Source of the DNA: Dyella sp. AtDHG13
Lineage (GTDB): Bacteria; Pseudomonadota; Gammaproteobacteria; Xanthomonadales; Rhodanobacteraceae
Direction: 5' to 3'
Assembly (NCBI RefSeq): GCF_003201105.1
Contig: NZ_QICJ01000008.1
Span: 1-64,000 of the forward strand
DNA length: 64,000 nucleotides
The translations under genes and the position numbers were made by a program. Of this stretch, positions 1-64,000 are shown in pieces (position 1 is the first letter of the stretch; each line of letters starts with the position of its first letter). Under the pieces are notes generated by a model. That model was not told where the DNA came from, did not search any database, and saw nothing but the letters and a program-made list of their open reading frames with translations.

Positions 1-91
1 ATCAAGGAACCCTTGCCAACCCATCACCGAGCGATAAGCTCGCAACCTTGGACTCTACGAAATAGGTTTTGGCCCTAAGCCCGGGGGCAGG

Positions 92-955
92 TCACCGGAA
101 CCCCGTTTCTCTGGCAATGATTTCCAGCGGATGTCTCCCGCGTTCAACCATGTTTCGCGCCTCTTCCAATCGAAGTTTCTCCACGGCCTTAGCGGGTGAC
201 TGGCCTGTTTCTGCCTGAAAGACCCTGCCGAATTGACGGGTGCTCAGATTCGCCACCCGCGCTAGGTCATCGACGGAAAGGGGTTTGGACAAGTTGTTCC
301 TGGCGTACTCGAGTGCCAGCTGCACCCGATCCGACTTTGGCGACAGCTTGAGCATTTCGGAGTGTTGGGATTGACCTCCCGATCGGCGCTGGTGCATGAC
401 CAGGGCCTGGGCAACTCTCGTGGCCAATGCCGAGCCTAGATCTCTTTCGACCATGGCTAGTGCGAGGTCCATTGCTGCGGTCAGCCCCGCTGATGTCCAT
501 GTGCCATCATCGGCGATGAATATGCGGTCGGGCTCGACTTGCACACGAGGTCGACGTTTCTTGAGTACGTCGACATAGGCCCAGTGCGTAGTGGCACGCC
601 TGCCGTCAAGAAGCCCCGCATCCGCCAGAACAAACGCGCCGGTGCAAAGGCCGGCAATACGGCGCGAGGTTCTCGCTGCGTGCCGTACGAACGCCAGTTC
701 CTCGCTGTTCGCAGCGGTTTTTAGGGGATCGATCGTTCCGCCGATCATCCACGTCTCGGCCTTCGTGTCCGTCTCTATAGGCCGTGTTGACACCGATAAG
801 CCCAAAGAAGAGCGAACGTCGCCTCCTGACAGAGAATAGTTCACGACGCTGTACACCTCCTCCCTGGCCACCGTGTTGGCTATTTCGAATACCGACTGAG
901 TTCCGATCGCCATGACCTGGAAGCCATGGGTAAGAAGAAAGCCTACGCGATGCAT
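92..955 (-). CDS. GlxA-type AraC family regulator, C-terminally truncated
   Basis: This is a transcription factor with an N-terminal DJ-1/PfpI-like domain and a C-terminal AraC DNA-binding domain. The N-terminal half has the nucleophile-elbow pattern GLCTGAFVLADAGLLDG. The first AraC helix-turn-helix follows (LSVDDLARVANLSTRQFGR). I start at the ATG at 953-955 (MHRVGF) because GAGG lies about 8 nt upstream. The frame ends after IARETGFR, where the family normally continues GFGDxxxMRRAF. Removing one C restores GFGD, but what follows is unrelated, so the second helix-turn-helix recognition helix and about 25 residues are missing. The gene is divergent from the SDR fragment and shares its promoter region. 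DNA binding is probably impaired; the family call is secure. Confidence 0.8.
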   Translation of the reverse strand: MHRVGFLLTHGFQVMAIGTQSVFEIANTVAREEVYSVVNYSLSGGDVRSSLGLSVSTRPIETDTKAETWMIGGTIDPLKTAANSEELAFVRHAARTSRRIAGLCTGAFVLADAGLLDGRRATTHWAYVDVLKKRRPRVQVEPDRIFIADDGTWTSAGLTAAMDLALAMVERDLGSALATRVAQALVMHQRRSGGQSQHSEMLKLSPKSDRVQLALEYARNNLSKPLSVDDLARVANLSTRQFGRVFQAETGQSPAKAVEKLRLEEARNMVERGRHPLEIIARETGFR

Positions 956-973
956 GATCTTTACCTCGCTCTG

Positions 974-1004
974 TGTCCGAAAAAGTGGCCATAAACGTCG
1001 TTGG
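974..1004 (+). promoter_or_regulatory. Promoter-like repeat, copy A
   Basis: A 31-nt stretch beginning TGTCCGAAAA and ending GTCGTTGG lies between the GlxA-type regulator and the divergent SDR fragment. It recurs at 2582-2612 ahead of the hydrolase with about 25 of 31 positions identical. Similarity continues weakly to the CATGAG that follows each copy. A shared operator, perhaps for the adjacent regulator, is inference. Confidence 0.4.
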
Positions 1005-1072
1005 CGATGTCGATGCCCCATTGCAGCATGAGTCAGTCGGATGACTTCTCACCGGGCGTTGGCGGGGACGAC

Positions 1073-1495
1073 ATGGAGGCAGCGTTTGGAACAGTTGTCA
1101 TTACAGGGGCGTCATCGGTACTTGGCATGGCATGCGCCAGGTATTTCGCTCATGAAGGTTACGACTTGCTTCTCATTGATCGCGACAGGCGTCGACTCAA
1201 TGAACAGGCCGACGATCTGACTACACGCACGCTACGAAACGTGGACGTTTGGGAGGCCGATCTTGGTCAGCTGACCGAACTTGTTCCCTTGATTGAAAAG
1301 ATTCGCCAGCACGCCAGCGTTCTGGCCGTGATTTGCGCTCATGAGACGCTTGCCTCGCATAAGTGCGTATCCGCCAGAAACGGTGGTTCTCCCAGCGACC
1401 TATTTATGTGTTCTGTCGCGGATTACCTCAAGGAGCGGTGGGGCGAAGCCCTTTCCACTCGCGCCTTGGTGACGATCATTGCCGGTAACCGATAG
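1073..1495 (+). CDS. Short-chain dehydrogenase/reductase, N-terminal fragment
   Basis: The product of about 140 residues starts like a classical SDR Rossmann fold (VVITGASSVLG, then YDLLLIDRDRRRL and a WEADLG acidic turn). SDRs are normally 240-270 residues, and this one stops before the YxxxK catalytic motif. The dinucleotide-binding motif TGxxxGxG is also altered, with Val in place of the second Gly (ASSVLG). I chose the ATG at 1073 because GGGGACGAC precedes it; an in-frame ATG at 1028 is possible. It is divergent from the regulator and followed 39 nt later by an MDR reductase. It is probably a non-functional remnant. Confidence 0.55.
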   Translation: MEAAFGTVVITGASSVLGMACARYFAHEGYDLLLIDRDRRRLNEQADDLTTRTLRNVDVWEADLGQLTELVPLIEKIRQHASVLAVICAHETLASHKCVSARNGGSPSDLFMCSVADYLKERWGEALSTRALVTIIAGNR

Positions 1496-1534
1496 CAACT
1501 CGTTCAAGCCCTCTACCATTCAGGAAGCGACTCT

Positions 1535-2542
1535 ATGAAAGCCATTGTTTACGCGCAGGCTGGCCTACCCATCGACGATGCCGCGTCACTCTACGAGGCT
1601 GACGCTCCCCGGCCGACTCCTCGATCGCGCGATCTCATCGTGAAGATCGAGGCCATTTCGGTGAATCCGGTCGACACCAAGGTCCGGGCGAGCGCGCAGC
1701 CCCCCGGTGAACGGATTCTGGGCTGGGATGCCGCTGGCGTCGTCGCCCAAAAGGGTGATGACGCGTCATTGTTCGAAGTCGGCGACCGGGTCTGGTTTGC
1801 CGGCGACATCACCCGGCCGGGTACCTACGCCGAATTCACGGCCGTGGATGAACGGATCGTCGGTCATGCCCCCAAAACCCTGTCCTCCGCGCAGGCCGCA
1901 GCACTTCCCCTGACCACCATCACCGCGTGGGAGCTGCTGTTCGACCGCCTGGCCATTCCTGAAGGGCGGGGACAGGGACAGACGCTCCTGGTGGTTGGCG
2001 CTGCGGGCGGCGTAGGGTCGATCCTTGTACAGCTTGCTCGGCAACTCACCGGAGTCACCATTATCGGAACGGCTTCGCGTGCTGAGACCAAGGATTGGAT
2101 CCATCACCTGGGCGCCCATCATGTCGTTGACCACTCGCAACCCCTGGAGCCTCAGCTCCGCGCGCTTGGCGTGCCGCAGGTCGATCATGTCATCAGTCTG
2201 ACGCACACGGACTCGCATTACAGCCAGCTTGTCGACGTGCTCAGGCCGCAGGGTCAATTCGCGTTGATCGACGATCCCGTCCATCTCGATCCATCCTTGC
2301 TCAAGCGAAAGTCCATATCGCTCCACTGGGAGTTCATGTTCACCCGGTCCATGTACCAGACGCCGGATATGGTGAAACAGCATGACCTCCTCACACGAGT
2401 GGCGGAGCTGATCGATCACGGCACCATCAAGACCACGATCGGTCAGCACTTTGGCGCGATCAATGCCGAAAACATCCGCCGGGCTCACGCGCTCGTTGAG
2501 AGCCATAAAGCCGTCGGGAAACTGGTGCTGGAAGGTTTCTGA
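1535..2542 (+). CDS. Zinc-binding alcohol dehydrogenase family protein (MDR, quinone reductase-like)
   Basis: This is a 335-residue medium-chain reductase of the adh_fam_1/quinone oxidoreductase-like group, expected to use NAD(P)H to reduce quinones or activated alkenes in the cytoplasm. The N-terminal GroES-like domain reads KIEAISVNPVDTKVR and ILGWDAAGVV. The Rossmann motif VVGAAGGVGSILVQLAR is at about residues 153-169. The structural-zinc cysteine cluster of classical alcohol dehydrogenases is absent, as usual for this group. AGGAAG lies upstream of the ATG. Length is full and the gene looks intact, unlike its neighbours. GlxA-type regulators next to such enzymes often control them; here that is inference. 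Confidence 0.88.
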   Translation: MKAIVYAQAGLPIDDAASLYEADAPRPTPRSRDLIVKIEAISVNPVDTKVRASAQPPGERILGWDAAGVVAQKGDDASLFEVGDRVWFAGDITRPGTYAEFTAVDERIVGHAPKTLSSAQAAALPLTTITAWELLFDRLAIPEGRGQGQTLLVVGAAGGVGSILVQLARQLTGVTIIGTASRAETKDWIHHLGAHHVVDHSQPLEPQLRALGVPQVDHVISLTHTDSHYSQLVDVLRPQGQFALIDDPVHLDPSLLKRKSISLHWEFMFTRSMYQTPDMVKQHDLLTRVAELIDHGTIKTTIGQHFGAINAENIRRAHALVESHKAVGKLVLEGF

Positions 2543-2581
2543 TCCAATCGCCGGGCCAACCCATCAAACGCGTTCGTTGGC

Positions 2582-2612
2582 TGTCCGAAAAGCGGACCCT
2601 AAATGTCGTTGG
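2582..2612 (+). promoter_or_regulatory. Promoter-like repeat, copy B
   Basis: This is the second copy of the sequence at 974-1004, now upstream of the hydrolase. This copy contains a small inverted repeat, GTCCG-N5-CGGAC, that copy A only partly keeps. The 3' flank again carries CATGAG and then a related TCTCAC stretch, so about 65 bp are recognisably duplicated. Confidence 0.4.
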
Positions 2613-2732
2613 ATGTTCCGGGGCGTGGATGCACCATGAGCTCCGGATTCTCACGCCCGCCACGACAACCACTCTTGGCAGACACCGTTCGCACTCGCCT
2701 TATGAAGAGTGCCACTTGGAGGGCTTTGCCTC

Positions 2733-3590
2733 ATGCTGAAGCAATACGTGAGTAGCACATCCGAGACTCAGTTCATCGAGGTCAATGGGCGCAAGCTCGC
2801 TTACCGCAGCGTGGGCAACGGACGTCCCATGGTGCTCGCCGTCAGGTTCCGCGGAACCATGGACTCGTGGGACCCGGCATTTCTTGATGCGCTGGTGGAA
2901 CAGGATTTCCGGGTTGTCGTATTCGATTACAGCGGTCTTGGGCAGTCCTCCGGAACACCGACGTATCACCCTGCATCGCTCGCTACCGACATCATCGATC
3001 TGATCGGCGCTTTGCAGCTTGACCGGCCTATTCTGGGCGGATGGTCGATTGGAGGCATCGCGGCGCAGTTCGTTCTAGCGAAGGCGCCGCAACTGGTCAG
3101 CCATGTCGTTCTGTTGGCAACTACGCCACCCGGTGATCTGCCGAAAACCGGCGACCGGCTGTTCTATGAACTCGCCAAACGGCCCAACGACTTCGAAGAT
3201 TTTCTGGCGTTGTTCTTTGAACCGACGAATGCCGGGAGTCGGGAGGCTGCGGAGAGGTCAGCAGGGCGCCTTGCTCTTCGCACGCACGGGAGAAGTCCTG
3301 AAGTGCCTTATGAGTGGGCGGGAAATCAGCTTAGCGAAGGGCCTCAGAACCCGGTCTTTCCTGCGGATCCGTTTCTTGCCGTGCTCAGATCGACTCCGAT
3401 CCCCGTGATGCACTTGGGGGGCGACCACGACATCGTGTTTCCCGTCGAGAACTGGCATGCGTTGAGCCGCCAACTGCCTGGGCTGCATCTGGTAACTCTC
3501 CCGAGTACGGGGCATGGACCCCATATGCAGTATCCCCACGCCGCGGCCAGGCATATCGCCGCCTTTGTCACGTCCGATGACAACGCATAA
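2733..3590 (+). CDS. Alpha/beta hydrolase
   Basis: This is a cytoplasmic alpha/beta-hydrolase-fold enzyme of about 285 residues with unknown substrate. The nucleophile elbow GGWSIGG puts the catalytic Ser near residue 105. The acid is probably the Asp in GGDHDIVFP and the histidine lies in TGHGPH near the C-terminus. The ATG at 2733 is preferred over 2709 because GGAGGG lies about 10 nt upstream of it. It follows copy B of the promoter-like repeat and precedes an unknown gene in the same direction. The position usually held by an HG-type oxyanion motif reads AVRFRGT here, a departure from the usual HGFP pattern. Confidence 0.85.
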   Translation: MLKQYVSSTSETQFIEVNGRKLAYRSVGNGRPMVLAVRFRGTMDSWDPAFLDALVEQDFRVVVFDYSGLGQSSGTPTYHPASLATDIIDLIGALQLDRPILGGWSIGGIAAQFVLAKAPQLVSHVVLLATTPPGDLPKTGDRLFYELAKRPNDFEDFLALFFEPTNAGSREAAERSAGRLALRTHGRSPEVPYEWAGNQLSEGPQNPVFPADPFLAVLRSTPIPVMHLGGDHDIVFPVENWHALSRQLPGLHLVTLPSTGHGPHMQYPHAAARHIAAFVTSDDNA

Positions 3591-3718
3591 GCGACGGCTC
3601 TCTCCTCATGACGGGATACGACCGTCATGCCGTGATGAGGCATGAGCATGCAGCGTTCGCCATCGGCAAGAAGTCCCCCTCTCAACACCATCCAAGCCCG
3701 TCAACTGCCGAGGTAAGC

Positions 3719-4438
3719 ATGACCCGTCTTCTTGATACCGCCATCCAGGCTGCCGGAGGCATGGATCGATTCCGCTCTTTCCAAAGCGTGTCGGCTCATC
3801 TTCATCACACCGGCGTACTTTGGTCCCTTAAAAAGCGCCAGGGCGTGCTCACGGATGCGCGAGTCACGGTCCAGCTGCATACGCAACGGGTTTCGCATGG
3901 TCCGTTCCTGCCATCCTCGGATCACTCCGTCTATACGCCCGACCGGGTGGAAATTCGAAGTGAGAGCGATGCGTTGGTAGAGGCTCTGGACAGCCCGCGC
4001 GCCTCCTTCGATGGGTTCGAAATGGAAACGCCCTGGAGCAATCCGCAGCTCGCATATTTTGCCGGATACACGATGTGGACGTATCTCACATCACCGTTTC
4101 TTCTTGCGCGACCGGACATTGCGACTGAGGAAATGGAGCCGTGGATCGTTGATGGCCTGCGTTGGCGCCGATTGAGGGCGACATTTCCCCGTACCATCGC
4201 CACGCACAGCACCATCCAGACGTTCTATTTCGACGCGGATGGTCTACTGCGGCGCCATGACTACGAAGTGGATATTCAAGGCCGGAACGCAGCTGCGCGT
4301 TATCTGAGCGACTACGTCGATGTGCAGGGCACCGCCATGCCGACCCGGCTTCGTATCTATCCACGCGGAGCGGATAACCATGCCGTGCCGGAACCGCTCA
4401 TTGTGGGTGTCGATCTTTCCGACTACCGATTCGCCTGA
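3719..4438 (+). CDS. Conserved hypothetical protein
   Basis: I do not recognise this 239-residue protein. It has no signal peptide or membrane segment. It begins MTRLLDTAIQAAGGMDRF and is rich in aromatic residues, with beta-strand-like stretches such as TFYFDADGLLRRHDYEVDI, which recalls beta-sheet carrier or lipocalin-like proteins. That resemblance is only impressionistic. The start has a good GAGGTAAGC ribosome site immediately upstream. It sits 9 nt before the truncated alcohol dehydrogenase and was probably cotranscribed with the hydrolase. Confidence 0.6.
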   Translation: MTRLLDTAIQAAGGMDRFRSFQSVSAHLHHTGVLWSLKKRQGVLTDARVTVQLHTQRVSHGPFLPSSDHSVYTPDRVEIRSESDALVEALDSPRASFDGFEMETPWSNPQLAYFAGYTMWTYLTSPFLLARPDIATEEMEPWIVDGLRWRRLRATFPRTIATHSTIQTFYFDADGLLRRHDYEVDIQGRNAAARYLSDYVDVQGTAMPTRLRIYPRGADNHAVPEPLIVGVDLSDYRFA

Positions 4439-4447
4439 GGCGGCACG

Positions 4448-5218
4448 ATGACGACACAAGCAACCTACAGAGCCATGGTCGCCGTATCCCGTGGAGTGCT
4501 CGAACTGCAGGAACGACCCATACCGGAACCGTGCGCCGGCCAAGTTCGCCTGCGCATCGAAGCCTGCGGCGTCTGCCACAGCGATAGCGCCACCGTGGAA
4601 GGCTCCGACTGGGTGGCGCATCCCCGCGTGCCTGGCCATGAGGTCGTCGGCCGGGTGGATGCCATTGGTGATGGAGTGGTCGGCTGGTCCATCGGCCAAC
4701 GGGTCGGCGTGGGCTTTATTGCGGCCGAAGACGGTACCTGTTCATCCTGCCGGAAGGGCGACTTCGTCAATTGCAGCGATCCGGCCATATCCGGCATCAC
4801 GTTTGATGGCGGATATGCCGAGGTAATGCTGACTGACGCGCGTGGATTGGTCCGCGTGCCCGAGGCGCTGGAGGCCACTGATGCCGCGCCGTTGTTGTGC
4901 GCGGGACTGACCACCTTCAATGCGTTGAGAAACGGCGGAGCCAGGCCGGGCGATCTGGTGGCGATCCTGGGCCTCGGCGGGCTCGGTCACCTTGCCGTGC
5001 AGTTCGCTCGCAAGATGGGATTCCACACGATCGCCATCGCGCGTGGCGGAGACAAGGCTGCTTTGGCCCGTGAGCTTGGTGCTCACCGATACATTGATGC
5101 GGATGTCGAAGACCCTGCGACCGTGCTTCAGGAAATGGGCGGCGCCACGCTCATATTGGGCACGGCTCCCACAGGTAAGGGCATGTCGGACATCGTGCCG
5201 GGCCGACCCAGGCGGTAG
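4448..5218 (+). CDS. Zinc-dependent alcohol dehydrogenase, C-terminally truncated
   Basis: The first 240 residues match class-III-like zinc alcohol dehydrogenases. The catalytic-zinc motif is CGVCHSDSATVEG, followed by HPRVPGHEVVGRV. A structural-zinc-like cluster CSSCRKGDFVNC and the Rossmann turn LGLGGLGHLAVQFARKMG come next. The family is about 340 residues long. Here the frame ends at residue 256, right after GTAPTGKGMSDIV, so the last third of the coenzyme domain and the dimer interface are lost. The following 210 bp do not restore the family sequence in any frame I read. The ribosome site is GAGGCGG. Probably inactive. Confidence 0.7.
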   Translation: MTTQATYRAMVAVSRGVLELQERPIPEPCAGQVRLRIEACGVCHSDSATVEGSDWVAHPRVPGHEVVGRVDAIGDGVVGWSIGQRVGVGFIAAEDGTCSSCRKGDFVNCSDPAISGITFDGGYAEVMLTDARGLVRVPEALEATDAAPLLCAGLTTFNALRNGGARPGDLVAILGLGGLGHLAVQFARKMGFHTIAIARGGDKAALARELGAHRYIDADVEDPATVLQEMGGATLILGTAPTGKGMSDIVPGRPRR

Positions 5219-5432
5219 AAGACCTGATCAAACGGGGGCGTATAGAGCCTGGCGGCATAGCCCGGGTCTGCCTCCTGGATCGGCTTCCAGCAAGCGCCTG
5301 CCACAGACATTGTCACCACCCAGCTGGGGAGGAATGGCGACATCGCTTTCTGGATGAAAACGGTGAACGCAGTTTGGCTGAGCCGGTGGTCCGGATATCC
5401 AAGGACTACCTACTCATCCCGGCGGCCTGAGC
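5219..5432 (+). other. Junction region between truncated ADH and fic; coding remnant without a start
   Basis: No intact gene lies here. One frame is open from about 5179 to a TGA at 5428-5430, ending LAEPVVRISKDYLLIPAA, two bases before the fic start. It looks like the tail of a lost upstream gene that once preceded fic. It has no start codon or ribosome site that I can see. I cannot assign the remnant to a family. Confidence 0.4.
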
Positions 5433-6290
5433 ATGGCCATTCGCAACGAAGCGCACTTCCACGTCAAGGCGACCGATCGGCTCCCCCAGCCGTCAGCGAT
5501 CGAGAGATCGTTGCTGGACAGGGTTAGCGATCTGTCCGGCCGACTCGGCGATATCGGACCGGTAAATATCCAGCCATGGAGACAACTGGTGACCGTCGAT
5601 GAAGCTGACATTGGCGTGGACGTGGCCAACTGCATCCGCACGATAAGGAATGACGAGCTGCTCGATGCCTATGCCGAGTATCACGGTGACTGGTCTGCGA
5701 TTGCCTTTTCCACGAGCGACGAGCTCGGCAGAGGAAGTGAACTAGCTGGCCTCCGCCAAGCCTTACAAGGGGATCTGGGCAACCTCGACCGGTTCGTCGA
5801 TTACCTGGAAGAACTATCCACCCGGGTGCTCAACGGCCCATCGAGCATGCGAAATCATCCCATCTACACTGCTGCGGATCGGCACGGGCGCTTCGTGGAA
5901 TACCCGGCCGCATCATCCATTCGCGATCAGCTTGGGTTATTGCTCGACGTTCTGGCCAACCCGGCCACCGATGCGCTGTTTCGGGCAACGGTGGCCTATG
6001 TGACGATCGTCAATGTTCATCCATTCAGCGACGGCAATGGGCGCGTGGCACGGCATCTCTTCAACGCCGTGCTCAGGGACGACGGACTCAAGCTAGGGGC
6101 TTACGTCCCAATCAAAGAGCTCATCGCCATCTCGCGTAGCGGATTGATCATCCACACCGCCAGGGCGTGGAAACGCTGGGAGTGGAATTGGATCTTCGCC
6201 GACATGTGCGCGGCGATCGAACTGTCCTTGCTCCTGGCCCAGCCGTCCGAATCGTGGGAATTCGAAAAGCATAAAGCAGGCCGTACATGA
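5433..6290 (+). CDS. Fic family protein
   Basis: Fic enzymes transfer AMP, or sometimes other nucleotide or phosphocholine groups, to hydroxyl residues of target proteins. The 285-residue product carries the complete core motif HPFSDGNGRVAR at residues 196-207. This supplies the catalytic His, the magnesium-binding Asp and the anion-hole glycines. HGRFVEYPAA near residue 151 fits the beta-hairpin flap that positions the target. I see no clear inhibitory (S/T)xxxE(G/N) helix inside the protein and no separate small antitoxin gene upstream. The gene starts two bases after the stop of a coding remnant and 56 bp before an exported-protein gene. Toxin or housekeeping regulator cannot be decided from sequence. 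Confidence 0.85.
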   Translation: MAIRNEAHFHVKATDRLPQPSAIERSLLDRVSDLSGRLGDIGPVNIQPWRQLVTVDEADIGVDVANCIRTIRNDELLDAYAEYHGDWSAIAFSTSDELGRGSELAGLRQALQGDLGNLDRFVDYLEELSTRVLNGPSSMRNHPIYTAADRHGRFVEYPAASSIRDQLGLLLDVLANPATDALFRATVAYVTIVNVHPFSDGNGRVARHLFNAVLRDDGLKLGAYVPIKELIAISRSGLIIHTARAWKRWEWNWIFADMCAAIELSLLLAQPSESWEFEKHKAGRT

Positions 6291-6346
6291 CAGGGGCGAC
6301 TTCGGTCACCCGACACATCAAGGACTATAGTCAAAGGAGTTCGAGT

Positions 6347-7081
6347 ATGAAGTATTCGCTTGTCTGCCTGTTTCTGGCTTCCCTGACCGCATCGACGGTC
6401 TCGCTGGCTCAAGATCCCCAACCGCAATCCGTTGGCGTGGCACCACCTTACAAGGCCGTCTTCACCAAGGCTCACGGCATCCGAGGCATCGACGCGCCCA
6501 CGGGCGAGTTGTCTGACTCGATCCAGCAGCTCGCGAAGCGTGCGGCTGTCGGCGATGGTCATGCCGCGGCACAGATCTACGCGGGGCTTTCCGCGTGCCA
6601 AGCGCTCAAGAACCGCCAGTCGTTGAGCTACGGCTCCCATTGCTCGGGCATCACCAACGACGACCTGGCGAGCACCGGAAAGTGGCTTGATTTGGCGGCA
6701 TCGCTTGGCGACGGGGAGGCGCAGTACGCCTATGCCGTAGGCGGCTTCGATGCGGTGGTGGGCGTGCAGAACGCTCAGAAGCATCCCGAGCAATTTAAGG
6801 CCTACCAAGCTAGGGCAAAGCAGTATTTGCTCGACTTGGCTGACGAGTGCAATTTCGATGCGATCAGCATGATCGCGAGCAGCGGGGGATCAGACGGCAT
6901 AGTTTTCGGTTCCGATGCTTCTACTGCTTACAAGTTCCAGTTAGTACGCGAACAGCTAATCACCGGACCGCAGAACATCGACAGGACCTATCGCAGCCAT
7001 TTGGAAAGTAAGTTGACCGGCATGCAGGTTGATGACGCTCAGCGCGAAGCTACGAAATTCATCCTCCACCATTGCATGTAA
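6347..7081 (+). CDS. Exported protein with Sel1/TPR-like repeats, unknown function
   Basis: This 244-residue protein starts with a clear Sec signal peptide (MKYSLVCLFLASLTASTVSLAQ), so it is probably periplasmic. The mature part has two segments, AAVGDGHAAAQIYAGL and AASLGDGEAQYAYAVGG, that resemble Sel1-type helical repeats. It also has four cysteines that could form disulfides. The ATG at 6347 follows a strong AAAGGAG. It is 56 bp downstream of fic and 25 bp upstream of the next exported protein, so it is likely in the same transcript. I do not recognise a named family. Confidence 0.65.
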   Translation: MKYSLVCLFLASLTASTVSLAQDPQPQSVGVAPPYKAVFTKAHGIRGIDAPTGELSDSIQQLAKRAAVGDGHAAAQIYAGLSACQALKNRQSLSYGSHCSGITNDDLASTGKWLDLAASLGDGEAQYAYAVGGFDAVVGVQNAQKHPEQFKAYQARAKQYLLDLADECNFDAISMIASSGGSDGIVFGSDASTAYKFQLVREQLITGPQNIDRTYRSHLESKLTGMQVDDAQREATKFILHHCM

Positions 7082-7106
7082 TTTGGACAAGGAAAGGAAC
7101 TTACCG

Positions 7107-7445
7107 ATGAAGACTTTCAACCTTATTCTTCTTGGGATCGCCTATTCCTTGCCGGCGGCATCCTTTGCAGCGGACTGGTTGGTGCAACAGGATTGCAGTT
7201 GCATATTGCGAACCCCAGTAGCCGACTCGACTACGGCAAACGATTTGAATCAATGGCACGCCGGTACCGGCCAGTATGCGGGTTTTGCCGGTGCGCCAGC
7301 CCCAAAAGATATTGCACCTGGCGACGTGGTGACCATCTGCAACGGGTCCTATTGCGCGCAATACACGTATGGTAAAGATGGCAGCTGGACCAATGGCAGT
7401 GCGAAGCCGGAGACAGCCAACCCGCCTCAGAAGTGTAATCCGTAA
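7107..7445 (+). CDS. Small cysteine-containing exported protein, unknown
   Basis: This 112-residue protein has a signal peptide ending SLPAASFAAD. The mature domain has five cysteines (DCSC, ICNGSYC, KC), consistent with a small disulfide-stabilised periplasmic or secreted protein. No family is recognised. The ribosome site is GGAAAGGAA. It follows the preceding exported protein by 25 bp and is followed by an intrinsic terminator, so it ends the putative fic transcript. Confidence 0.6.
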   Translation: MKTFNLILLGIAYSLPAASFAADWLVQQDCSCILRTPVADSTTANDLNQWHAGTGQYAGFAGAPAPKDIAPGDVVTICNGSYCAQYTYGKDGSWTNGSAKPETANPPQKCNP

Positions 7446-7476
7446 TCGATTCCAGGAACGCTTCTGCAAGTAACAC

Positions 7477-7513
7477 GGGGAGCGGCGGGATCAGCCCGCT
7501 GCCCCCCATTTTA
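7477..7513 (+). terminator. Intrinsic terminator
   Basis: A GC-rich stem pairs 7477-7489 with 7495-7507 around the loop ATCAG, with one mismatch and one wobble. It is followed by ATTTT. It lies 31 bp after the stop of the small cysteine-containing protein. Confidence 0.65.
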
Positions 7514-7537
7514 ACCAAAGACGTCATAGGTGACGAA

Positions 7538-7921
7538 ATGATGGCTCGCTGTTTGTGTGTGTTGGTAATGAGTGCACTGATGTGCGGAACCGCTATCGCG
7601 GCGGATGCAGATTTCGGTCAGGCTTTGAGCATGGCCAAGCACGACCAAGCCTCGCTCTCCGGCAATGCTGCGGATGCTTTTACTAATGCAAAGAACGATG
7701 TCAGCCTGTCAGCTTTCGCGGCGTGCATGCCTAAGCGGAAGCTGGACGCTCGTGAAACAACGTTCATGGTAGTGGCAAAGCTCGACGATTCCGGCGCGGT
7801 CGTGCAGACCTGGCATCAGGGCGACTCCGATCTAGCCACCTGCTTCGAGAACCAGGTCAAGCAGGCCAAGTTTATCCATCCGCCGCGCTCGCCCTTCTAC
7901 ACCTACTTCGATGTGAAATGA
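7538..7921 (+). CDS. Small exported protein, TonB/AgmX C-terminal-domain-like
   Basis: This 127-residue protein has a signal peptide (LVMSALMCGTAIAADA). The mature part places two cysteines around a beta-alpha-beta pattern: ACMPKRK, then FMVVAKLDDSGAVVQTW, then DLATCFENQVKQAKF and PPRSPFYTYFDV. This resembles the AgmX/PglI or TonB C-terminal domain layout, in which a conserved Cys precedes an FxxPP segment. That is my impression, not a confirmed match. The start may be either of two adjacent ATGs; AGGTGAC precedes both. It lies behind the terminator and so probably has its own promoter. Confidence 0.6.
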   Translation: MMARCLCVLVMSALMCGTAIAADADFGQALSMAKHDQASLSGNAADAFTNAKNDVSLSAFAACMPKRKLDARETTFMVVAKLDDSGAVVQTWHQGDSDLATCFENQVKQAKFIHPPRSPFYTYFDVK

Positions 7922-8079
7922 TTAAGTAGCTCAGCCACGTCAGCCCAGGCGCCTCGTACTGGGCTGTCATGTGATCATGCTTACCGGAGCGGCTTTCCCA
8001 CTAGCCCCTTATCGCGTCCTGCGAAGGCTGCGTCGTGGCGATTGGCAGGTCAGTTGGGTGTCCTACCATGCGCCAATTT

Positions 8080-8306
8080 CTAATCGCTGTCGAAGAGCTG
8101 TTTGACATCTACGCCGAGCACCGCGCTCAACTTGCACGGGACCAATAGGGACGGATTGCCGATCGCACGCTCGATCTGGCTGACACAGGTCCGATCAACG
8201 TCAGCACGAAGCGCCAATTCTTCTTGCGACAGCTGTCCCTCATCCCACTAAGTGCACGGATGTTTTGCGCCAAAATTTTTCGGGCGTGGTCGAAACTCCG
8301 TGCCAT
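8080..8306 (-). pseudogene. Frameshifted XRE family (Cro/CI-like) regulator
   Basis: Reading the minus strand from the ATG at 8304-8306 gives MARSFDHARKILAQNIRALSG. A single frameshift then leads into GQLSQEELALRADVDRTCVS and QIERAIGNPSLLVPCKLS, ending GVDVKQLFDSD and a stop at 8080-8082. This is a typical single-domain XRE helix-turn-helix protein of about 75 residues. The recognition-helix region RTCVSQIERAIGNPSLL is intact. The break falls at GGGATGAGGGACAG, just before helix 2. It lies in an otherwise gene-free stretch between the exported proteins and an orphan gene. It is either decayed or a sequencing error. Confidence 0.7.
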
Positions 8307-8471
8307 GCAGCACTCCTTCCGCTCGCGTGTCTATAGTGTGTTGCGTTGACCGGCTGTAGTCGCAGTCGAAAGCGGACCTTTCGTGCATGCCTGACGATCA
8401 GATCTATTGAAATTAAACAAACCGTCGAACGGTGGCCAGTTAAAACACGAGGCTGCTGAGTGTCGGCGTAA

Positions 8472-8927
8472 CTACAGCATGTCGATCACGACATCGCGCG
8501 CAGCCCCCTTATAGGAACCAGCGCGTGTAATCAACGCAGTCATACCTTCAAGCAATGACGATTTCACTTTAGAAAAGTCTGCTTCGCTCAACGTATCAAC
8601 ACCCATAGCCTCCTTGAGACCTTGCCGCACACTGTCTTCGTGCACGTGACATGCCGTCGTCTGTAGCGGCGTGTAGGGAGTTCCATCGGTTTGAATGATG
8701 GGGGCCGAGACCCTTTCCTCGAAGGTAACGAAGAAATCGAACTGGATTCCGGGGGCGCTGTAGGTGTAATGCGCATCCAACCTGGCGTCATCGTAAAAGA
8801 AGCTGGACCGAGAGACCCCGATTTGTCGACTCTTGTCAATTACCGTGCTACCTGGCGCGAGCTCGAAAGGCACTTTTCCGTTCTTCCAAGAGTATTGTTC
8901 ATAACGTTGAAAATGAACGACCGACAT
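8472..8927 (-). CDS. Hypothetical protein
   Basis: This orphan of 151 residues belongs to no family I recognise. It has no signal peptide or transmembrane segment. The sequence alternates aromatic and charged strands (YDDARLDAHYTYSAPGIQF, FVTFEERV) and ends with a helical segment (FSKVKSSLLEGMTALI). The ATG at 8927 has only AGG about 12 nt upstream. The frame stays open a further 85 bp or so upstream to an in-frame TAA without another ATG, so the start is uncertain. Codon use is less GC-rich than in the core genes, which suggests acquired DNA. Confidence 0.45.
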   Translation of the reverse strand: MSVVHFQRYEQYSWKNGKVPFELAPGSTVIDKSRQIGVSRSSFFYDDARLDAHYTYSAPGIQFDFFVTFEERVSAPIIQTDGTPYTPLQTTACHVHEDSVRQGLKEAMGVDTLSEADFSKVKSSLLEGMTALITRAGSYKGAARDVVIDML

Positions 8928-9337
8928 GAAGCAAGACCTAGCGCTCTTGATGCGTTGAAGGATCCGCTTTGGGTCTTGTCGAATGCCTGATGACGTTCGT
9001 GACTCTTACGGTTCGATCGGATGGATTGCCAAAGAACCGCGCGAATTCGGATCTAGTCGTTCGCCGCAGCAGAGATACCCGCCTCAGGGGTACTGGAACG
9101 CGCGGGACCCGCAAAACGATGCCAGCCTTTGCGTGAATTCAGAAGTCTTACCGACTACGCGGAGGAGGTACATAGCTCTTCTGGCCGATATTAATCAAGT
9201 AGCCTACCTGCCGAAACAGCGGAGGCATCTATATTGACTTCATCGATCGGAATCTCGGCTTCGAAGATCGGATCAGATGCCTAAGTCACGACTCATGTTA
9301 TTTGCCTCCGCTTGCGACCTAATCGAGATCCGCGTTC
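8928..9337. other. 410-bp stretch without a convincing gene
   Basis: I see no gene, structured RNA or repeat here. One 84-codon frame on the + strand (8983-9237) lacks a ribosome site and any recognisable pattern. The stretch is less GC-rich than the core regions and lies between divergently oriented orphan genes, so it must contain their promoters. I could not place a promoter with confidence. Confidence 0.4.
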
Positions 9338-10369
9338 ATGCAAACGACGACACCTAATAGGACGGCAGTCATTGGCCTATGCACTATGTGCATAGGCGTC
9401 CTGCTTCTCAAGTATTCGGCTACTGCCGGCAAGCTCGCTATGGGTCTGGGCATCCTCGCCATGGTCTCTACAGGTAGCGTCCAGGGCTTTAGCAAGCTCA
9501 TGGCGGCGGCGCGATGCGATCTCTTCGAGTTACGCCACGCCTTTCTAGCGCGAAAACGCCTATGGTTGCGACGGGCCCGTCATGTGACTAAGCCATCAGC
9601 CGCCGCCAGCCTCGGCTGGCAGCTCAGCGTATTGCTGTTCACTCTCGTCATGTTTGTCGGCGGCGCCTTCGAGGTTTCCATAGCAGGCCTAAGCATTGCC
9701 ACTGAGACCGTTAGCCGCATCGCCCTGACAGTTGCCTTGTTCGATCTATGCATCATGGGGCTGAGAGTTATGCGCTGGCCTTGGGGCCGGTCCGCCGGCA
9801 AATGGCTGAAGGCCGCCGTAGCTGCCATCTTAGCCGGCATCGCTCTCAGCATGGCTCGTCAAATCGTTGCTGGTCTTACCGGCGAGGATCCATCTAAGTT
9901 TCCAGCTACGGTAGCTTTGTTAGCCGGCTTATGCGTACCACTGGCCTGGGCGACGATCGCCACGGTCGTCGCGGCTGTCACCATTCTTCCCGCTATGGTG
10001 CTGTCGTTTCGACGTATGACTCGGGACGAGACACCGCCTATGGAGCATAGCTATTTCCTCGCTCGCGGTGCGGCGATCATTCGCCCCATTTTGCTATGCC
10101 TGGCCTTGCTCCAGATCGGGTTCTTTGCGACCCCGCCGGACCTCAATAAGCATCCGCTTCTTCGATATGCCAGTGTCGTGCTTCTCGTGCATATGGATTT
10201 CTGGGATCAGACAGTCTGCGGAACCCCAAATGTACTTGCCGCTCGCATTACCGATGACCGGTACCTCAAGGTCAATCCCAACGAGCAAGTGCCCACGCTT
10301 CATGTCGCGACTTGCCTTAATAAAGATGCTCAGCCGGCAGGCAGCAAAGCGTCAACTGCCGTCCTTTGA
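9338..10369 (+). CDS. Hypothetical polytopic membrane protein
   Basis: This 343-residue protein has about seven hydrophobic segments, for example AVIGLCTMCIGVLLL, LSVLLFTLVMFVGGAFEV, AAVAAILAGIALSM, ALLAGLCVPLAWATIATVV and IIRPILLCLALLQIGFF. They are followed by a soluble tail of about 80 residues containing two cysteines (TVCGTPN, VATCLN). The tail is probably periplasmic. The layout is consistent with an inner-membrane protein with a sensory or partner-binding tail, but no family is recognised. It has no co-directional neighbour close enough for an operon. Confidence 0.55.
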   Translation: MQTTTPNRTAVIGLCTMCIGVLLLKYSATAGKLAMGLGILAMVSTGSVQGFSKLMAAARCDLFELRHAFLARKRLWLRRARHVTKPSAAASLGWQLSVLLFTLVMFVGGAFEVSIAGLSIATETVSRIALTVALFDLCIMGLRVMRWPWGRSAGKWLKAAVAAILAGIALSMARQIVAGLTGEDPSKFPATVALLAGLCVPLAWATIATVVAAVTILPAMVLSFRRMTRDETPPMEHSYFLARGAAIIRPILLCLALLQIGFFATPPDLNKHPLLRYASVVLLVHMDFWDQTVCGTPNVLAARITDDRYLKVNPNEQVPTLHVATCLNKDAQPAGSKASTAVL

Positions 10370-10539
10370 AGCACAGACTTTGCGAGCAATTTCATCAGTC
10401 CCGCCCGGAGCAGGCCCAGCGTAAGTGGCTGATAACAAGAGGATGATCACACTATGGCCCGGATTTTCAATGCAAGGTCTGTGCTTGTGGATGCTCTGGT
10501 GCACAGACTATGGGCGCTAAATCCGTACAGACTTTGCCG

Positions 10540-10854
10540 CTAGGAACAGAGCTTTCGTGCGATTTCAATCGCCGTGTTTGCCGCGGGCCAGCCGGCGTAA
10601 AACGCCAGATGGGTGATGAGTTCGATGAGCTCCTCACGGGTGACGCCGTTCTGCAGTGCGTACTTCAGGTGGAAGGGCAGTTCGTTGACGCGGTACAGCG
10701 ATACCAGTGCGGCAACGGTGATCAGGCTGCGCTCGCGCTTGGGTAGCTCGGTGCGTTCCCATATCTGCCCGAACAGCACTTGGCGCGTGCAGTCGTTGAG
10801 CGTGGGGGCAATGTCGGCATAAGGGCCGGCATTCGGCGTGGCTTCGCTGCTCAT
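10540..10854 (-). CDS. Carboxymuconolactone decarboxylase family protein
   Basis: This protein of about 104 residues is of the CMD/AhpD-like fold. It carries the characteristic [20 protein letters not shown] and [21 protein letters not shown] segments. Members include gamma-carboxymuconolactone decarboxylase and many uncharacterised hydroperoxide- or lactone-related proteins. The Cys-x-x-Cys of AhpD is absent, so peroxidase activity is unlikely. Its start overlaps the cupin stop (ATGA), so the two are translationally coupled. Cupin-CMD pairs beside a LysR gene are common; the substrate is unknown. Confidence 0.85.
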
Positions 10855-11258
10855 CGGTTTGCTCCCACCAGGTACTGTTCGTCGGTCACGTGCTCTATCC
10901 ATTCGACGGCTTTGCCGTCCAGGTATTCCTGCACCGCGATGTGCGTCATGGAGGTGTCCGGAGTGGCGCCGTGCCAATGGCGATGACCCGGCGGGCACCA
11001 GATCACGTCGCCGGCGCGGATGACTTCGATGGGCTCGCCTTCGCACTGTGTCCATCCGCAACCCGCCGTCACGATGAGGATCTGGCCCAGCGGATGCGTA
11101 TGCCACGCGCTGCGCGCACCGGGCTCGAGGGTGACGGTGGCGCAGCCCACGCGCGCCGGCACGGGCGCATTGAACAGGGGATCCACGCGCACGTTGCCCG
11201 TGAAGTAGTCGGCCGGTCCCTGGGCCGACGGCTGGGAACCATTGCGGATGAGTTTCAT
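10851..11258 (-). CDS. Cupin protein, (R)-mandelonitrile lyase-like
   Basis: This protein of about 135 residues is a small metal-binding cupin. It has HTHPLGQ at residues 53-59 and a further His at 94, in GHRHWHG. These match the positions of the metal ligands in the manganese cupin hydroxynitrile lyases from Granulicella. The flanking [11 protein letters not shown] and the C-terminal [16 protein letters not shown] also match my memory of that family. Most such proteins have no proven cyanohydrin role, so the lyase label is only a family name. The ATG at 11258 follows GAGGACGG. It is divergent from a LysR gene and coupled to the downstream CMD gene. Confidence 0.85.
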
Positions 11259-11377
11259 AGTGCCGTCCTCGTTCGTAGGTCTGGAGGACAAGCTTGGGCC
11301 ACGCCCGGCCTATTGATAAGCCGTGGCTATGTGATTGAACATATGAAAATTGCTCACGAATGTCCTGAGGCCCGACG

Positions 11378-12268
11378 ATGGCCCGCCCGAACCTCAACGA
11401 CCTGCTCGCCTTTGTGGCGGTGGCGCGCTCACGCAGTTTCACCAGGGCGGCCGCGCAACTGGGCGTGAGCCAGTCGGCGTTGAGCCACACGATGCGCGGC
11501 CTGGAAACGCGCATGGGCATGCGGCTGCTGACCCGCACGACGCGCAGCGTCTCGGTCACCGACGCGGGCGAACGCCTGCTTCTTTCGGTGGGAAGCCGCC
11601 TCGATGAGATCGAAGAAGAGCTGGATGCGCTGACCGCGCTGCGGGACAAACCTGCCGGCACCGTGCGGATCACCACGGGCGAGCATGCACTGACCACCAT
11701 CCTGTGGCCCACGCTTCGGCCGTTTCTGCGCAAGCATCCGGACATCCAGGTGGAGTTCGACGTCAGCTACGCGTTGAAAGACATCGTAGCGGAACGACTG
11801 GATGCTGGCGTGCGCATGGGCGAGCAAATCGAGAAGGACATGATCGCGGTGCGCATCGGGCCGCCCATGCGCATGGCGACCGTCGGCTCACCCGCGTATT
11901 TCAAGGGCGAAACGAAGCCGAAGAAACCGCAGGACCTGACCCGGCACCGCTGCATCAATCTGCGCCTGCCCACCTATGGCGGTTTCTATCCCTGGGAATT
12001 CGCACGCCAGGGGCGGGAGATGCACGTTCGCGTGCAGGGGCAGCTGGCCTTCAGCACGGTGCCGCACATCGTCGCCGCGGCCATCGACGGTTTTGGCCTG
12101 GCGTTTGTGCCTGAGGACATGGTGCTGTCCCATATCAAGGCCGGGCGACTCGTCCGCGTGCTGGAAGACTGGTGCCCCGCGTTTCCTGGCTATCACCTCT
12201 ACTACCCGAGTCGGCGGCAGCACTCGCCAGCGTTTTCGCTGGTGCTGGAGGCTTTGCGTTATCGCTAG
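11378..12268 (+). CDS. LysR family transcriptional regulator
   Basis: This regulator of 296 residues has the N-terminal winged helix-turn-helix at residues 1-65 (RSRSFTRAAAQLGVSQSALS, then RTTRSVSVTDAGERLL). The remainder is a periplasmic-binding-like effector domain containing GFGLAFVPEDMV. It belongs to the subgroup whose effector domain ends with YHLYYPSRRQHSPAF. It is transcribed away from the cupin/CMD pair. The 119-bp gap holds an AT-richer core near 11310-11360, where the two promoters and the LysR site should lie. By analogy it regulates the divergent pair; the inducer is unknown. Confidence 0.92.
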   Translation: MARPNLNDLLAFVAVARSRSFTRAAAQLGVSQSALSHTMRGLETRMGMRLLTRTTRSVSVTDAGERLLLSVGSRLDEIEEELDALTALRDKPAGTVRITTGEHALTTILWPTLRPFLRKHPDIQVEFDVSYALKDIVAERLDAGVRMGEQIEKDMIAVRIGPPMRMATVGSPAYFKGETKPKKPQDLTRHRCINLRLPTYGGFYPWEFARQGREMHVRVQGQLAFSTVPHIVAAAIDGFGLAFVPEDMVLSHIKAGRLVRVLEDWCPAFPGYHLYYPSRRQHSPAFSLVLEALRYR

Positions 12269-12411
12269 ATCGCCGCTCCGCATCGCAGCGGAATGGACGT
12301 CCAACGTCGTCACGGACACGGGCGATCGTCGGCGGGCGGTCTGCGGTTGCCCTCTCCGCCGTCGCTATTGCCCTTTATAGTGGCGCCTCTTCTGCTTCCT
12401 TCCGGATCGGC

Positions 12412-13899
12412 ATGAACGAGCCTCGCCCCGCATGGATACGCATGGCCAGGTCGGGCGCGTCGGCGCTGACGCGGCCGCTGGTCGAAGCGGTGACGACCAT
12501 GCTGGCGGCGCTGGCCACCTTGTTCTGCACGCGTTTCATCGCGCCGGGCGCGGGGCCGTCGGTGCTGGCCGTGGTGTTGTGCCTGTCGTTGTCGCGCAGC
12601 CATATGGATCGCGATCTGCGCGGCCGGCTGGAAGCCGCGCTGGCCTTGCCGTTGATCGGCTTCGTGGCGACAGGCGTGGGCTTGCTGCTGCGGCACGCGC
12701 CCTGGCTGGGGGCGACGGCCTTTATCGCGGGCATGTTCCTGTCGATCTGGCTGCGCCGCTTCGGACCGATGGCCCGACGCGCGGGGCGATTGATTGCCTT
12801 GCCGTTCGTCGCCCTGCTCACCGTGCCGCACGTCCACGCGGCGGCGGACAGTGCGATTCCCCCGGTGCTGGTGCCGATCGTGGTGGCGCTGCTGTCCCTG
12901 TGGTGGGTGACCGTGTTCCACCTGCTGGCGCGCCGCCTGCGTCTGCTGCCGCCGGTCACCAACGAGCCGGCCGTCGCCGCGCCCGCCACCGCGTCAAAGG
13001 AGGGCATGCGTCCCATCGCCAGCACCCGTATGGCCATCCAGATGGCCGTGGCGCTCGCGCTGTCGTTCGTCGTGGGTTATCTGTGTTTCGCCGAACGCTG
13101 GGCGTGGATCGTGCTGACCGCCTTCATCGTCAACAGCGGCAATCGCGGCCGGCTCGATGTGGCCTACAAGAGCGGGCTGCGCGTGCTGGGCGCGGCGGCC
13201 GGCACGGTACTGGCGATGTCACTGAGCTTCCGCGCGGCGGGTGACCCGACCGCCACGGGCGTGTGGATTCTGGTCGCGCTGTTCTTCGGCGTGTGGCTGC
13301 GCCCGCTGGGCTATGCGTGGTGGGCCTTGTTCGTAACACTGGCGCTGGCGCTGCTGCAGAGCCTGCAGCCGGAGGCGCCATCGCTGCTGCTGTGGCAGCG
13401 CCTGGAGGAAATCGTCATTGGCGCGCTGATCGGCCTGGCTTCCGCGTGGCTGGTGTTGCCGGTGCGCTCCAGCGACGTATTGCGCCGACGGCTGGCGGAT
13501 GCACTGGCCGCGATGAGCGAAGCGATGGACCCTGCCATTGCCGAGCGAACACCGGCCCGCGTGGCGGATGCGCTGGACCAACTCCGCGACATGGCCGCGC
13601 CGTTTCGCGCCAGCCGACGCCTGATGCGACACGCCAGCGCAAGGCAGCCTGCCGACTGGATCGACGCCTTGCTCGCCTGTCGCGCATCCGCCATCGATAT
13701 CATCGCGCGCGGCGGCACGCCGGGACGGGTGCGCCAAGCTATCGGCGCCGCGCGCAAGTCGCTGCGCGAGCCGGACACCCTGCTGCCTGCGCTGCAGCGA
13801 TTGCGCGAGGCGCTGGATCAGGAAGGCGCGGCGCAGTCACCGACGACCTTGCGTGCCATGCAGCAAACGTCAGCGCAACAGGATCACGAAACACCCTGA
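12412..13899 (+). CDS. FUSC family inner-membrane protein
   Basis: This 495-residue protein belongs to the fusaric-acid-resistance/aromatic acid exporter superfamily (FUSC, AaeB/YccS-like). It has two membrane blocks. The N-terminal block includes LVEAVTTMLAALATLF, ALALPLIGFVATGVGLLL and LVPIVVALLSLWWVTVF. The second is MAVALALSFVVGYLCF to IGALIGLASAWLVLPV and contains the conserved AERWAWIVLTAFIV. A cytoplasmic helical tail follows. I prefer the ATG at 12412 over more upstream starts because the added N-terminus has no family character. The substrate is unknown. Unlike AaeAB systems, no membrane-fusion protein gene is adjacent. Confidence 0.8.
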   Translation: MNEPRPAWIRMARSGASALTRPLVEAVTTMLAALATLFCTRFIAPGAGPSVLAVVLCLSLSRSHMDRDLRGRLEAALALPLIGFVATGVGLLLRHAPWLGATAFIAGMFLSIWLRRFGPMARRAGRLIALPFVALLTVPHVHAAADSAIPPVLVPIVVALLSLWWVTVFHLLARRLRLLPPVTNEPAVAAPATASKEGMRPIASTRMAIQMAVALALSFVVGYLCFAERWAWIVLTAFIVNSGNRGRLDVAYKSGLRVLGAAAGTVLAMSLSFRAAGDPTATGVWILVALFFGVWLRPLGYAWWALFVTLALALLQSLQPEAPSLLLWQRLEEIVIGALIGLASAWLVLPVRSSDVLRRRLADALAAMSEAMDPAIAERTPARVADALDQLRDMAAPFRASRRLMRHASARQPADWIDALLACRASAIDIIARGGTPGRVRQAIGAARKSLREPDTLLPALQRLREALDQEGAAQSPTTLRAMQQTSAQQDHETP

Positions 13900-13908
13900 A
13901 AACTGCGG

Positions 13909-13918
13909 CGTTTACGCG
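13909..13918. promoter_or_regulatory. Upstream half of a spaced inverted repeat before the GH39 gene
   Basis: CGTTTACGCG here is the exact reverse complement of CGCGTAAACG at 14011-14020. The second site lies inside the palindromic operator of the GH39 gene. The centres are about 102 bp apart. It could be an auxiliary operator for DNA looping; this is inference from the match alone. Confidence 0.3.
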
Positions 13919-14013
13919 AGCGCCCGCCGTGATGCAGCGCAGCGGGCGCCAAGGGCGCGACATTTCCTTGTTGATCGCATGGGCCGCTCTGGTACAGACT
14001 TCGCCCCTGTCGC

Positions 14014-14025
14014 GTAAACGTTTAC
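14014..14025. promoter_or_regulatory. LacI-family-type operator palindrome upstream of GH39 gene
   Basis: GTAAACGTTTAC is a perfect 12-bp palindrome centred on CG, the hallmark of LacI/GalR-family operators. It lies 57 bp upstream of the GH39 start. No LacI gene is in the window, so the regulator would be encoded elsewhere. Repression relieved by a sugar is the natural expectation for a glycosidase. Confidence 0.6.
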
Positions 14026-14081
14026 ATGTCGGCCACCACTGAAGCCGCCGTCTCTCCACCCTGCCGCACAAAGGAATCGCC

Positions 14082-15641
14082 ATGTCGACCCCGTCACCGC
14101 TCCGCCGCCTTGCCCTGCGCACCTGCGCCGCGGCATGCCTTGCCCTGCTCGGTTCGGTGCATGCGGCGCCCGCCGGCAACGACGCCGTGCAGCTGCAAGT
14201 GGATGCGACGGCCAAGGGCACGCCGCTGCCGCACTTCTGGGAGAACATGTTCGGCTCCGGCCGCGCCGTGCTCGCGCTGCGCGACGACTACCGCAAGGAC
14301 CTGGAAGACGTGAAGGCCGCCACCGGCTTCACCTATATCCGCTTCCACGGCATCTTCGACCGCGACATGGGCGTGGCATACCGCGACGCGCAGGGCAAGC
14401 TGCAATTCAATTTCAGCTACGTAGACCAGGTGTACGACGGCCTGCTCGCGCGCGGCGTCAAGCCGTTCGTGGAGCTAGGCTTCATGCCGCCGGAGATGAG
14501 CACCGACCCGGCCAGCCATCATGACTTCTGGTATCACCCCAACGTGATGCCGCCGAAGGACTGGAACGAATGGGACGCGCTGGTGCGCGCCTTCCTGCAG
14601 CACGAGATCGAGCGCTACGGCATCGAGGAAGTGCGCAGCTGGTACTTCGAGGTGTGGAACGAACCCAACCTCGCCTTCTGGGGCGGCAAGCCGGAGAAGG
14701 ACACCTACTACCAGCTGTACGACCGCACCGCGCACACGGTGAAAGCGGTCGACAAGCAGCTGCGCATCGGCGGCCCCGCCACCGCGCAGGCCGCGTGGCT
14801 GCCGGAATTTCTCAAGCACGTGAAGCAGAGCGGCGCACCAATCGACTTCGTGAGCACGCACGTCTACGGCGACGACACCGCCGACAACGTGTTCAAGACC
14901 AACGAGAACATCCCGCGCCGCGACATGGTGTGCCGCGCGGTGGACAAGTCGCACCAGGAAATCGCCGCGTCGGCCTTCCCCAAGCTGCCGCTGATCTACA
15001 GCGAGTACAACGCCTCGTACGCCAACCTGCCCAACGTCACCGACACGGTCTACATGGGCCCATGGATGGCCAACACCATCCGCGCATGCGCGGGCAAGGT
15101 GGAGATGATGAGCTACTGGTCATTCTCGGACGTGTTCGACGAACAGGGCGTGGTGAAGACGCCGTTCTACGGCGGCTTCGGCCTGATCGCCGCCGACCGC
15201 ATCGAAAAACCCGCCTTCAACGCGTTCGCCATGCTGCACAAGCTGGGCGACGTGCAGCTGCCGCTGAAGACCGACAGCGCGCTGGCCACGCGCCGCGCCG
15301 ACGGCACCGTGGTGCTGGCGCTGTGGAACTACACGCCGCCGCTGGGCAACACCGCCGACTACACGCCGGGCGTGCCCACCGGCCAAGCCAAGCACTTCGA
15401 TGTGGACCTCAAGCACCTGGGCAACGCCACGCAGGCCACGGTGTGGCGCCTGGATCAGGAGCACGGCAACGCCGTCGCTGCCTTCGACAAGATGGGCCGC
15501 CCGGCCTGGCCCAGCCGCGAACAGATCGCGCAACTGCGCGAGGCAGGCAAGCTCGCCGCGCCCGAACAGGCTGCGTTGCAGAACGGCCGCCTGAGCATCG
15601 ACATTCCCCCGCAAGGCCTGGTGGTGGTGGAGCTGCACTGA
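14082..15641 (+). CDS. Glycoside hydrolase family 39 protein (beta-xylosidase-like), exported
   Basis: This 519-residue protein has a Sec signal peptide (LALRTCAAACLALLGSVHAA), so it acts in the periplasm or outside the cell. The GH39 (beta/alpha)8 barrel shows the retaining-glycosidase pair. Acid/base Glu194 is in FEVWNEPNLAFW and the probable nucleophile Glu308 is in IYSEYNAS. A short beta-sandwich domain follows, ending GLVVVELH. Family members cleave beta-xylosides or alpha-iduronides. The substrate here is not settled. A LacI-type palindrome precedes the gene, suggesting sugar-responsive control. It stands alone with no other xylan genes nearby. Confidence 0.85.
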   Translation: MSTPSPLRRLALRTCAAACLALLGSVHAAPAGNDAVQLQVDATAKGTPLPHFWENMFGSGRAVLALRDDYRKDLEDVKAATGFTYIRFHGIFDRDMGVAYRDAQGKLQFNFSYVDQVYDGLLARGVKPFVELGFMPPEMSTDPASHHDFWYHPNVMPPKDWNEWDALVRAFLQHEIERYGIEEVRSWYFEVWNEPNLAFWGGKPEKDTYYQLYDRTAHTVKAVDKQLRIGGPATAQAAWLPEFLKHVKQSGAPIDFVSTHVYGDDTADNVFKTNENIPRRDMVCRAVDKSHQEIAASAFPKLPLIYSEYNASYANLPNVTDTVYMGPWMANTIRACAGKVEMMSYWSFSDVFDEQGVVKTPFYGGFGLIAADRIEKPAFNAFAMLHKLGDVQLPLKTDSALATRRADGTVVLALWNYTPPLGNTADYTPGVPTGQAKHFDVDLKHLGNATQATVWRLDQEHGNAVAAFDKMGRPAWPSREQIAQLREAGKLAAPEQAALQNGRLSIDIPPQGLVVVELH

Positions 15642-15774
15642 CCATCGGCAAACGCGCCGCCGCCATCCCCTCGTGGCGGCGGCGCGTGTTGTTCCGCGCC
15701 AGTGACCTCCGGCATTGGCGCGCTGCGTCCCTTCGATCAAAGCTCGCGCGGCACTCCACCATGGATGCCATGCC

Positions 15775-16917
15775 ATGCGTTTCCTGCGCGACGTCGTCTT
15801 CTGCGTGATCATCGTGCTGCTGGCGCCGGCCGTCGCCGCGCAGCGTGCCACGTTGCATCAGTCCTTCGATGTGCGCGTGCCGTGGACGCCGCAACCGGTC
15901 GTCGTCGCGGGCAAGGCCTCGCTGGTCTACGAACTGCACATCGCCAATGAAGCGCAGGAGGCGCTGACACTGCGGCGTATCGACGTGGTCGATGACCGGC
16001 AACAGGTGCTGCTCGATCTTGCTGGAAGCGAACTGGTCGCCGCGTTGGGCAGGGCCGATCGTGCCAAGGGCAAGGATCGATTGCACATCGCACCGGGCAT
16101 GACGGCGGTGGCCTATCTGTCGGTGCCGATGGCCGATGCACGCACCGGACACCTGAGACATCGCATCGTCTACGAAGACTCCGCTGCACGTGAGATCACG
16201 CTGGAGAGCGCCGAGATAACGCCCATCGCGGCAGTGGCAAAACCGTTAGGTCCACCGCTACGCGGCGGCCCATGGGTAGCTATCTACGACGCGAGCTGGG
16301 AGCGCGGACATCGCCGCGTGATCTACGCCACCCACGGCAGCGCGAAGATTCCCGGACGTTTTGCCATCGACTGGATCCTGGTCGGTCCGCACGGCGGCTT
16401 TGCGCAAGGCAAGGGCGAGACGCCTGCGCAATGGCACGGTTACGGCGCCGACGTGCTTGCGGTGGCCGACGCCACGGTAGCCTCGGTGGGCGAAGGCATC
16501 GCGGAGCCTGCGTCGCTCAAGGAGGGCGCCGCGCACAAGGTGCCGCTGGAGGATGCCACCGGCAACTACGTTGCGCTGGATCTCGGCGACGGTCGCTATG
16601 CCTTTTACGAGCACCTCAAGCCCGGCAGCATCACCGTGCACGCCGGCCAGCGCGTTCGCCTGGGCGAGGTGATCGGCAAGCTGGGATTCACCGGCGAATC
16701 CACGGGCCCGCATCTGCACTTCCACGTGAGCGATGCCAACGCGCCGCTCGATGCCGAGGGCCTGCCGTATGCGCTGTCGTCGTTCCGTGTCGTCGGCGCT
16801 TATGCATCCATCGAAGACTTCGGCGAAGGGCGGCCATGGACGCCGAATGAAACACCCATGCATAGCAACGGATTCCCCGCGCCCTTGTCCGTGGTGGATT
16901 TCGGCGCGGGTCACTGA
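15775..16917 (+). CDS. M23-like peptidase family protein, exported
   Basis: This 380-residue protein has a signal peptide (VVFCVIIVLLAPAVAAQ), an N-terminal beta-rich domain of about 170 residues and a C-terminal M23/lysostaphin-like domain. The visible metal-site motifs are QWHGYGADVLAVADATV and GPHLHFHVSD. The spacing in the first motif, H-x4-D, is one residue longer than the usual H-x3-D, so activity is uncertain. M23 enzymes cut peptidoglycan cross-bridges or serve as activators. The ATG at 15775 is chosen because it gives a compact signal peptide. The neighbours give no further hint. Confidence 0.78.
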   Translation: MRFLRDVVFCVIIVLLAPAVAAQRATLHQSFDVRVPWTPQPVVVAGKASLVYELHIANEAQEALTLRRIDVVDDRQQVLLDLAGSELVAALGRADRAKGKDRLHIAPGMTAVAYLSVPMADARTGHLRHRIVYEDSAAREITLESAEITPIAAVAKPLGPPLRGGPWVAIYDASWERGHRRVIYATHGSAKIPGRFAIDWILVGPHGGFAQGKGETPAQWHGYGADVLAVADATVASVGEGIAEPASLKEGAAHKVPLEDATGNYVALDLGDGRYAFYEHLKPGSITVHAGQRVRLGEVIGKLGFTGESTGPHLHFHVSDANAPLDAEGLPYALSSFRVVGAYASIEDFGEGRPWTPNETPMHSNGFPAPLSVVDFGAGH

Positions 16918-16983
16918 TCCGCCATCGACAACGCACGCGCTCTTCAAGAAGGTACGTAGCAGACGGCGTCACCCGGCACGCAG

Positions 16984-17011
16984 AAAAAACAACGGGCGCC
17001 GAAGCGCCCGT
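16984..17011 (-). terminator. Intrinsic terminator of glnA
   Basis: On the minus strand an 8-bp stem (ACGGGCGC with GCGCCCGT, loop of 4 at 17000-17003) is followed by TTGTTTTTT. It lies about 32 bp past the glnA stop. Confidence 0.85.
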
Positions 17012-17042
17012 CGTCCCCTCTTCCCCGTCTGTGGCAACGCGA

Positions 17043-18458
17043 TCAGATCGCGTAGTACATCTGGAATTCCAGCGGATGCGTGCTGGCGCGGTAGCGGGTG
17101 ACTTCCTGCATCTTCAGCGCGATGTACGCGTCGATGAAGTCGTCGGTGAACACGCCGCCGGCCTTGAGGAAGTCGCGGTCCTTGTCGAGCGCGACCAGCG
17201 CTTCGTCCAGGCTGGCGCACACCTGCGGGATGTTCTTCTCTTCTTCCGGCGGCAGGTCGTACAGGTCCTTGTCGGCCGGCGCGCCCGGGTCGATCTTGTT
17301 GATGATGCCGTCCAGGCCGGCCATCATCAGCGCGGTGAACACGAGGTAGCCGGAGTTCATCGGGTCGGGGAAGCGCACTTCGATGCGGCGGCCCTTGGGG
17401 CTGGACACATACGGAATGCGGCAGCTGGCCGAGCGGTTGCGGGCCGAGTAGGCGAGCATCACCGGCGCTTCGAAGCCCGGCACCAGGCGCTTGTAGCTGT
17501 TGGTGGTGGAGTTGGCGAAGGCGTTGATGGCCTTGGCGTGCTTGAAGATGCCGCCGATGTACCACAGCGCCGTCTGCGACAGGCCGCCGTACAGGTCGCC
17601 CGCGAACAGGTTGTTGCCGTCCTTGCTCAGCGACTGGTGCACGTGCATGCCGCTGCCGTTGTCGCCCACGATGGGCTTGGGCATGAAAGTGACGGTCTTG
17701 CCGTTCTGGTGGGCGACGTTCTTGATGACGTACTTCATGGTCATCAGTTCGTCGGCTTTCTTCACCAGCGTGTTGAAACGCGTGCCGATTTCGCACTGGC
17801 CGGCGTTGGCCACTTCGTGGTGGTGCACTTCCACCACCTGGCCCAGCGATTCGAGCACCTTGCACATGTCGGCGCGCAGGTCGCCCAGCGAGTCGACCGG
17901 GCTGACCGGGAAGTAGCCGCCCTTCACGCCCGGGCGGTGGCCGGTGTTGTTGTCTTCGTACTTGTAGCGCGAGGACCACGCGGCTTCTTCGGAGCCGATT
18001 TCATAGAACACGCGGCCCATGTCGTTCTGCCAGCGCACCGAGTCGAAGATGAAGAATTCCGGCTCCGGACCGAAGAAGGCGGTGTCGGCGATGCCGGTGG
18101 ACTTCAGGAACGCCTCACCGCGCTTGGCGATGGAGCGCGGATCGCGGCCGTACGCCTGCATGGTGGAGGGTTCCAGCACGTCGCAGTGGATGACCATCTG
18201 CGTGTGCGCGCTGAACGGGTCGATGTACGCGGTATCCGGGTCCGGCATCAGCACCATGTCGGACTCGTTGATGCCCTTCCAGCCGGCGATGGAGGAGCCG
18301 TCGAACATCTTGCCGTCCTCGAAGGTGCCCTCGTCGATGGCGTGGGCCGGGAACGTGACGTGATGGTGCTTGCCGAGCATGTCGGCGAAACGGAAGTCGA
18401 CGAACTCGACCTCGTGTTCCTGGATCTGATCGAGCACTTTCTGGACGGCGGACGACAT
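17043..18458 (-). CDS. glnA: Type I glutamine synthetase
   Basis: Glutamine synthetase makes glutamine from glutamate, ammonia and ATP as a cytoplasmic dodecamer and is central to nitrogen assimilation. The 471-residue sequence is full length. It includes [20 protein letters not shown], the ATP-site region [20 protein letters not shown] and the [16 protein letters not shown] segment. The Tyr in that segment is the adenylylation site used by GlnE in GS-I-beta enzymes. The start is the ATG at 18458 with GAGG seven bases upstream; a TTG two codons earlier is less likely. A sigma-54 promoter and an NtrC-type site precede it. No ntrBC or glnK is adjacent. Confidence 0.98.
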
Positions 18459-18503
18459 GGACAACCTCGACGGACGAAAAGGTGGGAAAACGACATGCGT
18501 CTG

Positions 18504-18519
18504 AGCAAGGCGCGTGCCA
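18504..18519 (-). promoter_or_regulatory. Sigma-54 (RpoN) promoter of glnA
   Basis: On the minus strand the sequence is TGGCACGCGCCTTGCT. It matches the -24/-12 consensus TGGCAC-N5-TTGC(A/T) with every conserved base. It lies 46 bp upstream of the glnA ATG, so transcription should start near 18490. Confidence 0.85.
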
Positions 18520-18605
18520 AGCGGTTTGATCTCGCGGTTTCAACGGGTTACGTTTGCTTCAACCATCCTGATGCAGGCTTGTTGCACTGGAATGAAACAT
18601 TGATA

Positions 18606-18622
18606 TGCACCACACGGGTGCA
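18606..18622. promoter_or_regulatory. NtrC-type enhancer site upstream of glnA
   Basis: TGCACC-N5-GGTGCA is a perfect dyad matching the enterobacterial NtrC site. It is centred about 100 bp upstream of the sigma-54 promoter, a normal enhancer distance. A weaker half-site (TGCACT) is at 18583. The stretch 18459-18782 has no gene and also contains the uppP promoter. Confidence 0.8.
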
Positions 18623-18782
18623 AAAGGAATGCGGCGGCGCCTTCGGTGAAAGCGAAACGACGGATCGGGAAAGACAAGATGCATCCGACCCGGCCCCGCC
18701 CCGAAATCGCCATCCCGTTCCCTTAAGCTATGCCGCTTTGCACCGGTATGGAACCGGTTGAGCCCCCTTCGTCGGAGTTTCC

Positions 18783-19580
18783 GTGAGCGACCTCATCAAC
18801 GTCATCCTGCTCGGCATCATTGAAGGCATCACCGAATTCCTTCCCATTTCCAGCACCGGCCACCTGCTCATCGCCGAGAAATTCGGCCTGGGCGAGCGCT
18901 CGGACCTGTTCAACGTGGGCATCCAGGCGGGCGCGATCCTGGCGGTGACCTTCATCTACTGGGGCCGCATCTGGAAGCTGCTCACGCAGTGGCGCGATCC
19001 GGCAAACCGCGATTACCTGGCCAAGCTCGCCGTGGCCTTCCTGATCACCGCAGTGCTCGGCTTCGTCGCCGTGAAGCTCGGCTTCAAGCTGCCCGAGGCG
19101 GTGACGCCGGTGGCCTGGGCGCTGGTGATCGGCGGCATCTGGATGATCGCCGCGGAACGCCTGGCCGCGCGCCAGCCCGATCGCACGCAGGTGACGTGGC
19201 GTGTGGCGATCCTGGTGGGCATCGCGCAGATGGTGGCGGGCCTTTTCCCCGGCACCTCGCGCTCGGCGGCCACCATCTTCACCGCCATGCTCGCCGGCAC
19301 CAGCAACCGCGCTGCCGCCACCGAGTTCGCCTTCCTGGTGGGCATTCCCACCATGTACGCGGCGACCGGCTACGAGCTGCTGAAGGTACTGAAGGAAGGC
19401 GGCCTGCACCATGAGGACTGGACGGCCTTCGGCGTGGGCTTCGTGGTGTCCGCCATCGTCGCGTTCGTGGCGGTGAAGTGGCTGCTCGGCTACATCCGCA
19501 GCCACCGTTTCACGCCGTTCGCGATCTACCGCATCCTGCTGGGCATCGCCTTGCTGCTGCTGGTTCCCGCGGGCGCCTGA
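18783..19580 (+). CDS. uppP: Undecaprenyl-diphosphatase
   Basis: This enzyme dephosphorylates undecaprenyl pyrophosphate, recycling the lipid carrier for peptidoglycan and other wall polymers in the inner membrane. Overproduction is linked to bacitracin resistance. The protein is 265 residues with several transmembrane segments. It carries both signature motifs of the BacA/UppP family, EGITEFLPISSTGHL near the N-terminus and LFPGTSRSAAT in the middle. The start codon is GTG, preceded by GGAG. It is divergent from glnA and followed 44 bp later by a CadC-like regulator gene. Confidence 0.97.
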   Translation: MSDLINVILLGIIEGITEFLPISSTGHLLIAEKFGLGERSDLFNVGIQAGAILAVTFIYWGRIWKLLTQWRDPANRDYLAKLAVAFLITAVLGFVAVKLGFKLPEAVTPVAWALVIGGIWMIAAERLAARQPDRTQVTWRVAILVGIAQMVAGLFPGTSRSAATIFTAMLAGTSNRAAATEFAFLVGIPTMYAATGYELLKVLKEGGLHHEDWTAFGVGFVVSAIVAFVAVKWLLGYIRSHRFTPFAIYRILLGIALLLLVPAGA

Positions 19581-19624
19581 GTGACGTGCGAGGATGGCGT
19601 CACCGCACTGACCCTCCTCGCCGC

Positions 19625-21187
19625 ATGACCGCCGCACGTTATCGACTGCTGGATCTTGTCATCGACGTGCCGCGCCAGCGCGTCACGCGCGAAGGCGTAC
19701 CGCTGGACGTGCAGGGCCTGTCCTTCCGGCTGCTTGCCTGCCTGCTGCGGCACGGCGTGGACGTGGTGGACTTCGACGCGCTGATGGCCGAAGTCTGGGC
19801 GCCCGCCGTGGTGAACGAGGAAACCGTCACACAGCGCGTGAAGCTGCTGCGGCAATCGCTGGGCGACGACGGCCGCTCGCCGCGCTACATCCGCTCGGTA
19901 CGCGGGCGCGGTTATCAGTTGTGCGAGATGCCGGTGGTGGAAGCGGACGACGTACCGCGGGCTTCCGTCTCCCGCCGATGGATCGCGGCCACCGCCGTTG
20001 CGGTTGTCCTCGTCGTAGCGGCAGTGGCTTGGCGGCTCGCACCCGGCCCCGCGGCGAAGCCATCCGCGACGCAGGAGCTGGTTCAGCGCGCCAGCTACTA
20101 CGCCAGCATCGGACAGCGAGACAACAACGAGCGAGCCATCGCGCTCTACCAACAGGCGCTGAGCGCGTCGCCCGCGGACCGCGAGGCCCGCATCGGCCTG
20201 AGCCGCGCCTACAGTGCGCGCGTCTGCCTCTACAACTTCCCCTATCCATGGGCGCAACAGGCGCAGACGCTGGCCGAGGCGGCCGTCGCCGCGGAACCGT
20301 CCAGCGCGCCGGCATGGTCCGCGCTGGGCTATGCGCGCGATTGCCTGGGCGACATCGATGCCGCCATCGAAGCCTACGAGAAAGCCTTGACGCTCGCCCC
20401 GGGCGACGATGCCACGCGCGCCTCGGCCGCCTACCTGTACCAGGAACGCGGACGCATCGACGAGGCCTTGCATGCCAACCTCGACATGCACGGCGACCCC
20501 TCGCGCATCCGCTTCCGCGACGTGCAGATCGCCCGCGAAATGGCCTTGCTCGGCTTCGATGAGGAGGCGGGCAAACGGCTGGCGCGCAGCTTCCAGCTCT
20601 ATCCGGACAATGTCTTTTCCAACATCGCCTGGCCCCGTCACCTGTTCCTGCACGGCCGCCTGGTCGAGGCGCAACAGGCGCTGGACGAAGCGATGGCACG
20701 CAACACGCCGCACGTGGAGCTGTATGTGCTGCAGGGCGAACTGGCGCTGTTGCGTGACGACCGCGACGCGGCGCTGGCGGCGTTTGTCCATGCGCAGCAA
20801 TTGCGTCCACAGATGGGCTTGCCGGGCACGCTCGTTGGCCTTTACGGCCCGAACGCACCCGACGCCAGCTGGTTCGCCACGCGCATTGGCGCCATCCATG
20901 ACGAGGCCGCGCACCACACGCTGTATCCGGTCGAATGGCTCGAACTGGCGATGCTGTTGCAGGCGCAGGGCCAGCGTGACGCCGCGCTCGACGCGGTGCA
21001 GACCGCCGTGAGCAAGGGCTACAGCGACAGCGCCTACCTGCAGGTGTCGCCCCTGCTGAAGCCGCTGTCGCATGAGCCGAAGTTCGCGGCGGCCATCGCT
21101 GCGATCAACCAGCGCGTGGCGGAACAACGCCAGCGCGTGCTGGCTGCCGCGTGGTGCCCGCCGGAACTGCGGCAGGCGCCACGCTGA
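19625..21187 (+). CDS. CadC/ToxR-like winged-helix membrane regulator with TPR domain
   Basis: This 520-residue protein has an N-terminal OmpR/PhoB-type winged helix at residues 1-100 (DALMAEVWAPAVVNEETVTQ, then SVRGRGYQL). One transmembrane segment follows (WIAATAVAVVLVVAAVAW), then a long C-terminal region of TPR-like helical repeats in the periplasm, such as AIEAYEKALTLAPGDDATRA. This is the one-component layout in which a periplasmic sensor controls DNA binding directly. The ATG at 19625 places the winged helix at the very N-terminus, as in relatives. The target genes and ligand are unknown. It lies downstream of uppP in the same direction. Confidence 0.85.
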   Translation: MTAARYRLLDLVIDVPRQRVTREGVPLDVQGLSFRLLACLLRHGVDVVDFDALMAEVWAPAVVNEETVTQRVKLLRQSLGDDGRSPRYIRSVRGRGYQLCEMPVVEADDVPRASVSRRWIAATAVAVVLVVAAVAWRLAPGPAAKPSATQELVQRASYYASIGQRDNNERAIALYQQALSASPADREARIGLSRAYSARVCLYNFPYPWAQQAQTLAEAAVAAEPSSAPAWSALGYARDCLGDIDAAIEAYEKALTLAPGDDATRASAAYLYQERGRIDEALHANLDMHGDPSRIRFRDVQIAREMALLGFDEEAGKRLARSFQLYPDNVFSNIAWPRHLFLHGRLVEAQQALDEAMARNTPHVELYVLQGELALLRDDRDAALAAFVHAQQLRPQMGLPGTLVGLYGPNAPDASWFATRIGAIHDEAAHHTLYPVEWLELAMLLQAQGQRDAALDAVQTAVSKGYSDSAYLQVSPLLKPLSHEPKFAAAIAAINQRVAEQRQRVLAAAWCPPELRQAPR

Positions 21188-21202
21188 AGCACTATCGCTA
21201 CG

Positions 21203-22321
21203 CTACGGCAGCGCCTTCAGCACGTAATCGCGGAACAGTTCCTGCGACTGCGCGTGCGCGTTGCGCTGGTTGTAGGCGGTGCTGGTGATCACCGCGACCA
21301 GCTGTTGCGACGGCATCACGAACACGTAGTTGCCGCCGTTGCCCGACATCGCCCAGGCCACTTGCGGGCTGCCGTGCACGGGAAAATGGAAGCACCACCA
21401 CAGATAGCCGTAGTCGGCATCGTCGCGCGCCTGTGCGTGCACGGTGAGCATCTGCCGCATCCACGCGGCCGAGATCACCTGCCGCCCCTGCCAGCGGCCT
21501 TCGTCCAGCGCCAGTTGGCCCAGCTTCGCCAGGTCGCGGCTGCGATAGCGCGTGCCGCCGCCACCCATACCGATGCCCAGCGGCGAGCGGTTCCACTGCA
21601 CGGCGGTGATGCCCAGCGGCTTTTCGAGCGCCTCCGCGGCGAACGCAGCGAGCCCGCGATGGGTGGCGCGCTCGACCACGGCACCCAGGGTGAAGACGCC
21701 TGCCGTGCAATAGGCGAAGGCGCGGCCGTGCGGGCTGTCCTCCGGCCGCGTCATCCACGGCGCGAAGCCCTTGATGGGCAGGTCCAGCGCGAATTGCAGC
21801 CAGTCTTCGGTGACGTACATGCGCTCTTCGTTGCCGCTGGAGAATTCGTTGTCGTCGTTGCACTCCCACAGCGAGCTCATGGTGAGCAGGTCTTCGAGGG
21901 TGATCGCCTGCTTGCGCGGGTCGGGATGCTGCACCCGCCGCTTGTCCGGGAAGAAGTCGTACACATGCGCCTGCACGCCGCCGATCAGGCCGCGATCGAT
22001 CGCCGCGCCAACCAGCAAGGCGGTGACGCTCTTGCTGGCGGAGCGGACATCGTTGAGCCGCTCCGCGTCGCCGCCGTTGAAGTAGCCCTCGTAGACGAGC
22101 TTGCCGTGCTGGGACACGACGACGCTGGTGATGCCCTTGGCGCTGCCATCGGCAAGATGGGCCTCCATCGCCGCCAGGGTCGCCATGTTCCAGTGCTGCG
22201 CACGCGCATCGTCGACGGCCCAGCCGTCGTCGCGGGCGGCTGGCGGTTGATAGTCGGCCGCGGCCAGGGAAGGAGCCGCCAGCGCGAGCGCCAGCAGCCA
22301 TCGGGGAAAACGCGTGAACAT
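21203..22321 (-). CDS. Serine hydrolase, class C beta-lactamase/esterase fold, exported
   Basis: This 372-residue protein has a signal peptide (WLLALALAAPSLAAAD) followed by a beta-lactamase-related domain. The nucleophile motif SASK is in VRSASKSVTALLVG, the second element is AYCTAGVFTLG, and GNGGNYVFVMP takes the place of the KTG box. Proteins of this group include esterases, D-aminopeptidases and penicillin-binding-like enzymes; antibiotic hydrolysis is not implied. The ATG at 22321 is preferred over an upstream one because it gives a normal signal peptide. It converges on the CadC-like gene. Confidence 0.85.
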   Translation of the reverse strand: MFTRFPRWLLALALAAPSLAAADYQPPAARDDGWAVDDARAQHWNMATLAAMEAHLADGSAKGITSVVVSQHGKLVYEGYFNGGDAERLNDVRSASKSVTALLVGAAIDRGLIGGVQAHVYDFFPDKRRVQHPDPRKQAITLEDLLTMSSLWECNDDNEFSSGNEERMYVTEDWLQFALDLPIKGFAPWMTRPEDSPHGRAFAYCTAGVFTLGAVVERATHRGLAAFAAEALEKPLGITAVQWNRSPLGIGMGGGGTRYRSRDLAKLGQLALDEGRWQGRQVISAAWMRQMLTVHAQARDDADYGYLWWCFHFPVHGSPQVAWAMSGNGGNYVFVMPSQQLVAVITSTAYNQRNAHAQSQELFRDYVLKALP

Positions 22322-22531
22322 GGATGTGCTCCGTGCGTGGGAAGTCGGAGCACAGCCCACCAGGACGCCGCATGAAGCGCCTGAAAAGCGTATGAAGGAT
22401 TATGAAGAAGGCCAGAGCATGGACCATCGGCGCTCACCTGGGCCGTCCTTCCCCTTGAGTGCTGTCCTATGTGATCGCCTTGCAGCCGCCAGTAATCTGC
22501 CGTCCTGTTTCGAAGCAACGAGAGAAATACC

Positions 22532-23412
22532 TTGGACGGCTTCAGGCGTTGGTGGAAGGACTTCCGGACGGCGGTCGGTGATGGGCTGATTTCGCTGGCC
22601 CGGGGTTTCCTGAGCGCGTGCCGCCCAACCGTGCTCTGGCGCTCGGCGCTCATCAGCCTTGTTGCCCTCGGCCTTACCACCTGGTTCTTCGTTTGGCACT
22701 GGGCTCAGGCCCGGTTTCTCTCTGGCCTGTTCGGCCCTTCGTTCCTGGCATCGTCGATAGGTGGAGGCGGGTTGGGCTACGGCGGACAATCCCTGACGCC
22801 GACGATGGGACCGTACGATTTCGTTGGCGGCTTTCGAAATGTGTTCGAAATGGGCTCTGGCCTCGCTCACTCAGCCCAGCGCATAGGACAGGCGATTTTG
22901 GTCGGCGCGCTCTCCATCGTATGCAGCTACGTCTTTTGCGCCATGGCGTTGGTCGTCCTTGGCACGCGCTGGTGTCTGTTGGATCGTGTCCGTGAGCGCA
23001 CAAACATGTGCCTCTCGGCACCCTCCCACGCGGAACCTGCCACACATTCACCGTCTGGAGGCGGCGCGCAGGGACAGCCCTGGCCTGGTGGCTAATATGG
23101 CAACTGACGTTTGTGGCGGGCATTTTCCTTCCGCACGTCACCATCGTCTGGGCGCTTTCCATCGCCTATCTTTGTCCATGGGTCGTCGCCAACGCCTTGT
23201 TGCGGCCGCTGCTGCCAGTGCAAACGAGAAAAGCTCTTTTGGCACGATCGAGACCTGGGCTCCTGATCGTGGGATGCGTCGCCACCATCGCCCTGTGGAT
23301 ACCCATCGTGAACTTCTGGGTCCCTGGACTGATGTGCTGTGCTGTCGCCCACCTTTGCAAGCGCCTGCTGCAACGGTGGCCACCGCAAGGGTGCGCGGCC
23401 ACCACCGCATAA
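22532..23412 (+). pseudogene. Four-helix membrane protein (EI24/CysZ-like), frameshifted
   Basis: Two overlapping frames give one continuous membrane protein if a frameshift is allowed between about 22996 and 23095. Frame 1 starts at 22532 and carries two hydrophobic segments (ALISLVALGLTTWFFVWHWA; ILVGALSIVCSYVFCAMALV). It then runs into a proline- and glycine-rich nonsense tail. Frame 2 carries two more (LAWWLIWQLTFVAGIFLPHV; GLLIVGCVATIALWIPIVNF) and ends at 23412. The total of about 290 residues, the four helices and the late IPIVNFWVPGLMC motif recall EI24/CysZ proteins, but the match is by eye. It is either a sequencing error or a recent pseudogene. Confidence 0.55.
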
Positions 23413-23419
23413 ACCGAAA

Positions 23420-24370
23420 TCAGGCGCTCAACCGCTCCGGCACCGCCGACACCACCGGCTTCTTGTGCTTGCCCGGCTCGTTGGTCTGCTCGAACACCTC
23501 GCGCACCCATTCGATAAAGCACTGCACGCGGGCGGAGAGGTGCTTCTTCTGCGGATAGACGATCCACACCGGCTTGCCGGTGGAGATGGTGTCCGTCATC
23601 ACCAGTTCGAGCTTGCCGATGTCGAGCATGCAGGCGGCGATGACGTTGGGCGCCTGGGTGATGCCCAGCCCCGACACCACGGCCTGGATGACCGATTCGG
23701 CATCGTTGATCAGCAGGTGCGCGTCGATGTCCACCGACACCTGGCCGCTCGGCGTGTCGAACTGCCACTGGCGCGGCCGGCCGTTGGGCTGCACGTAGTT
23801 GATGCAGCGGTGGTTCTTCAGATCCTCGATGCTCTGCGGGGCGCCGTGTTTGGCCAGGTAATCCGGCGAGGCGAGGATCACGTTGCGCAGGTAGCCGATC
23901 TTGCGGGCGATCAGGCTGGAGTCCTCCAGCGGGCCGACCCGCACCGCACAATCGATGCCTTCCTCGTTGAGGTCGTAGGGGTAATCGCACATCGACAGCT
24001 CGAGCCGGATATCCGGGTAGCGCTGCTCGAATTCCGCCAGCCTGGGAATGATCACGGTGCGGCCCACGGCGGCCGGCGCACCGATGCGCAGCTTGCCGGT
24101 GGGCTTGCGGCTGGCATAGCCCAGGGCCTCGGTGGCCTCGGCCAGATCGGCAAGGATTTCCTTGCAACGTGCGTGGAACGAGGCCCCATCGTCGGTCAAA
24201 CGCAATGATCGCGTGGAGCGGAACAACAGCCGGGCGCCCAGCTGTTCTTCCAGTCGCGACACGGCGCGGCTGACCCCGGAAGGTGTCATGCCCAACTGGG
24301 CGGCGGCGGCGGCGAAGCTCTTGGCCTCGACCACGCGGACAAACGCGGAGATTGCGGCAAAGTCTTCCAT
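23420..24370 (-). CDS. LysR family regulator of the adjacent RND efflux operon (proposed)
   Basis: This 316-residue LysR protein has the winged helix at residues 1-62 (KSFAAAAAQLGMTPSGVSRA, then STRSLRLTDDGASF) and a full effector domain. It contains GLGITQAPNVIAACML and HLSARVQCFIEWVREVF, which is typical of the large CrgA/AaeR-like subgroup. It is divergent from the RND operon with a 147-bp gap. By analogy with MexT and similar activators it probably controls that operon. The gap contains an AT-rich core near 24420-24460 suitable for the promoters and the LysR site. The inducer is unknown. Confidence 0.92.
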   Translation of the reverse strand: MEDFAAISAFVRVVEAKSFAAAAAQLGMTPSGVSRAVSRLEEQLGARLLFRSTRSLRLTDDGASFHARCKEILADLAEATEALGYASRKPTGKLRIGAPAAVGRTVIIPRLAEFEQRYPDIRLELSMCDYPYDLNEEGIDCAVRVGPLEDSSLIARKIGYLRNVILASPDYLAKHGAPQSIEDLKNHRCINYVQPNGRPRQWQFDTPSGQVSVDIDAHLLINDAESVIQAVVSGLGITQAPNVIAACMLDIGKLELVMTDTISTGKPVWIVYPQKKHLSARVQCFIEWVREVFEQTNEPGKHKKPVVSAVPERLSA

Positions 24371-24517
24371 AGCTTGGATATTTACCCCATTCGTGACTGG
24401 CAGTCACTATTGCGTTGCATCATAAGCTATTTATTGAACTGGATGGTATACCTAATCTTCCGCTCCTGATCGTCGGGGTATTCCTACTTCGGCGACTCCA
24501 CTCCAGGGAGCCCAACC

Positions 24518-25714
24518 ATGAACAAACGATGGATCCTCACCGCATTCGCCCTCGCCGTGGTGGGCGGCAGCTGGGCCCTGCTGGGCCACAGCGGTGACAC
24601 CCACGCCCAGGCCGGCCCGCCGCCGGCGCCCGCCGTCACGGTGGCCGAAGTGCTGGTCCGCCCGGTGGACGACGCGGACGAATTCACCGGTCGCCTGCAG
24701 GCGGTCGACACCATCCAGCTGCGTCCCCGCGTCAGCGGATATGTGGACTCGGTGCACTTCAAGGAAGGGGCGATCGTGCGAAAAGGCGATCTGCTGTTCC
24801 GCATCGACCCACGCCCCTACCAGGCCGAGGTGGACCGGCTGAACGCCAACCTGGCCGAAGCCAAGGCCAACCAGGTGCTGGCCCAGGCCAATGCGGAACG
24901 CGCCGACCGCCTGCTGGCGCAGCACGCCATCGCCAAGGAAGAAGCCGACCGCCAGCAAACCGCCGCGCAAAGCGCCAAGGCGCAGGTGGCCTCCACCACC
25001 GCCGCGCTGGACGCCGCCAAGCTCAACCTGGGCTTCACCGAAATCCGCGCGCCTATCGACGGCCGCGTGAGCAACGCCCTGGTGACGCCGGGTAACCTGG
25101 TCACCAGCAACGACGTGCTGACCAGCGTGGTGAGCATCGACCCGATCTACGCCTACTTCGACGTGGACGAGCACAGCTACCTGAAGTTCGACCGCCAGCG
25201 TCGCGAGCATGGCGCGGCGCCGCAGATCTCGATGGCGCTGGCGGACGAGAAAGGGTTTCCGCACACCGGCCGCGTCGACTTCGTCGACAACCAGCTGCGC
25301 GCGGGCAGCGGCACGATCCGCCTGCGCGCGGTGTTCGACAACGCCGACGCCAGCTACACGCCGGGCCTGTACGTCCGCATCCAGCTGCGCAGCGACAGCC
25401 GCCAGCCGCGTGCGCTGGTCGACGACCGCGCCATTGGCGCCGACCTGGGCAACAAGTTCGTGTACGTGGTCGACAAGGACCGCAAGGTGGAATACCGCCG
25501 CGTGGTCACCGGCCCGCTACTGGACGGCCTGCGCGTGGTTACCGAAGGTCTGGACGCCAAGGACACCGTGATCGTCAACGGCATCCAGCACGTGCGCCCC
25601 GGCGTGGAAGTGAACCCGACCAAGGTGGCGATGCAGTCGCGCAGCCTCGATCCGAACAAGCAGGTGGCGATGGCGGGTAACGGTAGCGGAAACAAGGCGG
25701 CGCAACAGCAGTAG
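24518..25714 (+). CDS. RND efflux periplasmic adaptor subunit (MexE-like)
   Basis: This membrane-fusion protein links an inner-membrane RND pump to its outer-membrane channel. The product is 398 residues with an N-terminal signal/anchor segment (WILTAFALAVVGGSWALLG). It has a lipoyl domain split around a coiled-coil hairpin: RVSGYVDSVHFKEGAIVRKG and NLGFTEIRAPIDGRVSNALV flank the helices, which contain EADRQQTAAQSAKAQVA. A beta-barrel and membrane-proximal domain follow. It has no lipobox. The closest type is MexE of MexEF-OprN by overall character. It is the first gene of a MFP-RND-OMF operon. Confidence 0.95.
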   Translation: MNKRWILTAFALAVVGGSWALLGHSGDTHAQAGPPPAPAVTVAEVLVRPVDDADEFTGRLQAVDTIQLRPRVSGYVDSVHFKEGAIVRKGDLLFRIDPRPYQAEVDRLNANLAEAKANQVLAQANAERADRLLAQHAIAKEEADRQQTAAQSAKAQVASTTAALDAAKLNLGFTEIRAPIDGRVSNALVTPGNLVTSNDVLTSVVSIDPIYAYFDVDEHSYLKFDRQRREHGAAPQISMALADEKGFPHTGRVDFVDNQLRAGSGTIRLRAVFDNADASYTPGLYVRIQLRSDSRQPRALVDDRAIGADLGNKFVYVVDKDRKVEYRRVVTGPLLDGLRVVTEGLDAKDTVIVNGIQHVRPGVEVNPTKVAMQSRSLDPNKQVAMAGNGSGNKAAQQQ

Positions 25715-25735
25715 TACCCGCCCCAGTTTTTGCTT

Positions 25736-25818
25736 CGTCATTCCTGCGAAAGCAGGAATCCAGTGACTCTACTCTGCCGTGGAAAAGGCACTGGATCCCT
25801 GCTTTCGCAGGGATGACG
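25736..25818. repeat. REP pair in inverted orientation (REPIN-like)
   Basis: Two 30-nt REP-like units, 25736-25765 and 25789-25818, are inverted copies of each other with only two differences. Each unit is itself a hairpin (ATTCCTGC/GCAGGAAT in one, ATCCCTGC/GCAGGGAT in the other), and the differences preserve pairing. They lie between the adaptor and pump genes of the RND operon. The rest of the 252-bp gap shows nothing else. Confidence 0.85.
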
Positions 25819-25966
25819 GAGTAGGAAAGGTAACGAACAAGTCATGGACGCCCTCTCTCTTTGAGCCGAGGGCCAGGGCCGCTTTGTCTCCGCACTCCGC
25901 GAACAACGCACCCGTTAGTACCCGCTCGCGCGGGAATGGTGCCTAAGAGCAACCAGGACGAATGCA

Positions 25967-28900
25967 ATGAAACTCGCCCAATATTTCGTGGACAGGCCGA
26001 TCCTGGCCGGCGTCCTTTCCGTGCTGATCGTCATCGCGGGCAGCATTGCGCTGTTCAAGCTGCCGATCAGCGAATACCCCGAAGTGGTGCCGCCGACCGT
26101 GGTGGTGCGCGCTTCCTATCCCGGCGCCAATCCCAAGGTGATCGCCGAAACCGTCGCCACGCCGCTGGAAGAACAGATCAACGGCGTGGAAGGCATGCTC
26201 TACACCAGCTCGCAGTCCACCAGCGACGGCGCGATGACGCTGACCGTCACCTTCGCGCTGGGCACGGACCTGGACAACGCGCAGGTGCAGGTGCAGAACC
26301 GCGTGTCGCAGGCGCTGCCGCGCCTGCCCGAGGAAGTGCAGCGACTGGGCGTGACCACGCAGAAGAGCTCGCCCGACCTCACCATGGTGGTGCACCTGAT
26401 CTCGCCGGACCAGCGCTACGACATGCTGTACCTGTCGAACTATGCGCGCCTGCACATCAAGGATCAGCTCGCCCGCCTCGATGGCGTCGGCGACGTGCAG
26501 ATCTTCGGCGCCGGCGAATACAGCATGCGCGTTTGGCTCGATCCCGATCGCCTGGCCACGCGCCAGCTGACCACGGGCGACGTGGTGCACGCGATCCAGG
26601 AGCAGAACATCACCGTGGCGGCCGGTGCGCTGAACGCGCCGCCGGGGCCGACCAATGCCGCGTTCCAGCTCAACATCAACACGCAGGGCCGACTGATCAC
26701 CGAGGAAGACTTCCTCAACATCATCGTGCGCAAGGACGCCGACGGCTCCTTCGTGCACCTGCGCGACGTGGCGCGCGTCGAACTGGGCGCCAACAGCTAT
26801 GCGCTGCGCAGTCTGCTCAACAACCAGCCGGCCGTGGCGCTGCCGATCTTCCAGCGCCCAGGTTCCAACGCCATCCAGATCTCGGACGAAGTCCGCGCGC
26901 TGATGGCCGACCTGAAGAAGGATTTCCCGCAGGGCGTGGACTACCAGATCGTGTATGACCCCACGGTATTCGTGCGCGGTTCGATCGAGGCGGTGGTGCA
27001 CACGCTGTTCGAAGCGATCCTGCTGGTCGTGCTGGTGGTGATCCTGTTCCTGCAGACCTGGCGCGCGTCGATCATCCCGCTGGTCGCCGTGCCGGTGTCG
27101 CTGATCGGCACCTTCGCGGTGATGCTGATGTTCGGCTTCTCGCTCAACGCGCTGTCCCTGTTCGGCCTGGTGCTGGCCATCGGCATCGTGGTGGACGACG
27201 CCATCGTGGTGGTGGAAAACGTCGAGCGACACATCGAGCACGGACTGTCACCCAAGGAAGCCACGCGCAAGGCAATGACCGAAGTCACCGGCCCCATCGT
27301 GGCGACAGCGCTGGTGCTGTGCGCGGTGTTCGTGCCGGCGGCCTTCATCAGCGGCCTGACCGGCCAGTTCTACCGCCAGTTCGCGCTGACCATCGCCATC
27401 TCCACGGTGATCTCGGCCTTCAACTCGCTCACGCTGAGCCCGGCGCTGTCGGCCCTGCTGCTGCAGGAACATGGCGCGCCGAAGGACAAGCTGAGCCGCT
27501 TCATCGACCGTGCATTCGGGTGGCTGTTCCGTCCATTCAACCGCCTGTTCGTCACCAGCGCCAACCGTTACGTGGGCGGTGTGAAACGCATCCTGCGCTC
27601 GGGCGGCATCGCGCTGGTCATCTACGGCGGTCTCGTGTTGCTGGGCCTGTTCGGCTTCGCCCACGTGCCGACCGGTTTCGTGCCGGCGCAGGACAAGCAG
27701 TACCTGGTGTCGTTCGCGCAGCTGCCGGATGCCGCCTCGCTGGACCGTTCGGAAGACGTGATCCGCCGCATGAGCGACATCGCGCTCAAGCAGCCGGGCG
27801 TGGAGAGTGCGGTGGCGTTCCCGGGCCTGTCGATCAACGGCTTCACCAACAGCACCAACTCCGGCATCGTGTTCGTGACGCTCAAGCCGTTCGAGGAACG
27901 TCGCGATGCATCGCTGTCGGCCGGTGCCATCACCGCGGCCCTGCAGCAGAAGTACGCGGGCATCCAGGACGCCTACATCGCGATCTTCCCGCCGCCGCCG
28001 GTCAACGGCCTGGGCACCATCGGCGGCTTCCGCCTGCAGGTGGAGGACCGTTCGGATGCGGGCTTCGAGGAGCTGTACAAGCAGACCCAGGGCCTGATCC
28101 AGGCCAGCACCAAGGTGCCTTCGCTGGCGGGGCTGTTCTCCAGCTACCAGGTGAGCGTGCCGCAGATCGACGCGAACGTGGATCGCGAAAAGGCGAAGGC
28201 CGAAGGCGTGGACCTGAGCGATGTCTACCAGACCATGCAGGCCTACCTGGGCTCGCTCTACGTGAACGACTTCAACCGCTTTGGCCGTACGTACCAGGTG
28301 AACGTGTCCGCGGAACCGAGCTACCGCCACGAGGCGAGCGACATACTGCAACTCAAGACGCGCAGCGCCTCGGGTGAAATGATTCCGCTGGGTTCGTTCC
28401 TCACCGTGAACCAGACCGTGGGCCCGGATCGCGTGCAGCACTACAACGGTTATCCCACCGCCGAGATCAACGGCGGGCCGGCACCGGGCTACAGCAGTGG
28501 CCAGGCGCAGGCAGCCATCGAAAAACTGGCGGCGGAGAACCTGCCCAACGGCATGACCTTCGAGTGGACCGAGCTGACCTATCAGCAGATCCTCGCCGGC
28601 AACACCGCGGTGCTCGTGTTCCCCTTGTGTGTGCTGCTGGTGTTCCTGGTGCTGGCCTCGCTGTACGAAAGCCTGCTGCTGCCGCTGGCGGTGATCCTGA
28701 TCGTGCCGATGGTGCTGCTGTCCGCGATCTCCGGCGTGTGGATCTCCGGCGGCGACAACAACATCTTCACCCAGATCGGCCTGATCGTGCTGGTGGGCCT
28801 GGCGTGCAAGAACGCGATCCTGATCGTGGAGTTCGCCCGCGAAGCGCAGATCATCGAAGGCATGGACCGCACGCAGGCCGTGCTGGAAGCGGCCCGCCTG

Positions 28901-29164
28901 CGACTGCGCCCGATCCTGATGACCTCGTTCGCTTTCATCATGGGCGTGGTGCCGCTGGTGACCTCGCACGGCGCCGGCGCGGAAATGCGCCACGCGATGG
29001 GTGTAGCGGTGTTCTCGGGCATGTTGGGCGTGACCTTCTTCGGCCTGATCTTCACTCCGCTGTTCTACGTGATGGTGCGCGGCTGGGGCGAACGCATGAG
29101 CGAACGCCGCCGCGCCCGCCGGACTGCGCGCCTCGCGCAGGCCAATCTGATTGAGGAGCACTGA
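25967..29164 (+). CDS. RND efflux transporter permease subunit (HAE1 family, MexF-like)
   Basis: This 1065-residue inner-membrane proton antiporter exports drugs or other hydrophobic compounds from the periplasm and membrane through the tripartite complex. The N-terminus MKLAQYFVDRPILAGVLSVL and the transmembrane helix 4 pair Asp410-Asp411 (GIVVDDAIVVVENVERH) are typical. So is the Lys of helix 10 (LACKNAILIVEFA); these residues form the proton relay. Two large periplasmic loops are complete. The stop is followed directly by the start of the outer-membrane factor gene. The specific substrates cannot be read from sequence; MexF-type pumps typically take chloramphenicol, quinolones and trimethoprim. 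Confidence 0.97.
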   Translation: MKLAQYFVDRPILAGVLSVLIVIAGSIALFKLPISEYPEVVPPTVVVRASYPGANPKVIAETVATPLEEQINGVEGMLYTSSQSTSDGAMTLTVTFALGTDLDNAQVQVQNRVSQALPRLPEEVQRLGVTTQKSSPDLTMVVHLISPDQRYDMLYLSNYARLHIKDQLARLDGVGDVQIFGAGEYSMRVWLDPDRLATRQLTTGDVVHAIQEQNITVAAGALNAPPGPTNAAFQLNINTQGRLITEEDFLNIIVRKDADGSFVHLRDVARVELGANSYALRSLLNNQPAVALPIFQRPGSNAIQISDEVRALMADLKKDFPQGVDYQIVYDPTVFVRGSIEAVVHTLFEAILLVVLVVILFLQTWRASIIPLVAVPVSLIGTFAVMLMFGFSLNALSLFGLVLAIGIVVDDAIVVVENVERHIEHGLSPKEATRKAMTEVTGPIVATALVLCAVFVPAAFISGLTGQFYRQFALTIAISTVISAFNSLTLSPALSALLLQEHGAPKDKLSRFIDRAFGWLFRPFNRLFVTSANRYVGGVKRILRSGGIALVIYGGLVLLGLFGFAHVPTGFVPAQDKQYLVSFAQLPDAASLDRSEDVIRRMSDIALKQPGVESAVAFPGLSINGFTNSTNSGIVFVTLKPFEERRDASLSAGAITAALQQKYAGIQDAYIAIFPPPPVNGLGTIGGFRLQVEDRSDAGFEELYKQTQGLIQASTKVPSLAGLFSSYQVSVPQIDANVDREKAKAEGVDLSDVYQTMQAYLGSLYVNDFNRFGRTYQVNVSAEPSYRHEASDILQLKTRSASGEMIPLGSFLTVNQTVGPDRVQHYNGYPTAEINGGPAPGYSSGQAQAAIEKLAAENLPNGMTFEWTELTYQQILAGNTAVLVFPLCVLLVFLVLASLYESLLLPLAVILIVPMVLLSAISGVWISGGDNNIFTQIGLIVLVGLACKNAILIVEFAREAQIIEGMDRTQAVLEAARLRLRPILMTSFAFIMGVVPLVTSHGAGAEMRHAMGVAVFSGMLGVTFFGLIFTPLFYVMVRGWGERMSERRRARRTARLAQANLIEEH

Positions 29165-29165
29165 T

Positions 29166-30797
29166 ATGTCCTTCTTCAAGAACCTCAAAACCACACTTCT
29201 CCCTCTCCCCGCTGGGGCACGCGGGGAGCGGCCATGGATGGCCGCTGCTCTGAGGAGCGAGGAGAGGGCCGGGGTGAGGGGCCAATCCGGCGATGACCTC
29301 GCCACCGGCGTCGGTTTCATGGATCTGGCCGCAGGCAATTCGCCCGCATGCGCTCCCGTTTCTCGCCGTAGTGCAGCCAAAAAAGTCACCGCCATCGCCG
29401 CCGCCATCATGCTTTCCGGTTGCGTCAGCGTCGGCCCCGACTACCACGCGCCGCAGGAAAAGCCGGTGGCCCTGCAAGGCGTCAACGCGCAGGAGTCCAC
29501 GCAGACCTTCCAGGCGCAGTGGTGGAAGCAGTTCAACGACCCCACGCTGGATACCTTGATCCAGCGCGCGGCCGCGAACAGCCCGGACCTGAAGATCGCC
29601 TTCGCCCGCCTGCGCGAATCGCGTGCGTTGCTCGGCGTAGCCAAGTCGCAGCAGATCCCCGACGTGCAAACCGTGGCGAACTATTCGCGCAGCCGCGAGC
29701 AGCAACCAGGCTTCACCGACCAGCGCACCACCATCACCAGCTACCAGGCCGGCTTTGACGCCAGCTGGGAGATCGACCTGTTCGGCGGCGTGCGCCGTTC
29801 GGTGGAAGCCGCACGCGCGGATGCCGGCGCCAGCGAGGCTTCGCTGCAGGACGCGCAGGTGACGTTGTTCGCCGAAGTCGCGCGCTACTACTTCGACCTG
29901 CGCGGCGTGCAGCTGCGCATCGACGTGGCCAACCGCGACATCGAGAACCAGCGCGAGACGCTGCGCCTGATCCACGCCCGCAACGACATCGGCACGGTGT
30001 CCGAGCAGGACGTGGCCAGCGCCACGGCGCGCCTGAAGTTCGTCGAGGCGCAGCTGCCCACGCTGCAGACGCTGGCGCAGAACGACATGTCGCGTCTGGC
30101 CGTGCTGCTTGGCGAACGTCCGGGTGAACTGGACGTCGACCTGTCGCCGCAGAAGTTCCAGCCCATCGACGTGGCGCTGGATATCGGCAACGCCGGCGAC
30201 GTGCTGCAGCGCCGCCCCGACGTGCGCGTGGCAGAACGCGAGCTCGCCGCGGCGAACGCGCGCATCGGCGTGGCCAAGGCCGACTACTACCCGCACATCA
30301 CGCTGGGCGGTTTCCTGGGCTTTCTCGCCGGCCGCAGCAACGACTTCGGCGGTGCACAGTCGCGTGCATGGTCGATCGCGCCGAGCATCTCGTGGTCCGG
30401 CCTGAATGTGCAGCGCGTGCGTTCCAACGTGAAGGCGAGCGAGGCACGTTCCGATGCCGCGCTGGCCAACTACCAGCGCACAGTGCTGCAGGCCGTGGAA
30501 GACGTGGACAACGCCATCGTCGGCTACAACCTGCAGCGCGAGCGCGTGCTGAAGCTGCAGGACCAGGTGACCAACAGCCGTCACGCCGCCGACCTGGCGC
30601 GCATCCGCTACAACGAAGGTGCCGCCGACTTCCTGCAGCTGCTCGACGCCGAGCGCACGCAGCTGGAGGCGGAAGATTCGCTGGCCGATGCGCAGGCCTC
30701 GATCAACCTGCGTGCCGTGTCGGTATACAAGGCGCTGGGCGGCGGCTGGCAGGCCTGCGCCAGCGAGCGTTGCGACCAGCTGGCCGCGACGCCATGA
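29166..30797 (+). CDS. RND outer-membrane factor lipoprotein (NodT/OprM family) with an inserted repeat near the N-terminus
   Basis: This is the outer-membrane channel of the tripartite pump, 543 residues if read from 29166. The mature part is a standard TolC-like protein starting CVSVGPDYHAP, with LIQRAAANSPDLKIAFARLR and a repeat-type second half. The lipobox LSGC puts the lipid Cys at residue 86. Normal leaders have 15-30 residues. The extra residues come from an in-frame hairpin repeat at about 29201-29284. An internal ATG at 29319 would give a 34-residue leader but has no good ribosome site. The upstream ATG has GAGGAG in the end of the pump gene. Confidence 0.9.
   Translation: MSFFKNLKTTLLPLPAGARGERPWMAAALRSEERAGVRGQSGDDLATGVGFMDLAAGNSPACAPVSRRSAAKKVTAIAAAIMLSGCVSVGPDYHAPQEKPVALQGVNAQESTQTFQAQWWKQFNDPTLDTLIQRAAANSPDLKIAFARLRESRALLGVAKSQQIPDVQTVANYSRSREQQPGFTDQRTTITSYQAGFDASWEIDLFGGVRRSVEAARADAGASEASLQDAQVTLFAEVARYYFDLRGVQLRIDVANRDIENQRETLRLIHARNDIGTVSEQDVASATARLKFVEAQLPTLQTLAQNDMSRLAVLLGERPGELDVDLSPQKFQPIDVALDIGNAGDVLQRRPDVRVAERELAAANARIGVAKADYYPHITLGGFLGFLAGRSNDFGGAQSRAWSIAPSISWSGLNVQRVRSNVKASEARSDAALANYQRTVLQAVEDVDNAIVGYNLQRERVLKLQDQVTNSRHAADLARIRYNEGAADFLQLLDAERTQLEAEDSLADAQASINLRAVSVYKALGGGWQACASERCDQLAATP
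29201..29284. repeat. CTCTCC/GGAGAGG hairpin repeat inserted in the OMF gene
   Basis: The CCCTCTCC at 29201-29208 pairs with GGAGAGGG at 29261-29268. An inner perfect 9-bp hairpin (AGCGGCCAT with ATGGCCGCT) lies at about 29227-29246. The element ends GGGGTGAGGGG. A related copy is at 48489-48535. Its presence explains the abnormal leader of the outer-membrane factor. Confidence 0.65.
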
Positions 30798-31558
30798 GCG
30801 CGGTGGCGTTTCCGGGGAGGCCATCGCGACGCCGCACGCTCGCGCCCGAACCGGAACCGTCACAACGCGTGGCGCTGGTCAGCGGCGCGAATCGTGGGCT
30901 GGGTTTTGAAGTCTCGCGCCAGCTCGCCGCCACCGGCGTCACCGTACTGCTGGGCGCGCGCAAGCCCTTGCTCGGCGAGAAGGCCGCGCGGCAGCTGCGC
31001 CGCGAAGGCGGCACGGTGATCTCCGTGCCGCTGGACGTCACCTCGCCCGACAGCGTGCGCGAACTGGCGGCACACATCGATAGCGAATATGGTCGCCTCG
31101 ACATCCTCGTGAACAATGCCGGCGCGTACTTCGATATCGACGACCAAGCCTCGTCCGTCGACCTGGACATCGTGCGCCAGGCGCTGGAAACCAACCTGCT
31201 CGGCGCGTGGCGACTCACCGAAGCCATGCTTCCGCTGATGCAGCGCCACGGCTACGGCCGCATCGTGAACGTGTCCAGCGGTTGCGGCGCGGTGGAAAGC
31301 GAAGGCGCCAGCTGCCCTGCCTATCGCGTGTCCAAGGCCGCGCTCAACAGCCACACGCGCATGCTGGCCGCGGAACTCGCCGGCAGCGGCATCCTCGTCA
31401 ATGCCGTGTGTCCGGGCTGGGTCGCCACCGACATGGGCGGCCATGGCGGCCGCCCTGTGGCCGACGGCGCCGAAGGCATCGTATGGGCGGCCATGCTGCC
31501 CTCGCGGCCGGCCGTCAACGGTGGCTTCTTCCGCGATCGGCAGCGCATCGATTGGTGA
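30794..31558 (+). CDS. SDR family NAD(P)-dependent oxidoreductase
   Basis: This is a 254-residue classical SDR. It has the coenzyme motif SGANRGLG, the NNAG motif (ILVNNAGAYFD), a catalytic Ser (IVNVSSGCGA) and YRVSK as the YxxxK pair. PGWVATDM follows. An unusual arginine- and proline-rich extension of about 24 residues precedes the first strand. The start overlaps the outer-membrane factor stop (ATGA), so it is the fourth gene of the efflux operon. It may modify or detoxify compounds related to the pump's inducer; this is inference. Confidence 0.9.
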   Translation: MSAVAFPGRPSRRRTLAPEPEPSQRVALVSGANRGLGFEVSRQLAATGVTVLLGARKPLLGEKAARQLRREGGTVISVPLDVTSPDSVRELAAHIDSEYGRLDILVNNAGAYFDIDDQASSVDLDIVRQALETNLLGAWRLTEAMLPLMQRHGYGRIVNVSSGCGAVESEGASCPAYRVSKAALNSHTRMLAAELAGSGILVNAVCPGWVATDMGGHGGRPVADGAEGIVWAAMLPSRPAVNGGFFRDRQRIDW

Positions 31559-31599
31559 TATTCCGCTTTACACCATTTATCAGCATAAGGAAGGCTGTC

Positions 31600-32631
31600 A
31601 TGTCGCACGATCGATCGACCCATCAACGCATCGTCCTCGCCAACCGTCCCTACGGAGAGCCGACGCTGCAGGATTTCCGCGTTGAAACAGCCGCCATACC
31701 CCACCCCGCCGAGGGCCAGCTGCTGCTGCGCACGCTCTATCTCTCGCTTGATCCCTATATGCGCAATCTCATGGATGAGGCGGGCACCAGCTATGCGTCG
31801 GCCGTACCTGTCGGTGCAGCCATGGTTGGCGGCACGGTGAGTCGCGTCGAGGTATCCAGGCATCCGGACTTCCAAGCCGGTGACCTGGTGCTGGGTTCGT
31901 CGGGTTGGCAGGAATACGCCTTGGCCGACGCGGCGGAACTGACCCATCTCCACGACATGGCCAGGCCGTCGCTCGCGCTCAGCGGCCTGGGCATGACCGC
32001 ATTCACCGCCTACGTGGGTCTGCTGGACATCGGCACGCCCAAGGCCGGTGAGACCGTGGTAGTGGCGGCAGCCACGGGCGCCGTCGGCGCCATGGTCGGC
32101 CAGATCGCGAAGCTCAAGGGCGCGCGCGTGGTGGGCATCGCGGGCGGCGCAGACAAATGCGCGTACGCGGTGGACGAACTCGGCTTCGATGCCTGCGTGG
32201 ACCGCCGCGATCCCGCCTTTGCGGAACAGCTCGCCGCCGCCTGCCCCGACGGCATCGATGTCTATTTCGAGAACGTCGGCGGCGCCGTGTTCGACGCGGT
32301 GCTGCCGCTGTTGAATATCGGCGCACGCGTGCCGGTGTGCGGTTTCATTGCGCATTACAACGACAAGGCCTCGGCCGGCCCGGACCGTTTGCCGGCGGTG
32401 ACTTCGGCGATCCTGCAGAAGCGCATTCGCATGCAGGGCTTCATCATCCTCGATCACTACGCCACGCGGTTCGATGCGTTCCGCCGCGACATGGAGGCAT
32501 GGATCGCCAGCGGCCAGGTCAAGGTGCGCGAGGACATGGTGGAGGGTCTGGAGAACGCACCGGCCGCATTCATCGGCCTGCTCCAGGGTCGCAACTTCGG
32601 CAAGCTGGTGGTGCGCGTCGCACAGGACTGA
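31600..32631 (+). CDS. NADP-dependent oxidoreductase (MDR, leukotriene B4 dehydrogenase/CurA-like)
   Basis: This 343-residue zinc-free medium-chain reductase belongs to the alkenal/one double-bond reductase group. It has an N-terminal TLYLSLDPYMRNLMDE, a Rossmann motif VVVAAATGAVGAMVGQIAKL and the group-typical GIDVYFENVGG and RMQGFIILDHY. These enzymes reduce the double bond of enones such as curcumin or lipid alkenals using NADPH. A strong AAGGAAGG lies upstream. It follows the SDR by 41 bp and is probably the last gene of the efflux transcript. MexEF-OprN has a comparable neighbour, the MDR-family MexS. Confidence 0.92.
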   Translation: MSHDRSTHQRIVLANRPYGEPTLQDFRVETAAIPHPAEGQLLLRTLYLSLDPYMRNLMDEAGTSYASAVPVGAAMVGGTVSRVEVSRHPDFQAGDLVLGSSGWQEYALADAAELTHLHDMARPSLALSGLGMTAFTAYVGLLDIGTPKAGETVVVAAATGAVGAMVGQIAKLKGARVVGIAGGADKCAYAVDELGFDACVDRRDPAFAEQLAAACPDGIDVYFENVGGAVFDAVLPLLNIGARVPVCGFIAHYNDKASAGPDRLPAVTSAILQKRIRMQGFIILDHYATRFDAFRRDMEAWIASGQVKVREDMVEGLENAPAAFIGLLQGRNFGKLVVRVAQD

Positions 32632-32661
32632 GCGAACACGACCAAAACCGGCGCCACGCGA

Positions 32662-33123
32662 CTACAGCGGTTGGCGGTAGACGATAAACCCCGACTTCTG
32701 GGCCAGCTTGTCGTACAGCTGCATGGCCGTTGCGTTGGTCTCATGCGTCTGCCAGTACACGCGCGAGGCGCCCGCTTCGCGGGCCTGCGCGTAGACGGCC
32801 TCGATCAGCGCGCGGCCCACGCCCAGGCCGCGTGCTTCCGGCACAGTGAACAGGTCCTGCAGATAGCAGCTGTTCGCAGGATGTGTGGTGTTGCGGTGGA
32901 AGAGGTAATGCGCAAGGCCGAGCAGCTGGCCGTCGCGTTCGGCCACCAGCGCATGCATCGGTTCGGCGGGATCGAGAAAACGCATCCATGCGACGCGCGT
33001 GAATTCGTCCGGCAAGGCCGTATCCCCGCTGCGGCCGTAGAACGCGTTGTAGCCGTCCCACAGCGGTTTCCAGGCGACAAAGTCGCTGTCGGTCACGGCG
33101 CGGATGACGAGTGCGCTGCTCAT
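32662..33123 (-). CDS. GNAT family N-acetyltransferase
   Basis: This cytoplasmic acetyl-CoA-dependent acetyltransferase has about 153 residues. The acetyl-CoA-binding motif A is in FTVPEARGLGVGRALIEAVY, and the C-terminal strand reads SRVYWQTHETNATAMQLYDK. The ATG at 33123 lies 7 bp after the AI-2E family gene stop, so it is the last gene of the five-gene membrane operon above it. The substrate is unknown. The opening segment (DFVAWKPLWDGYNAFYGR) is typical of a well-spread GNAT subgroup of unknown role. Confidence 0.88.
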   Translation of the reverse strand: MSSALVIRAVTDSDFVAWKPLWDGYNAFYGRSGDTALPDEFTRVAWMRFLDPAEPMHALVAERDGQLLGLAHYLFHRNTTHPANSCYLQDLFTVPEARGLGVGRALIEAVYAQAREAGASRVYWQTHETNATAMQLYDKLAQKSGFIVYRQPL

Positions 33124-33130
33124 CGTGGGA

Positions 33131-34297
33131 TCAGCGTTGCACCATGCGCGCGAACCAACGCCAGCCGCGCACGCGCTCGGCCACGAGCTTGGCGCTGGTG
33201 AGCATGGGCACGGCCAGCAGCGCACCCGGAATGCCCCACAGCCATCCCCAGATCAGCAGCCACAGCAGGATCGCGATGGGGCTGAGCCGCATGCGGTGTC
33301 CCTGGATCAACGGCGTGACCACGTTGCCCTCGAACGCCGTGATGCCGGCGAACGTAAGCGCGGGCAGCAACGCCGCGCCCGCCTGGTTGAAATTGAGCAG
33401 GCCCACCACCGCCAGCACGGCCGTGGTGCTGATCGCGCCCACGTAGGGGATGAAGTTGGCGAGCATGGCCACGGTGCCCCACAGCAGCGGATCGGGCATG
33501 TGGTACAGCCACAGCATGCCTGCCGTCACCGCGCCGAGCGCGGCGTTGATCAGGGTGGCGGTGAGGATGTAGCGCGACACTTCATACTGAATGCCGCGCA
33601 CTACCGACACCGCGTGCCGCTTGTAGCCAAAGCTTGGCGAGGCCTCGACCAGCCGCCGCAGCATCAGGTCGCCGTAGACCAGGAAGAAGAACACCAGCAA
33701 CACCACCGTGAGCACGCCCGCCAGCACCTTCGGCGTGGTGGCGACCACATCCCAGAGGGTGATGGACAGCGGCGACTGCGCCGAGCCCTGCACGCGCGTC
33801 GGGCCGGTGAGACCCTGCGTAGCGCGGTTGGCGGCTTCCAGCGGCTGCAGCACGCTGCGCAGCTTGGGCAGGAAGCCGCGAATGGCCGTGGGCGCTTCGT
33901 GCACCCAGCCCAGGGCCGGCTGCGTGAGCATGCCGATGCCCGAACCGATGGCGGCGATCAGGCCGATGGTCAGCACGCTGGCCGCGAGCCAGCGCGGAAT
34001 GCCCAGATGCGCGCAGCGCGCCACCAGCGGATTCAGCGCCAGCCCGATGAAGGAGGCCAGCACCAGCGGTATCAGCAGCTGCTTGGTGAGGGTCACCGTG
34101 TACAGCAGCGCCAGCGCCAGGAAGATGTTGAGCACGATGCGGATGCCGCGCAGGTGACGGCGCGCGCTTTGCGTGCGCTGCACGCGCATCAGGTTCGTCC
34201 GCGGCTCGCGGCGGGGCACCATGGCTTCAATGGGCAAATCCGGCGCCGCCGCGTCGCCCTGGTCGACCGGCGGTGGCGGCGGCGTAGGCGTGTTCAT
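33131..34297 (-). CDS. AI-2E family transporter (TqsA/PerM-like)
   Basis: This inner-membrane protein has about 388 residues and the typical topology of about eight transmembrane helices. Three lie near the N-terminus (LLIPLVLASFIGLALNPLVA and neighbours). The central soluble region ends before LLVFFFLVYGDLMLRRLVE, and a conserved block GTVAMLANFIPYVGAIST follows. The family includes TqsA, associated with autoinducer-2 export, and others acting in proton-sodium exchange; which applies here is unknown. Its start overlaps the stop of the small membrane protein upstream, so the genes are coupled. Confidence 0.9.
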   Translation of the reverse strand: MNTPTPPPPPVDQGDAAAPDLPIEAMVPRREPRTNLMRVQRTQSARRHLRGIRIVLNIFLALALLYTVTLTKQLLIPLVLASFIGLALNPLVARCAHLGIPRWLAASVLTIGLIAAIGSGIGMLTQPALGWVHEAPTAIRGFLPKLRSVLQPLEAANRATQGLTGPTRVQGSAQSPLSITLWDVVATTPKVLAGVLTVVLLVFFFLVYGDLMLRRLVEASPSFGYKRHAVSVVRGIQYEVSRYILTATLINAALGAVTAGMLWLYHMPDPLLWGTVAMLANFIPYVGAISTTAVLAVVGLLNFNQAGAALLPALTFAGITAFEGNVVTPLIQGHRMRLSPIAILLWLLIWGWLWGIPGALLAVPMLTSAKLVAERVRGWRWFARMVQR

Positions 34298-34584
34298 GAC
34301 GGCTCGGTGCCGTCCTGCATGAACTCGGCCACCATGCGCATGGCCTGACCGGCCACCTCGGCGGCGGTGCCGCTCAGCAAGGCGCCCAGGCCGGGCACGC
34401 GCAGCGGATGCACGTTGAGCTGGCCGAGCACGAAACCCGCGCCCGCCGCCACGCCCACGGTGGTCAGCGGATAGCGCCGGCCGCGCGACAGCAGCGCCTG
34501 CGCGGGTCGGGCCAGTTCCTCGCGAGCGTCCTGCACGCGGCCTTGCGCATCGCGTACCGCGTGCAATTGCTTGATGAGGCTCAT
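34294..34584 (-). CDS. Small membrane-associated protein, YqjK-like by position
   Basis: This 96-residue protein has one hydrophobic segment (TTVGVAAGAGFVLGQLNV) and a charged N-terminal half (AREELARPAQALLSRGRR). It starts inside the end of the holin-like gene and overlaps the AI-2E gene start, so all three are translationally coupled. In E. coli yqjD-yqjE-yqjK occur in this order, so it occupies the yqjK position. I base the comparison on order and size, not on clear sequence similarity. Confidence 0.6.
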   Translation of the reverse strand: MSLIKQLHAVRDAQGRVQDAREELARPAQALLSRGRRYPLTTVGVAAGAGFVLGQLNVHPLRVPGLGALLSGTAAEVAGQAMRMVAEFMQDGTEPS

Positions 34585-35045
34585 GGCACGTCCTCCGGGC
34601 GGGATGGACCCTGCGCATCGGAACGGCGCAGGGCGTCGCGCATCATCGCATTCCATTCGCCCCGCGTCGCGGGCAAGGTCATCCAGTGCATGCAGCGGCG
34701 GAACAGCAGCAGCGCGCCGCCCAGAAAGGCCAGCTCCACCACGGCGAGCGCGGCCAGCGCCCACGTCCACGAACCGAACCATTGCGCCAGCAGCCAGCCG
34801 ATCAGGCCCAGCAGGGTCAAGCCGAGGCCCACGCCCGCCACGGTGGCGACCAGTCCGGCGACGAGTATCCAGTGCACGGCGCTGCGGGCCAGGCCCAGCT
34901 CGGCCGACAACAGCTTGAGCTGGGCACCGAACAACGTCTGGAAAGCGCGACCGAGGCGGCCGATGTCGTCCAGCAGCCCCGGCGGCGCAGCAGGTGGCGT
35001 CTCGTCAGGCGAGGCGGGCGCGTCATCGCGTCCGGTCTGGTCCAT
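34581..35045 (-). CDS. Phage holin family / YqjE-like membrane protein
   Basis: This 154-residue protein has two clear transmembrane segments (WILVAGLVATVAGVGLGLTL and WALAALAVVELAFLGGALLL) framed by a proline-rich N-terminus and a basic tail. This pattern and the neighbours fit the YqjE/holin-superfamily-III group. These proteins are not lytic holins as far as is known. They are membrane proteins induced at stationary phase in E. coli together with YqjD. It lies 26 bp downstream of the YqjD-like gene and overlaps the next gene by 4 bp. Confidence 0.8.
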   Translation of the reverse strand: MDQTGRDDAPASPDETPPAAPPGLLDDIGRLGRAFQTLFGAQLKLLSAELGLARSAVHWILVAGLVATVAGVGLGLTLLGLIGWLLAQWFGSWTWALAALAVVELAFLGGALLLFRRCMHWMTLPATRGEWNAMMRDALRRSDAQGPSRPEDVP

Positions 35046-35071
35046 CCACTATCCCCAGGTAGCTACGGCTG

Positions 35072-35437
35072 TCAGCGGCGAAGTATGCGGCCAAGCAGCC
35101 AGCCGGCGCCAAGCGCGATGGCCACGGATTGCACGGGCTTCTCGCGCACGTAGTCGCGGGCGCGCTCCAGCCATTCGTCGGCGCGGTCGATGGCGTCGTC
35201 GTAGGCTTCGCGGCCGCGCTGGCGATATTCGTCGGCCTTCTCGGTGGCGCGCGTGGCGGCGTCGGCGGCCTTGTCGGTGGCGCGGTGCAGGCTTTCCTCC
35301 ACGTGGTCAGCCGCGCGCTCGACGGCTTCCTTGGTGTTGGTCACGGCGTGCGTGGTGGCCTGCTTGATGCGCTCGGCGCGCTCTTCGATGCGATCGGCGG
35401 GCGTGGTTTCCTCGTTCGCCTGGACTTGCTTGTTCAT
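35072..35437 (-). CDS. DUF883 family protein (YqjD/ElaB-like)
   Basis: This 121-residue protein is almost entirely helical and charged, with alanine/glutamate-rich repeats such as ATDKAADAATRATEKADEYR. It has a C-terminal hydrophobic anchor (PVQSVAIALGAGWLLGRILRR). This matches YqjD/ElaB, tail-anchored inner-membrane proteins that bind ribosomes in stationary phase. The ATG at 35437 has GGAGAA upstream and is preferred over a further in-frame start. It is the first gene of the operon running down to the GNAT gene. Confidence 0.88.
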   Translation of the reverse strand: MNKQVQANEETTPADRIEERAERIKQATTHAVTNTKEAVERAADHVEESLHRATDKAADAATRATEKADEYRQRGREAYDDAIDRADEWLERARDYVREKPVQSVAIALGAGWLLGRILRR

Positions 35438-35522
35438 GACGTTCTCCGTTGAGGCGGACATTCACTGTAGCCAAAATGGTCAACCGGGCGCATCGGACGA
35501 TGCCGCTGTGTCGTGCCGTCGC

Positions 35523-35678
35523 TCAGCTCGCGCGACGGAAGAACGCGATGATGGCCAGGATCAGGAAGACGATGAAAAGGATCTTCGCAATGCTCGCGGC
35601 GGCGCCGGCGATACCGGTGAAACCGAACAGGGCTGCGATGATGGCGATAACCAGGAATACCAGGGCGTAATGGAGCAT
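35523..35678 (-). CDS. DUF1328 small membrane protein (YtjA-like)
   Basis: This 51-residue protein consists of two hydrophobic segments ([20 protein letters not shown] and [20 protein letters not shown]) joined by a GAAAS turn. It matches the DUF1328/YtjA family of small inner-membrane proteins that are widespread and stress-associated. GAGG lies upstream of the ATG. It is transcribed separately from the YqjD-like operon below it, with an 85-bp gap. Confidence 0.9.
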
Positions 35679-35809
35679 GGCGCGATCCTCTCTGTGGGCG
35701 CATGACGTCATCCCTGCGCCATTCACCCACAGCCCATGCCTCCCGAGCGTGAAAATGACCTGAGGCCGCGTGCACCTTTGGTCACTGTTCACGCTCGCGC
35801 CGACGCCGT

Positions 35810-36430
35810 TCAGGCGGCCGAGGGATTGATCGCGTAGCTGCCCATGATTTCCGCTTCGGCCAGCACGTGGCCGTCCATCGCCGCGCGCAATTCGTTCACG
35901 GTGAAACCATCGGCCAGGCGGAGGTTTTCCACGTCCAGCGCGTATAGGCGGAAATGGTAGTGATGCACGATGCTGTCGTTCCACGGCGGGCACGGGCCGT
36001 CGTAGCCCAGGTATTCGCCGGCCATGTCGGCATCGCCCGCGAACCAGCCGGTGTAGTCGTTCTTGCCCTGCACGCTGCCGGGCGGGCCGTAGGGCGCGCG
36101 CTTGCCGCGCGGCACGATGCCATCGCTGCAGGCGCCTTCGGCCAGCTCACCGCATTCCACCGGAATATTGGCCATCAGCCAGTGGACGAATTCCACGCGC
36201 GGCAGGTCGGCCGGCACCGTGCGGCCTTGCATGTTCACGTCGTCGGGCTTGCTCGGTACGTCGAAGTCCAGGCAGGTGAGCACGAACGAACGCGTGGCGT
36301 GCGGCGCGTCTTTCCAGGCGAGGTGCGGGCTGAGATTGTCCGACAGGGCGAAGGGCTCGCCGCGCTTGCCGAAGGCAAGTCGCGCCGGCATCGGCTGCCC
36401 GTGTTCGAAACTATCGCTGCGCAGTTGCAA
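35810..36430 (-). CDS. YbhB/YbcL family Raf kinase inhibitor-like protein (PEBP)
   Basis: This 206-residue protein belongs to the phosphatidylethanolamine-binding protein fold. It has the conserved [13 protein letters not shown], the ligand-site [26 protein letters not shown] and ALDVENLRL. Bacterial members have no established function; E. coli YbhB and YbcL are the reference cases. It has no signal peptide and is probably cytoplasmic. It stands 59 bp downstream of the sorbosone-dehydrogenase-like gene in the same direction, so cotranscription is possible. Confidence 0.9.
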
Positions 36431-36489
36431 GGTGGTTCTCCCGGATCATGGTCAAATGATGAGTATCGCGTCGCCGCGCAGGCGCCGCA

Positions 36490-37584
36490 TCAGTGCTTTT
36501 CGTAGGTCACGCGGTAGACCGCGCCCGCCAGGTCGTCGCTCACCAGCACGCTGCCATCGGGCAGCGGCTGCACATCCGCCGGGCGGCCCCAGGCCTGCTC
36601 GTTCTGCTGGAAGCCTTCCAGCAGCGGCTCGTACGCAGTGACCTTGTCGCCGCTGAGGTGCACGGCCATCACGCGGTAGCCGGATTTCTTGGTGCGGTTC
36701 CACGAGCCGTGCTCGGCCACGATGATCGCGCCCTTGTAGCTGGCCGGGAACTGCGAGCCCTCATAGAAGCGCATGCCGAGCGAGGCGACGTGGGCGCCCA
36801 ACTTGTAGACCGGCGGCGCGTAGTCCTTGCAGTTCTTGCCCTGGCCGAATTCCGGATCGAGCGTGTCGCCCTGGTGGCAGTAGGGAAAGCCGAAGTGCTC
36901 GCCGACGCGCGACAGGCGGTTGAGCTCGTCGCTGGGCATGTCGTCGCCCATGAGATCGCGGCCGTTGTCGGTGAACCACAACTGCTTCGTCTTCGGCTGC
37001 CAGTCGAAGCCGACGGTGTTGCGGATGCCGTAGGCGACGTCTTCCAGCCCCGTGCCGTCGGCATTCATGCGCGTGAGCTTGGCGTAGTCCTTGCCCTTGT
37101 CGCAGACGTTGCACGGCGCGCCGATGGGCACGTAGAGCTTGCCGTCCGGGCCGAAGGCGATGAACTTCCAGCCGTGGTGCGTCTCGGTGGGAAACTTGTC
37201 GTACACCACTTCCGGCTTCGGCGGGCTGTCGAGATGGTTCTCGATGTCGCGCAGCACGAGGATCTTGCTCACCGCGGAGATGTACAGGTCACCGTTCTTG
37301 AACGCCACGCCCACTGGCAGCTGCAGGCCGCTGGCGATGACGCGCACCTTGTCGGCGTGTCCGTCGCCCTTGCTGTCGGTGAGCGCATAGACCTTGCCCG
37401 CGCTGTTGGAACCGACGAACACGGTGCCCTTGGCGCCCAGCGTGATCTCGCGCGCGTTGGGCACCTGATCCGAATACACCGCCACGTGGAATCCCGGCGG
37501 CATCGTGAGCTTGTCCAGCTGCGGCGCAGCCATGGCGGCGTGGACGGCGAACAAACCGAACAGACCAAGAATCAACTTGCGCAT
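36490..37584 (-). CDS. PQQ-dependent sugar dehydrogenase-like (sorbosone dehydrogenase family) protein
   Basis: This 364-residue exported protein has a signal peptide (ILGLFGLFAVHAAMAA) and a six-bladed beta-propeller of the L-sorbosone/glucose dehydrogenase type. Visible blades include LTMPPGFHVAVYSDQVPNAR, GDLYISAVSKILVLRDI, HHGWKFIAFGPDGKLYVPIG, YGIRNTVGFDWQPKTKQLWF and VAEHGSWNRTKKSGYRV. Family members use PQQ in the periplasm. I cannot judge whether the PQQ ligands are complete. Several Cys (CNVC, CHQGD, NCKD) may form disulfides. The ATG at 37584 gives the normal leader. Confidence 0.85.
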   Translation of the reverse strand: MRKLILGLFGLFAVHAAMAAPQLDKLTMPPGFHVAVYSDQVPNAREITLGAKGTVFVGSNSAGKVYALTDSKGDGHADKVRVIASGLQLPVGVAFKNGDLYISAVSKILVLRDIENHLDSPPKPEVVYDKFPTETHHGWKFIAFGPDGKLYVPIGAPCNVCDKGKDYAKLTRMNADGTGLEDVAYGIRNTVGFDWQPKTKQLWFTDNGRDLMGDDMPSDELNRLSRVGEHFGFPYCHQGDTLDPEFGQGKNCKDYAPPVYKLGAHVASLGMRFYEGSQFPASYKGAIIVAEHGSWNRTKKSGYRVMAVHLSGDKVTAYEPLLEGFQQNEQAWGRPADVQPLPDGSVLVSDDLAGAVYRVTYEKH

Positions 37585-37645
37585 GGAACGGCACTCCATG
37601 GGGGAGTCCCGAAGCGTAACGCCATGGCTGCGACAGCGAAACGCT

Positions 37646-38047
37646 TCAGGGCAGATCGGGCAGCGTGTAATGCAGATCGTAGGAATGCACGCCGTTGGCG
37701 ACCGTGATCGACAGCGTGCCGGCGATGCCCGCCAACTCGTCGGTGCCCGAGTCCGGCACGATGGCGATGCTCAGCTGCGGCGTGCCGCGGTGCATGGTGC
37801 CGTTATGCTGCAGCGCGAAACTGCCCTGGCGGCCTTGCAGGCTGGCCTTGACCCGCTCCATCGCCACATAGCCGGCCGAACCGTCCACGGCGGTGCCCAT
37901 GGCCAGCATCTGTCCGCGGCCCAGCCCCTGCATGTCGCCCTGGAACTGTTTTTCGATGGCCATGCGCCCGACGCCAGGATCGCCCACGCCGTCCTCTGCT
38001 GGCTGCGGGGTGATCTTTACTTCGAACGTACCCTTGGCGTGCGCCAT
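37646..38047 (-). CDS. DUF3224 domain-containing protein
   Basis: This 133-residue protein matches the DUF3224 pattern of an all-beta barrel. It begins AKGTFEVKITPQP and has the conserved KQFQGDMQGLGRGQML, FALQHNGTMHRG and SGTDELAGIAGTL segments. No enzymatic function is known; the fold recalls allene oxide cyclase-like barrels. No signal peptide is seen. It is in the same direction as the sorbosone-dehydrogenase-like gene but 61 bp upstream of it. Confidence 0.9.
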   Translation of the reverse strand: MAHAKGTFEVKITPQPAEDGVGDPGVGRMAIEKQFQGDMQGLGRGQMLAMGTAVDGSAGYVAMERVKASLQGRQGSFALQHNGTMHRGTPQLSIAIVPDSGTDELAGIAGTLSITVANGVHSYDLHYTLPDLP

Positions 38048-38144
38048 GTATTTCCCTCCCTTGGATGTGACCCGCGATGGTGACGCGGACGATGCGACGC
38101 GATTGTGACGGCCTGCGCATGCCCCGTCCGCACGCTGCGTGCCG

Positions 38145-39149
38145 CTACGCCGAGGCGATCGTGTTGAATCGCGCCGCGATGTAGTCGTCGGTGAAGCTGG
38201 TCATGTCCCAGCCGCGGATGAAGCCGCAGTGGCCGCCATAGGTGGCGATGTCCAGCTCGATGTTAGCCGGAAGCTGCAGCTTCTCGAACGCGTCCACCGG
38301 AATGACGGGGTCGTCGCGCGCGGTGAGGATGGTGCACGGGACGTGCATGTCCTCCAGCGCTCGGCCCGCCACGGAATAGCCGTCCAGATAGGCTTCGAGC
38401 GAACCGAAATCGGTGTGCCGCGCCACCAGCGCCGCGGTGAGCCCGCGCAGGTTCTGCTTGAGCTCGGCCAGCTCGAAGTATTCGCGCTGCGGGAACGCCG
38501 CCTGCTTGGCCTGCAGGGAGCGCCGCCACTTGTGCATGAAGTACGCCTGGTAGAACCACGGCGCCGAGGCTTCGAGCGAGAACAGGCCCTCGCCCGGATC
38601 GATGATCGGGCACACCGCCAGCGCATAGCTCAGCGGAAGGCCGGCCGCCGGCGCGCGCATGGCGGCGCGCAGCGCGAAATTGCCGCCCAGCGAAAAACCG
38701 GCCAGCGCCATGGGCCGCGCCGGAAAACGCTGGGCGATGTCGCCCAGCGCATGCACCACCTCGTCGATGCGGCACGAATGGAACAGCGCTTCGTTGAGGT
38801 GATGGCTGTCGCCGTGGTCGCGGAAATTCAGGCGGAAGATGTCCCAGCCATCGGCCAGCAGGCGGCTGCCGGTCTGCAACACATAGGTGGAATCGACGCT
38901 GCCTTCCCAGCCGTGGAACAGCACGGCCAGGCCGCGCGATTGGGGTTGCGCCGTCTGCGCGGTGTACGCACCCGTGAGCCGCACGCCGTCGCCGCCATCC
39001 ACCATCATCGGCTGCGAACCCTGCAGCACGGTCCGGGCTGCCTTGGGCAGCAGCAGGCGGCGCACGCCGCTGGAGGACAGCATGGTCTGGATATGGCCGC
39101 TGCGCAGCGGCCTTGGCGGCAGAAAATCCTTTCCCCTGGGTAGCGTCAT
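38145..39149 (-). CDS. YheT-like alpha/beta hydrolase
   Basis: This 334-residue hydrolase belongs to the YheT/UPF0017 group, which starts PPRPLRSGHIQTML. The nucleophile elbow is GFSLGGN, the acid is in LTARDDPVIP and the His in YGGHCGF. HGWEGSVDSTYV forms the oxyanion side. The physiological substrate is unknown; relatives act on short-chain esters. It starts within the stop of the acyltransferase gene, so the two are coupled, which hints at lipid metabolism. Confidence 0.88.
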   Translation of the reverse strand: MTLPRGKDFLPPRPLRSGHIQTMLSSSGVRRLLLPKAARTVLQGSQPMMVDGGDGVRLTGAYTAQTAQPQSRGLAVLFHGWEGSVDSTYVLQTGSRLLADGWDIFRLNFRDHGDSHHLNEALFHSCRIDEVVHALGDIAQRFPARPMALAGFSLGGNFALRAAMRAPAAGLPLSYALAVCPIIDPGEGLFSLEASAPWFYQAYFMHKWRRSLQAKQAAFPQREYFELAELKQNLRGLTAALVARHTDFGSLEAYLDGYSVAGRALEDMHVPCTILTARDDPVIPVDAFEKLQLPANIELDIATYGGHCGFIRGWDMTSFTDDYIAARFNTIASA

Positions 39150-39964
39150 GCTTGGTTTTCGTGGGTCGTCTTGTCTTCCAGCGCCAGCGCGATGCGCTCG
39201 CGCGCGGTTTCCGCCATGCGGCGGCGCGCATCGGGCGTGGCCGGCACCGGCTCGAGGAAATGCACCTCGGCGTCCAGCGGCGCTTCGCCCAGCAGGCGCA
39301 GGAAGTTCTGCATGAAGTTTTCGTGCTCGCGGAAGCCGGCGTCGATGACGCGGCGACCGTCGCGCGCGAAGCGCAGGGCCACCGGCTGCACCGGCACTTC
39401 GGCGTCGAGCGCGGCCTGGAAGATGCGCGCATGGAACACGCGCAGCACGCCGTTGTGGCCGGTGCCGCCCTCCGGGAACACCGCCACGGAACGGCCCGCA
39501 CGCAGGCGATCCACCATCACCTGCATCACCGCCGCCAGCGAATGATTGCTGCCGCGGCGGTGGAAGATGGTGCCGCCCGCGGAGGCCAGCCAGCCCACCA
39601 GCGGCCAGCTGGCGATTTCCGCCTTGGCGACGAAGCAGGCGGCGCGCTGGCTGTGCAACAGCTCGATGTCGATCCACGACGTGTGGTTGGCGACGAACAG
39701 CACCGGATCGGCCAGCGGCGTGCCGACCCGCACCGAGCGCAAGCCGAAGATGCGCAGCAAGGCGGTGGACCACCAGCGGATGGTGCGATGCGCAAACGGC
39801 TCGCGGCCGTTCTTCATCACCACGTCGCGGCGCCAGGTCAGCACCAGCGAACAGAGCAGGATGCCAAGCACCACGTGCAGCAGCAGCAGGGGCACTCGCC
39901 ACAGGTAGCGCAAGGGTCGCATCAGGTCTCGGCGGGCAGGGGCGGTGAGGGAATGGCTATTCAT
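39146..39964 (-). CDS. 1-acyl-sn-glycerol-3-phosphate acyltransferase (PlsC-like)
   Basis: This is a 272-residue lysophospholipid acyltransferase with one strong N-terminal transmembrane segment (VPLLLLHVVLGILLCSLVLTW). It has the catalytic NHTSWID (HX4D) motif and the substrate motif FPEGGTGHNG. It adds the second acyl chain to lysophosphatidate or a related lipid at the inner membrane. Many genomes have several PlsC paralogues, so this is not necessarily the essential one. It overlaps the hydrolase start by 4 bp. Confidence 0.92.
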   Translation of the reverse strand: MNSHSLTAPARRDLMRPLRYLWRVPLLLLHVVLGILLCSLVLTWRRDVVMKNGREPFAHRTIRWWSTALLRIFGLRSVRVGTPLADPVLFVANHTSWIDIELLHSQRAACFVAKAEIASWPLVGWLASAGGTIFHRRGSNHSLAAVMQVMVDRLRAGRSVAVFPEGGTGHNGVLRVFHARIFQAALDAEVPVQPVALRFARDGRRVIDAGFREHENFMQNFLRLLGEAPLDAEVHFLEPVPATPDARRRMAETARERIALALEDKTTHENQA

Positions 39965-40015
39965 CAGTACCGGTTAGTTTAGCGTTAGTCGATCCCGAAG
40001 CGCCCATTTGCGGGA

Positions 40016-40492
40016 TCAACGTTCCAGCTGCCCCAGCGGCAGGGCCGAGGAGTGTTTGACCGTGCGCAGGACAAAGCTGGAGTTGACGTCCGCCACGCCC
40101 GAGGCGTTCAGCAGCCGGTCCAGCAGGAAGCGCGAGAAGTCCTGCAGATCAGCCACATAGACGTGCAGCAGGTAGTCCATGTCGCCGGTCAGCGCATAGC
40201 AGGACACCACCTGGGGCCAGTCGTTCACCAGGGCCACGAAGCGCTCGACGGCGGCGCTCTCGTGCTTGGTCAGCTGCACGCGGACGAAGGCCTGCAGGCC
40301 GAGCCCCACCGCCTGGGGGTCCACCTGTGCGCTGTACCCCGCCAGCACGCCCTCGCCCTCCAGCTTCTGGAGCCGGCGCAGGCACGCCGAGGGCGAGAGG
40401 CTGACCTTGTCGGCCAGCTCGGCATTGGTGATGCGTCCGTCCGACTGGAGGACGGCCAGAATCCGCAGATCGGTGCGGTCCAGAGTAACCAT
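40016..40492 (-). CDS. Lrp/AsnC family transcriptional regulator
   Basis: This 158-residue regulator has the N-terminal helix-turn-helix (ITNAELADKVSLSPSACLRR) and the C-terminal RAM ligand-binding domain (VVSCYALTGDMDYLLHVYVA). The ATG at 40492 is chosen as the typical MxxLDRTDLRIL start. It is divergent from phhA across 145 bp. By family habit it probably senses an amino acid, likely phenylalanine or tyrosine, and controls phhA. The gap contains TTGCGCAA at 40535-40542, an uncertain candidate site. Confidence 0.93.
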   Translation of the reverse strand: MVTLDRTDLRILAVLQSDGRITNAELADKVSLSPSACLRRLQKLEGEGVLAGYSAQVDPQAVGLGLQAFVRVQLTKHESAAVERFVALVNDWPQVVSCYALTGDMDYLLHVYVADLQDFSRFLLDRLLNASGVADVNSSFVLRTVKHSSALPLGQLER

Positions 40493-40637
40493 GGCAACAA
40501 ATCTCCATAGATACGCAGGGTAAAACACGATTATTGCGCAAATGGCGTCACTTGATGCAACAAAACAAGCATCGTGCGCGGCAATCAGCCTATGCTGGCA
40601 GAGCCAAAACTAGCGGGTATGTCGCCAGGAGCACGCC

Positions 40638-41528
40638 ATGAACACCACGCCGCGCCGCGTAGAACATCAGCAGACCGACCGTGGCTATGTGCCTGTGTAT
40701 GCCACGGGCGTCGTGGAGCAACCGTGGGCGGACTATTCCCGCACCGATCACGAAGTGTGGGACACCCTCTACAAGCGCCAGCGCGACCTGCTGCCGGGCC
40801 GGGCCTGCCAGGAGTTCCTGGATGGCGTGGAGCGCTTCGGCCTGGGCGATGGCGGCATCCCGAAGTTCGCCGACCTGAACAAGGTGCTGGGCGCCACCAC
40901 CGGCTGGGAGCTGGTCGCGGTGGAGGGGCTGCTGCCGGACGAGGTGTTCTTCGATCACCTTGCCCATCGCCGCTTCCCGGTGAGCTGGTGGATCCGGAAG
41001 CCCGACCAGCTCGACTACCTCAGCGAGCCCGACCTGTTCCACGACCTGTTCGGCCACGTGCCGCTGCTGCTCAACCCAGTGTTCGCCGACTACATGCAGG
41101 CCTACGGGCGCGGCGGCATGAAGGCCTTCGCGATCGGGCCCGAAGCGCTGATGAACCTCACGCGGCTGTACTGGTACACGGTGGAATTCGGCCTGATCAA
41201 TACTAAGGAAGGCATGCGCATCTACGGCGCGGGCATCGTCAGCTCCAAGGGCGAGTCGATCTATTCGTTGGACTCGGCCTCGCCCAACCGCATCGGCTTC
41301 GACCTGGAGCGCGTGATGAGCACGCGCTACCGCATCGATACCTTCCAGCAGACTTATTTCGTGATCGACAGCTTCGAGCAGCTGTTCGACGCCACGCGTC
41401 CCGACTTCACGCCCATCTACGCGAAACTGCGCGAGACGGAAGCGCACAAGGCCGGCGACGTGCTGGACGGCGACCGCGTATTCACGCGCGGCAACCGCGA
41501 GGGCTGGGCGACCAACGCCGACAACTGA
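40638..41528 (+). CDS. phhA: Phenylalanine-4-hydroxylase
   Basis: This cytoplasmic enzyme converts phenylalanine to tyrosine using O2, non-haem iron and tetrahydropterin, the first step of phenylalanine catabolism. The monomeric bacterial form is 296 residues, normal for the family. The iron ligands are visible as His135 and His140 in LFHDLFGHVPLL and Glu183 in TVEFGL. The N-terminal regulatory ACT domain of animal enzymes is absent, as expected. GGAGCACGCC precedes the ATG. It is divergent from an Lrp-type regulator and followed by a strong terminator. No pterin carbinolamine dehydratase gene is adjacent. Confidence 0.97.
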   Translation: MNTTPRRVEHQQTDRGYVPVYATGVVEQPWADYSRTDHEVWDTLYKRQRDLLPGRACQEFLDGVERFGLGDGGIPKFADLNKVLGATTGWELVAVEGLLPDEVFFDHLAHRRFPVSWWIRKPDQLDYLSEPDLFHDLFGHVPLLLNPVFADYMQAYGRGGMKAFAIGPEALMNLTRLYWYTVEFGLINTKEGMRIYGAGIVSSKGESIYSLDSASPNRIGFDLERVMSTRYRIDTFQQTYFVIDSFEQLFDATRPDFTPIYAKLRETEAHKAGDVLDGDRVFTRGNREGWATNADN

Positions 41529-41556
41529 TCGCCACGCGCCGTCACGCGAGGAAAGG

Positions 41557-41585
41557 AAAGGCCCGCCATCGTGCGGGCCTTTTTC
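41557..41585 (+). terminator. Intrinsic terminator of phhA
   Basis: A stem pairs AAAGGCCCGC with GCGGGCCTTT around a 6-nt loop. It is followed by a T-rich tract (TTTTTCTTTT). Confidence 0.92.
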
Positions 41586-41626
41586 TTTTCCGCCTTCACA
41601 CCTGCGTCCGAATGCCCTACACGCAC

Positions 41627-41640
41627 ATGATCTGGATCAA
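41627..41640. promoter_or_regulatory. FNR/Anr-type box upstream of ompW
   Basis: ATGATCTGGATCAA matches the FNR consensus TTGAT-N4-ATCAA with nine of ten conserved bases. It lies 66 bp upstream of the ompW start, suitable for activation under low oxygen. In E. coli ompW is also FNR-controlled. Confidence 0.7.
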
Positions 41641-41705
41641 GGGTAGACAACGACTTCCTAACGACCATGGCCTTGTCACCAACGAAAACACGATGGAACA
41701 ACGCC

Positions 41706-42323
41706 ATGAAAGCCCTGCTTCCCCTTGCCCTTGCCGCCACGCTCGGCGCGCTCGCCATTCCCGCCGCCCACGCGGAAGGCAATGATTCCTGGGTCGTCCG
41801 CATCGGCGGCACCGTGGTCGCGCCCAAGAGCAACAACGGCACCCTGGCCGGCGCGCGCGCGGATGTGAGCAGCAGCACGCGCCCCACCATCGACCTTGAA
41901 TACATGATCACGCCGAACTGGGGCGTGGACGTGCTCGGCGCCTCGCCGTTCCTGCACGACGTCAGCCTCGCCGGCCTGGGTACGGTGGCCCGCACCAAGG
42001 AACTGCCGCCGACCTTCGGCATCAACTACCACTTCATGCCGAACCAGGCGTGGTCGCCCTTCCTGGGCTTGGGCGTCAACTACACCAACTTCTTCGGCAC
42101 CCATGCCACGGGCGCGCTGTACGGCAACAGCGTGAGCATCGCCAACAGCTGGGGCCCGGCAGTGCGCGCCGGCTTCGACATGAAGATCTCGGAGAAGTGG
42201 CTCGCCACGGTGGACGTGCGCTGGGCCTACATCGAGAGCGACGTGAAGCTCAACAACACCAAGATCGGCACGGCCAAGATCGACCCCATCGTGTTTGGCG
42301 CCAGCGTGGGCTACCGGTTCTAA
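41706..42323 (+). CDS. ompW: OmpW family outer-membrane protein
   Basis: This 205-residue protein has a signal peptide (LPLALAATLGALAIPAAHAE) and an eight-stranded beta-barrel. The family marks are WVVRIGGTVVAPK, YMITPNWGVDVLGASPF, FGINYHFMPNQAWSPFLGLG and the terminal GASVGYRF ending in Phe. OmpW is a small hydrophobic channel linked to stress and anaerobic growth. The ATG at 41706 gives the standard leader. An FNR-type box precedes it and a hairpin terminator follows. Confidence 0.94.
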   Translation: MKALLPLALAATLGALAIPAAHAEGNDSWVVRIGGTVVAPKSNNGTLAGARADVSSSTRPTIDLEYMITPNWGVDVLGASPFLHDVSLAGLGTVARTKELPPTFGINYHFMPNQAWSPFLGLGVNYTNFFGTHATGALYGNSVSIANSWGPAVRAGFDMKISEKWLATVDVRWAYIESDVKLNNTKIGTAKIDPIVFGASVGYRF

Positions 42324-42352
42324 GGGGAGACCAGTCGGCAAGGAAGCTGCAG

Positions 42353-42379
42353 GGGCCCTTCGCGAGAAGGGCCCTTTTT
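42353..42379 (+). terminator. Intrinsic terminator of ompW
   Basis: A perfect 9-bp stem pairs GGGCCCTTC with GAAGGGCCC around GCGA and is followed by five Ts. It also separates ompW from the convergent RES gene. Confidence 0.9.
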
Positions 42380-42395
42380 CATGCCTTCACATGCA

Positions 42396-43079
42396 CTAGC
42401 CGCGCTTCCACTCGTCCACGGTCAGCACCTGCGCGATGCGCTTGCCGTCCCAGCGGTACATCAGGTGCTGCGCCTGCACGCACGGCGCGACGCGATCGGG
42501 ATAGAACACCGCCACGCATTCACCGCCGGCATGACGCACGCTGTCGTAGACCAGCCCATCCGAGCCTTCCTTGCGCAGCCTGCGCGCGAGTGCGACGCCG
42601 GCGGCGTAGTTGTCCGGATCGTGCTCGGCCTTCCAGCCCCCGCGCAGGTCGTGCAGCTTCGCCTGGATGCTGGTGCTGTAGCAGCGCATTTCGATGTCGC
42701 ACGGCGGTTCGGCCGTGGCGGCGAGGAACAGCTCGCGGTGATAGACCGTTTCCTCCACCGCGGTGGCCACGCTGTGCGCGGCGTAGAACACGCCCCAGGT
42801 GCCGTCGGAAAAACGGCTGCCTTCGGGGTTGAGATGCGTGAACGCCGCCATCACCGGCGTAGTGCCCGGACCGCTGATGCGCCGCTCCGGCGACACCAGG
42901 TGCAGGTCGCCGATTTCATTGCGCAGGCGCGGATTGGTCATCGCCTCGATGGCGTACAGCGCTTCCAGATCGCCCGGCTCGGCGATGCGGTCGAACACGC
43001 CGATGGGCGGAAAGCGACTGGGAACGATGCGATAGGCATGGCTCCAGCGGATGCGTTTGAGCGGTGGAATGTCGGCCAT
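42396..43079 (-). CDS. RES family toxin (NAD+-degrading)
   Basis: This is the toxin of a RES-Xre type II module. Characterised members deplete NAD+ as phosphorylase or glycohydrolase. The 227-residue sequence shows the RES pattern: an N-terminal WSHAYRIVPSRF, then NPEGSRFSDGTWGVFYAAHS and a conserved acidic residue in AVEETVYHRE. The C-terminal part contains DGLVYDSVRHAGGECVAVF. The antitoxin gene lies upstream in the same direction, in the usual order. The 171-bp gap between them is unusually long and contains a large hairpin. Confidence 0.9.
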   Translation of the reverse strand: MADIPPLKRIRWSHAYRIVPSRFPPIGVFDRIAEPGDLEALYAIEAMTNPRLRNEIGDLHLVSPERRISGPGTTPVMAAFTHLNPEGSRFSDGTWGVFYAAHSVATAVEETVYHRELFLAATAEPPCDIEMRCYSTSIQAKLHDLRGGWKAEHDPDNYAAGVALARRLRKEGSDGLVYDSVRHAGGECVAVFYPDRVAPCVQAQHLMYRWDGKRIAQVLTVDEWKRG

Positions 43080-43169
43080 GACGTGGATCTCTCACGCGAT
43101 CTGCCAGAGGAAAGGAGTATGGCGGAGAGCGGTATCGCGGGTTGCGACGTGGGGCTGGGAACGAGGAAC

Positions 43170-43238
43170 GAGTGAAGAGGAGTGAGAAGTGAGAGTCGCG
43201 ATCCCCCGCTCTCTCTCGCTTCTCACTCCTCTTCACTC
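43170..43238. repeat. 26-bp hairpin between RES toxin and Xre antitoxin genes
   Basis: The arms 43170-43195 and 43213-43238 pair almost perfectly, with one wobble at 43190/43218 and a 17-nt loop. The inner 19 bp of the left arm (43171-43189) match exactly. The arms are purine-rich and pyrimidine-rich respectively. On the minus strand, the sense of the operon, this would form a strong mRNA hairpin about 90 nt upstream of the toxin start. Confidence 0.85.
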
Positions 43239-43250
43239 ACTTCCAGCTCC

Positions 43251-43643
43251 TCAACCGCGTTGGGCGTCGAGGTACTGGCGCACCACGTAAAGGTCGGCCA
43301 CGTTGCCCGAAAGCATGCGTTCCAGCGCCGAATGGCCGCCGAACGTCGCGGCCTGGTTCGCGCGATGCACCCAGCCGTCGGCCTGGTCGGGGTCGGGAAA
43401 CAGGATCTGCAGGTCCTTGAAGATGCCCAGCAGGTAGCTGATGCGTTCCAGGGTGTCGCGCCCCAGCGTGCCGCTCTGCAGTCGCTTCCACTTGTAGAAG
43501 GTGGACTCCGGCGGATCGCCCAGCAGGCGGCGCTGGTCGGCGATGCGCAGGTTCCAGCGCTCGGCGATGTTGAAGAAGGCGCGCAGCGCGGGGCCGCCGA
43601 GATCGGTGGCGGGATGGCTTTCGGGTTGGAGATGAGCCGCCAT
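43251..43643 (-). CDS. Xre/MbcA/ParS-type antitoxin of the RES module
   Basis: This 130-residue protein has an N-terminal Xre-like helix-turn-helix region (FNIAERWNLRIADQRRLLGD, then ESTFYKWKRLQSGTLGRDTL). The C-terminal toxin-binding region (ADGWVHRANQAATFGGHSAL, then ERMLSGNVADLYVVRQYLDA) is typical of MbcA/ParS-Xre antitoxins. It should bind and inhibit the RES toxin encoded downstream and repress the operon promoter. The gene comes first, as is usual for RES-Xre modules. Confidence 0.88.
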   Translation of the reverse strand: MAAHLQPESHPATDLGGPALRAFFNIAERWNLRIADQRRLLGDPPESTFYKWKRLQSGTLGRDTLERISYLLGIFKDLQILFPDPDQADGWVHRANQAATFGGHSALERMLSGNVADLYVVRQYLDAQRG

Positions 43644-43786
43644 GGTTCGACTCTCCCTGTGAAGTTGTGATCAACTTTACTTCATTGGTGCATTTTTCGC
43701 CAGTGGGCCAGTCATCGGCCGTTCGGCCAGTACAGGCGCCTCCCGGCCCGCCGCATACTCGCCCCGCCCCGTCGGGAGGAACCGCC

Positions 43787-44314
43787 ATGCGTAGCCACGC
43801 CCTTGCCGCCGCGATCCTGCTCTCCGCCTGCGCCCTCGCCGCCCATGCGGAAGTGAAGGAGGCCGCGCTGGACCACCTGCTGATCCAGGACACCCGCACC
43901 GTCCATGCGTCGCCCGACAAGCTCTACGCCGCACTGACCGACGTCGGCCGCTGGTGGAACAGCGAACACACCTATTCCGGCGACGCCACGCACCTGAGCC
44001 TGAAGGCCGAGGCCGGCGGATGCTTCTGCGAACGCTGGGATGGCCAGAGCGTGGAGCATGGCCGGGTGATCTGGGCGGCGCCAGGCCACGTGATCCGCCT
44101 CGATGCCGCATTGGGACCGTTGCAGGCCATGGCCGTGCAGGGCGTGATGACCTTCACCCTTAAACCCGCGCCGGGCGGCACGGCGCTGCAATTTGACTAC
44201 CGCGTCAACGGCTCCGCGGCCAGCGGGCTCGACAAGATCGCGCCCGCGGCCAACGCGATGTGGATGGACCAGTTGCAGCGTCTGCAGCGCTATGCGGAAA
44301 AAGCGGCGCCGTGA
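43787..44314 (+). CDS. SRPBCC domain-containing exported protein
   Basis: This 175-residue protein has a signal peptide (LAAAILLSACALAAHAEV) and a START/Bet v 1-like ligand-binding fold, recognisable from TRTVHASPDKLYAALTDVGR, WWNSEHTYSGDATHLSLK and the C-terminal amphipathic helix. The ATG at 43787 follows GGGAGGA. A cleavage after HAE is more likely than lipidation at the ACAL site. It is divergent from the RES-Xre module. The ligand is unknown. Confidence 0.8.
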   Translation: MRSHALAAAILLSACALAAHAEVKEAALDHLLIQDTRTVHASPDKLYAALTDVGRWWNSEHTYSGDATHLSLKAEAGGCFCERWDGQSVEHGRVIWAAPGHVIRLDAALGPLQAMAVQGVMTFTLKPAPGGTALQFDYRVNGSAASGLDKIAPAANAMWMDQLQRLQRYAEKAAP

Positions 44315-44324
44315 AGCGGCGCCG

Positions 44325-44365
44325 GCCATCACGCCATTCCGCTATCGCGGGAATGACGTGATGGC
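44325..44365. repeat. REP-like hairpin between convergent genes
   Basis: GCCATCACG at 44325-44333 pairs with CGTGATGGC at 44357-44365, and an inner CATTCC/GGAATG continues the stem. The core CATTCC...GCGGGAATGACG matches the REP family at 25736, 49321 and 52555. It may act as a bidirectional terminator between the SRPBCC and DUF885 genes. Confidence 0.7.
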
Positions 44366-44377
44366 TCCTCTGCTCCG

Positions 44378-46168
44378 TTACTTCTTTCCGCCCTTGTCCT
44401 TCCCGCAGTCACAGCCGAAATCCGGCTCCGGGCCGCCCTCGGCAATGAAACGGTCGATGCGCTTCTCCAGCACCGGCAGCGGCACGGAGCCGATCTGCAG
44501 CACGGTGTCGTGGAAGTGGCGGATGTCGAACTTCGGTCCCAGCGCCTGCTCGGCCTTCTGGCGCAGTTCCAGGATCTTCAGGTAGCCCAGCTCATACGAC
44601 AGCGCCTGGCCCGGCCAGCTGATGTAGCGGTCCACTTCGTTGGCGATTTCGCGGTCGGACAACGCGGTGTTCTGCGTCATGAAGTCGATCGCCTGCTGGC
44701 GCGTCCAGCCCAGGTGATGGATGCCGGTGTCGACCACCAGCCGGCACGCGCGCCACATCTGGTAGGTGAGGTAGCCGAAGTGTTCGTAGGGCGTCTTGTA
44801 GATGCCCATCTCGTTGCCGAGGTATTCGGAGTACAGGCCCCAGCCTTCGCCGTAGGCGGAGATGTAACCCTCGCGACGGAAATCCGGCTGGCCGTGCTGC
44901 TCGGCGGCCAGCGCGAGCTGCAGCGAATGGCCCGGCATCGATTCGTGCAGGGTCAGCGCGGGCATGTTGTAGAGCGGACGCGACGGCAGATCGTAGGTGT
45001 TCACCAGGTACGTGCCCGCGCCGCCGCGGCCGGAGGTGTAGTACGGTGCGATGTCGTCCGGCACCGGCACGATGGCGAAGCGCTGGCGCGGCAGACGGCC
45101 GAATTCCTTGCCCAGCTGCGCGTCCACCTGCTTGGCGACCCAGGCGGTGCGCATCAGCAGTTCGTCCGGCGTCTTGGCGTAGAACTGCGGGTCGGTGCGC
45201 AGGAAATGCAGGAAGTCGGCGAAGCTTCCCTTGAAGCCCGTCTCCTGCATGGTCTTGACCATCTCGGCGTGGATCTTCGCCACTTGCTCCTGGCCCACCT
45301 TGTGGATGGTGTCGGGGTCCAGGTCGAGCGTGGTGTACTCGATGATCTGCTGGCGATACCACGCCTTGCCGTCCGGCATGGCTTCAGCCGCCAGCGTGGT
45401 GCGCGCCTTGGGCACGTACTCGTTGCGGAAGAACGCGAGCAGTTTGGCGTAGGCCGGAACCACCTTGGCGCCGATGGCCTGCTTCGCCGCTTGCTGCAGC
45501 TTCGCCGCATCGGCCGCGGGCATGGTGGAAGGCATTTTCTCGAACGGCTTGTAGAAGCTGCTCTGCGCGGGGTCTTTCAGCTCGGCCACGGAGGCGATGG
45601 ACACGTCGCGGCCCTTCAGCACTTCCCGGGGCACGGTGAAACCGCGCGCCAGGCCGTCGCGCATGTTGTCGATCTGCTGCTGGAAATACGCCGGCACTTC
45701 GTTGAGGCGATCGATGTAGCGCTGGTAGTCCTGCGCGGTGCGCAGCTTGTCGCCTTCCAGCACGTAGCCCAGGTCGCTCCAGAACGCCGAGTCGCTGTTG
45801 AACGGCATCTGCCATTGCTTGAACTGCTGCGCGGCCAGCAGGTTGTGGATTTGCGCGCGATACACCGCGTAGTTCACCTGCTCTTCCGGCGACAGCTGCT
45901 TGACGTCGATGCCGTCGAGCTCGCTGGACACCTTCTGCCAGTAGTCCAGGCGCTTCTGCTGGTTGGCCGCGTCCACGTTGTCCAGCCGCGAACCGTTGGG
46001 TTGCGCCTCGCCCGACGAGGCGATGCCGGACTGGCCGTTGCGCCAGGCCCATTCCTGTTCGTAGATCTGCCTGAAGCGTGCATCGGCGCTGGAATCGGCC
46101 CAGGCGGGGGCGGCCAGCGCCAGCGTCACGGCGGCGGCCAGCCAGGTCGTGCGTAGAGCGTTCTTCAC
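44378..46168 (-). CDS. DUF885 family exported metallopeptidase-like protein
   Basis: This 596-residue protein has a Sec signal peptide (TTWLAAAVTLALAAPAWADS) and the DUF885 fold. It carries the zinc-peptidase-like HESMPGHSLQ (HExxPGH) and the downstream GYISAYGEGWGLYSEYLGNE, which supplies a probable third ligand Glu. DUF885 proteins are related to M3/M32-type gluzincins, and some are reported peptidases. The C-terminal tail is Cys- and Lys-rich (FGCDCGKDKGGKK), which is unusual and might bind metal. The start overlaps the SulP gene stop by 4 bp, so the two are coupled. Confidence 0.88.
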   Translation of the reverse strand: MKNALRTTWLAAAVTLALAAPAWADSSADARFRQIYEQEWAWRNGQSGIASSGEAQPNGSRLDNVDAANQQKRLDYWQKVSSELDGIDVKQLSPEEQVNYAVYRAQIHNLLAAQQFKQWQMPFNSDSAFWSDLGYVLEGDKLRTAQDYQRYIDRLNEVPAYFQQQIDNMRDGLARGFTVPREVLKGRDVSIASVAELKDPAQSSFYKPFEKMPSTMPAADAAKLQQAAKQAIGAKVVPAYAKLLAFFRNEYVPKARTTLAAEAMPDGKAWYRQQIIEYTTLDLDPDTIHKVGQEQVAKIHAEMVKTMQETGFKGSFADFLHFLRTDPQFYAKTPDELLMRTAWVAKQVDAQLGKEFGRLPRQRFAIVPVPDDIAPYYTSGRGGAGTYLVNTYDLPSRPLYNMPALTLHESMPGHSLQLALAAEQHGQPDFRREGYISAYGEGWGLYSEYLGNEMGIYKTPYEHFGYLTYQMWRACRLVVDTGIHHLGWTRQQAIDFMTQNTALSDREIANEVDRYISWPGQALSYELGYLKILELRQKAEQALGPKFDIRHFHDTVLQIGSVPLPVLEKRIDRFIAEGGPEPDFGCDCGKDKGGKK

Positions 46169-47829
46169 TGCGGGTTTCCCTTTGGCAACGAGGTCATCGG
46201 CGGTGCCGACACGGCATCCTCCACGCTCCAGTCGTCCAGCGCCTGTGGCGGAAGCTGGGGTAGCGCCATGCGCGACAGGGCATCGCGGGCGTCGTCCTTC
46301 AAGCGTGCCACGCGCAGCTCGATGCCGCGCGCGGCCAGCCAGGTGGCGAAATCGCCGATGGCTTCCAGCGAGGTACCGTCCAGGTCGGGGCTGACTTCCA
46401 GGCTCAGCACCACGCGCCTAAGCCCCTGGCAGGCCTCCACCCGATGCCGCGCCTGCGCCAGCATGGCCTCGGCGTTGACGAAGAACAGCGGCTCCTCCGG
46501 CCGCACGATCAGCATGCCCGGCACCGGCTGCGCGCCGGGGTGCTGCCCGATATCGACGAAATCATGCCCATCGGCCAGCCGGCCCAGCACGCTGAGCCGC
46601 GGTGCGGCCAGCTGGCGCAGCAACATCACCAGGCTGAAGGCGATGGCGCACAGCAAGCCGTTGAGGATGCCCAGCGACAGCACCGCCACCACCGCCGCCA
46701 GCAGCACCAGCCGGTCGCGATGCCAACGCAGATAAGGCATGAACACGGACACCCGCAGGGACTTGCTCACCGCATGGATCACGATGGCCGCCAGCACCGG
46801 CTGCGGGATGCGCTCGATCCACGGCAAGGCCAGCAACACCAGCACCAGTACAGCGCCCGCGCCGATCAAGCCCGCCAGCCGCGATTGCGCGCCCGCCGCC
46901 TCGTTCGCCGACGTGCCCGAATAACCCGCGCCCACCGGCATGCCATGCAGCGCGCCGGAGACCATATTGGCCACGCCGAGCACCAGCAGGTCGCGATTTG
47001 GGTTCACCGCGTCGCCATGCTTGAGCGCGAACCCGCGGATGGAGCTGTACGACTCCGCGTAGAGAATCAGCAGCAACGCCGCCGCCAGTTCCACGCTCGG
47101 CAACCATTGGCCGCTCTGCGGCCAGGTCGGCCAGCCGAGATCCACCGCCAGCTGGATCGAACCCGTCAACGCCACGCCATGCGCCGCCAACCAGCCCGAC
47201 GACGCCACACCCAGCGCAATGGCCACCAGGCTGCCCGGCAACCGCCGGAAACGCTCGCACGCGAACAACAACGCCAACGCCACCACACCCGCGCCCAGCG
47301 CCGCCACATTCACCTGCGGCAGCACCTTGGCCAGCTGCAGCAGCAGCGCCGGCACGAAATCGCCATGCATGTCCGCCACACCCATCAGATGCGGCAGCTG
47401 CTTGAGCGCGATCACGCACGCCAGCCCGAAGGTGTAACCGCGCAGCACAGGACGCGCGATCAGATGCGACAACCCACCCAGCCGCGCCGCGCCCGCAATC
47501 AGGAAACACACACCCGCCAGCAGGATCAGCGTCCCCGCCATCGCCACGCGGGACACGTTGTCCCCGCCCGCCAGCGCCAACGTGCCCGCCGCCAGCACCG
47601 CCGCCGACGATGACGTCGCGGAGACGATGGCATAGCGGCTTTGCCCGAGCAGGCCATACGTCGCCAGACCCACGAACAACGCGATGACACCGGCCTGCGG
47701 CGACAGATTGGCGATGCCCGAATAGGCCACCGCTTCCGGAATCAACAGACCGGCGATGGAAAGGCCAGCCACCAGGTCGAGGTGCCAGACAGGTGCAGCC
47801 TTGGTGGCAGGGCTGACGGTGGAGGACAT
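46165..47829 (-). CDS. SulP family anion transporter with STAS domain
   Basis: This 554-residue SLC26/SulP protein has an N-terminal membrane domain of many helices, including the family motif LIPEAVAYSGIANLSPQAGV and GMPVGAGYSGTSANEAAGAQ. The C-terminal STAS domain is recognisable from LIVRPEEPLFFVNAEAML, SLEVSPDLDGTSLEAIGDF and ELRVARLKDDARDALSRM. Such proteins carry sulfate, bicarbonate or dicarboxylates with protons or sodium. The substrate cannot be deduced here. No carbonic anhydrase or cys gene is nearby. It is coupled to the DUF885 gene downstream. Confidence 0.92.
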   Translation of the reverse strand: MSSTVSPATKAAPVWHLDLVAGLSIAGLLIPEAVAYSGIANLSPQAGVIALFVGLATYGLLGQSRYAIVSATSSSAAVLAAGTLALAGGDNVSRVAMAGTLILLAGVCFLIAGAARLGGLSHLIARPVLRGYTFGLACVIALKQLPHLMGVADMHGDFVPALLLQLAKVLPQVNVAALGAGVVALALLFACERFRRLPGSLVAIALGVASSGWLAAHGVALTGSIQLAVDLGWPTWPQSGQWLPSVELAAALLLILYAESYSSIRGFALKHGDAVNPNRDLLVLGVANMVSGALHGMPVGAGYSGTSANEAAGAQSRLAGLIGAGAVLVLVLLALPWIERIPQPVLAAIVIHAVSKSLRVSVFMPYLRWHRDRLVLLAAVVAVLSLGILNGLLCAIAFSLVMLLRQLAAPRLSVLGRLADGHDFVDIGQHPGAQPVPGMLIVRPEEPLFFVNAEAMLAQARHRVEACQGLRRVVLSLEVSPDLDGTSLEAIGDFATWLAARGIELRVARLKDDARDALSRMALPQLPPQALDDWSVEDAVSAPPMTSLPKGNPQ

Positions 47830-48049
47830 GGACGGCTCCGGCTTGTACGCGCGGAGTGAGGGTAACGGATTGGGGTGTGAGTTCGTTCTGGTGGCTTGAG
47901 GGGCGACGCTCGACTTGGCGTTTGATCTTTACCGTCACCCGGGGTGTCGCGCAGTGACACAACTACCTTGCGGTTCCTGCAGCGCAGCGCTCCATTCCTC
48001 AGCGCGACATCCCAGCACAACGCCACATTCCTGCTCTGCGCGTCCGCCA

Positions 48050-48447
48050 CGACGCGATGTGCCGCGCAGCGGCACGAGCCGTCGGCAGTCGCTCTTGATC
48101 TTCCGGATCCCCGTATGAGGCGGCGGGCGGGTGGAGATCAGGCCCCGCAGGGGTGCCTGGCATGGAAGCCAGGCACTTTTCGTCGGGGCAGGAGCCCCGT
48201 CGAAAAGCCCGGAACCCGTCCGCGCACCTATCGGGCTTTGCCCGATAGGTGCCTCATCCGGGGGGCCCTTCTCTTTGGTTACTTTCTCTTGGGCAAGCAA
48301 GAGAAAGTGACCCGACCTCCGGCAGGAGGTCGGAACGCTCGCCGCGTAGGCGGCACGGTCGCGGAAACGCTGGTAAGAGCCGATCAACCTCTACGCGACA
48401 ACCGAGCATAAAGTCGCTGGATCCCTGCCTCCGCAGGGATGACGGCT
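48050..48447 (+). repeat. Multi-hairpin structured repeat, copy 1
   Basis: This element of about 398 bp is closely related to 52187-52587. Hairpins, in order: 48059-48075 (7-bp stem), 48153-48176 (9 bp), 48177-48206 (12 pairs with a T-T mismatch), 48225-48251 (12 bp, loop TTT), 48277-48312 (15 bp with one U-G wobble), 48312-48333 (9 bp, loop GGCA), 48342-48355 (5 bp), and a terminal REP-like hairpin 48421-48440. The block around 48208-48343 is almost identical in both copies. No gene lies in 47830-48537. It lies upstream of the SulP gene on the opposite strand. Confidence 0.85.
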
Positions 48448-48488
48448 AAAGAATGAAGCGGTGAGGCGAGCACCCGACCTTTACCCCC

Positions 48489-48535
48489 TTTTCGGGGCTC
48501 ACCCAAACCCTCTCCCCAAAGAGGAGAGGAAGAAA
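48489..48535 (-). repeat. CTCTCC/GGAGAGG hairpin repeat, second copy
   Basis: On the minus strand a CCTCTCC and GGAGAGG stem (7 bp) is followed by GTTTGGGTGAG, then by a CCCC/GGGG hairpin. It matches the element inserted in the outer-membrane factor gene at 29201. It lies just after the stop of the YafY-type gene and could help terminate it. Confidence 0.6.
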
Positions 48536-48537
48536 AG

Positions 48538-49245
48538 TCACCCATCCATCCCTTCGTAATACCCCCGCATCGCCTCCAGATAAGCATCCAGATTCCGCCC
48601 CTCCACATCCCCGAACCGCTCCCCCGTGATGGTGCACGCGGCAATGCGATCCGGCCGGAAATTGCGGAAGCCCACCCGTAAACGACACCACGTCCCCAGG
48701 GTCCACTTGCCGCCCCAGAACGCCAGGCACAGCGGCTCCACTTCGCGCGTGGAGGTTCGCCCCGCCTCGTCGGTGTAGTCCAGGCGCAGCACCTGGCCGT
48801 CGGTGATGGCGGCGTTGAGCCGGTCGATGAGCGCGGCGAAATCGGTCTTGCTCTGGTCGCGCCAGATCGGCGCGTAGATGCGCGTGCGCGTGGCGCGCTC
48901 GCGCAGGTCGGCGGGCAGCACGGCCTCGATCTTGAGCAAGGCGGCCTGCGCGCTTTCGGCCAGCTTCTGCCCGGCGAAGGCCCGCACGAAGCGCGTGCCG
49001 ACCACCAGGGATTCGAGCTCGTCGGCGGTGAACATCAGCGGCGGGATGTCCGAACCCTTGCGCAACAGATAGCCGACGCCGGCCTCGCCCTCGATGGGCA
49101 CGCCGGAAAGCTGCAGGTCGGCCACGTCGCGATAGACGGTGCGCAGCGAGACGCCGAGCGTGCCGGCGAGCTGGCGCGCCTGCAGCGCGGTACGGCGCCC
49201 GCGCAGGGCGTGGATGATGAGGAAGAGCCGGTCGGCGCGACGCAT
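48538..49245 (-). CDS. YafY family transcriptional regulator (HTH-WYL)
   Basis: This 235-residue cytoplasmic regulator has an N-terminal winged helix (LAGTLGVSLRTVYRDVADLQ, then LSGVPIEGEAGVGYLL) and a WYL domain (GQVLRLDYTDEAGRTSTREV, PLCLAFWGGKWTLGTWCRLR). A WYL-typical C-terminal extension (FRNFRPDRIAACTITGERF) follows. WYL regulators often bind nucleotides or nucleic acid and control stress, DNA repair or defence genes. No obvious target is adjacent. A hairpin repeat follows the gene and a REP pair precedes it. Confidence 0.93.
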   Translation of the reverse strand: MRRADRLFLIIHALRGRRTALQARQLAGTLGVSLRTVYRDVADLQLSGVPIEGEAGVGYLLRKGSDIPPLMFTADELESLVVGTRFVRAFAGQKLAESAQAALLKIEAVLPADLRERATRTRIYAPIWRDQSKTDFAALIDRLNAAITDGQVLRLDYTDEAGRTSTREVEPLCLAFWGGKWTLGTWCRLRVGFRNFRPDRIAACTITGERFGDVEGRNLDAYLEAMRGYYEGMDG

Positions 49246-49320
49246 CCGTGGATGATGGCGGAGCGGCGCGCGCGGGGCCAGCGCCGGGAGTCATGGGTGT
49301 GATGTAACGCCGGGCGCATC

Positions 49321-49420
49321 CTCACCGTCATTCCCGCGAAAGCGGGGATCCAGTGTCTTTCGGGATTCACGGCGAAAATCAAAGACGCTGGATTCCCGCT
49401 TTCGCGGGAATGACGGTGAG
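49321..49420. repeat. REP pair in inverted orientation (REPIN-like)
   Basis: Two REP-like units at 49326-49355 and 49386-49415 are inverted relative to each other and share the flanks CTCACCGTCATTCCCGCG and CGCGGGAATGACGGTGAG. Each forms its own hairpin around GAAAG or TTTCG. The spacer is about 30 nt. The gap between the YafY-type gene and the GFA gene contains this repeat and the DnaA-box pair, and no other gene I can support. Confidence 0.88.
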
Positions 49421-49554
49421 GGATTTCACCGCAGCGGGTCACTTCAGGCCGCCTGCTTCGCCAGCGCATCGAGCACGGTACGAATGCTGACGGAACAGCT
49501 GCCCGCTGCGTAATGGAACGCGACGCTCGATGTGCTCATAAGGTTCTCGCGAAC

Positions 49555-49583
49555 TTATTCACAAGTTGCCCGAGTTATTCACA
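49555..49583. other. Two tandem perfect DnaA boxes
   Basis: TTATTCACA occurs at 49555-49563 and again at 49575-49583 in the same orientation, 20 bp apart. Both match TTATNCACA. The second overlaps the GFA stop codon. A further perfect box, TTATCCACA, is at 50905-50913 upstream of fbp. The group may bind DnaA; no dnaA, dnaN or other origin gene is near, so it is unlikely to be oriC. Confidence 0.5.
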
Positions 49584-49983
49584 GGTAACTCGTCACGGCC
49601 GGCGCGTTCCACCAGTTGTTGTCGCGACCATCCGCGAACCTCACCGGCGTCGCGGCCCATTCCTCGTCGCTCACGTCGTCCAGGCAGGCGACGTTGACGG
49701 AGACGTAAGCGCCGCCGATCTGTTCCACGTAGCCGCGATGGAACGCGTGCGTGCCGCAGTGGCGACAGAACACGTTATGCGCGCTGTGGGTGCCGAACTG
49801 GTAGTCGACCAAGGCCTCCTCGCCGCTCAGCAGGCGGAAATGTTCCGGCGTGGTCCTGGCGCCCCAGAAGCGCAGCTTGCGGCAGATGGAACAGTTGCAG
49901 CGGCCGGTGCCGGCGGACAGGTCCAGCTCCGCTTCGTAGCGGACGGCGCCGCAATGGCAACTGCCCTGGTGCGTACGGGTCAT
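49579..49983 (-). CDS. GFA family zinc protein
   Basis: This 134-residue protein belongs to the glutathione-dependent formaldehyde-activating (GFA/Mss4-like) fold. It carries the zinc-binding cysteine clusters CHCGAVRY, CNCSICRK and CRHCGTHAF and the NVFCRHCGTHAF block of the family. Most GFA-like proteins have no demonstrated formaldehyde activity, so the name is only a family label. It overlaps the small hypothetical gene upstream by 4 bp and probably ends a three-gene operon with it and the DJ-1-like gene. Confidence 0.92.
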   Translation of the reverse strand: MTRTHQGSCHCGAVRYEAELDLSAGTGRCNCSICRKLRFWGARTTPEHFRLLSGEEALVDYQFGTHSAHNVFCRHCGTHAFHRGYVEQIGGAYVSVNVACLDDVSDEEWAATPVRFADGRDNNWWNAPAVTSYL

Positions 49984-50174
49984 GCGCGAACTCCTCGTAG
50001 GGTGGGTGATGCGGCGGGCATGCGCTCGGCCGCGACTTCCTTGCTCACTTTGACTTTCTTGCCCTGCACCGGCGCCGGCGTGCTGGCCGGCAGGCGGTAT
50101 TGGCCGTCCATCAGCAGGCCGCGCAGGTACAGGGGCCGATAAGCCATCAGGATCTTTCCAAGCGGGAATGCCAT
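49980..50174 (-). CDS. Small hypothetical protein
   Basis: This 64-residue protein has a short hydrophobic N-terminus (MAFPLGKILMAYRPLYLRGL) and a basic middle (GKKVKVSKEVAAER). It is not recognised as any family. The start at 50174 is tentative; an in-frame upstream start at 50255 would overlap the DJ-1-like gene. It overlaps the GFA gene by 4 bp and follows the DJ-1-like gene by 25 bp. Confidence 0.5.
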   Translation of the reverse strand: MAFPLGKILMAYRPLYLRGLLMDGQYRLPASTPAPVQGKKVKVSKEVAAERMPAASPTLRGVRA

Positions 50175-50199
50175 GACGTCCTCCTCGTCATTCGATGCG

Positions 50200-50817
50200 T
50201 CACGCCGCCACGGCAGCGGCGGCTTCGCCCGCGCACCAGGGCGGCGGCAGGGCATGCTTGAACAGGCGGAACCAGTGCTCGCGGTCGCTGGGGTTGTACA
50301 GGTCGAGCGTGCGGATCACTTCGCGGGCGAACTCCACGCAGCCGAGCTGGCTGGCGGTGATCACGCCGCCGTCGCTCACCGCGAGCACGTTCGCGTCGTA
50401 CTGATCGGCGCCCGCATAGGCGGGCACATGCGCGCCGATGTGGCCCGGCCAGCTGCCGGTATGACGGCAGGCATCCAGCAGCCCGGCACGGGCCAGCACC
50501 AGCACACCACTGTCGACGGCGGCCACCGGCACGCCGGCCGCGTGGAGGCGGCGCGCCGCGTCCACCGCTTCCTCGCCGTGCCCGTGCTCCCACACATACC
50601 CGCCGGGCACGATCAGGAGCGCCGCGCGCTTGAGGTCCAACTGGGCCAGGGTCAGCTCCGGCACCACGCGCAGGCCGCCCATCGAGAGCACCGGCTGCAT
50701 GGAGAAGCCCACCGTCTTCAACTGCCATTCGCCCGGACGGCGGATCTCGCAGAGGGCATGCGCCGCATGCCAGTCCGCGAAGCCGTCGAACGCCAGGAAA
50801 TACACCGTATCGCGCAT
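50200..50817 (-). CDS. DJ-1/PfpI family protein lacking the elbow cysteine
   Basis: This 205-residue protein belongs to the type-1 glutamine-amidotransferase-like superfamily. It begins VYFLAFDGFADW and has LIVPGGYVWEHGHGEE, which supplies the conserved acidic residue. The nucleophile elbow reads PVAAVDSGVLVLARAGLLD, in which the usual Cys position is Asp102. Such proteins are usually non-catalytic or use another chemistry. It lies 25 bp upstream of the small hypothetical gene in a minus-strand cluster with the GFA protein. The cellular role is unknown. Confidence 0.85.
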   Translation of the reverse strand: MRDTVYFLAFDGFADWHAAHALCEIRRPGEWQLKTVGFSMQPVLSMGGLRVVPELTLAQLDLKRAALLIVPGGYVWEHGHGEEAVDAARRLHAAGVPVAAVDSGVLVLARAGLLDACRHTGSWPGHIGAHVPAYAGADQYDANVLAVSDGGVITASQLGCVEFAREVIRTLDLYNPSDREHWFRLFKHALPPPWCAGEAAAAVAA

Positions 50818-51058
50818 GAGAGTCCCTCCTTCCGATGGAGGGAAGTGTGGGGACCCCCTGCTGCCAACGTGTTGTCAGCAGGGGCGGCGCGGATCAACTC
50901 CGGGTTATCCACAGCCGCCGCTCCTGCGCGAGGCGGACGGGGGTGGCTTGCCAGAAAAGGTTTTCCAGACCGGGAGATGAACCCACTGGTCACACTTTGT
51001 ACTGACAAGCGCAGGGGTCTCCCCGGACAATAGGCGTCCCTTTGCTTGCGGGTTCGCC

Positions 51059-52072
51059 ATGAAGTCCATCTCGCTGATCCAGTTCCTCATCGAGGAACGC
51101 CGCGCCGGCCGCATCAACGCCGAGCTGTCCCTGCTGATCGAAGTCGTGGCGCGTGCCTGCAAGCGCATCGCGGTGGCCACCAACAAGGGCGCCCTGGGCG
51201 GCGTGCTGGGCGAGGCCGGCACCGGCAACATCCAGGGCGAGGCGCAGAAGAAGCTGGACGTGATCTCCAACGAGATCCTGCTCGAAGCCAACGCCTGGGG
51301 CGGCCAGCTCGCCGCCTGCGCGTCGGAGGAAATGGAAGACCCGCAGCCCATCCCCGACATGTACCCCAAGGGCAACCACCTGTTGCTGTTCGATCCCCTG
51401 GACGGCAGCTCCAACATCGACGTGAACATCTCCGTCGGCACCATCTTCTCGGTGCTCCGCTGCCCCGACGGCATCACGGAGCCTAAGGCCGAGCACTTCC
51501 TGCAGGAAGGCACCACCCAGCTCGCCGCCGGCTACGTGGTGTACGGCCCGGCCACCGTGCTGGTGCTCACCTTCGGCCACGGCACGCACGAGTTCACGCT
51601 GGACCGTGAGGTGGGCAGCTTCATCCTGAGCCGCCGCGATATCCGCATTCCCGAGGAAACCGCCGAGTTCGCCATCAACATGTCCAACCAGCGCCACTGG
51701 GAAATCCCCATGCAGCGCTACATCGGCGAACTGCTCGCCGGCAAGGACGGCCCGCGCGGCAAGGATTTCAACATGCGCTGGGTGGCCTCGATGGTGGCCG
51801 ACGTGCATCGCATCATCACGCGCGGCGGCGTGTTCTTCTATCCGCTGGACGCCAAGATCAAGTCCAAGGGCGGCAAGCTGCGCCTGATGTACGAAGCCAA
51901 CCCCATGGCCTTCATCATCGAACAGGCCGGCGGCGCCGCCACCACCGGCCGCCAGCGCATCCTGGACATCCAGCCGACCGGTTTGCACCAGCGCGTGCCG
52001 GTGTTCCTGGGCTCGAAGAAGGAAGTGGAAGTGGCGACGCATTACCACGTCGCGGCGGACGCGGCGGGTTGA
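51059..52072 (+). CDS. fbp: Class I fructose-1,6-bisphosphatase
   Basis: This gluconeogenic enzyme hydrolyses fructose-1,6-bisphosphate to fructose-6-phosphate in the cytoplasm. The 337-residue sequence is full length. It has the metal-binding acidic region ([20 protein letters not shown]), the [20 protein letters not shown] strand and the C-terminal [20 protein letters not shown] with [15 protein letters not shown]. No allosteric AMP-site oddity could be judged. The 241-bp upstream gap contains a perfect DnaA box at 50905. The structured repeat begins 115 bp downstream. Confidence 0.97.
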
Positions 52073-52186
52073 AGTGAACTCGCCACCTTGCGGCAAGACA
52101 CTCCTGTAGCGTGGTGTTCCATCTCCACAACAGCACGCTCCAACCAACGCGTCATTTCTGCTCCAAGGCCGGCGCTCCGCCAAACG

Positions 52187-52587
52187 CGACGCGATGTGCC
52201 GCACAGCGGCACGAGCCGTCCGCTCGACGCTCTTGATCTATGGGTCCTCGTATGAGGCGGCGGGCGGGTGGAGGAATAGCCCGAAGGGTGGCTCGCAGGG
52301 ATGCGAGCCAGTTTGGCGTCAGGGCAGGATGCCCTGTCGACAAACCCCGTAACCCGTCCGCGAACCTATCGGGCTTTGCCCGATAGGCGCCGATTCCGGG
52401 GGGGCCCTTCTCTTTGGTTACTTTCTCTTGGGCAAGCAAGAGAAAGTGACCCGGCCTCCGGCAGGAGGTCGGAACGCTCGCCGCGCAGGCAGCCAGGTCG
52501 CGGAAGCGCTAAAAAGTGCCGAACACACTCCCACGCGACAACCCAGCACAAAGTCACTGGATCCCGGCCTTCGCCGGGATGACGGCT
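52187..52587 (+). repeat. Multi-hairpin structured repeat, copy 2
   Basis: This copy of about 401 bp is homologous to 48050-48447 over its whole length and in the same orientation. Hairpins: GTGCCGC/GCGGCAC at the start; 52289-52310 (9 bp); 52311-52345 (14 pairs, mismatches including the shared T-T); 52365-52387 (10 bp, loop TTT); 52416-52451 (15 bp with the same U-G wobble); 52451-52472 (9 bp with a G-U where copy 1 has A-U); and terminal REP-like 52561-52580. The rest of the gap 52073-52750 holds no gene I can support. Confidence 0.85.
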
Positions 52588-52750
52588 CCTTTGAGGAAAC
52601 GAGGCAAGAGTCCCCTCACATGACCGCCGCCCAACGGCACGCCCCAATCCGCCATCACCTCGCCCCGCACCGGCCGTACACTCGCCCGCCAACCACCACC
52701 GGCAACGGAACCGCCGGCGGCCCCCCGCTCCCCATCATCCCCACGCCGAC

Positions 52751-53698
52751 ATGACGTCCACCCGCCGCATCCATGCCCTGCTCCCCCTGCTCGCCACGCT
52801 CGCGCTGTGCGCCTGCTTCGGCGACACCAAGCCCACGCCGCCCGCGCCCATCGCGCCGCCGCCGGTGGTGAAGCTGCGTATCGGCCTGGCACTGGGTGGC
52901 GGGGCGGCCAAGGGGTTTGCGCATATCGGGGTGATCAAGATGCTGGAGGCCAACGGCATCCGTCCTGACGTGGTGGCCGGCACCAGCGCGGGCAGCGTGG
53001 TCGGGGCGCTGTACGCCAGCGGCATGGATGCGTTCCAGTTGCAGGAGACGGCCGCCGCGCTCGACCAGGCCAGCATCCGCGACGTGCGGCTGTTTTCCGG
53101 TGGCGTGGTGCAGGGGCAGAAGCTGCAGGACTACGTGAACCAGCAGGTGAAGAACCGGCCGCTGGACAAGCTCAACGTGCCGTTCGCGGCGGTGGCGACG
53201 CAGCTGGAGACCGGCCAGCGCACCGTGTTCGTGCGCGGCAACACCGGGCAGGCGGTGCGCGCGTCCAGCAGCGTGCCCGGCGTGTTCGAGCCGGTGGAGA
53301 TCAACGGCAAACACTATGTGGACGGCGGCGTGGTCAGCCCGGTGCCGGTCGATGCCGCGCGCCAGCTCGGCGCGGACGTGGTGATCGCCGTGGACATCTC
53401 CAGCAAGGCCAGCGGCACCAACCCGCAAGGCATGCTCGGCATCGTCGGCCAGTCCATCAGCATCATGGGCCAGAAGCTGGGCGAGCAGGAGCTGGCGCGC
53501 GCGGATGTGGTCATCCGCCCGCAGGTCAACCAGATCGGCGCCGCCGATTTCGAACAGCGCGACCGGGCCATCCTCGAAGGCGAACGCGCGGCGCTGGCAG
53601 CCATCCCGGCCATCAAGGCCAAGCTCGCCCAGGTGCAGCAGGCTCGCCAGCAGGCGGCGATGCGTGCGCAGGCGCCGGCGGCCACGACCACGCGCTGA
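52751..53698 (+). CDS. Patatin-like phospholipase lipoprotein (RssA-like)
   Basis: This 315-residue protein has a lipoprotein-type leader ending LCAC, so it is probably anchored in the cell envelope. The patatin domain shows the oxyanion GGGAAKGFAHIGV, the nucleophile GTSAGS and the catalytic Asp in DGGVVSPVPVD. It has the size and form of RssA/NTE-type lipid acyl hydrolases. A proline-rich linker (PTPPAPIAPPPV) separates lipid anchor and domain. The ATG is 11 bases after a C-rich stretch with no clear ribosome site. Substrate is unknown. Confidence 0.9.
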   Translation: MTSTRRIHALLPLLATLALCACFGDTKPTPPAPIAPPPVVKLRIGLALGGGAAKGFAHIGVIKMLEANGIRPDVVAGTSAGSVVGALYASGMDAFQLQETAAALDQASIRDVRLFSGGVVQGQKLQDYVNQQVKNRPLDKLNVPFAAVATQLETGQRTVFVRGNTGQAVRASSSVPGVFEPVEINGKHYVDGGVVSPVPVDAARQLGADVVIAVDISSKASGTNPQGMLGIVGQSISIMGQKLGEQELARADVVIRPQVNQIGAADFEQRDRAILEGERAALAAIPAIKAKLAQVQQARQQAAMRAQAPAATTTR

Positions 53699-53800
53699 CC
53701 CCGAAGCAGTTTCTTTCCCGGCTGTCCATACGGCCGTCCGGACGATGGGATTGCCCGCGTCCGCACGGTAGCTTGCGCGCGGGGAAAACGGGGGAAAGCC

Positions 53801-54310
53801 ATGAGTTCATGCGACCAGTGCGGCAAGTCGATCCTGTTCGGCGGCCAGAGGCTTGATCAGCGCCGTTACTGCAGCGCCGCCTGCGCGCGCATCCATCCGC
53901 TGCTGGAGATGGCCGATCGCGTGCCGGTCGACATTCTCCAGCGCCAGGTGAGCGAATGGCGCCAGTCGGCCTGTCCGAAGTGCAAGCGGCGGGACGGCGC
54001 CATCGACGTGCATGAGCATCACCGCGTGCATTCGCTGGTACTGATGACGCAATGGAGCACGCGGCGCAATGTCTGTTGTCGACGCTGCGGTCGCCGCGAG
54101 CAACTGCTGAGCACGCTGTACTGCGCCACCCTGGGCTGGTGGGGTTTTCCGTGGGGGCTGCTGGTGACGCCGGTGCAGATCGTGCGCAACGTGGCCGCGC
54201 TGTGCAGGCGCGAGGCGGATCGACCCTCGGCGGCGTTCGAGCAGATCGTGCGGCGCCAGATCGCCCGCCATTATCTCGATGCGCAGGCCACCGTGCCCGC
54301 ATCGCCATAA
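53801..54310 (+). CDS. Zinc-ribbon hypothetical protein with a membrane-associated segment
   Basis: This 169-residue protein has two Cys-pair elements at the N-terminus (CDQCGKSILFGG, YCSAAC) and a second zinc-ribbon-like region (ACPKCKRR, VCCRRCGRRE). A hydrophobic stretch (LGWWGFPWGLLVTPVQIV) follows, which could insert in or lie on the membrane. It resembles other small zinc-ribbon proteins of unknown function; no exact family is recalled. The GGGGGAAAGCC before the ATG gives a fair ribosome site. It stands between patatin and peptidase genes in the same direction. Confidence 0.6.
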   Translation: MSSCDQCGKSILFGGQRLDQRRYCSAACARIHPLLEMADRVPVDILQRQVSEWRQSACPKCKRRDGAIDVHEHHRVHSLVLMTQWSTRRNVCCRRCGRREQLLSTLYCATLGWWGFPWGLLVTPVQIVRNVAALCRREADRPSAAFEQIVRRQIARHYLDAQATVPASP

Positions 54311-54377
54311 GTTACGTTGGCGGGAAGCGCCTCTGGCTGTTAGCGTGGGAATTCTTCACCGTTATCCGGGCTTCGCC

Positions 54378-56399
54378 ATGCAACACCCTGCTCGTCTGCT
54401 TCTGCCGCTCCTGGCCGCCGCCTTCATTCCTGCTCTGCATGCCGCGCCTGCCGTCGATCCGCGCATCGACGCCTTGCTGACCGAACTGGGCAAGGCCCGC
54501 GCCATCAGCGCGGTGCAGATGTCGCCGGACGGCAGCCAGCTCGCATGGGTCGTGCGTACCGACGGCAAGGACGTCATCGAAGTGGCCAAGGCCGATGGCA
54601 GCGGCGCGCATCGCGTCGGCGCGGCATCGGGTGACTGCAACGAGACCGATCCGGCATGGGCGCCGGACTCGCATCGCCTTGCCTATGTGGCCAACTGCGG
54701 CAGCGGGCAGCAGAAGGATCTGTTGATCGTCGACACGCAGACCAAGGAATCGCCGCACCACATGGCGTCGCTGCCCGGCGTCGCGCAGGGTTTCAGCTGG
54801 TCGCCGGATGGCAAGTCGCTGGGCTTTCTCTACGTGCCCAACGGCACGCGCCGCGCCAGCGCGGTGTACGCGGCGAAGCCGGCATCGGGTGAGATTGGCG
54901 TGGACGGGCTGGAAGTGCAGCGCGTGGCGGCGGTCGATGCCGGCGGCGGCGCGGTCAGGCTGCTCTCGCCCGAGAAACTCTACGCTTATGAATTCGCCTG
55001 GTCGCCGGACAGCCAACGCATCGCCTACACCGCCGCGCCGCCGCCGGGCGACAACAACTGGTGGCTGGCCAAGCTCTACGTGCAGAACGCGCAGGCACAG
55101 GCGAAGCCCGACGCGATCGTCGATCCATCGACGGTGAAGGGGCCGCTGCACGGCCTGCAGATGGCGCTGCCGCGCTGGTCGGCGGATGGACAGCGCATCG
55201 GCTTCATCGGTGGCCTGATGAGCGATCAGGGTGCGACGGGCGGCGATATCTACGCCGTGCCGGCATGCGGCGGCGAGCCGGTGAACCTGACGGCGGGCAC
55301 GACGGTGACGCCGGCGTGGTTCGACTGGTTCCGCTCGGATGAAATGATCGTCGCGCATATTCGCAACGGCCAGAGTGAAGTGGCCGAGTACGGCGTCACG
55401 CCGACCAAGGCCACGCAGGAAGTCCTGCTGTTCACCCTACCCGCCAGCATCGGCGACGGCAGCGCGGAGATGGCCTTGTCGCTGTCCGCCGACCGCACCA
55501 AGGTCGCCTTCGTGCAGAGTTCGTACACCGAAGCGCCCGAAGTGCACGCCGGCCCGCTGAGCCAGGTCCCACCGCCAGCCGTCACCCGCATCAACGCCGC
55601 GCTCAAGCCCGGCTGGGGCAAGGCCGAATCGGTGGAATGGGACAACGAAGGCCATCACGTGCAGGGCTGGCTGCTGTATCCGGCCAATTACGATCCGAAG
55701 AAGTCGTATCCGATGATCGTCACCGTGCATGGTGGACCGTCGAGCGCGGTGATCCCACGCTGGCCGCGCATGGGTTTCGGCGGCGAGCCGTTCTCGGCGC
55801 TGGGTTATTTCGTGTTCATGCCCAACCCGCGCGGCAGCTTCGGCCAGGGCGAGGCCTACGTGCAGGCCAACCGCAAGGACTTCGGCCACGGCGACCTGCG
55901 CGACATCCTCGCCGGCATCGATGCCATCGAAAAGAAGCTGCCGGTGGACGACAAGCGCCTGGGCCTCACCGGCTGGAGCTACGGCGGCTTCATGAGCATG
56001 TTCATTCCCACGCAGACGCAGCGCTTCCGCGCGGTGGTCGCGGGCGCGGGCATCGCCAACTGGCAGAGCTATTACGGCCAGAACCTGATCGACCAATGGA
56101 TGATCCCGTTCTTTGGCGCGTCGGTATACGACGATCCGCAGGTGTACGCGAAGAGTTCGCCCATCGACTTCATCAAGCAGACCAAGTCGCCCACGCTGGT
56201 GGTGGTGGGCGATCGCGACGCCGAATGCCCGGCGCCGCAGTCATTCGAGTACTGGCACGCGTTGCGTGCGCTCGGCGTGCCGACGTCGCTGGTGGTGTAT
56301 CCCAACGAAGGGCATCACTTCGTCGATCCCGATCATCAGCGCGACGTGTTGCAACGCGCACTGATGTGGTTCGAGAAATACCTGCCGCCGTCGAACTGA
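54378..56399 (+). CDS. S9 family prolyl oligopeptidase-like peptidase, exported
   Basis: This 673-residue protein has a signal peptide (RLLLPLLAAAFIPALHAAPA), an N-terminal beta-propeller of WD-like repeats (SPDGSQLAWVV, APDSHRLAYVA, SPDGKSLGFLY) and a C-terminal alpha/beta-hydrolase domain. The catalytic Ser is in GWSYGGFM, Asp in VGDRDAECP and His in NEGHHFVDP. It resembles dipeptidyl/acyl-aminoacyl peptidases of S9 that trim periplasmic peptides. The ATG at 54378 is chosen for the standard leader; the region before it is not signal-like. Confidence 0.92.
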   Translation: MQHPARLLLPLLAAAFIPALHAAPAVDPRIDALLTELGKARAISAVQMSPDGSQLAWVVRTDGKDVIEVAKADGSGAHRVGAASGDCNETDPAWAPDSHRLAYVANCGSGQQKDLLIVDTQTKESPHHMASLPGVAQGFSWSPDGKSLGFLYVPNGTRRASAVYAAKPASGEIGVDGLEVQRVAAVDAGGGAVRLLSPEKLYAYEFAWSPDSQRIAYTAAPPPGDNNWWLAKLYVQNAQAQAKPDAIVDPSTVKGPLHGLQMALPRWSADGQRIGFIGGLMSDQGATGGDIYAVPACGGEPVNLTAGTTVTPAWFDWFRSDEMIVAHIRNGQSEVAEYGVTPTKATQEVLLFTLPASIGDGSAEMALSLSADRTKVAFVQSSYTEAPEVHAGPLSQVPPPAVTRINAALKPGWGKAESVEWDNEGHHVQGWLLYPANYDPKKSYPMIVTVHGGPSSAVIPRWPRMGFGGEPFSALGYFVFMPNPRGSFGQGEAYVQANRKDFGHGDLRDILAGIDAIEKKLPVDDKRLGLTGWSYGGFMSMFIPTQTQRFRAVVAGAGIANWQSYYGQNLIDQWMIPFFGASVYDDPQVYAKSSPIDFIKQTKSPTLVVVGDRDAECPAPQSFEYWHALRALGVPTSLVVYPNEGHHFVDPDHQRDVLQRALMWFEKYLPPSN

Positions 56400-56661
56400 A
56401 ACTCCTGCGAACGCACACAAGGCTGTCGATGGCGGCAGCCTTGTCGCGCTTGCAAGCGCTAAAACTCGGCCTGGCATCGAGCGAGCAAAACTTCGCAGAT
56501 GCATGCACGTAGTTTCACGGATGCGCGCCAATGTCGTCGTGCAACGGCGCCTTGATCGCTACATGACATTCACAGAGGCGGCGCTATCACATGGCGCGTC
56601 AGCATGGTGAAGTGCCGACGCAGGCGCTTACGTAACGCACTCTGTTTGGCATGGGGCGGCC

Positions 56662-59600
56662 ATGAGCATCCCACTGTGTCCATCACGACTCTCCGCAGGC
56701 ATCGTGCTGGCTTGCCTGTTCTCCACGGCAACGCACGCCGGCACCGTGCTGATACCCGACGGCGGCAACCTCGCCACGTTGACGCCGATGAGCGGCGACA
56801 CGTGGGTGCTGCTCGGCAACGCCTATCTTTCCGATGGAAGCAGCAGCACGTTCGCCAAGGCATGGCCCACCGGCCTGATGTTGTCGATCAACAGCGCGCC
56901 GGCCGGCGGCACGATCACGCTCAATGATGGAGCGGGCCACTACGCTTACATCAGCGATCCCAGCCTGACGCTGACGCTTTTCCATCTGACGCTAAGTGGC
57001 GGCAATAACGCGACCGGCAGCGGCGGCGTGATCGATGCCGCCACCTCGCTGACCTTGCAGACCAGCAGTGACACGGTGTTTCGCGGCAATGTGGCGAATC
57101 AGGACGGCGGCGCGATCCATGCGCCCGGTGCGCTGACCGTCAACGGCAGCCTCACCGCCAGCCAGAACCAGACGCTGCTCGGTTCAGGCGGCGCAGTGCT
57201 GGTGGGCCAAGGCAATGCGCTGGTCACCGGTGCGGTTTCCATGGATGGCAACCACGCACAGGTATCAGGCGGCGCCATCGTTGCCGCCAACGGCAACATC
57301 GCGCTTGCTACGCAAACGGGCGACATCACGCTCACCAACAATACGGCCGGGCTGGCGGGCGGCGCGATCAGCGCGGCCAATGGTCCCGGTGGCACGGGTT
57401 ATCTCACGCTGGGCAACGGCACGGGCAACATCACCCTCGTGGGCAATACGGCGGGCGTGAGCGGCGGCCCAGACGCTCCCGTGGTGACGGCGCCCAAGGG
57501 TGTCGGCGGAGCGGTGTACGCCGAAGTCGCCACGTTGACGGCGCAGACGGTGACAATCTCGAACAATATCGCGCCCACGGGTGGCGGCATGTATGTCTAC
57601 GGCAATGTCGCCATCAACGGCGACTTGATCGCCAACGGCAACCAGGCCATCAATCCTGGCGTGATCAATGACGCGGGTTCCGGCGGTGTCATCTACGTAC
57701 AGTCCGGCGGTATAGACGTCCATGGCGATGCCAGCCTGAGCAACAACATCGCCAAGGGCGCGGGCGGCGCGATGGTGGCGGCCGACAGCCATATCAGCAT
57801 CAGCGGGTCGGTCGACATGACGGGCAATCAGGCGCTGAGCAATTCGGGCGGTGCGCTCTATACCAACGATTTCGGTTTTGAGGCGTCGGTGAAACTGGCC
57901 ACGCTTTCCGGCAACGTCTCCGCCGCCAGCAACCATGCCGGCATCGACGGTGGCGCGATCTACGTCAATGGCTATGGCTCGGTGGAGCTCGGCAATGCCA
58001 CGTCCACGCTGACGCTGGTCAACAATACGGCGAGCCAGGATGGCGGTGCCATCTATGGCGGCGCCGGCATCACCGTGAATTCCGGCGGCACGTCGAACAT
58101 CAGCGGCAATACCTCCGGAGGCAATGGCGGCGCCTTCTGGAACAACGGCAACCTGGCGGTGAATGTGACCGGCGGCAGCCTGACATTTTCCGCCAATCAC
58201 GCGGGCGGGTTGGGCGGTGCGATCTATGCCGATCCTTCGCTGCTGTCGTTCAACGCCACCGGCGGCGACATCGCCTTCACCGGGAACACGCAGGCCGGCA
58301 CGGGCACGGCACAGGCCAACGCGCTCTATATCGCCAACACGGGCAACGACAGCTCCCTGGTCTTGAATGCCGCGGCAGGCCACAGCATCACCTTCTTCGA
58401 TCCCATCAAGAACGATGGCCTGCACGGCCTGATATCGGTGGCCAAGTCCGGCGACGGACTCGTCAGCTTCGATGGCGCGCAGTACAGCGACGTCGCGGAG
58501 CGATGGTCACAGGTTTACGCCAATACGGAGGTGCAAGCGGGCACGTTCGAAGTAGCTAACGCCGCGGCCTATGGCGTGCGTGCGGCGAATATCGCGGGTA
58601 CGGCGTCGCCCAGTTCCTTCATCGTCGACAGCGGCGCGACCCTGCAAGGCGGTGGCTACGGTGCGGTGATCGCCGATCAGGTGACGTTTCAGCCGGGCGC
58701 GACGCTGAACCTTGCGGGGAAGCAAACGGGCGTACGCAGCGTGTTCGGCATTGATGCGGCCAACGTAAACTTCATGCCCGGCAGCACCCTCGTTTTCAAC
58801 ACCGTGCTCAACACCGGACTCACGCAAGACAGCGACCGACTGTTGCTGAGCCGCAGCACGACCAGCGGCACCGGCACGATCATCGTCCACCGCGTCGGCG
58901 GCACGGGCGGCATCACGGTGGGTGATGGCATCCAACTGGTCGCCACCATCAATGGCGCAACCACGCAGCCGGACTCGTTCGTGCTGGGGCAGCGCGTGGC
59001 GGCGGGGCCCTTCGAATACCAGCTCTATCGCGGCGGCTCGCTCAACGGCAACGATTGGTTCCTGCGCAACTCGTACACACCACCGCCCGCGCCACCGATA
59101 CCACCCGCGCCGCCTGTTCCACCGCCACCACCCGGCCCACCGGTGCCACCCGATCCCCCGCCGCCACCGACACCACCCGCGCCATCGCCCGCTCCGTTGC
59201 CCGACATACGTCCGGAAGTACCCACGGACATGGTCGTGCCCGTGCTGGCCAATCAGTTGGGGCTGGAGATGCTGGGCACCTACCACGACCGTCAGGGCGA
59301 GGACTACGCGAACCTTGGCCCAAGCGACAACACCGGCTATCGGCCCAGCTCGGGCTGGGGACGCATGTTCGGTGGAAGCCAGCACGTGGGCTATGGCGGC
59401 GGCGATGCCTACGACCGCTATCACCGCTTCACCAGCTATGGTCCCGCGTACAGCGACGACACTTACGGCTTCCAGACCGGCGTGGATCTCTATCGCGCGG
59501 ACGAGGGAGACCTGCGAACCCAATCCGGCGTGTACGTCGGCGCCGCTCGTGCGAATGCCGACGTGAAGCAGATCTACAGCGGCGAGCAGGCGGGCACGGT

Positions 59601-60213
59601 GTCGATGGACGGCTATGCGTTCGGCGGCTACTGGACACGCAAGGCAAGCAGCGGCTGGTATGTGGATGCCGTGCTGCAGGCGATGCGCTACGACCGCATC
59701 CGGGCCCGTTCGTTCTATGGCCTGGAACTGGACACCACCGGCTGGGGATTCATCGGATCGCTCGAAGGCGGCCGCGCGTTTGCGCTGAACGAACACTGGT
59801 CGCTCGAACCCCAGGGACAACTGATCTATCAGCGCGTATCGCTCGATGATGTCGCCGACGCCTACGCACGCGTCACGTACAACGGCAGCAACGCGCTTTA
59901 CGGACGCCTCGGTCTGCGACTCCTGCGGCAGTGGAACATGGGCAACACGTATCCGATCACGGCCTGGATGCGCGTCAATGCATGGGATGCCATGGGACCC
60001 TCACCGAAGACCACCTTCATCGCCCCCGACGGCCTTGGCGCCTATCCGTTCTCGACCAGCCTGGGCGGCCGCTGGGCGCAGGCGCAGCTGGGCGTGGCCG
60101 GGCAGATATCAACCGCCATCAGCCTGTTCGCATCCGTCGACTACAACCACGTTATCGGCGTGGGCAATGGACATGGCATCGGCGGCCGGGTCGGCGTTCG
60201 CGCAAGCTGGTAA
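56662..60213 (+). CDS. Autotransporter with Pmp-like repeats
   Basis: This 1183-residue type V secreted protein has a signal peptide (MSIPLCPSRLSAGIVLACLF) and a passenger of about 780 residues with roughly a dozen GGA(I/V/M/F/L) motifs. Examples are QDGGAIHAPG, SGGAVLVG, DGGAIYVNG and NGGAFWNNG. They are spaced like the GGAI repeats of chlamydial polymorphic membrane proteins. A proline-rich linker (about 810-855) precedes a C-terminal beta-barrel of about 280 residues, ending GGRVGVRASW with a terminal aromatic residue. No catalytic motif was seen in the passenger. Adhesion is the usual role. Confidence 0.9.
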   Translation: MSIPLCPSRLSAGIVLACLFSTATHAGTVLIPDGGNLATLTPMSGDTWVLLGNAYLSDGSSSTFAKAWPTGLMLSINSAPAGGTITLNDGAGHYAYISDPSLTLTLFHLTLSGGNNATGSGGVIDAATSLTLQTSSDTVFRGNVANQDGGAIHAPGALTVNGSLTASQNQTLLGSGGAVLVGQGNALVTGAVSMDGNHAQVSGGAIVAANGNIALATQTGDITLTNNTAGLAGGAISAANGPGGTGYLTLGNGTGNITLVGNTAGVSGGPDAPVVTAPKGVGGAVYAEVATLTAQTVTISNNIAPTGGGMYVYGNVAINGDLIANGNQAINPGVINDAGSGGVIYVQSGGIDVHGDASLSNNIAKGAGGAMVAADSHISISGSVDMTGNQALSNSGGALYTNDFGFEASVKLATLSGNVSAASNHAGIDGGAIYVNGYGSVELGNATSTLTLVNNTASQDGGAIYGGAGITVNSGGTSNISGNTSGGNGGAFWNNGNLAVNVTGGSLTFSANHAGGLGGAIYADPSLLSFNATGGDIAFTGNTQAGTGTAQANALYIANTGNDSSLVLNAAAGHSITFFDPIKNDGLHGLISVAKSGDGLVSFDGAQYSDVAERWSQVYANTEVQAGTFEVANAAAYGVRAANIAGTASPSSFIVDSGATLQGGGYGAVIADQVTFQPGATLNLAGKQTGVRSVFGIDAANVNFMPGSTLVFNTVLNTGLTQDSDRLLLSRSTTSGTGTIIVHRVGGTGGITVGDGIQLVATINGATTQPDSFVLGQRVAAGPFEYQLYRGGSLNGNDWFLRNSYTPPPAPPIPPAPPVPPPPPGPPVPPDPPPPPTPPAPSPAPLPDIRPEVPTDMVVPVLANQLGLEMLGTYHDRQGEDYANLGPSDNTGYRPSSGWGRMFGGSQHVGYGGGDAYDRYHRFTSYGPAYSDDTYGFQTGVDLYRADEGDLRTQSGVYVGAARANADVKQIYSGEQAGTVSMDGYAFGGYWTRKASSGWYVDAVLQAMRYDRIRARSFYGLELDTTGWGFIGSLEGGRAFALNEHWSLEPQGQLIYQRVSLDDVADAYARVTYNGSNALYGRLGLRLLRQWNMGNTYPITAWMRVNAWDAMGPSPKTTFIAPDGLGAYPFSTSLGGRWAQAQLGVAGQISTAISLFASVDYNHVIGVGNGHGIGGRVGVRASW

Positions 60214-60240
60214 CGTCTCGCAAAGCGGCAGCGAGCTGCC

Positions 60241-61332
60241 TCAGAACAATTGGCCTTGGGGCGATGGCTTGCGCGGCGGCACGAATTTCGTGGTGTCCAG
60301 CCACAACTCGCGCGCGCGGCCAAAGCCGTGCTTGCGGCAGGCGACATCGAAGCGGCGGCGGATGAGTTCGGCGAACACGCTCTGCCCGCGCATGCGCGTG
60401 GTGAAGTCGCTGTCGTAGTCGCGGCCGCCGTGCATCTGCTGTACCAGGCTCATCACGTGGGCGGCGCGTTGCGGCACGTGCAGCGCCAGCCATTCGCGGA
60501 ACAGCGCTTTCAACTCGTAGGGCAGCCGCAGCGTGGTGTAGCCGGCGCAGGTAGCGCCGGCGTCGGCGGCTTGTTCCAGTACCGCTTCCATGTCGCAGTC
60601 GTTGAGCGCGGGAATGATGGGCGCGACGAGCACGCCAACCGGCACGCCAGCCTCGCGCAGCTTGCGTATCGCCTTGATGCGCCGGTGCGGTGCGCTGGCG
60701 CGCGGTTCCAGTTTCGCGGCCAGATGGTTGTCCAGCGAGTTCACCGACACGAATACCTGCACCAGGTTTTCGCGCGCCATCGGCGCGAGGATGTCCATGT
60801 CGCGCTCCACCATCGCGTTCTTGGTGACGATGGTGCACGGATGCTTGCATTCCGCCAGCACTTCCAGCGCCGCGCGCGTGAGTTTCCAGCGGCTTTCGAT
60901 GGGCTGGTAAGGGTCGGTGTTGCTGCCGATGTTGATCGGGCTGACCGTGTAGGAGGGCCGCGCCAGTTCATGGCGAAGCACTTCGGCCAGGTTGCTCTTG
61001 GCGCGCAGCCTGGTTTCGAAATCGAGGCCGGGCGACAGATTGAGATAGCTGTGCGATGGACGGGCGAAGCAATAAATGCAGCCGTGTTCGCAGCCGCGAT
61101 ACGGATTCAACGCCTGGTTGAAATGGATGTCCGGCGAATCGTTGCGCGTGATGACGCTGCGCGCCTTCTCCTCCGTCACCTCGGTGCGCGGGCGCGGCGC
61201 CTGTTCGTCGAGCAGCAGGCTCTGCCAGCCGTCATCCTCGGCGTGGTGGCGGATGGACTCGAAGCGGCCCTCCGGGTTGGAGGCGGCGCCGCGGCCCTTG
61301 AGGGCCTGCAGGGGAAGAAAGGATTCGGCCAT
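60241..61332 (-). CDS. PA0069 family radical SAM protein
   Basis: This 363-residue radical S-adenosylmethionine enzyme has the iron-sulfur cluster motif CEHGCIYCFARPSH and the surrounding YRGCEHG block of the SplB-like PA0069 group. It also has the SAM-binding GSNTDPYQPIE and VFVSVNSLD. The reaction is unknown; relatives of spore photoproduct lyase repair DNA, but PA0069-type proteins are not spore-linked. The enzyme is cytoplasmic. It converges on the autotransporter gene and diverges from nothing close. No neighbour gives its pathway. Confidence 0.92.
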   Translation of the reverse strand: MAESFLPLQALKGRGAASNPEGRFESIRHHAEDDGWQSLLLDEQAPRPRTEVTEEKARSVITRNDSPDIHFNQALNPYRGCEHGCIYCFARPSHSYLNLSPGLDFETRLRAKSNLAEVLRHELARPSYTVSPINIGSNTDPYQPIESRWKLTRAALEVLAECKHPCTIVTKNAMVERDMDILAPMARENLVQVFVSVNSLDNHLAAKLEPRASAPHRRIKAIRKLREAGVPVGVLVAPIIPALNDCDMEAVLEQAADAGATCAGYTTLRLPYELKALFREWLALHVPQRAAHVMSLVQQMHGGRDYDSDFTTRMRGQSVFAELIRRRFDVACRKHGFGRARELWLDTTKFVPPRKPSPQGQLF

Positions 61333-61384
61333 GCCGCCAGTGTGCGCCGGGCATGTCTCAGCTGGCGCGACACCTGGGGGATGC

Positions 61385-63589
61385 CTAATTCACCGGCGCG
61401 AGCTGCTCCCTCAAGGCATCGCCCATGGCCTGCAATGGATAGCGGCCGAGTTGCCGGTCCAGCTCGTTGAACACGGGGTCGGAGATGGTCCAGCCCATGG
61501 GAATCGGGTAGTTGCCAGGACACAGGCGGAAGTGCCACAGGATGTCGCCGTTCGCGGGTTGCGTCGCGTCCGGCCTCAGCGCGTTGAGCAGTTGCACGCG
61601 CGCGTATTCGCCGCGCGCGCTGCGCGTGTCGAGCAAGGCGTAGAACGGGGCGGTCGCCTCGCCGCTGACCTGATCGTGGAGTTTGCCTGGCACCGCGGGG
61701 CACGCGGTGGAGTAGACCGGCATCGGATGGCTGGCATCGTGCTGGTCGATGAAGTCGGTCATCAACGGATCGTTGCTGATGTGGATGACGATGAAGCGCA
61801 AGGCGATGCCGCGCTCCCTCGCCTTGCCGCGCACCAGACGCAGCAGTTCGAGCAGGGTGGTGGCGCCGGAGTTCTCGAAGTAGCCGCCATCGACCAGTTG
61901 CAACCGATCCGGCACCGGCGGATTGGCCATGTTCGCCTCCAGCGTGCCTGCCGGGCTGATATAGGTGAAACGCGCGCTGTTGAGCACCACTTCGCTGAGC
62001 GGCGCGCGCGGATCAAGCCAGCTCGAACCGTCGAGCCCCGCGGTCCAGGGCTGCCGCTGCGGCGTGGCCAGCGGCTTGAACGGATGCTCGATGAAGCGCT
62101 TGCCTTCGGCCACGGTCGTGCTGTTGAGGAACAACGCCGGCAACGACGGAGCGGTCGGCCCGTACAGCGCAGCGAAGGGTTGCGCGAAGGCAGGCATGCC
62201 TTCCTTGCTGGCCGCCGATTCCCATGCGCGCGTCAGGGCTCGCGAGCGGTCGTTGAGCCACGCGCCGGGCAACCAGCGCTGGGTGAAATCGACGAAGAAG
62301 GCGTTGGCCAGTGTCGGTGCGAGAAAATCGTGGCTCAGCAGGCGGCGGGCGCGAGGCTCCAGAGTCGATACATCCACCGGCTGCGGTTGCGCCAGCGACG
62401 CCGTATAGACGGCCAAACCCAGGCCGCCGCCCGACACGCCGCTGCTCGCCAGCAGGTGTCGCGCGAACAGGGGTTCGCTTCCCGATGATTGCCCTTGCTG
62501 GGTCAGCGCGGTGAGCTTGCCTAGCACTTCGACGGTCCACGCGGCGCCGCGGATGCCGCCGCCCTCGGCCGACACCAGGATCACTGGGCAAGGGCGGCGT
62601 TCCGCGCAGCGGTCCGTGAGCCAGTTGTCCATATAGGCATCGAACGACGTGCGCGTGTCCGCGGGTTGCGGCGCGGGTCGTTCATGCGTGGACATCGCCG
62701 GGTACTGGCGCACCCTATGGTTGTCGTTGAGATGCAGCCAGTGCAACGAGGCGCCGAGCAGCAACAGCATGCTCAGCAGCGGCACGCCGCGCCGGTCGCC
62801 GAGCATGCACAGCAGGCCGCCGTTGTAGCAGAGGAAGGCCTCGGCGATGAGCAGGATGGCCAGCGGGCCGATGCCGTCCAGCAGCTCCGGCCGGATGGCG
62901 ATCAGCACGGTGGCGAGCACGTTGAGCAGCACCGCAGCCGCATACATGGCCACGGCCCGCGGGCCGAGCTCGCGCACGCGCCACACGCGCTTCTCTTCCC
63001 TGGGCTGAAGACACGGCGCGCGCACGCCCGCCATATGGCGCGACAGCATATGCCACGCACGGCGGCGCATGACGAAGAACACGATCAGCGCCGCCGACTC
63101 CACCAGCAGGCCCAGCGCACGCCAGCTGCGCTGCATGCATTGGTCGGTGATGCCGCACGGGCCATGCGGCAGCCGGCTCAAGGCCAGCACGTAGCCGAGG
63201 CAGATCAACAGCGGCACGGACGCGCCGAGCAGGCGCGGCAGCCAGTCGCGCAGGACGGCCGCGCGTTCGTCCTGCAGCGAGGGCCAGCGCGGATAACGCA
63301 GGCGATAGGCATTGCGCGCGGCATGCCACATGGCCAGGCCAGTCAGGGCGCCGGTGGCCAGCAAGGCCAGGTAGCGCCAGCGGCTGGGATCGGTCCACAG
63401 CGCAATCAGGAAAAGCTCGGCCGCCTGATCCACGGCGATGGCGACCACGGCCACCGTGGCCAGCACCAGCAGCGACACGCGCACGGGCTTGAGGTGATCG
63501 AGCACCAGCGCCGTCCAGCCCTGCATGCGGCGCCACCGGCTGCGGACGCCGCCGCGTGGCGTTTTCCTTGCGCGTTCGAGATCGGGCAT
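61385..63589 (-). CDS. Polytopic membrane protein with C-terminal patatin-like phospholipase domain
   Basis: This protein of about 734 residues has an N-terminal half with around seven to eight hydrophobic helices (VSLLVLATVAVVAIAVDQAA, LLGASVPLLICLGYVLAL, AVAMYAAAVLLNVLATVLIA, GPLAILLIAEAFLCYNGGLL). A patatin-like catalytic half follows. The oxyanion element is GGGIRGAAW, the nucleophile GVSGGGLG and the catalytic Asp in DGGYFENSG. The patatin half carries unusually long insertions. The start at 63589 avoids an upstream arginine-rich extension. The N-terminal membrane domain is not a known pore or transporter to my eye. Substrate unknown. Confidence 0.75.
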   Translation of the reverse strand: MPDLERARKTPRGGVRSRWRRMQGWTALVLDHLKPVRVSLLVLATVAVVAIAVDQAAELFLIALWTDPSRWRYLALLATGALTGLAMWHAARNAYRLRYPRWPSLQDERAAVLRDWLPRLLGASVPLLICLGYVLALSRLPHGPCGITDQCMQRSWRALGLLVESAALIVFFVMRRRAWHMLSRHMAGVRAPCLQPREEKRVWRVRELGPRAVAMYAAAVLLNVLATVLIAIRPELLDGIGPLAILLIAEAFLCYNGGLLCMLGDRRGVPLLSMLLLLGASLHWLHLNDNHRVRQYPAMSTHERPAPQPADTRTSFDAYMDNWLTDRCAERRPCPVILVSAEGGGIRGAAWTVEVLGKLTALTQQGQSSGSEPLFARHLLASSGVSGGGLGLAVYTASLAQPQPVDVSTLEPRARRLLSHDFLAPTLANAFFVDFTQRWLPGAWLNDRSRALTRAWESAASKEGMPAFAQPFAALYGPTAPSLPALFLNSTTVAEGKRFIEHPFKPLATPQRQPWTAGLDGSSWLDPRAPLSEVVLNSARFTYISPAGTLEANMANPPVPDRLQLVDGGYFENSGATTLLELLRLVRGKARERGIALRFIVIHISNDPLMTDFIDQHDASHPMPVYSTACPAVPGKLHDQVSGEATAPFYALLDTRSARGEYARVQLLNALRPDATQPANGDILWHFRLCPGNYPIPMGWTISDPVFNELDRQLGRYPLQAMGDALREQLAPVN

Positions 63590-63803
63590 GCGGCGCCCTC
63601 CCGGTGCCGTGCTTCGCCATGGCCGCGGCCATAGTAGAGCGCCCGGGGGTCTGCCTCTCGTGATCCGGTTGGCATGCACGTTTCGGCGACATCGCCAACC
63701 GGGCGCTGAAGCGGCGTTCCCGCATTGCGCTGGCGGTCACCGTGCCTGTGGATACTTCCTGAGCCTGTGGACAGTTTGTGGATCGACTCACCGGGAGCTT
63801 GCG

Positions 63804-64000
63804 ATGACCACCGAAGGCCTGCTGATTTTCCTGTTGATCGGCGCCATTGCCGGCTGGCTGGCCGGCCTGATCGTGCGAGGCTTCGGCTTCGGGCTGATCG
63901 GCAACATCGTGGTCGGCATCATCGGCGCGTTCTTCGCCGGGTGGTTGCTGCCGCGGTTGGGCGTGCATTTCGCCGTGGCGGGGCCCTTCGTCAACAGCGT
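63804..64000 (+). CDS. GlsB/YeaQ/YmgE family stress membrane protein, partial
   Basis: The frame starts at the ATG at 63804 and runs off the window end after 65 codons. It reads MTTEGLLIFLLIGAIAGWLA and continues with the glycine-rich GFGLIGNIVVGIIGAFFAGW. This is the transglycosylase-associated/GlsB signature of small inner-membrane stress proteins. The family is about 80-90 residues long, so most of the gene is present. GGGAGC lies upstream. The 214 bp before it hold nothing I recognise. Confidence 0.9.
   Translation, partial: MTTEGLLIFLLIGAIAGWLAGLIVRGFGFGLIGNIVVGIIGAFFAGWLLPRLGVHFAVAGPFVNS

Follow-up and report, generated by a model that had tools for sequence, protein, structure and literature searches.

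The question raised by this locus is what maintains a repeat of some 400 bp that occurs twice within the window (the whole 64,000-nucleotide stretch of the Dyella sp. AtDHG13 genome analysed here) and in both copies folds into hairpins. The first-pass annotation of this DNA had offered two readings, a structured RNA and a mobile-like repeat, and both retain support. The explanation that we consider probable is that of an interspersed relative of the TwoAYGGAY RNA, which would be made by read-through at the 3' ends of genes and would bind CsrA; its transcription, CsrA binding, regulatory effect and mechanism of mobility we infer.

Parts and fold of the element

Copy 1 spans 48050-48447 on the + strand, a 398-base query composed of a 5' hairpin, the core, the hairpins P6 and P7, a variable tail and a REP-like end. 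Copy 2 (52187-52587, + strand) aligns with the whole of this query at 85% identity, in agreement with the end-to-end alignment first claimed, and the pair swaps remarked between the two copies are all present, two in P3b, one from G-C to A-T in P4 and, in the REP-like stem at the end, one from T-A to G-C, together with a T-T mismatch within the P4 stem of both. The covariance model R1, which covers the core (P1-P5), scores this domain at 176.1 bits in copy 1 (48108-48265, + strand; genome E 4.7e-29) and at 142.1 bits in copy 2 (52245-52403, + strand; E 9.3e-23).

According to the fold model this core is a multibranched domain, in which the long-range stems P1 (48109-48122 paired with 48250-48263) and P2 (48123-48132 paired with 48214-48223) enclose the hairpins P3a (48144-48153), P3b (48154-48175) and P4 (48176-48207), with a further hairpin, P5 (48227-48249), alongside, all on the + strand. 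Most pairs of P1 and P2 are shared by the RNAalifold consensus of 97 distinct Dyella cores and the fold of minimum energy computed for copy 1, and both stems covary, as do P3b, P4 and P5; P3a shows almost no variation, and upper P1 is broken in some copies. P3b is distinguished in addition by the conservation of its loop, A-N-GGA-N at 48162-48167, and P4 carries the loop AGGA at 48190-48193; in copy 2 the P3b GGA and the P4 AGGA lie at 52299-52301 and 52326-52329 of the + strand. The earlier description of the element as a chain of hairpins is therefore sound as regards folding but not as regards a plain chain, since P1 and P2 close a branched domain.

The + strand of 48108-48334 folds at -148.6 kcal/mol (z -9.7), a stability equalled by none of 200 dinucleotide shuffles, and the - strand is about as stable (z -9.4), which near-palindromic stems would lead one to expect. 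The RNAalifold consensus comprises 40 pairs, 22 of them with both-sided changes, the long-range stems included. That an RNA-like fold is maintained we regard as near certain. Downstream of the core on the + strand, P6 (48277-48312) is common to the element and to a divergent partner, arm B; P7 (48312-48333) is seen in the fold of copy 1, and the terminal REP-like unit (48410-48445) is 81% complementary to a unit at 49325-49360 and has additional stand-alone matches elsewhere in the genome. A separate inverted pair of the REP-like unit, with 41-nt arms that are 95% complementary and spaced by 20 nt, occupies 49320-49421. At two other loci (L038 and L063) GGCTCTT tandem repeats stand immediately 5' of the core in place of the usual 5' hairpin.

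Covariation and the probable strand of the RNA

Whether the fold is maintained, as claimed, and the repeat is more than duplicated DNA can be judged from a model-fitted alignment of 120 copies, 119 of them distinct. In this alignment, which was fitted to the structure and hence leans towards it, both-sided changes occur at 56 of 57 pairs and 93.9% of cells are paired across the distinct copies, as against 39.5-45.7% in slid controls, while the covariation score is 0.488 (slid partners 0.055-0.072, shuffles 0.125). By a tree-based null (a simplified test of our own in the style of R-scape, not R-scape itself, with a cut-off of E<0.05) 38 of the 57 stem pairs covary, compared with 2 of 12,033 other column pairs, and this excess supports the claim together with the spread of copies over genomes given below. 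The pairs concerned are distributed over P4 (10/13), P2 (9/10), P3b (7/8), P5 (7/10) and P1 (5/13), with none in P3a (0/3), because that hairpin is nearly invariant. An unfitted and smaller alignment, confined to Dyella, yields just three significant pairs, all Watson-Crick and situated in P3b and P4.

Wobble pairs bear on the strand. Cells with G-T number 175 and those with A-C 45 (478 and 371 expected on random dealing), an excess that resides mainly in P1 and P2 (145 G-T and 27 A-C cells), P4 being unbiased (2 and 3). Among single-step changes away from Watson-Crick pairing 71 lead to G-T and 29 to A-C (binomial p 3e-5), and on account of this single-step excess the + strand is likely the RNA strand. 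In P3b and P4 together G-T occupies only 10 of 2,494 cells and changes are mostly both-sided, so that some of the changes in these two hairpins may stem from block exchange or template switching.

This last feature, unlike ordinary RNA selection yet compatible with template switching, leads to a DNA-level alternative, which we rate as rather unlikely. The element would then be a REP/BIME-like or foldback mobile repeat using single-stranded DNA hairpins for movement, its RNA would be incidental, and the paired changes would have arisen through template switching or block exchange. However, the wobble intermediates with which P1 and P2 covary are not predicted by a constraint acting on two strands, and fixed loops with free N positions fit a protein motif. 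Were this alternative true, the element would provide a strong example of stems that change in pairs although ordinary RNA selection is not at work, and a warning for the discovery of RNAs by covariation.

Copies, sites and neighbouring genes

With 150 candidates scored per genome, the Dyella sp. AtDHG13 genome (5.10 Mb, 32 contigs) contains 31 full-core copies (E 4e-22 or better) and three extra marginal matches, two of which are the antisense of listed copies; the same scoring gives 64 and 47 copies in two other Dyella genomes (G002 and G006), 13 in G140 and 9 in G116. The search across Xanthomonadales that the first-pass annotation had advised finds copies in all 20 Dyella genomes and, among 151 genomes of the order, full-length matches to R1 in 28. 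By DNA search, matches are present in every Dyella genome (the host and 19 others) and in 39 of 61 relatives overall, some of them possibly through the REP-like end alone. R1 also gives full-length matches in 18 of 274 genomes of the class, two of which are already among the order's 28, and in 4 of the 299 phylum genomes searched, all four from Xanthomonadales and none outside Gammaproteobacteria; since 9 to 19 candidates were scored per genome in the order, class and phylum searches, copy counts there are lower bounds.

Pattern matches (L181, L194, L200) occur also in a MAG labelled Eremiobacteraeota, perhaps through contamination or transfer. The phage sequences searched gave no match to the element, and among plasmids a single record matched, only over 51 bases of P6; this record, the fusobacterial Ilyobacter polytropus plasmid NC_014633.1, has the P6-like stretch at six places, with 88% identity. 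Five of 30 host loci (L004, L007, L011, L017, L023) lie near a contig end; it is probably the repeats that interrupt the assembly.

Many copies are paired. Arm B is present, divergently, in 13 of the 25 host copies with enough upstream sequence, and has P6, P7 and the tail in common with the element and a conserved head that differs, which suggests modular heads; a probable remnant of it lies on the - strand at 52076-52163, with 73% identity over 89 bases to another copy's arm B region. Elsewhere both arms fit R1, in nine divergent pairs in G002 and five in G140 (none in G006), while G048 has three convergent pairs and G116 has tandem neighbours, with three cores about 395 bases apart at C1:2265529-2266482.

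Occupancy of sites varies between species. Of 20 Dyella, 2 carry a copy no more than 1,500 bases 5' of the patatin gene, and in 15 of the 18 without one fbp adjoins the patatin gene with no element between. The yafY-sulP spacer, which is the site of copy 1, holds a core in 4 of 20 Dyella, always directed at yafY, a headless remnant in G002 and, in others, is short. The copies at these sites in the host, G016 and G019 each have their nearest matches among the copies of their own genome, and those in G003 and G007 are indistinguishable from copies of related genomes, a pattern that would fit movement, gene conversion or both.

The multiplicity of copies, their divergent inverted pairs, the REP-like unit at the terminus, the variable sites and the resemblance of the window copies and the G019 copy to others of their own genome all speak for the DNA-level alternative. 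Against it, no Y1 transposase (PF01797) was found in the host genome, and no target-site duplication was established: where occupied and empty sites were compared for the terminal inverted repeats and target duplication of a MITE or insertion element, the divergence and nesting of the spacers obscure the junctions. RAYT was rejected as a candidate on the PF01797 search (0 of 1 host genome, with 5 of 14 control genomes positive). The structured, multi-copy and paired character of the element, with near-identical copies within genomes, might likewise recommend a role as guide or template RNA in some transposition system not yet recognised; we hold this very improbable, and inspection by eye of the ORFs of 12 non-Dyella stretches disclosed no common protein partner.

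Genomic context was assessed for 30 of the 31 host copies and for 40 of the 82 pattern matches from named genomes. Host copies with both neighbours called (n=25) lie between convergent genes in 14 cases and co-directional genes in 11, never between divergent ones; the named-genome copies (n=40) divide into 19 convergent, 18 co-directional and 3 divergent, as against 44, 112 and 49 among background spacers (n=205). Apart from this position at 3' ends there is no sense preference in orientation relative to neighbouring genes. The avoidance of divergent-promoter spacers again favours the DNA-level alternative, and the frequency of convergent neighbours, like the very stable fold, would suit an element that, placed between convergent genes, terminates transcription in both directions or stabilises RNA, CsrA having no part in it. 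Such a function on its own appears unlikely to us, since near-invariant loops and covariation in P1 and P2 are needless for stability alone, and the terminator-like matches returned by consensus scans of the window copies are located within the element and are hardly more numerous than in shuffled sequence (3 vs 0.7). A protein-coding role was considered and rejected: the overlapping ORFs that cross the element are spurious, and a codon-score caller placed a gene on 0 of 30 host and 0 of 40 named-genome copies.

Fixed loops, CsrA and known systems

The loops of P3b and P4 look like the CsrA/RsmA motif. Over the Dyella tree the A, G, G and A of the P3b loop A-N-G-G-A-N have undergone no change and its two N positions 27 and 18, while the positions of the P4 AGGA have changed 1, 1, 1 and 2 times. 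Of 97 Dyella cores, 95 contain the word C-A(N)GGA(N)-G twice; of the 120 copies, 99 have two loop words, 12 have one and 9, all non-Dyella, have a third (shuffle mean 0.3). For distant copies the invariance of the loops is in part a circular result, since these copies were recovered with a model that includes the loops, and within the Dyella set, where 44 of 152 columns are invariant, the loops are not alone. In CsrB, according to PMC7652899, the corresponding repeats are CAGGA(U/A/C)G, SELEX gives RUACARGGAUGU, and the hexaloop is ANGGAN. The CsrA of the host genome is canonical in possessing L4 and R44, whose roles are named in the same source (PMC7652899). Of 44 genomes tested for the gene csrA, 40 have it; among carriers of the element the proportion is 34 of 38, among non-carriers 6 of 6, and the four carriers that lack csrA are 73, 81, 86 and 95% complete. 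Since the gene occurs in all the non-carriers and is missing from four carriers it does not discriminate, and its presence is compatible with the CsrA reading and no evidence for it.

Binding of CsrA by the element RNA is nonetheless predicted as likely from the loop motifs. In the proposed explanation a branched RNA domain of about 158 nt on the + strand, at the heart of the element, would present the loops of the adjacent hairpins P3b (A-N-GGA-N) and P4 (AGGA) at a distance of about 24 nt, which a single CsrA dimer could span by binding to each. Its RNA would derive mostly from read-through of the upstream gene, as a 3'-UTR-type transcript. At both window copies consensus scans returned 0 promoter-like sites, which also counts against the proposal. 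By binding CsrA the RNA could act as a decoy that lowers free CsrA, or could recruit CsrA locally to the mRNA in which it lies. Of the features by which CsrA-sequestering sRNAs are recognised, the element has multiple GGA motifs in hairpin loops, and the combination of own promoter and terminator was not found at the window copies. A bolder version, possible but tentative, holds that dispersed read-through copies jointly titrate CsrA in Rhodanobacteraceae as a self-spreading sponge, replacing the CsrB/RsmXYZ genes of which Xanthomonas is described as having no homologue (PMC7694677), with copy number setting CsrA activity. Should CsrA binding be true, apparent intergenic palindromes would be a multi-copy regulatory RNA that ties repeat turnover to a global regulator, and the TwoAYGGAY-CsrA proposal would gain a tractable, non-pathogenic host, copy numbers ranging from 9 to 64 over the five genomes in which they were counted.

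No description of the element was found in the open-licence literature, and Rfam yields no family above threshold either in the 64-kb window (best RF01721, 27.1 of 50 bits) or at 20 Dyella loci, which also gave no Rsm-type match at E<=1. Outside Dyella, among the 34 distinct places scanned, some of which are duplicated by three additional loci, TwoAYGGAY (RF01731; threshold 43 bits) is passed by both arms of L136 and L137 (65.5, 60.7, 49.1 and 46.5 bits), distant loci from two genomes that are matched by the same R1 model, and is approached by L133 (40.6 bits) and L117 (37.4 bits). RsmW (RF02809) is matched below threshold in L109, L110, L132 and L133 (best 40.6 of 52 bits, L109). The first-pass statement that no described family was known thus stands for the Dyella copies, which are below threshold, but not for the distant members. 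The bona fide TwoAYGGAY RNAs at L136 and L137 are themselves in divergent pairs, an architecture not limited to Dyella.

Several known systems invite comparison. REP/BIME sequences are likewise intergenic, numerous, palindromic and located at gene 3' ends, and the element has a REP-like end unit, but it is much longer, with a long-range paired domain, in a host genome without a Y1 transposase gene. RsmW, RsmY/RsmZ and CsrB-type sRNAs share the ANGGA loops in hairpins; these are products of one or few dedicated genes with their own promoters, whereas the element is dispersed and lacks a promoter-like site at the window copies. RsmU, from its description, is similar in being a 3'-UTR-derived RNA with GGA motifs that sequesters RsmA, and differs in being reported only in Xanthomonas (PMC7694677). 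The reverse complement of Bacillaceae-1 (RF01690) has also been proposed as CsrA-binding (PMC4333381); this family resembles the antisense of P3b-P4 below threshold (25.6 of 35 bits in window copy 2, 32.2 in L089) and consists of two hairpins only. TwoAYGGAY (RF01731, clan CL00106) was described as probably an RNA, from the human gut, gamma-Proteobacteria and Clostridiales (PMC2864571), and in 2014 was proposed to bind CsrA (PMC4333381). Like the element it has two neighbouring GGA-loop hairpins within an outer stem; the Dyella copies, which fall below its Rfam threshold, differ in their branched P1/P2/P5 frame, P6 and P7, REP-like tail, divergent pairs and tens of copies per genome. The element is, on these sequence likenesses, likely a relative of the TwoAYGGAY/Rsm-type RNAs, and may lie within the TwoAYGGAY/RsmW-type RNAs or form a divergent extension of them.
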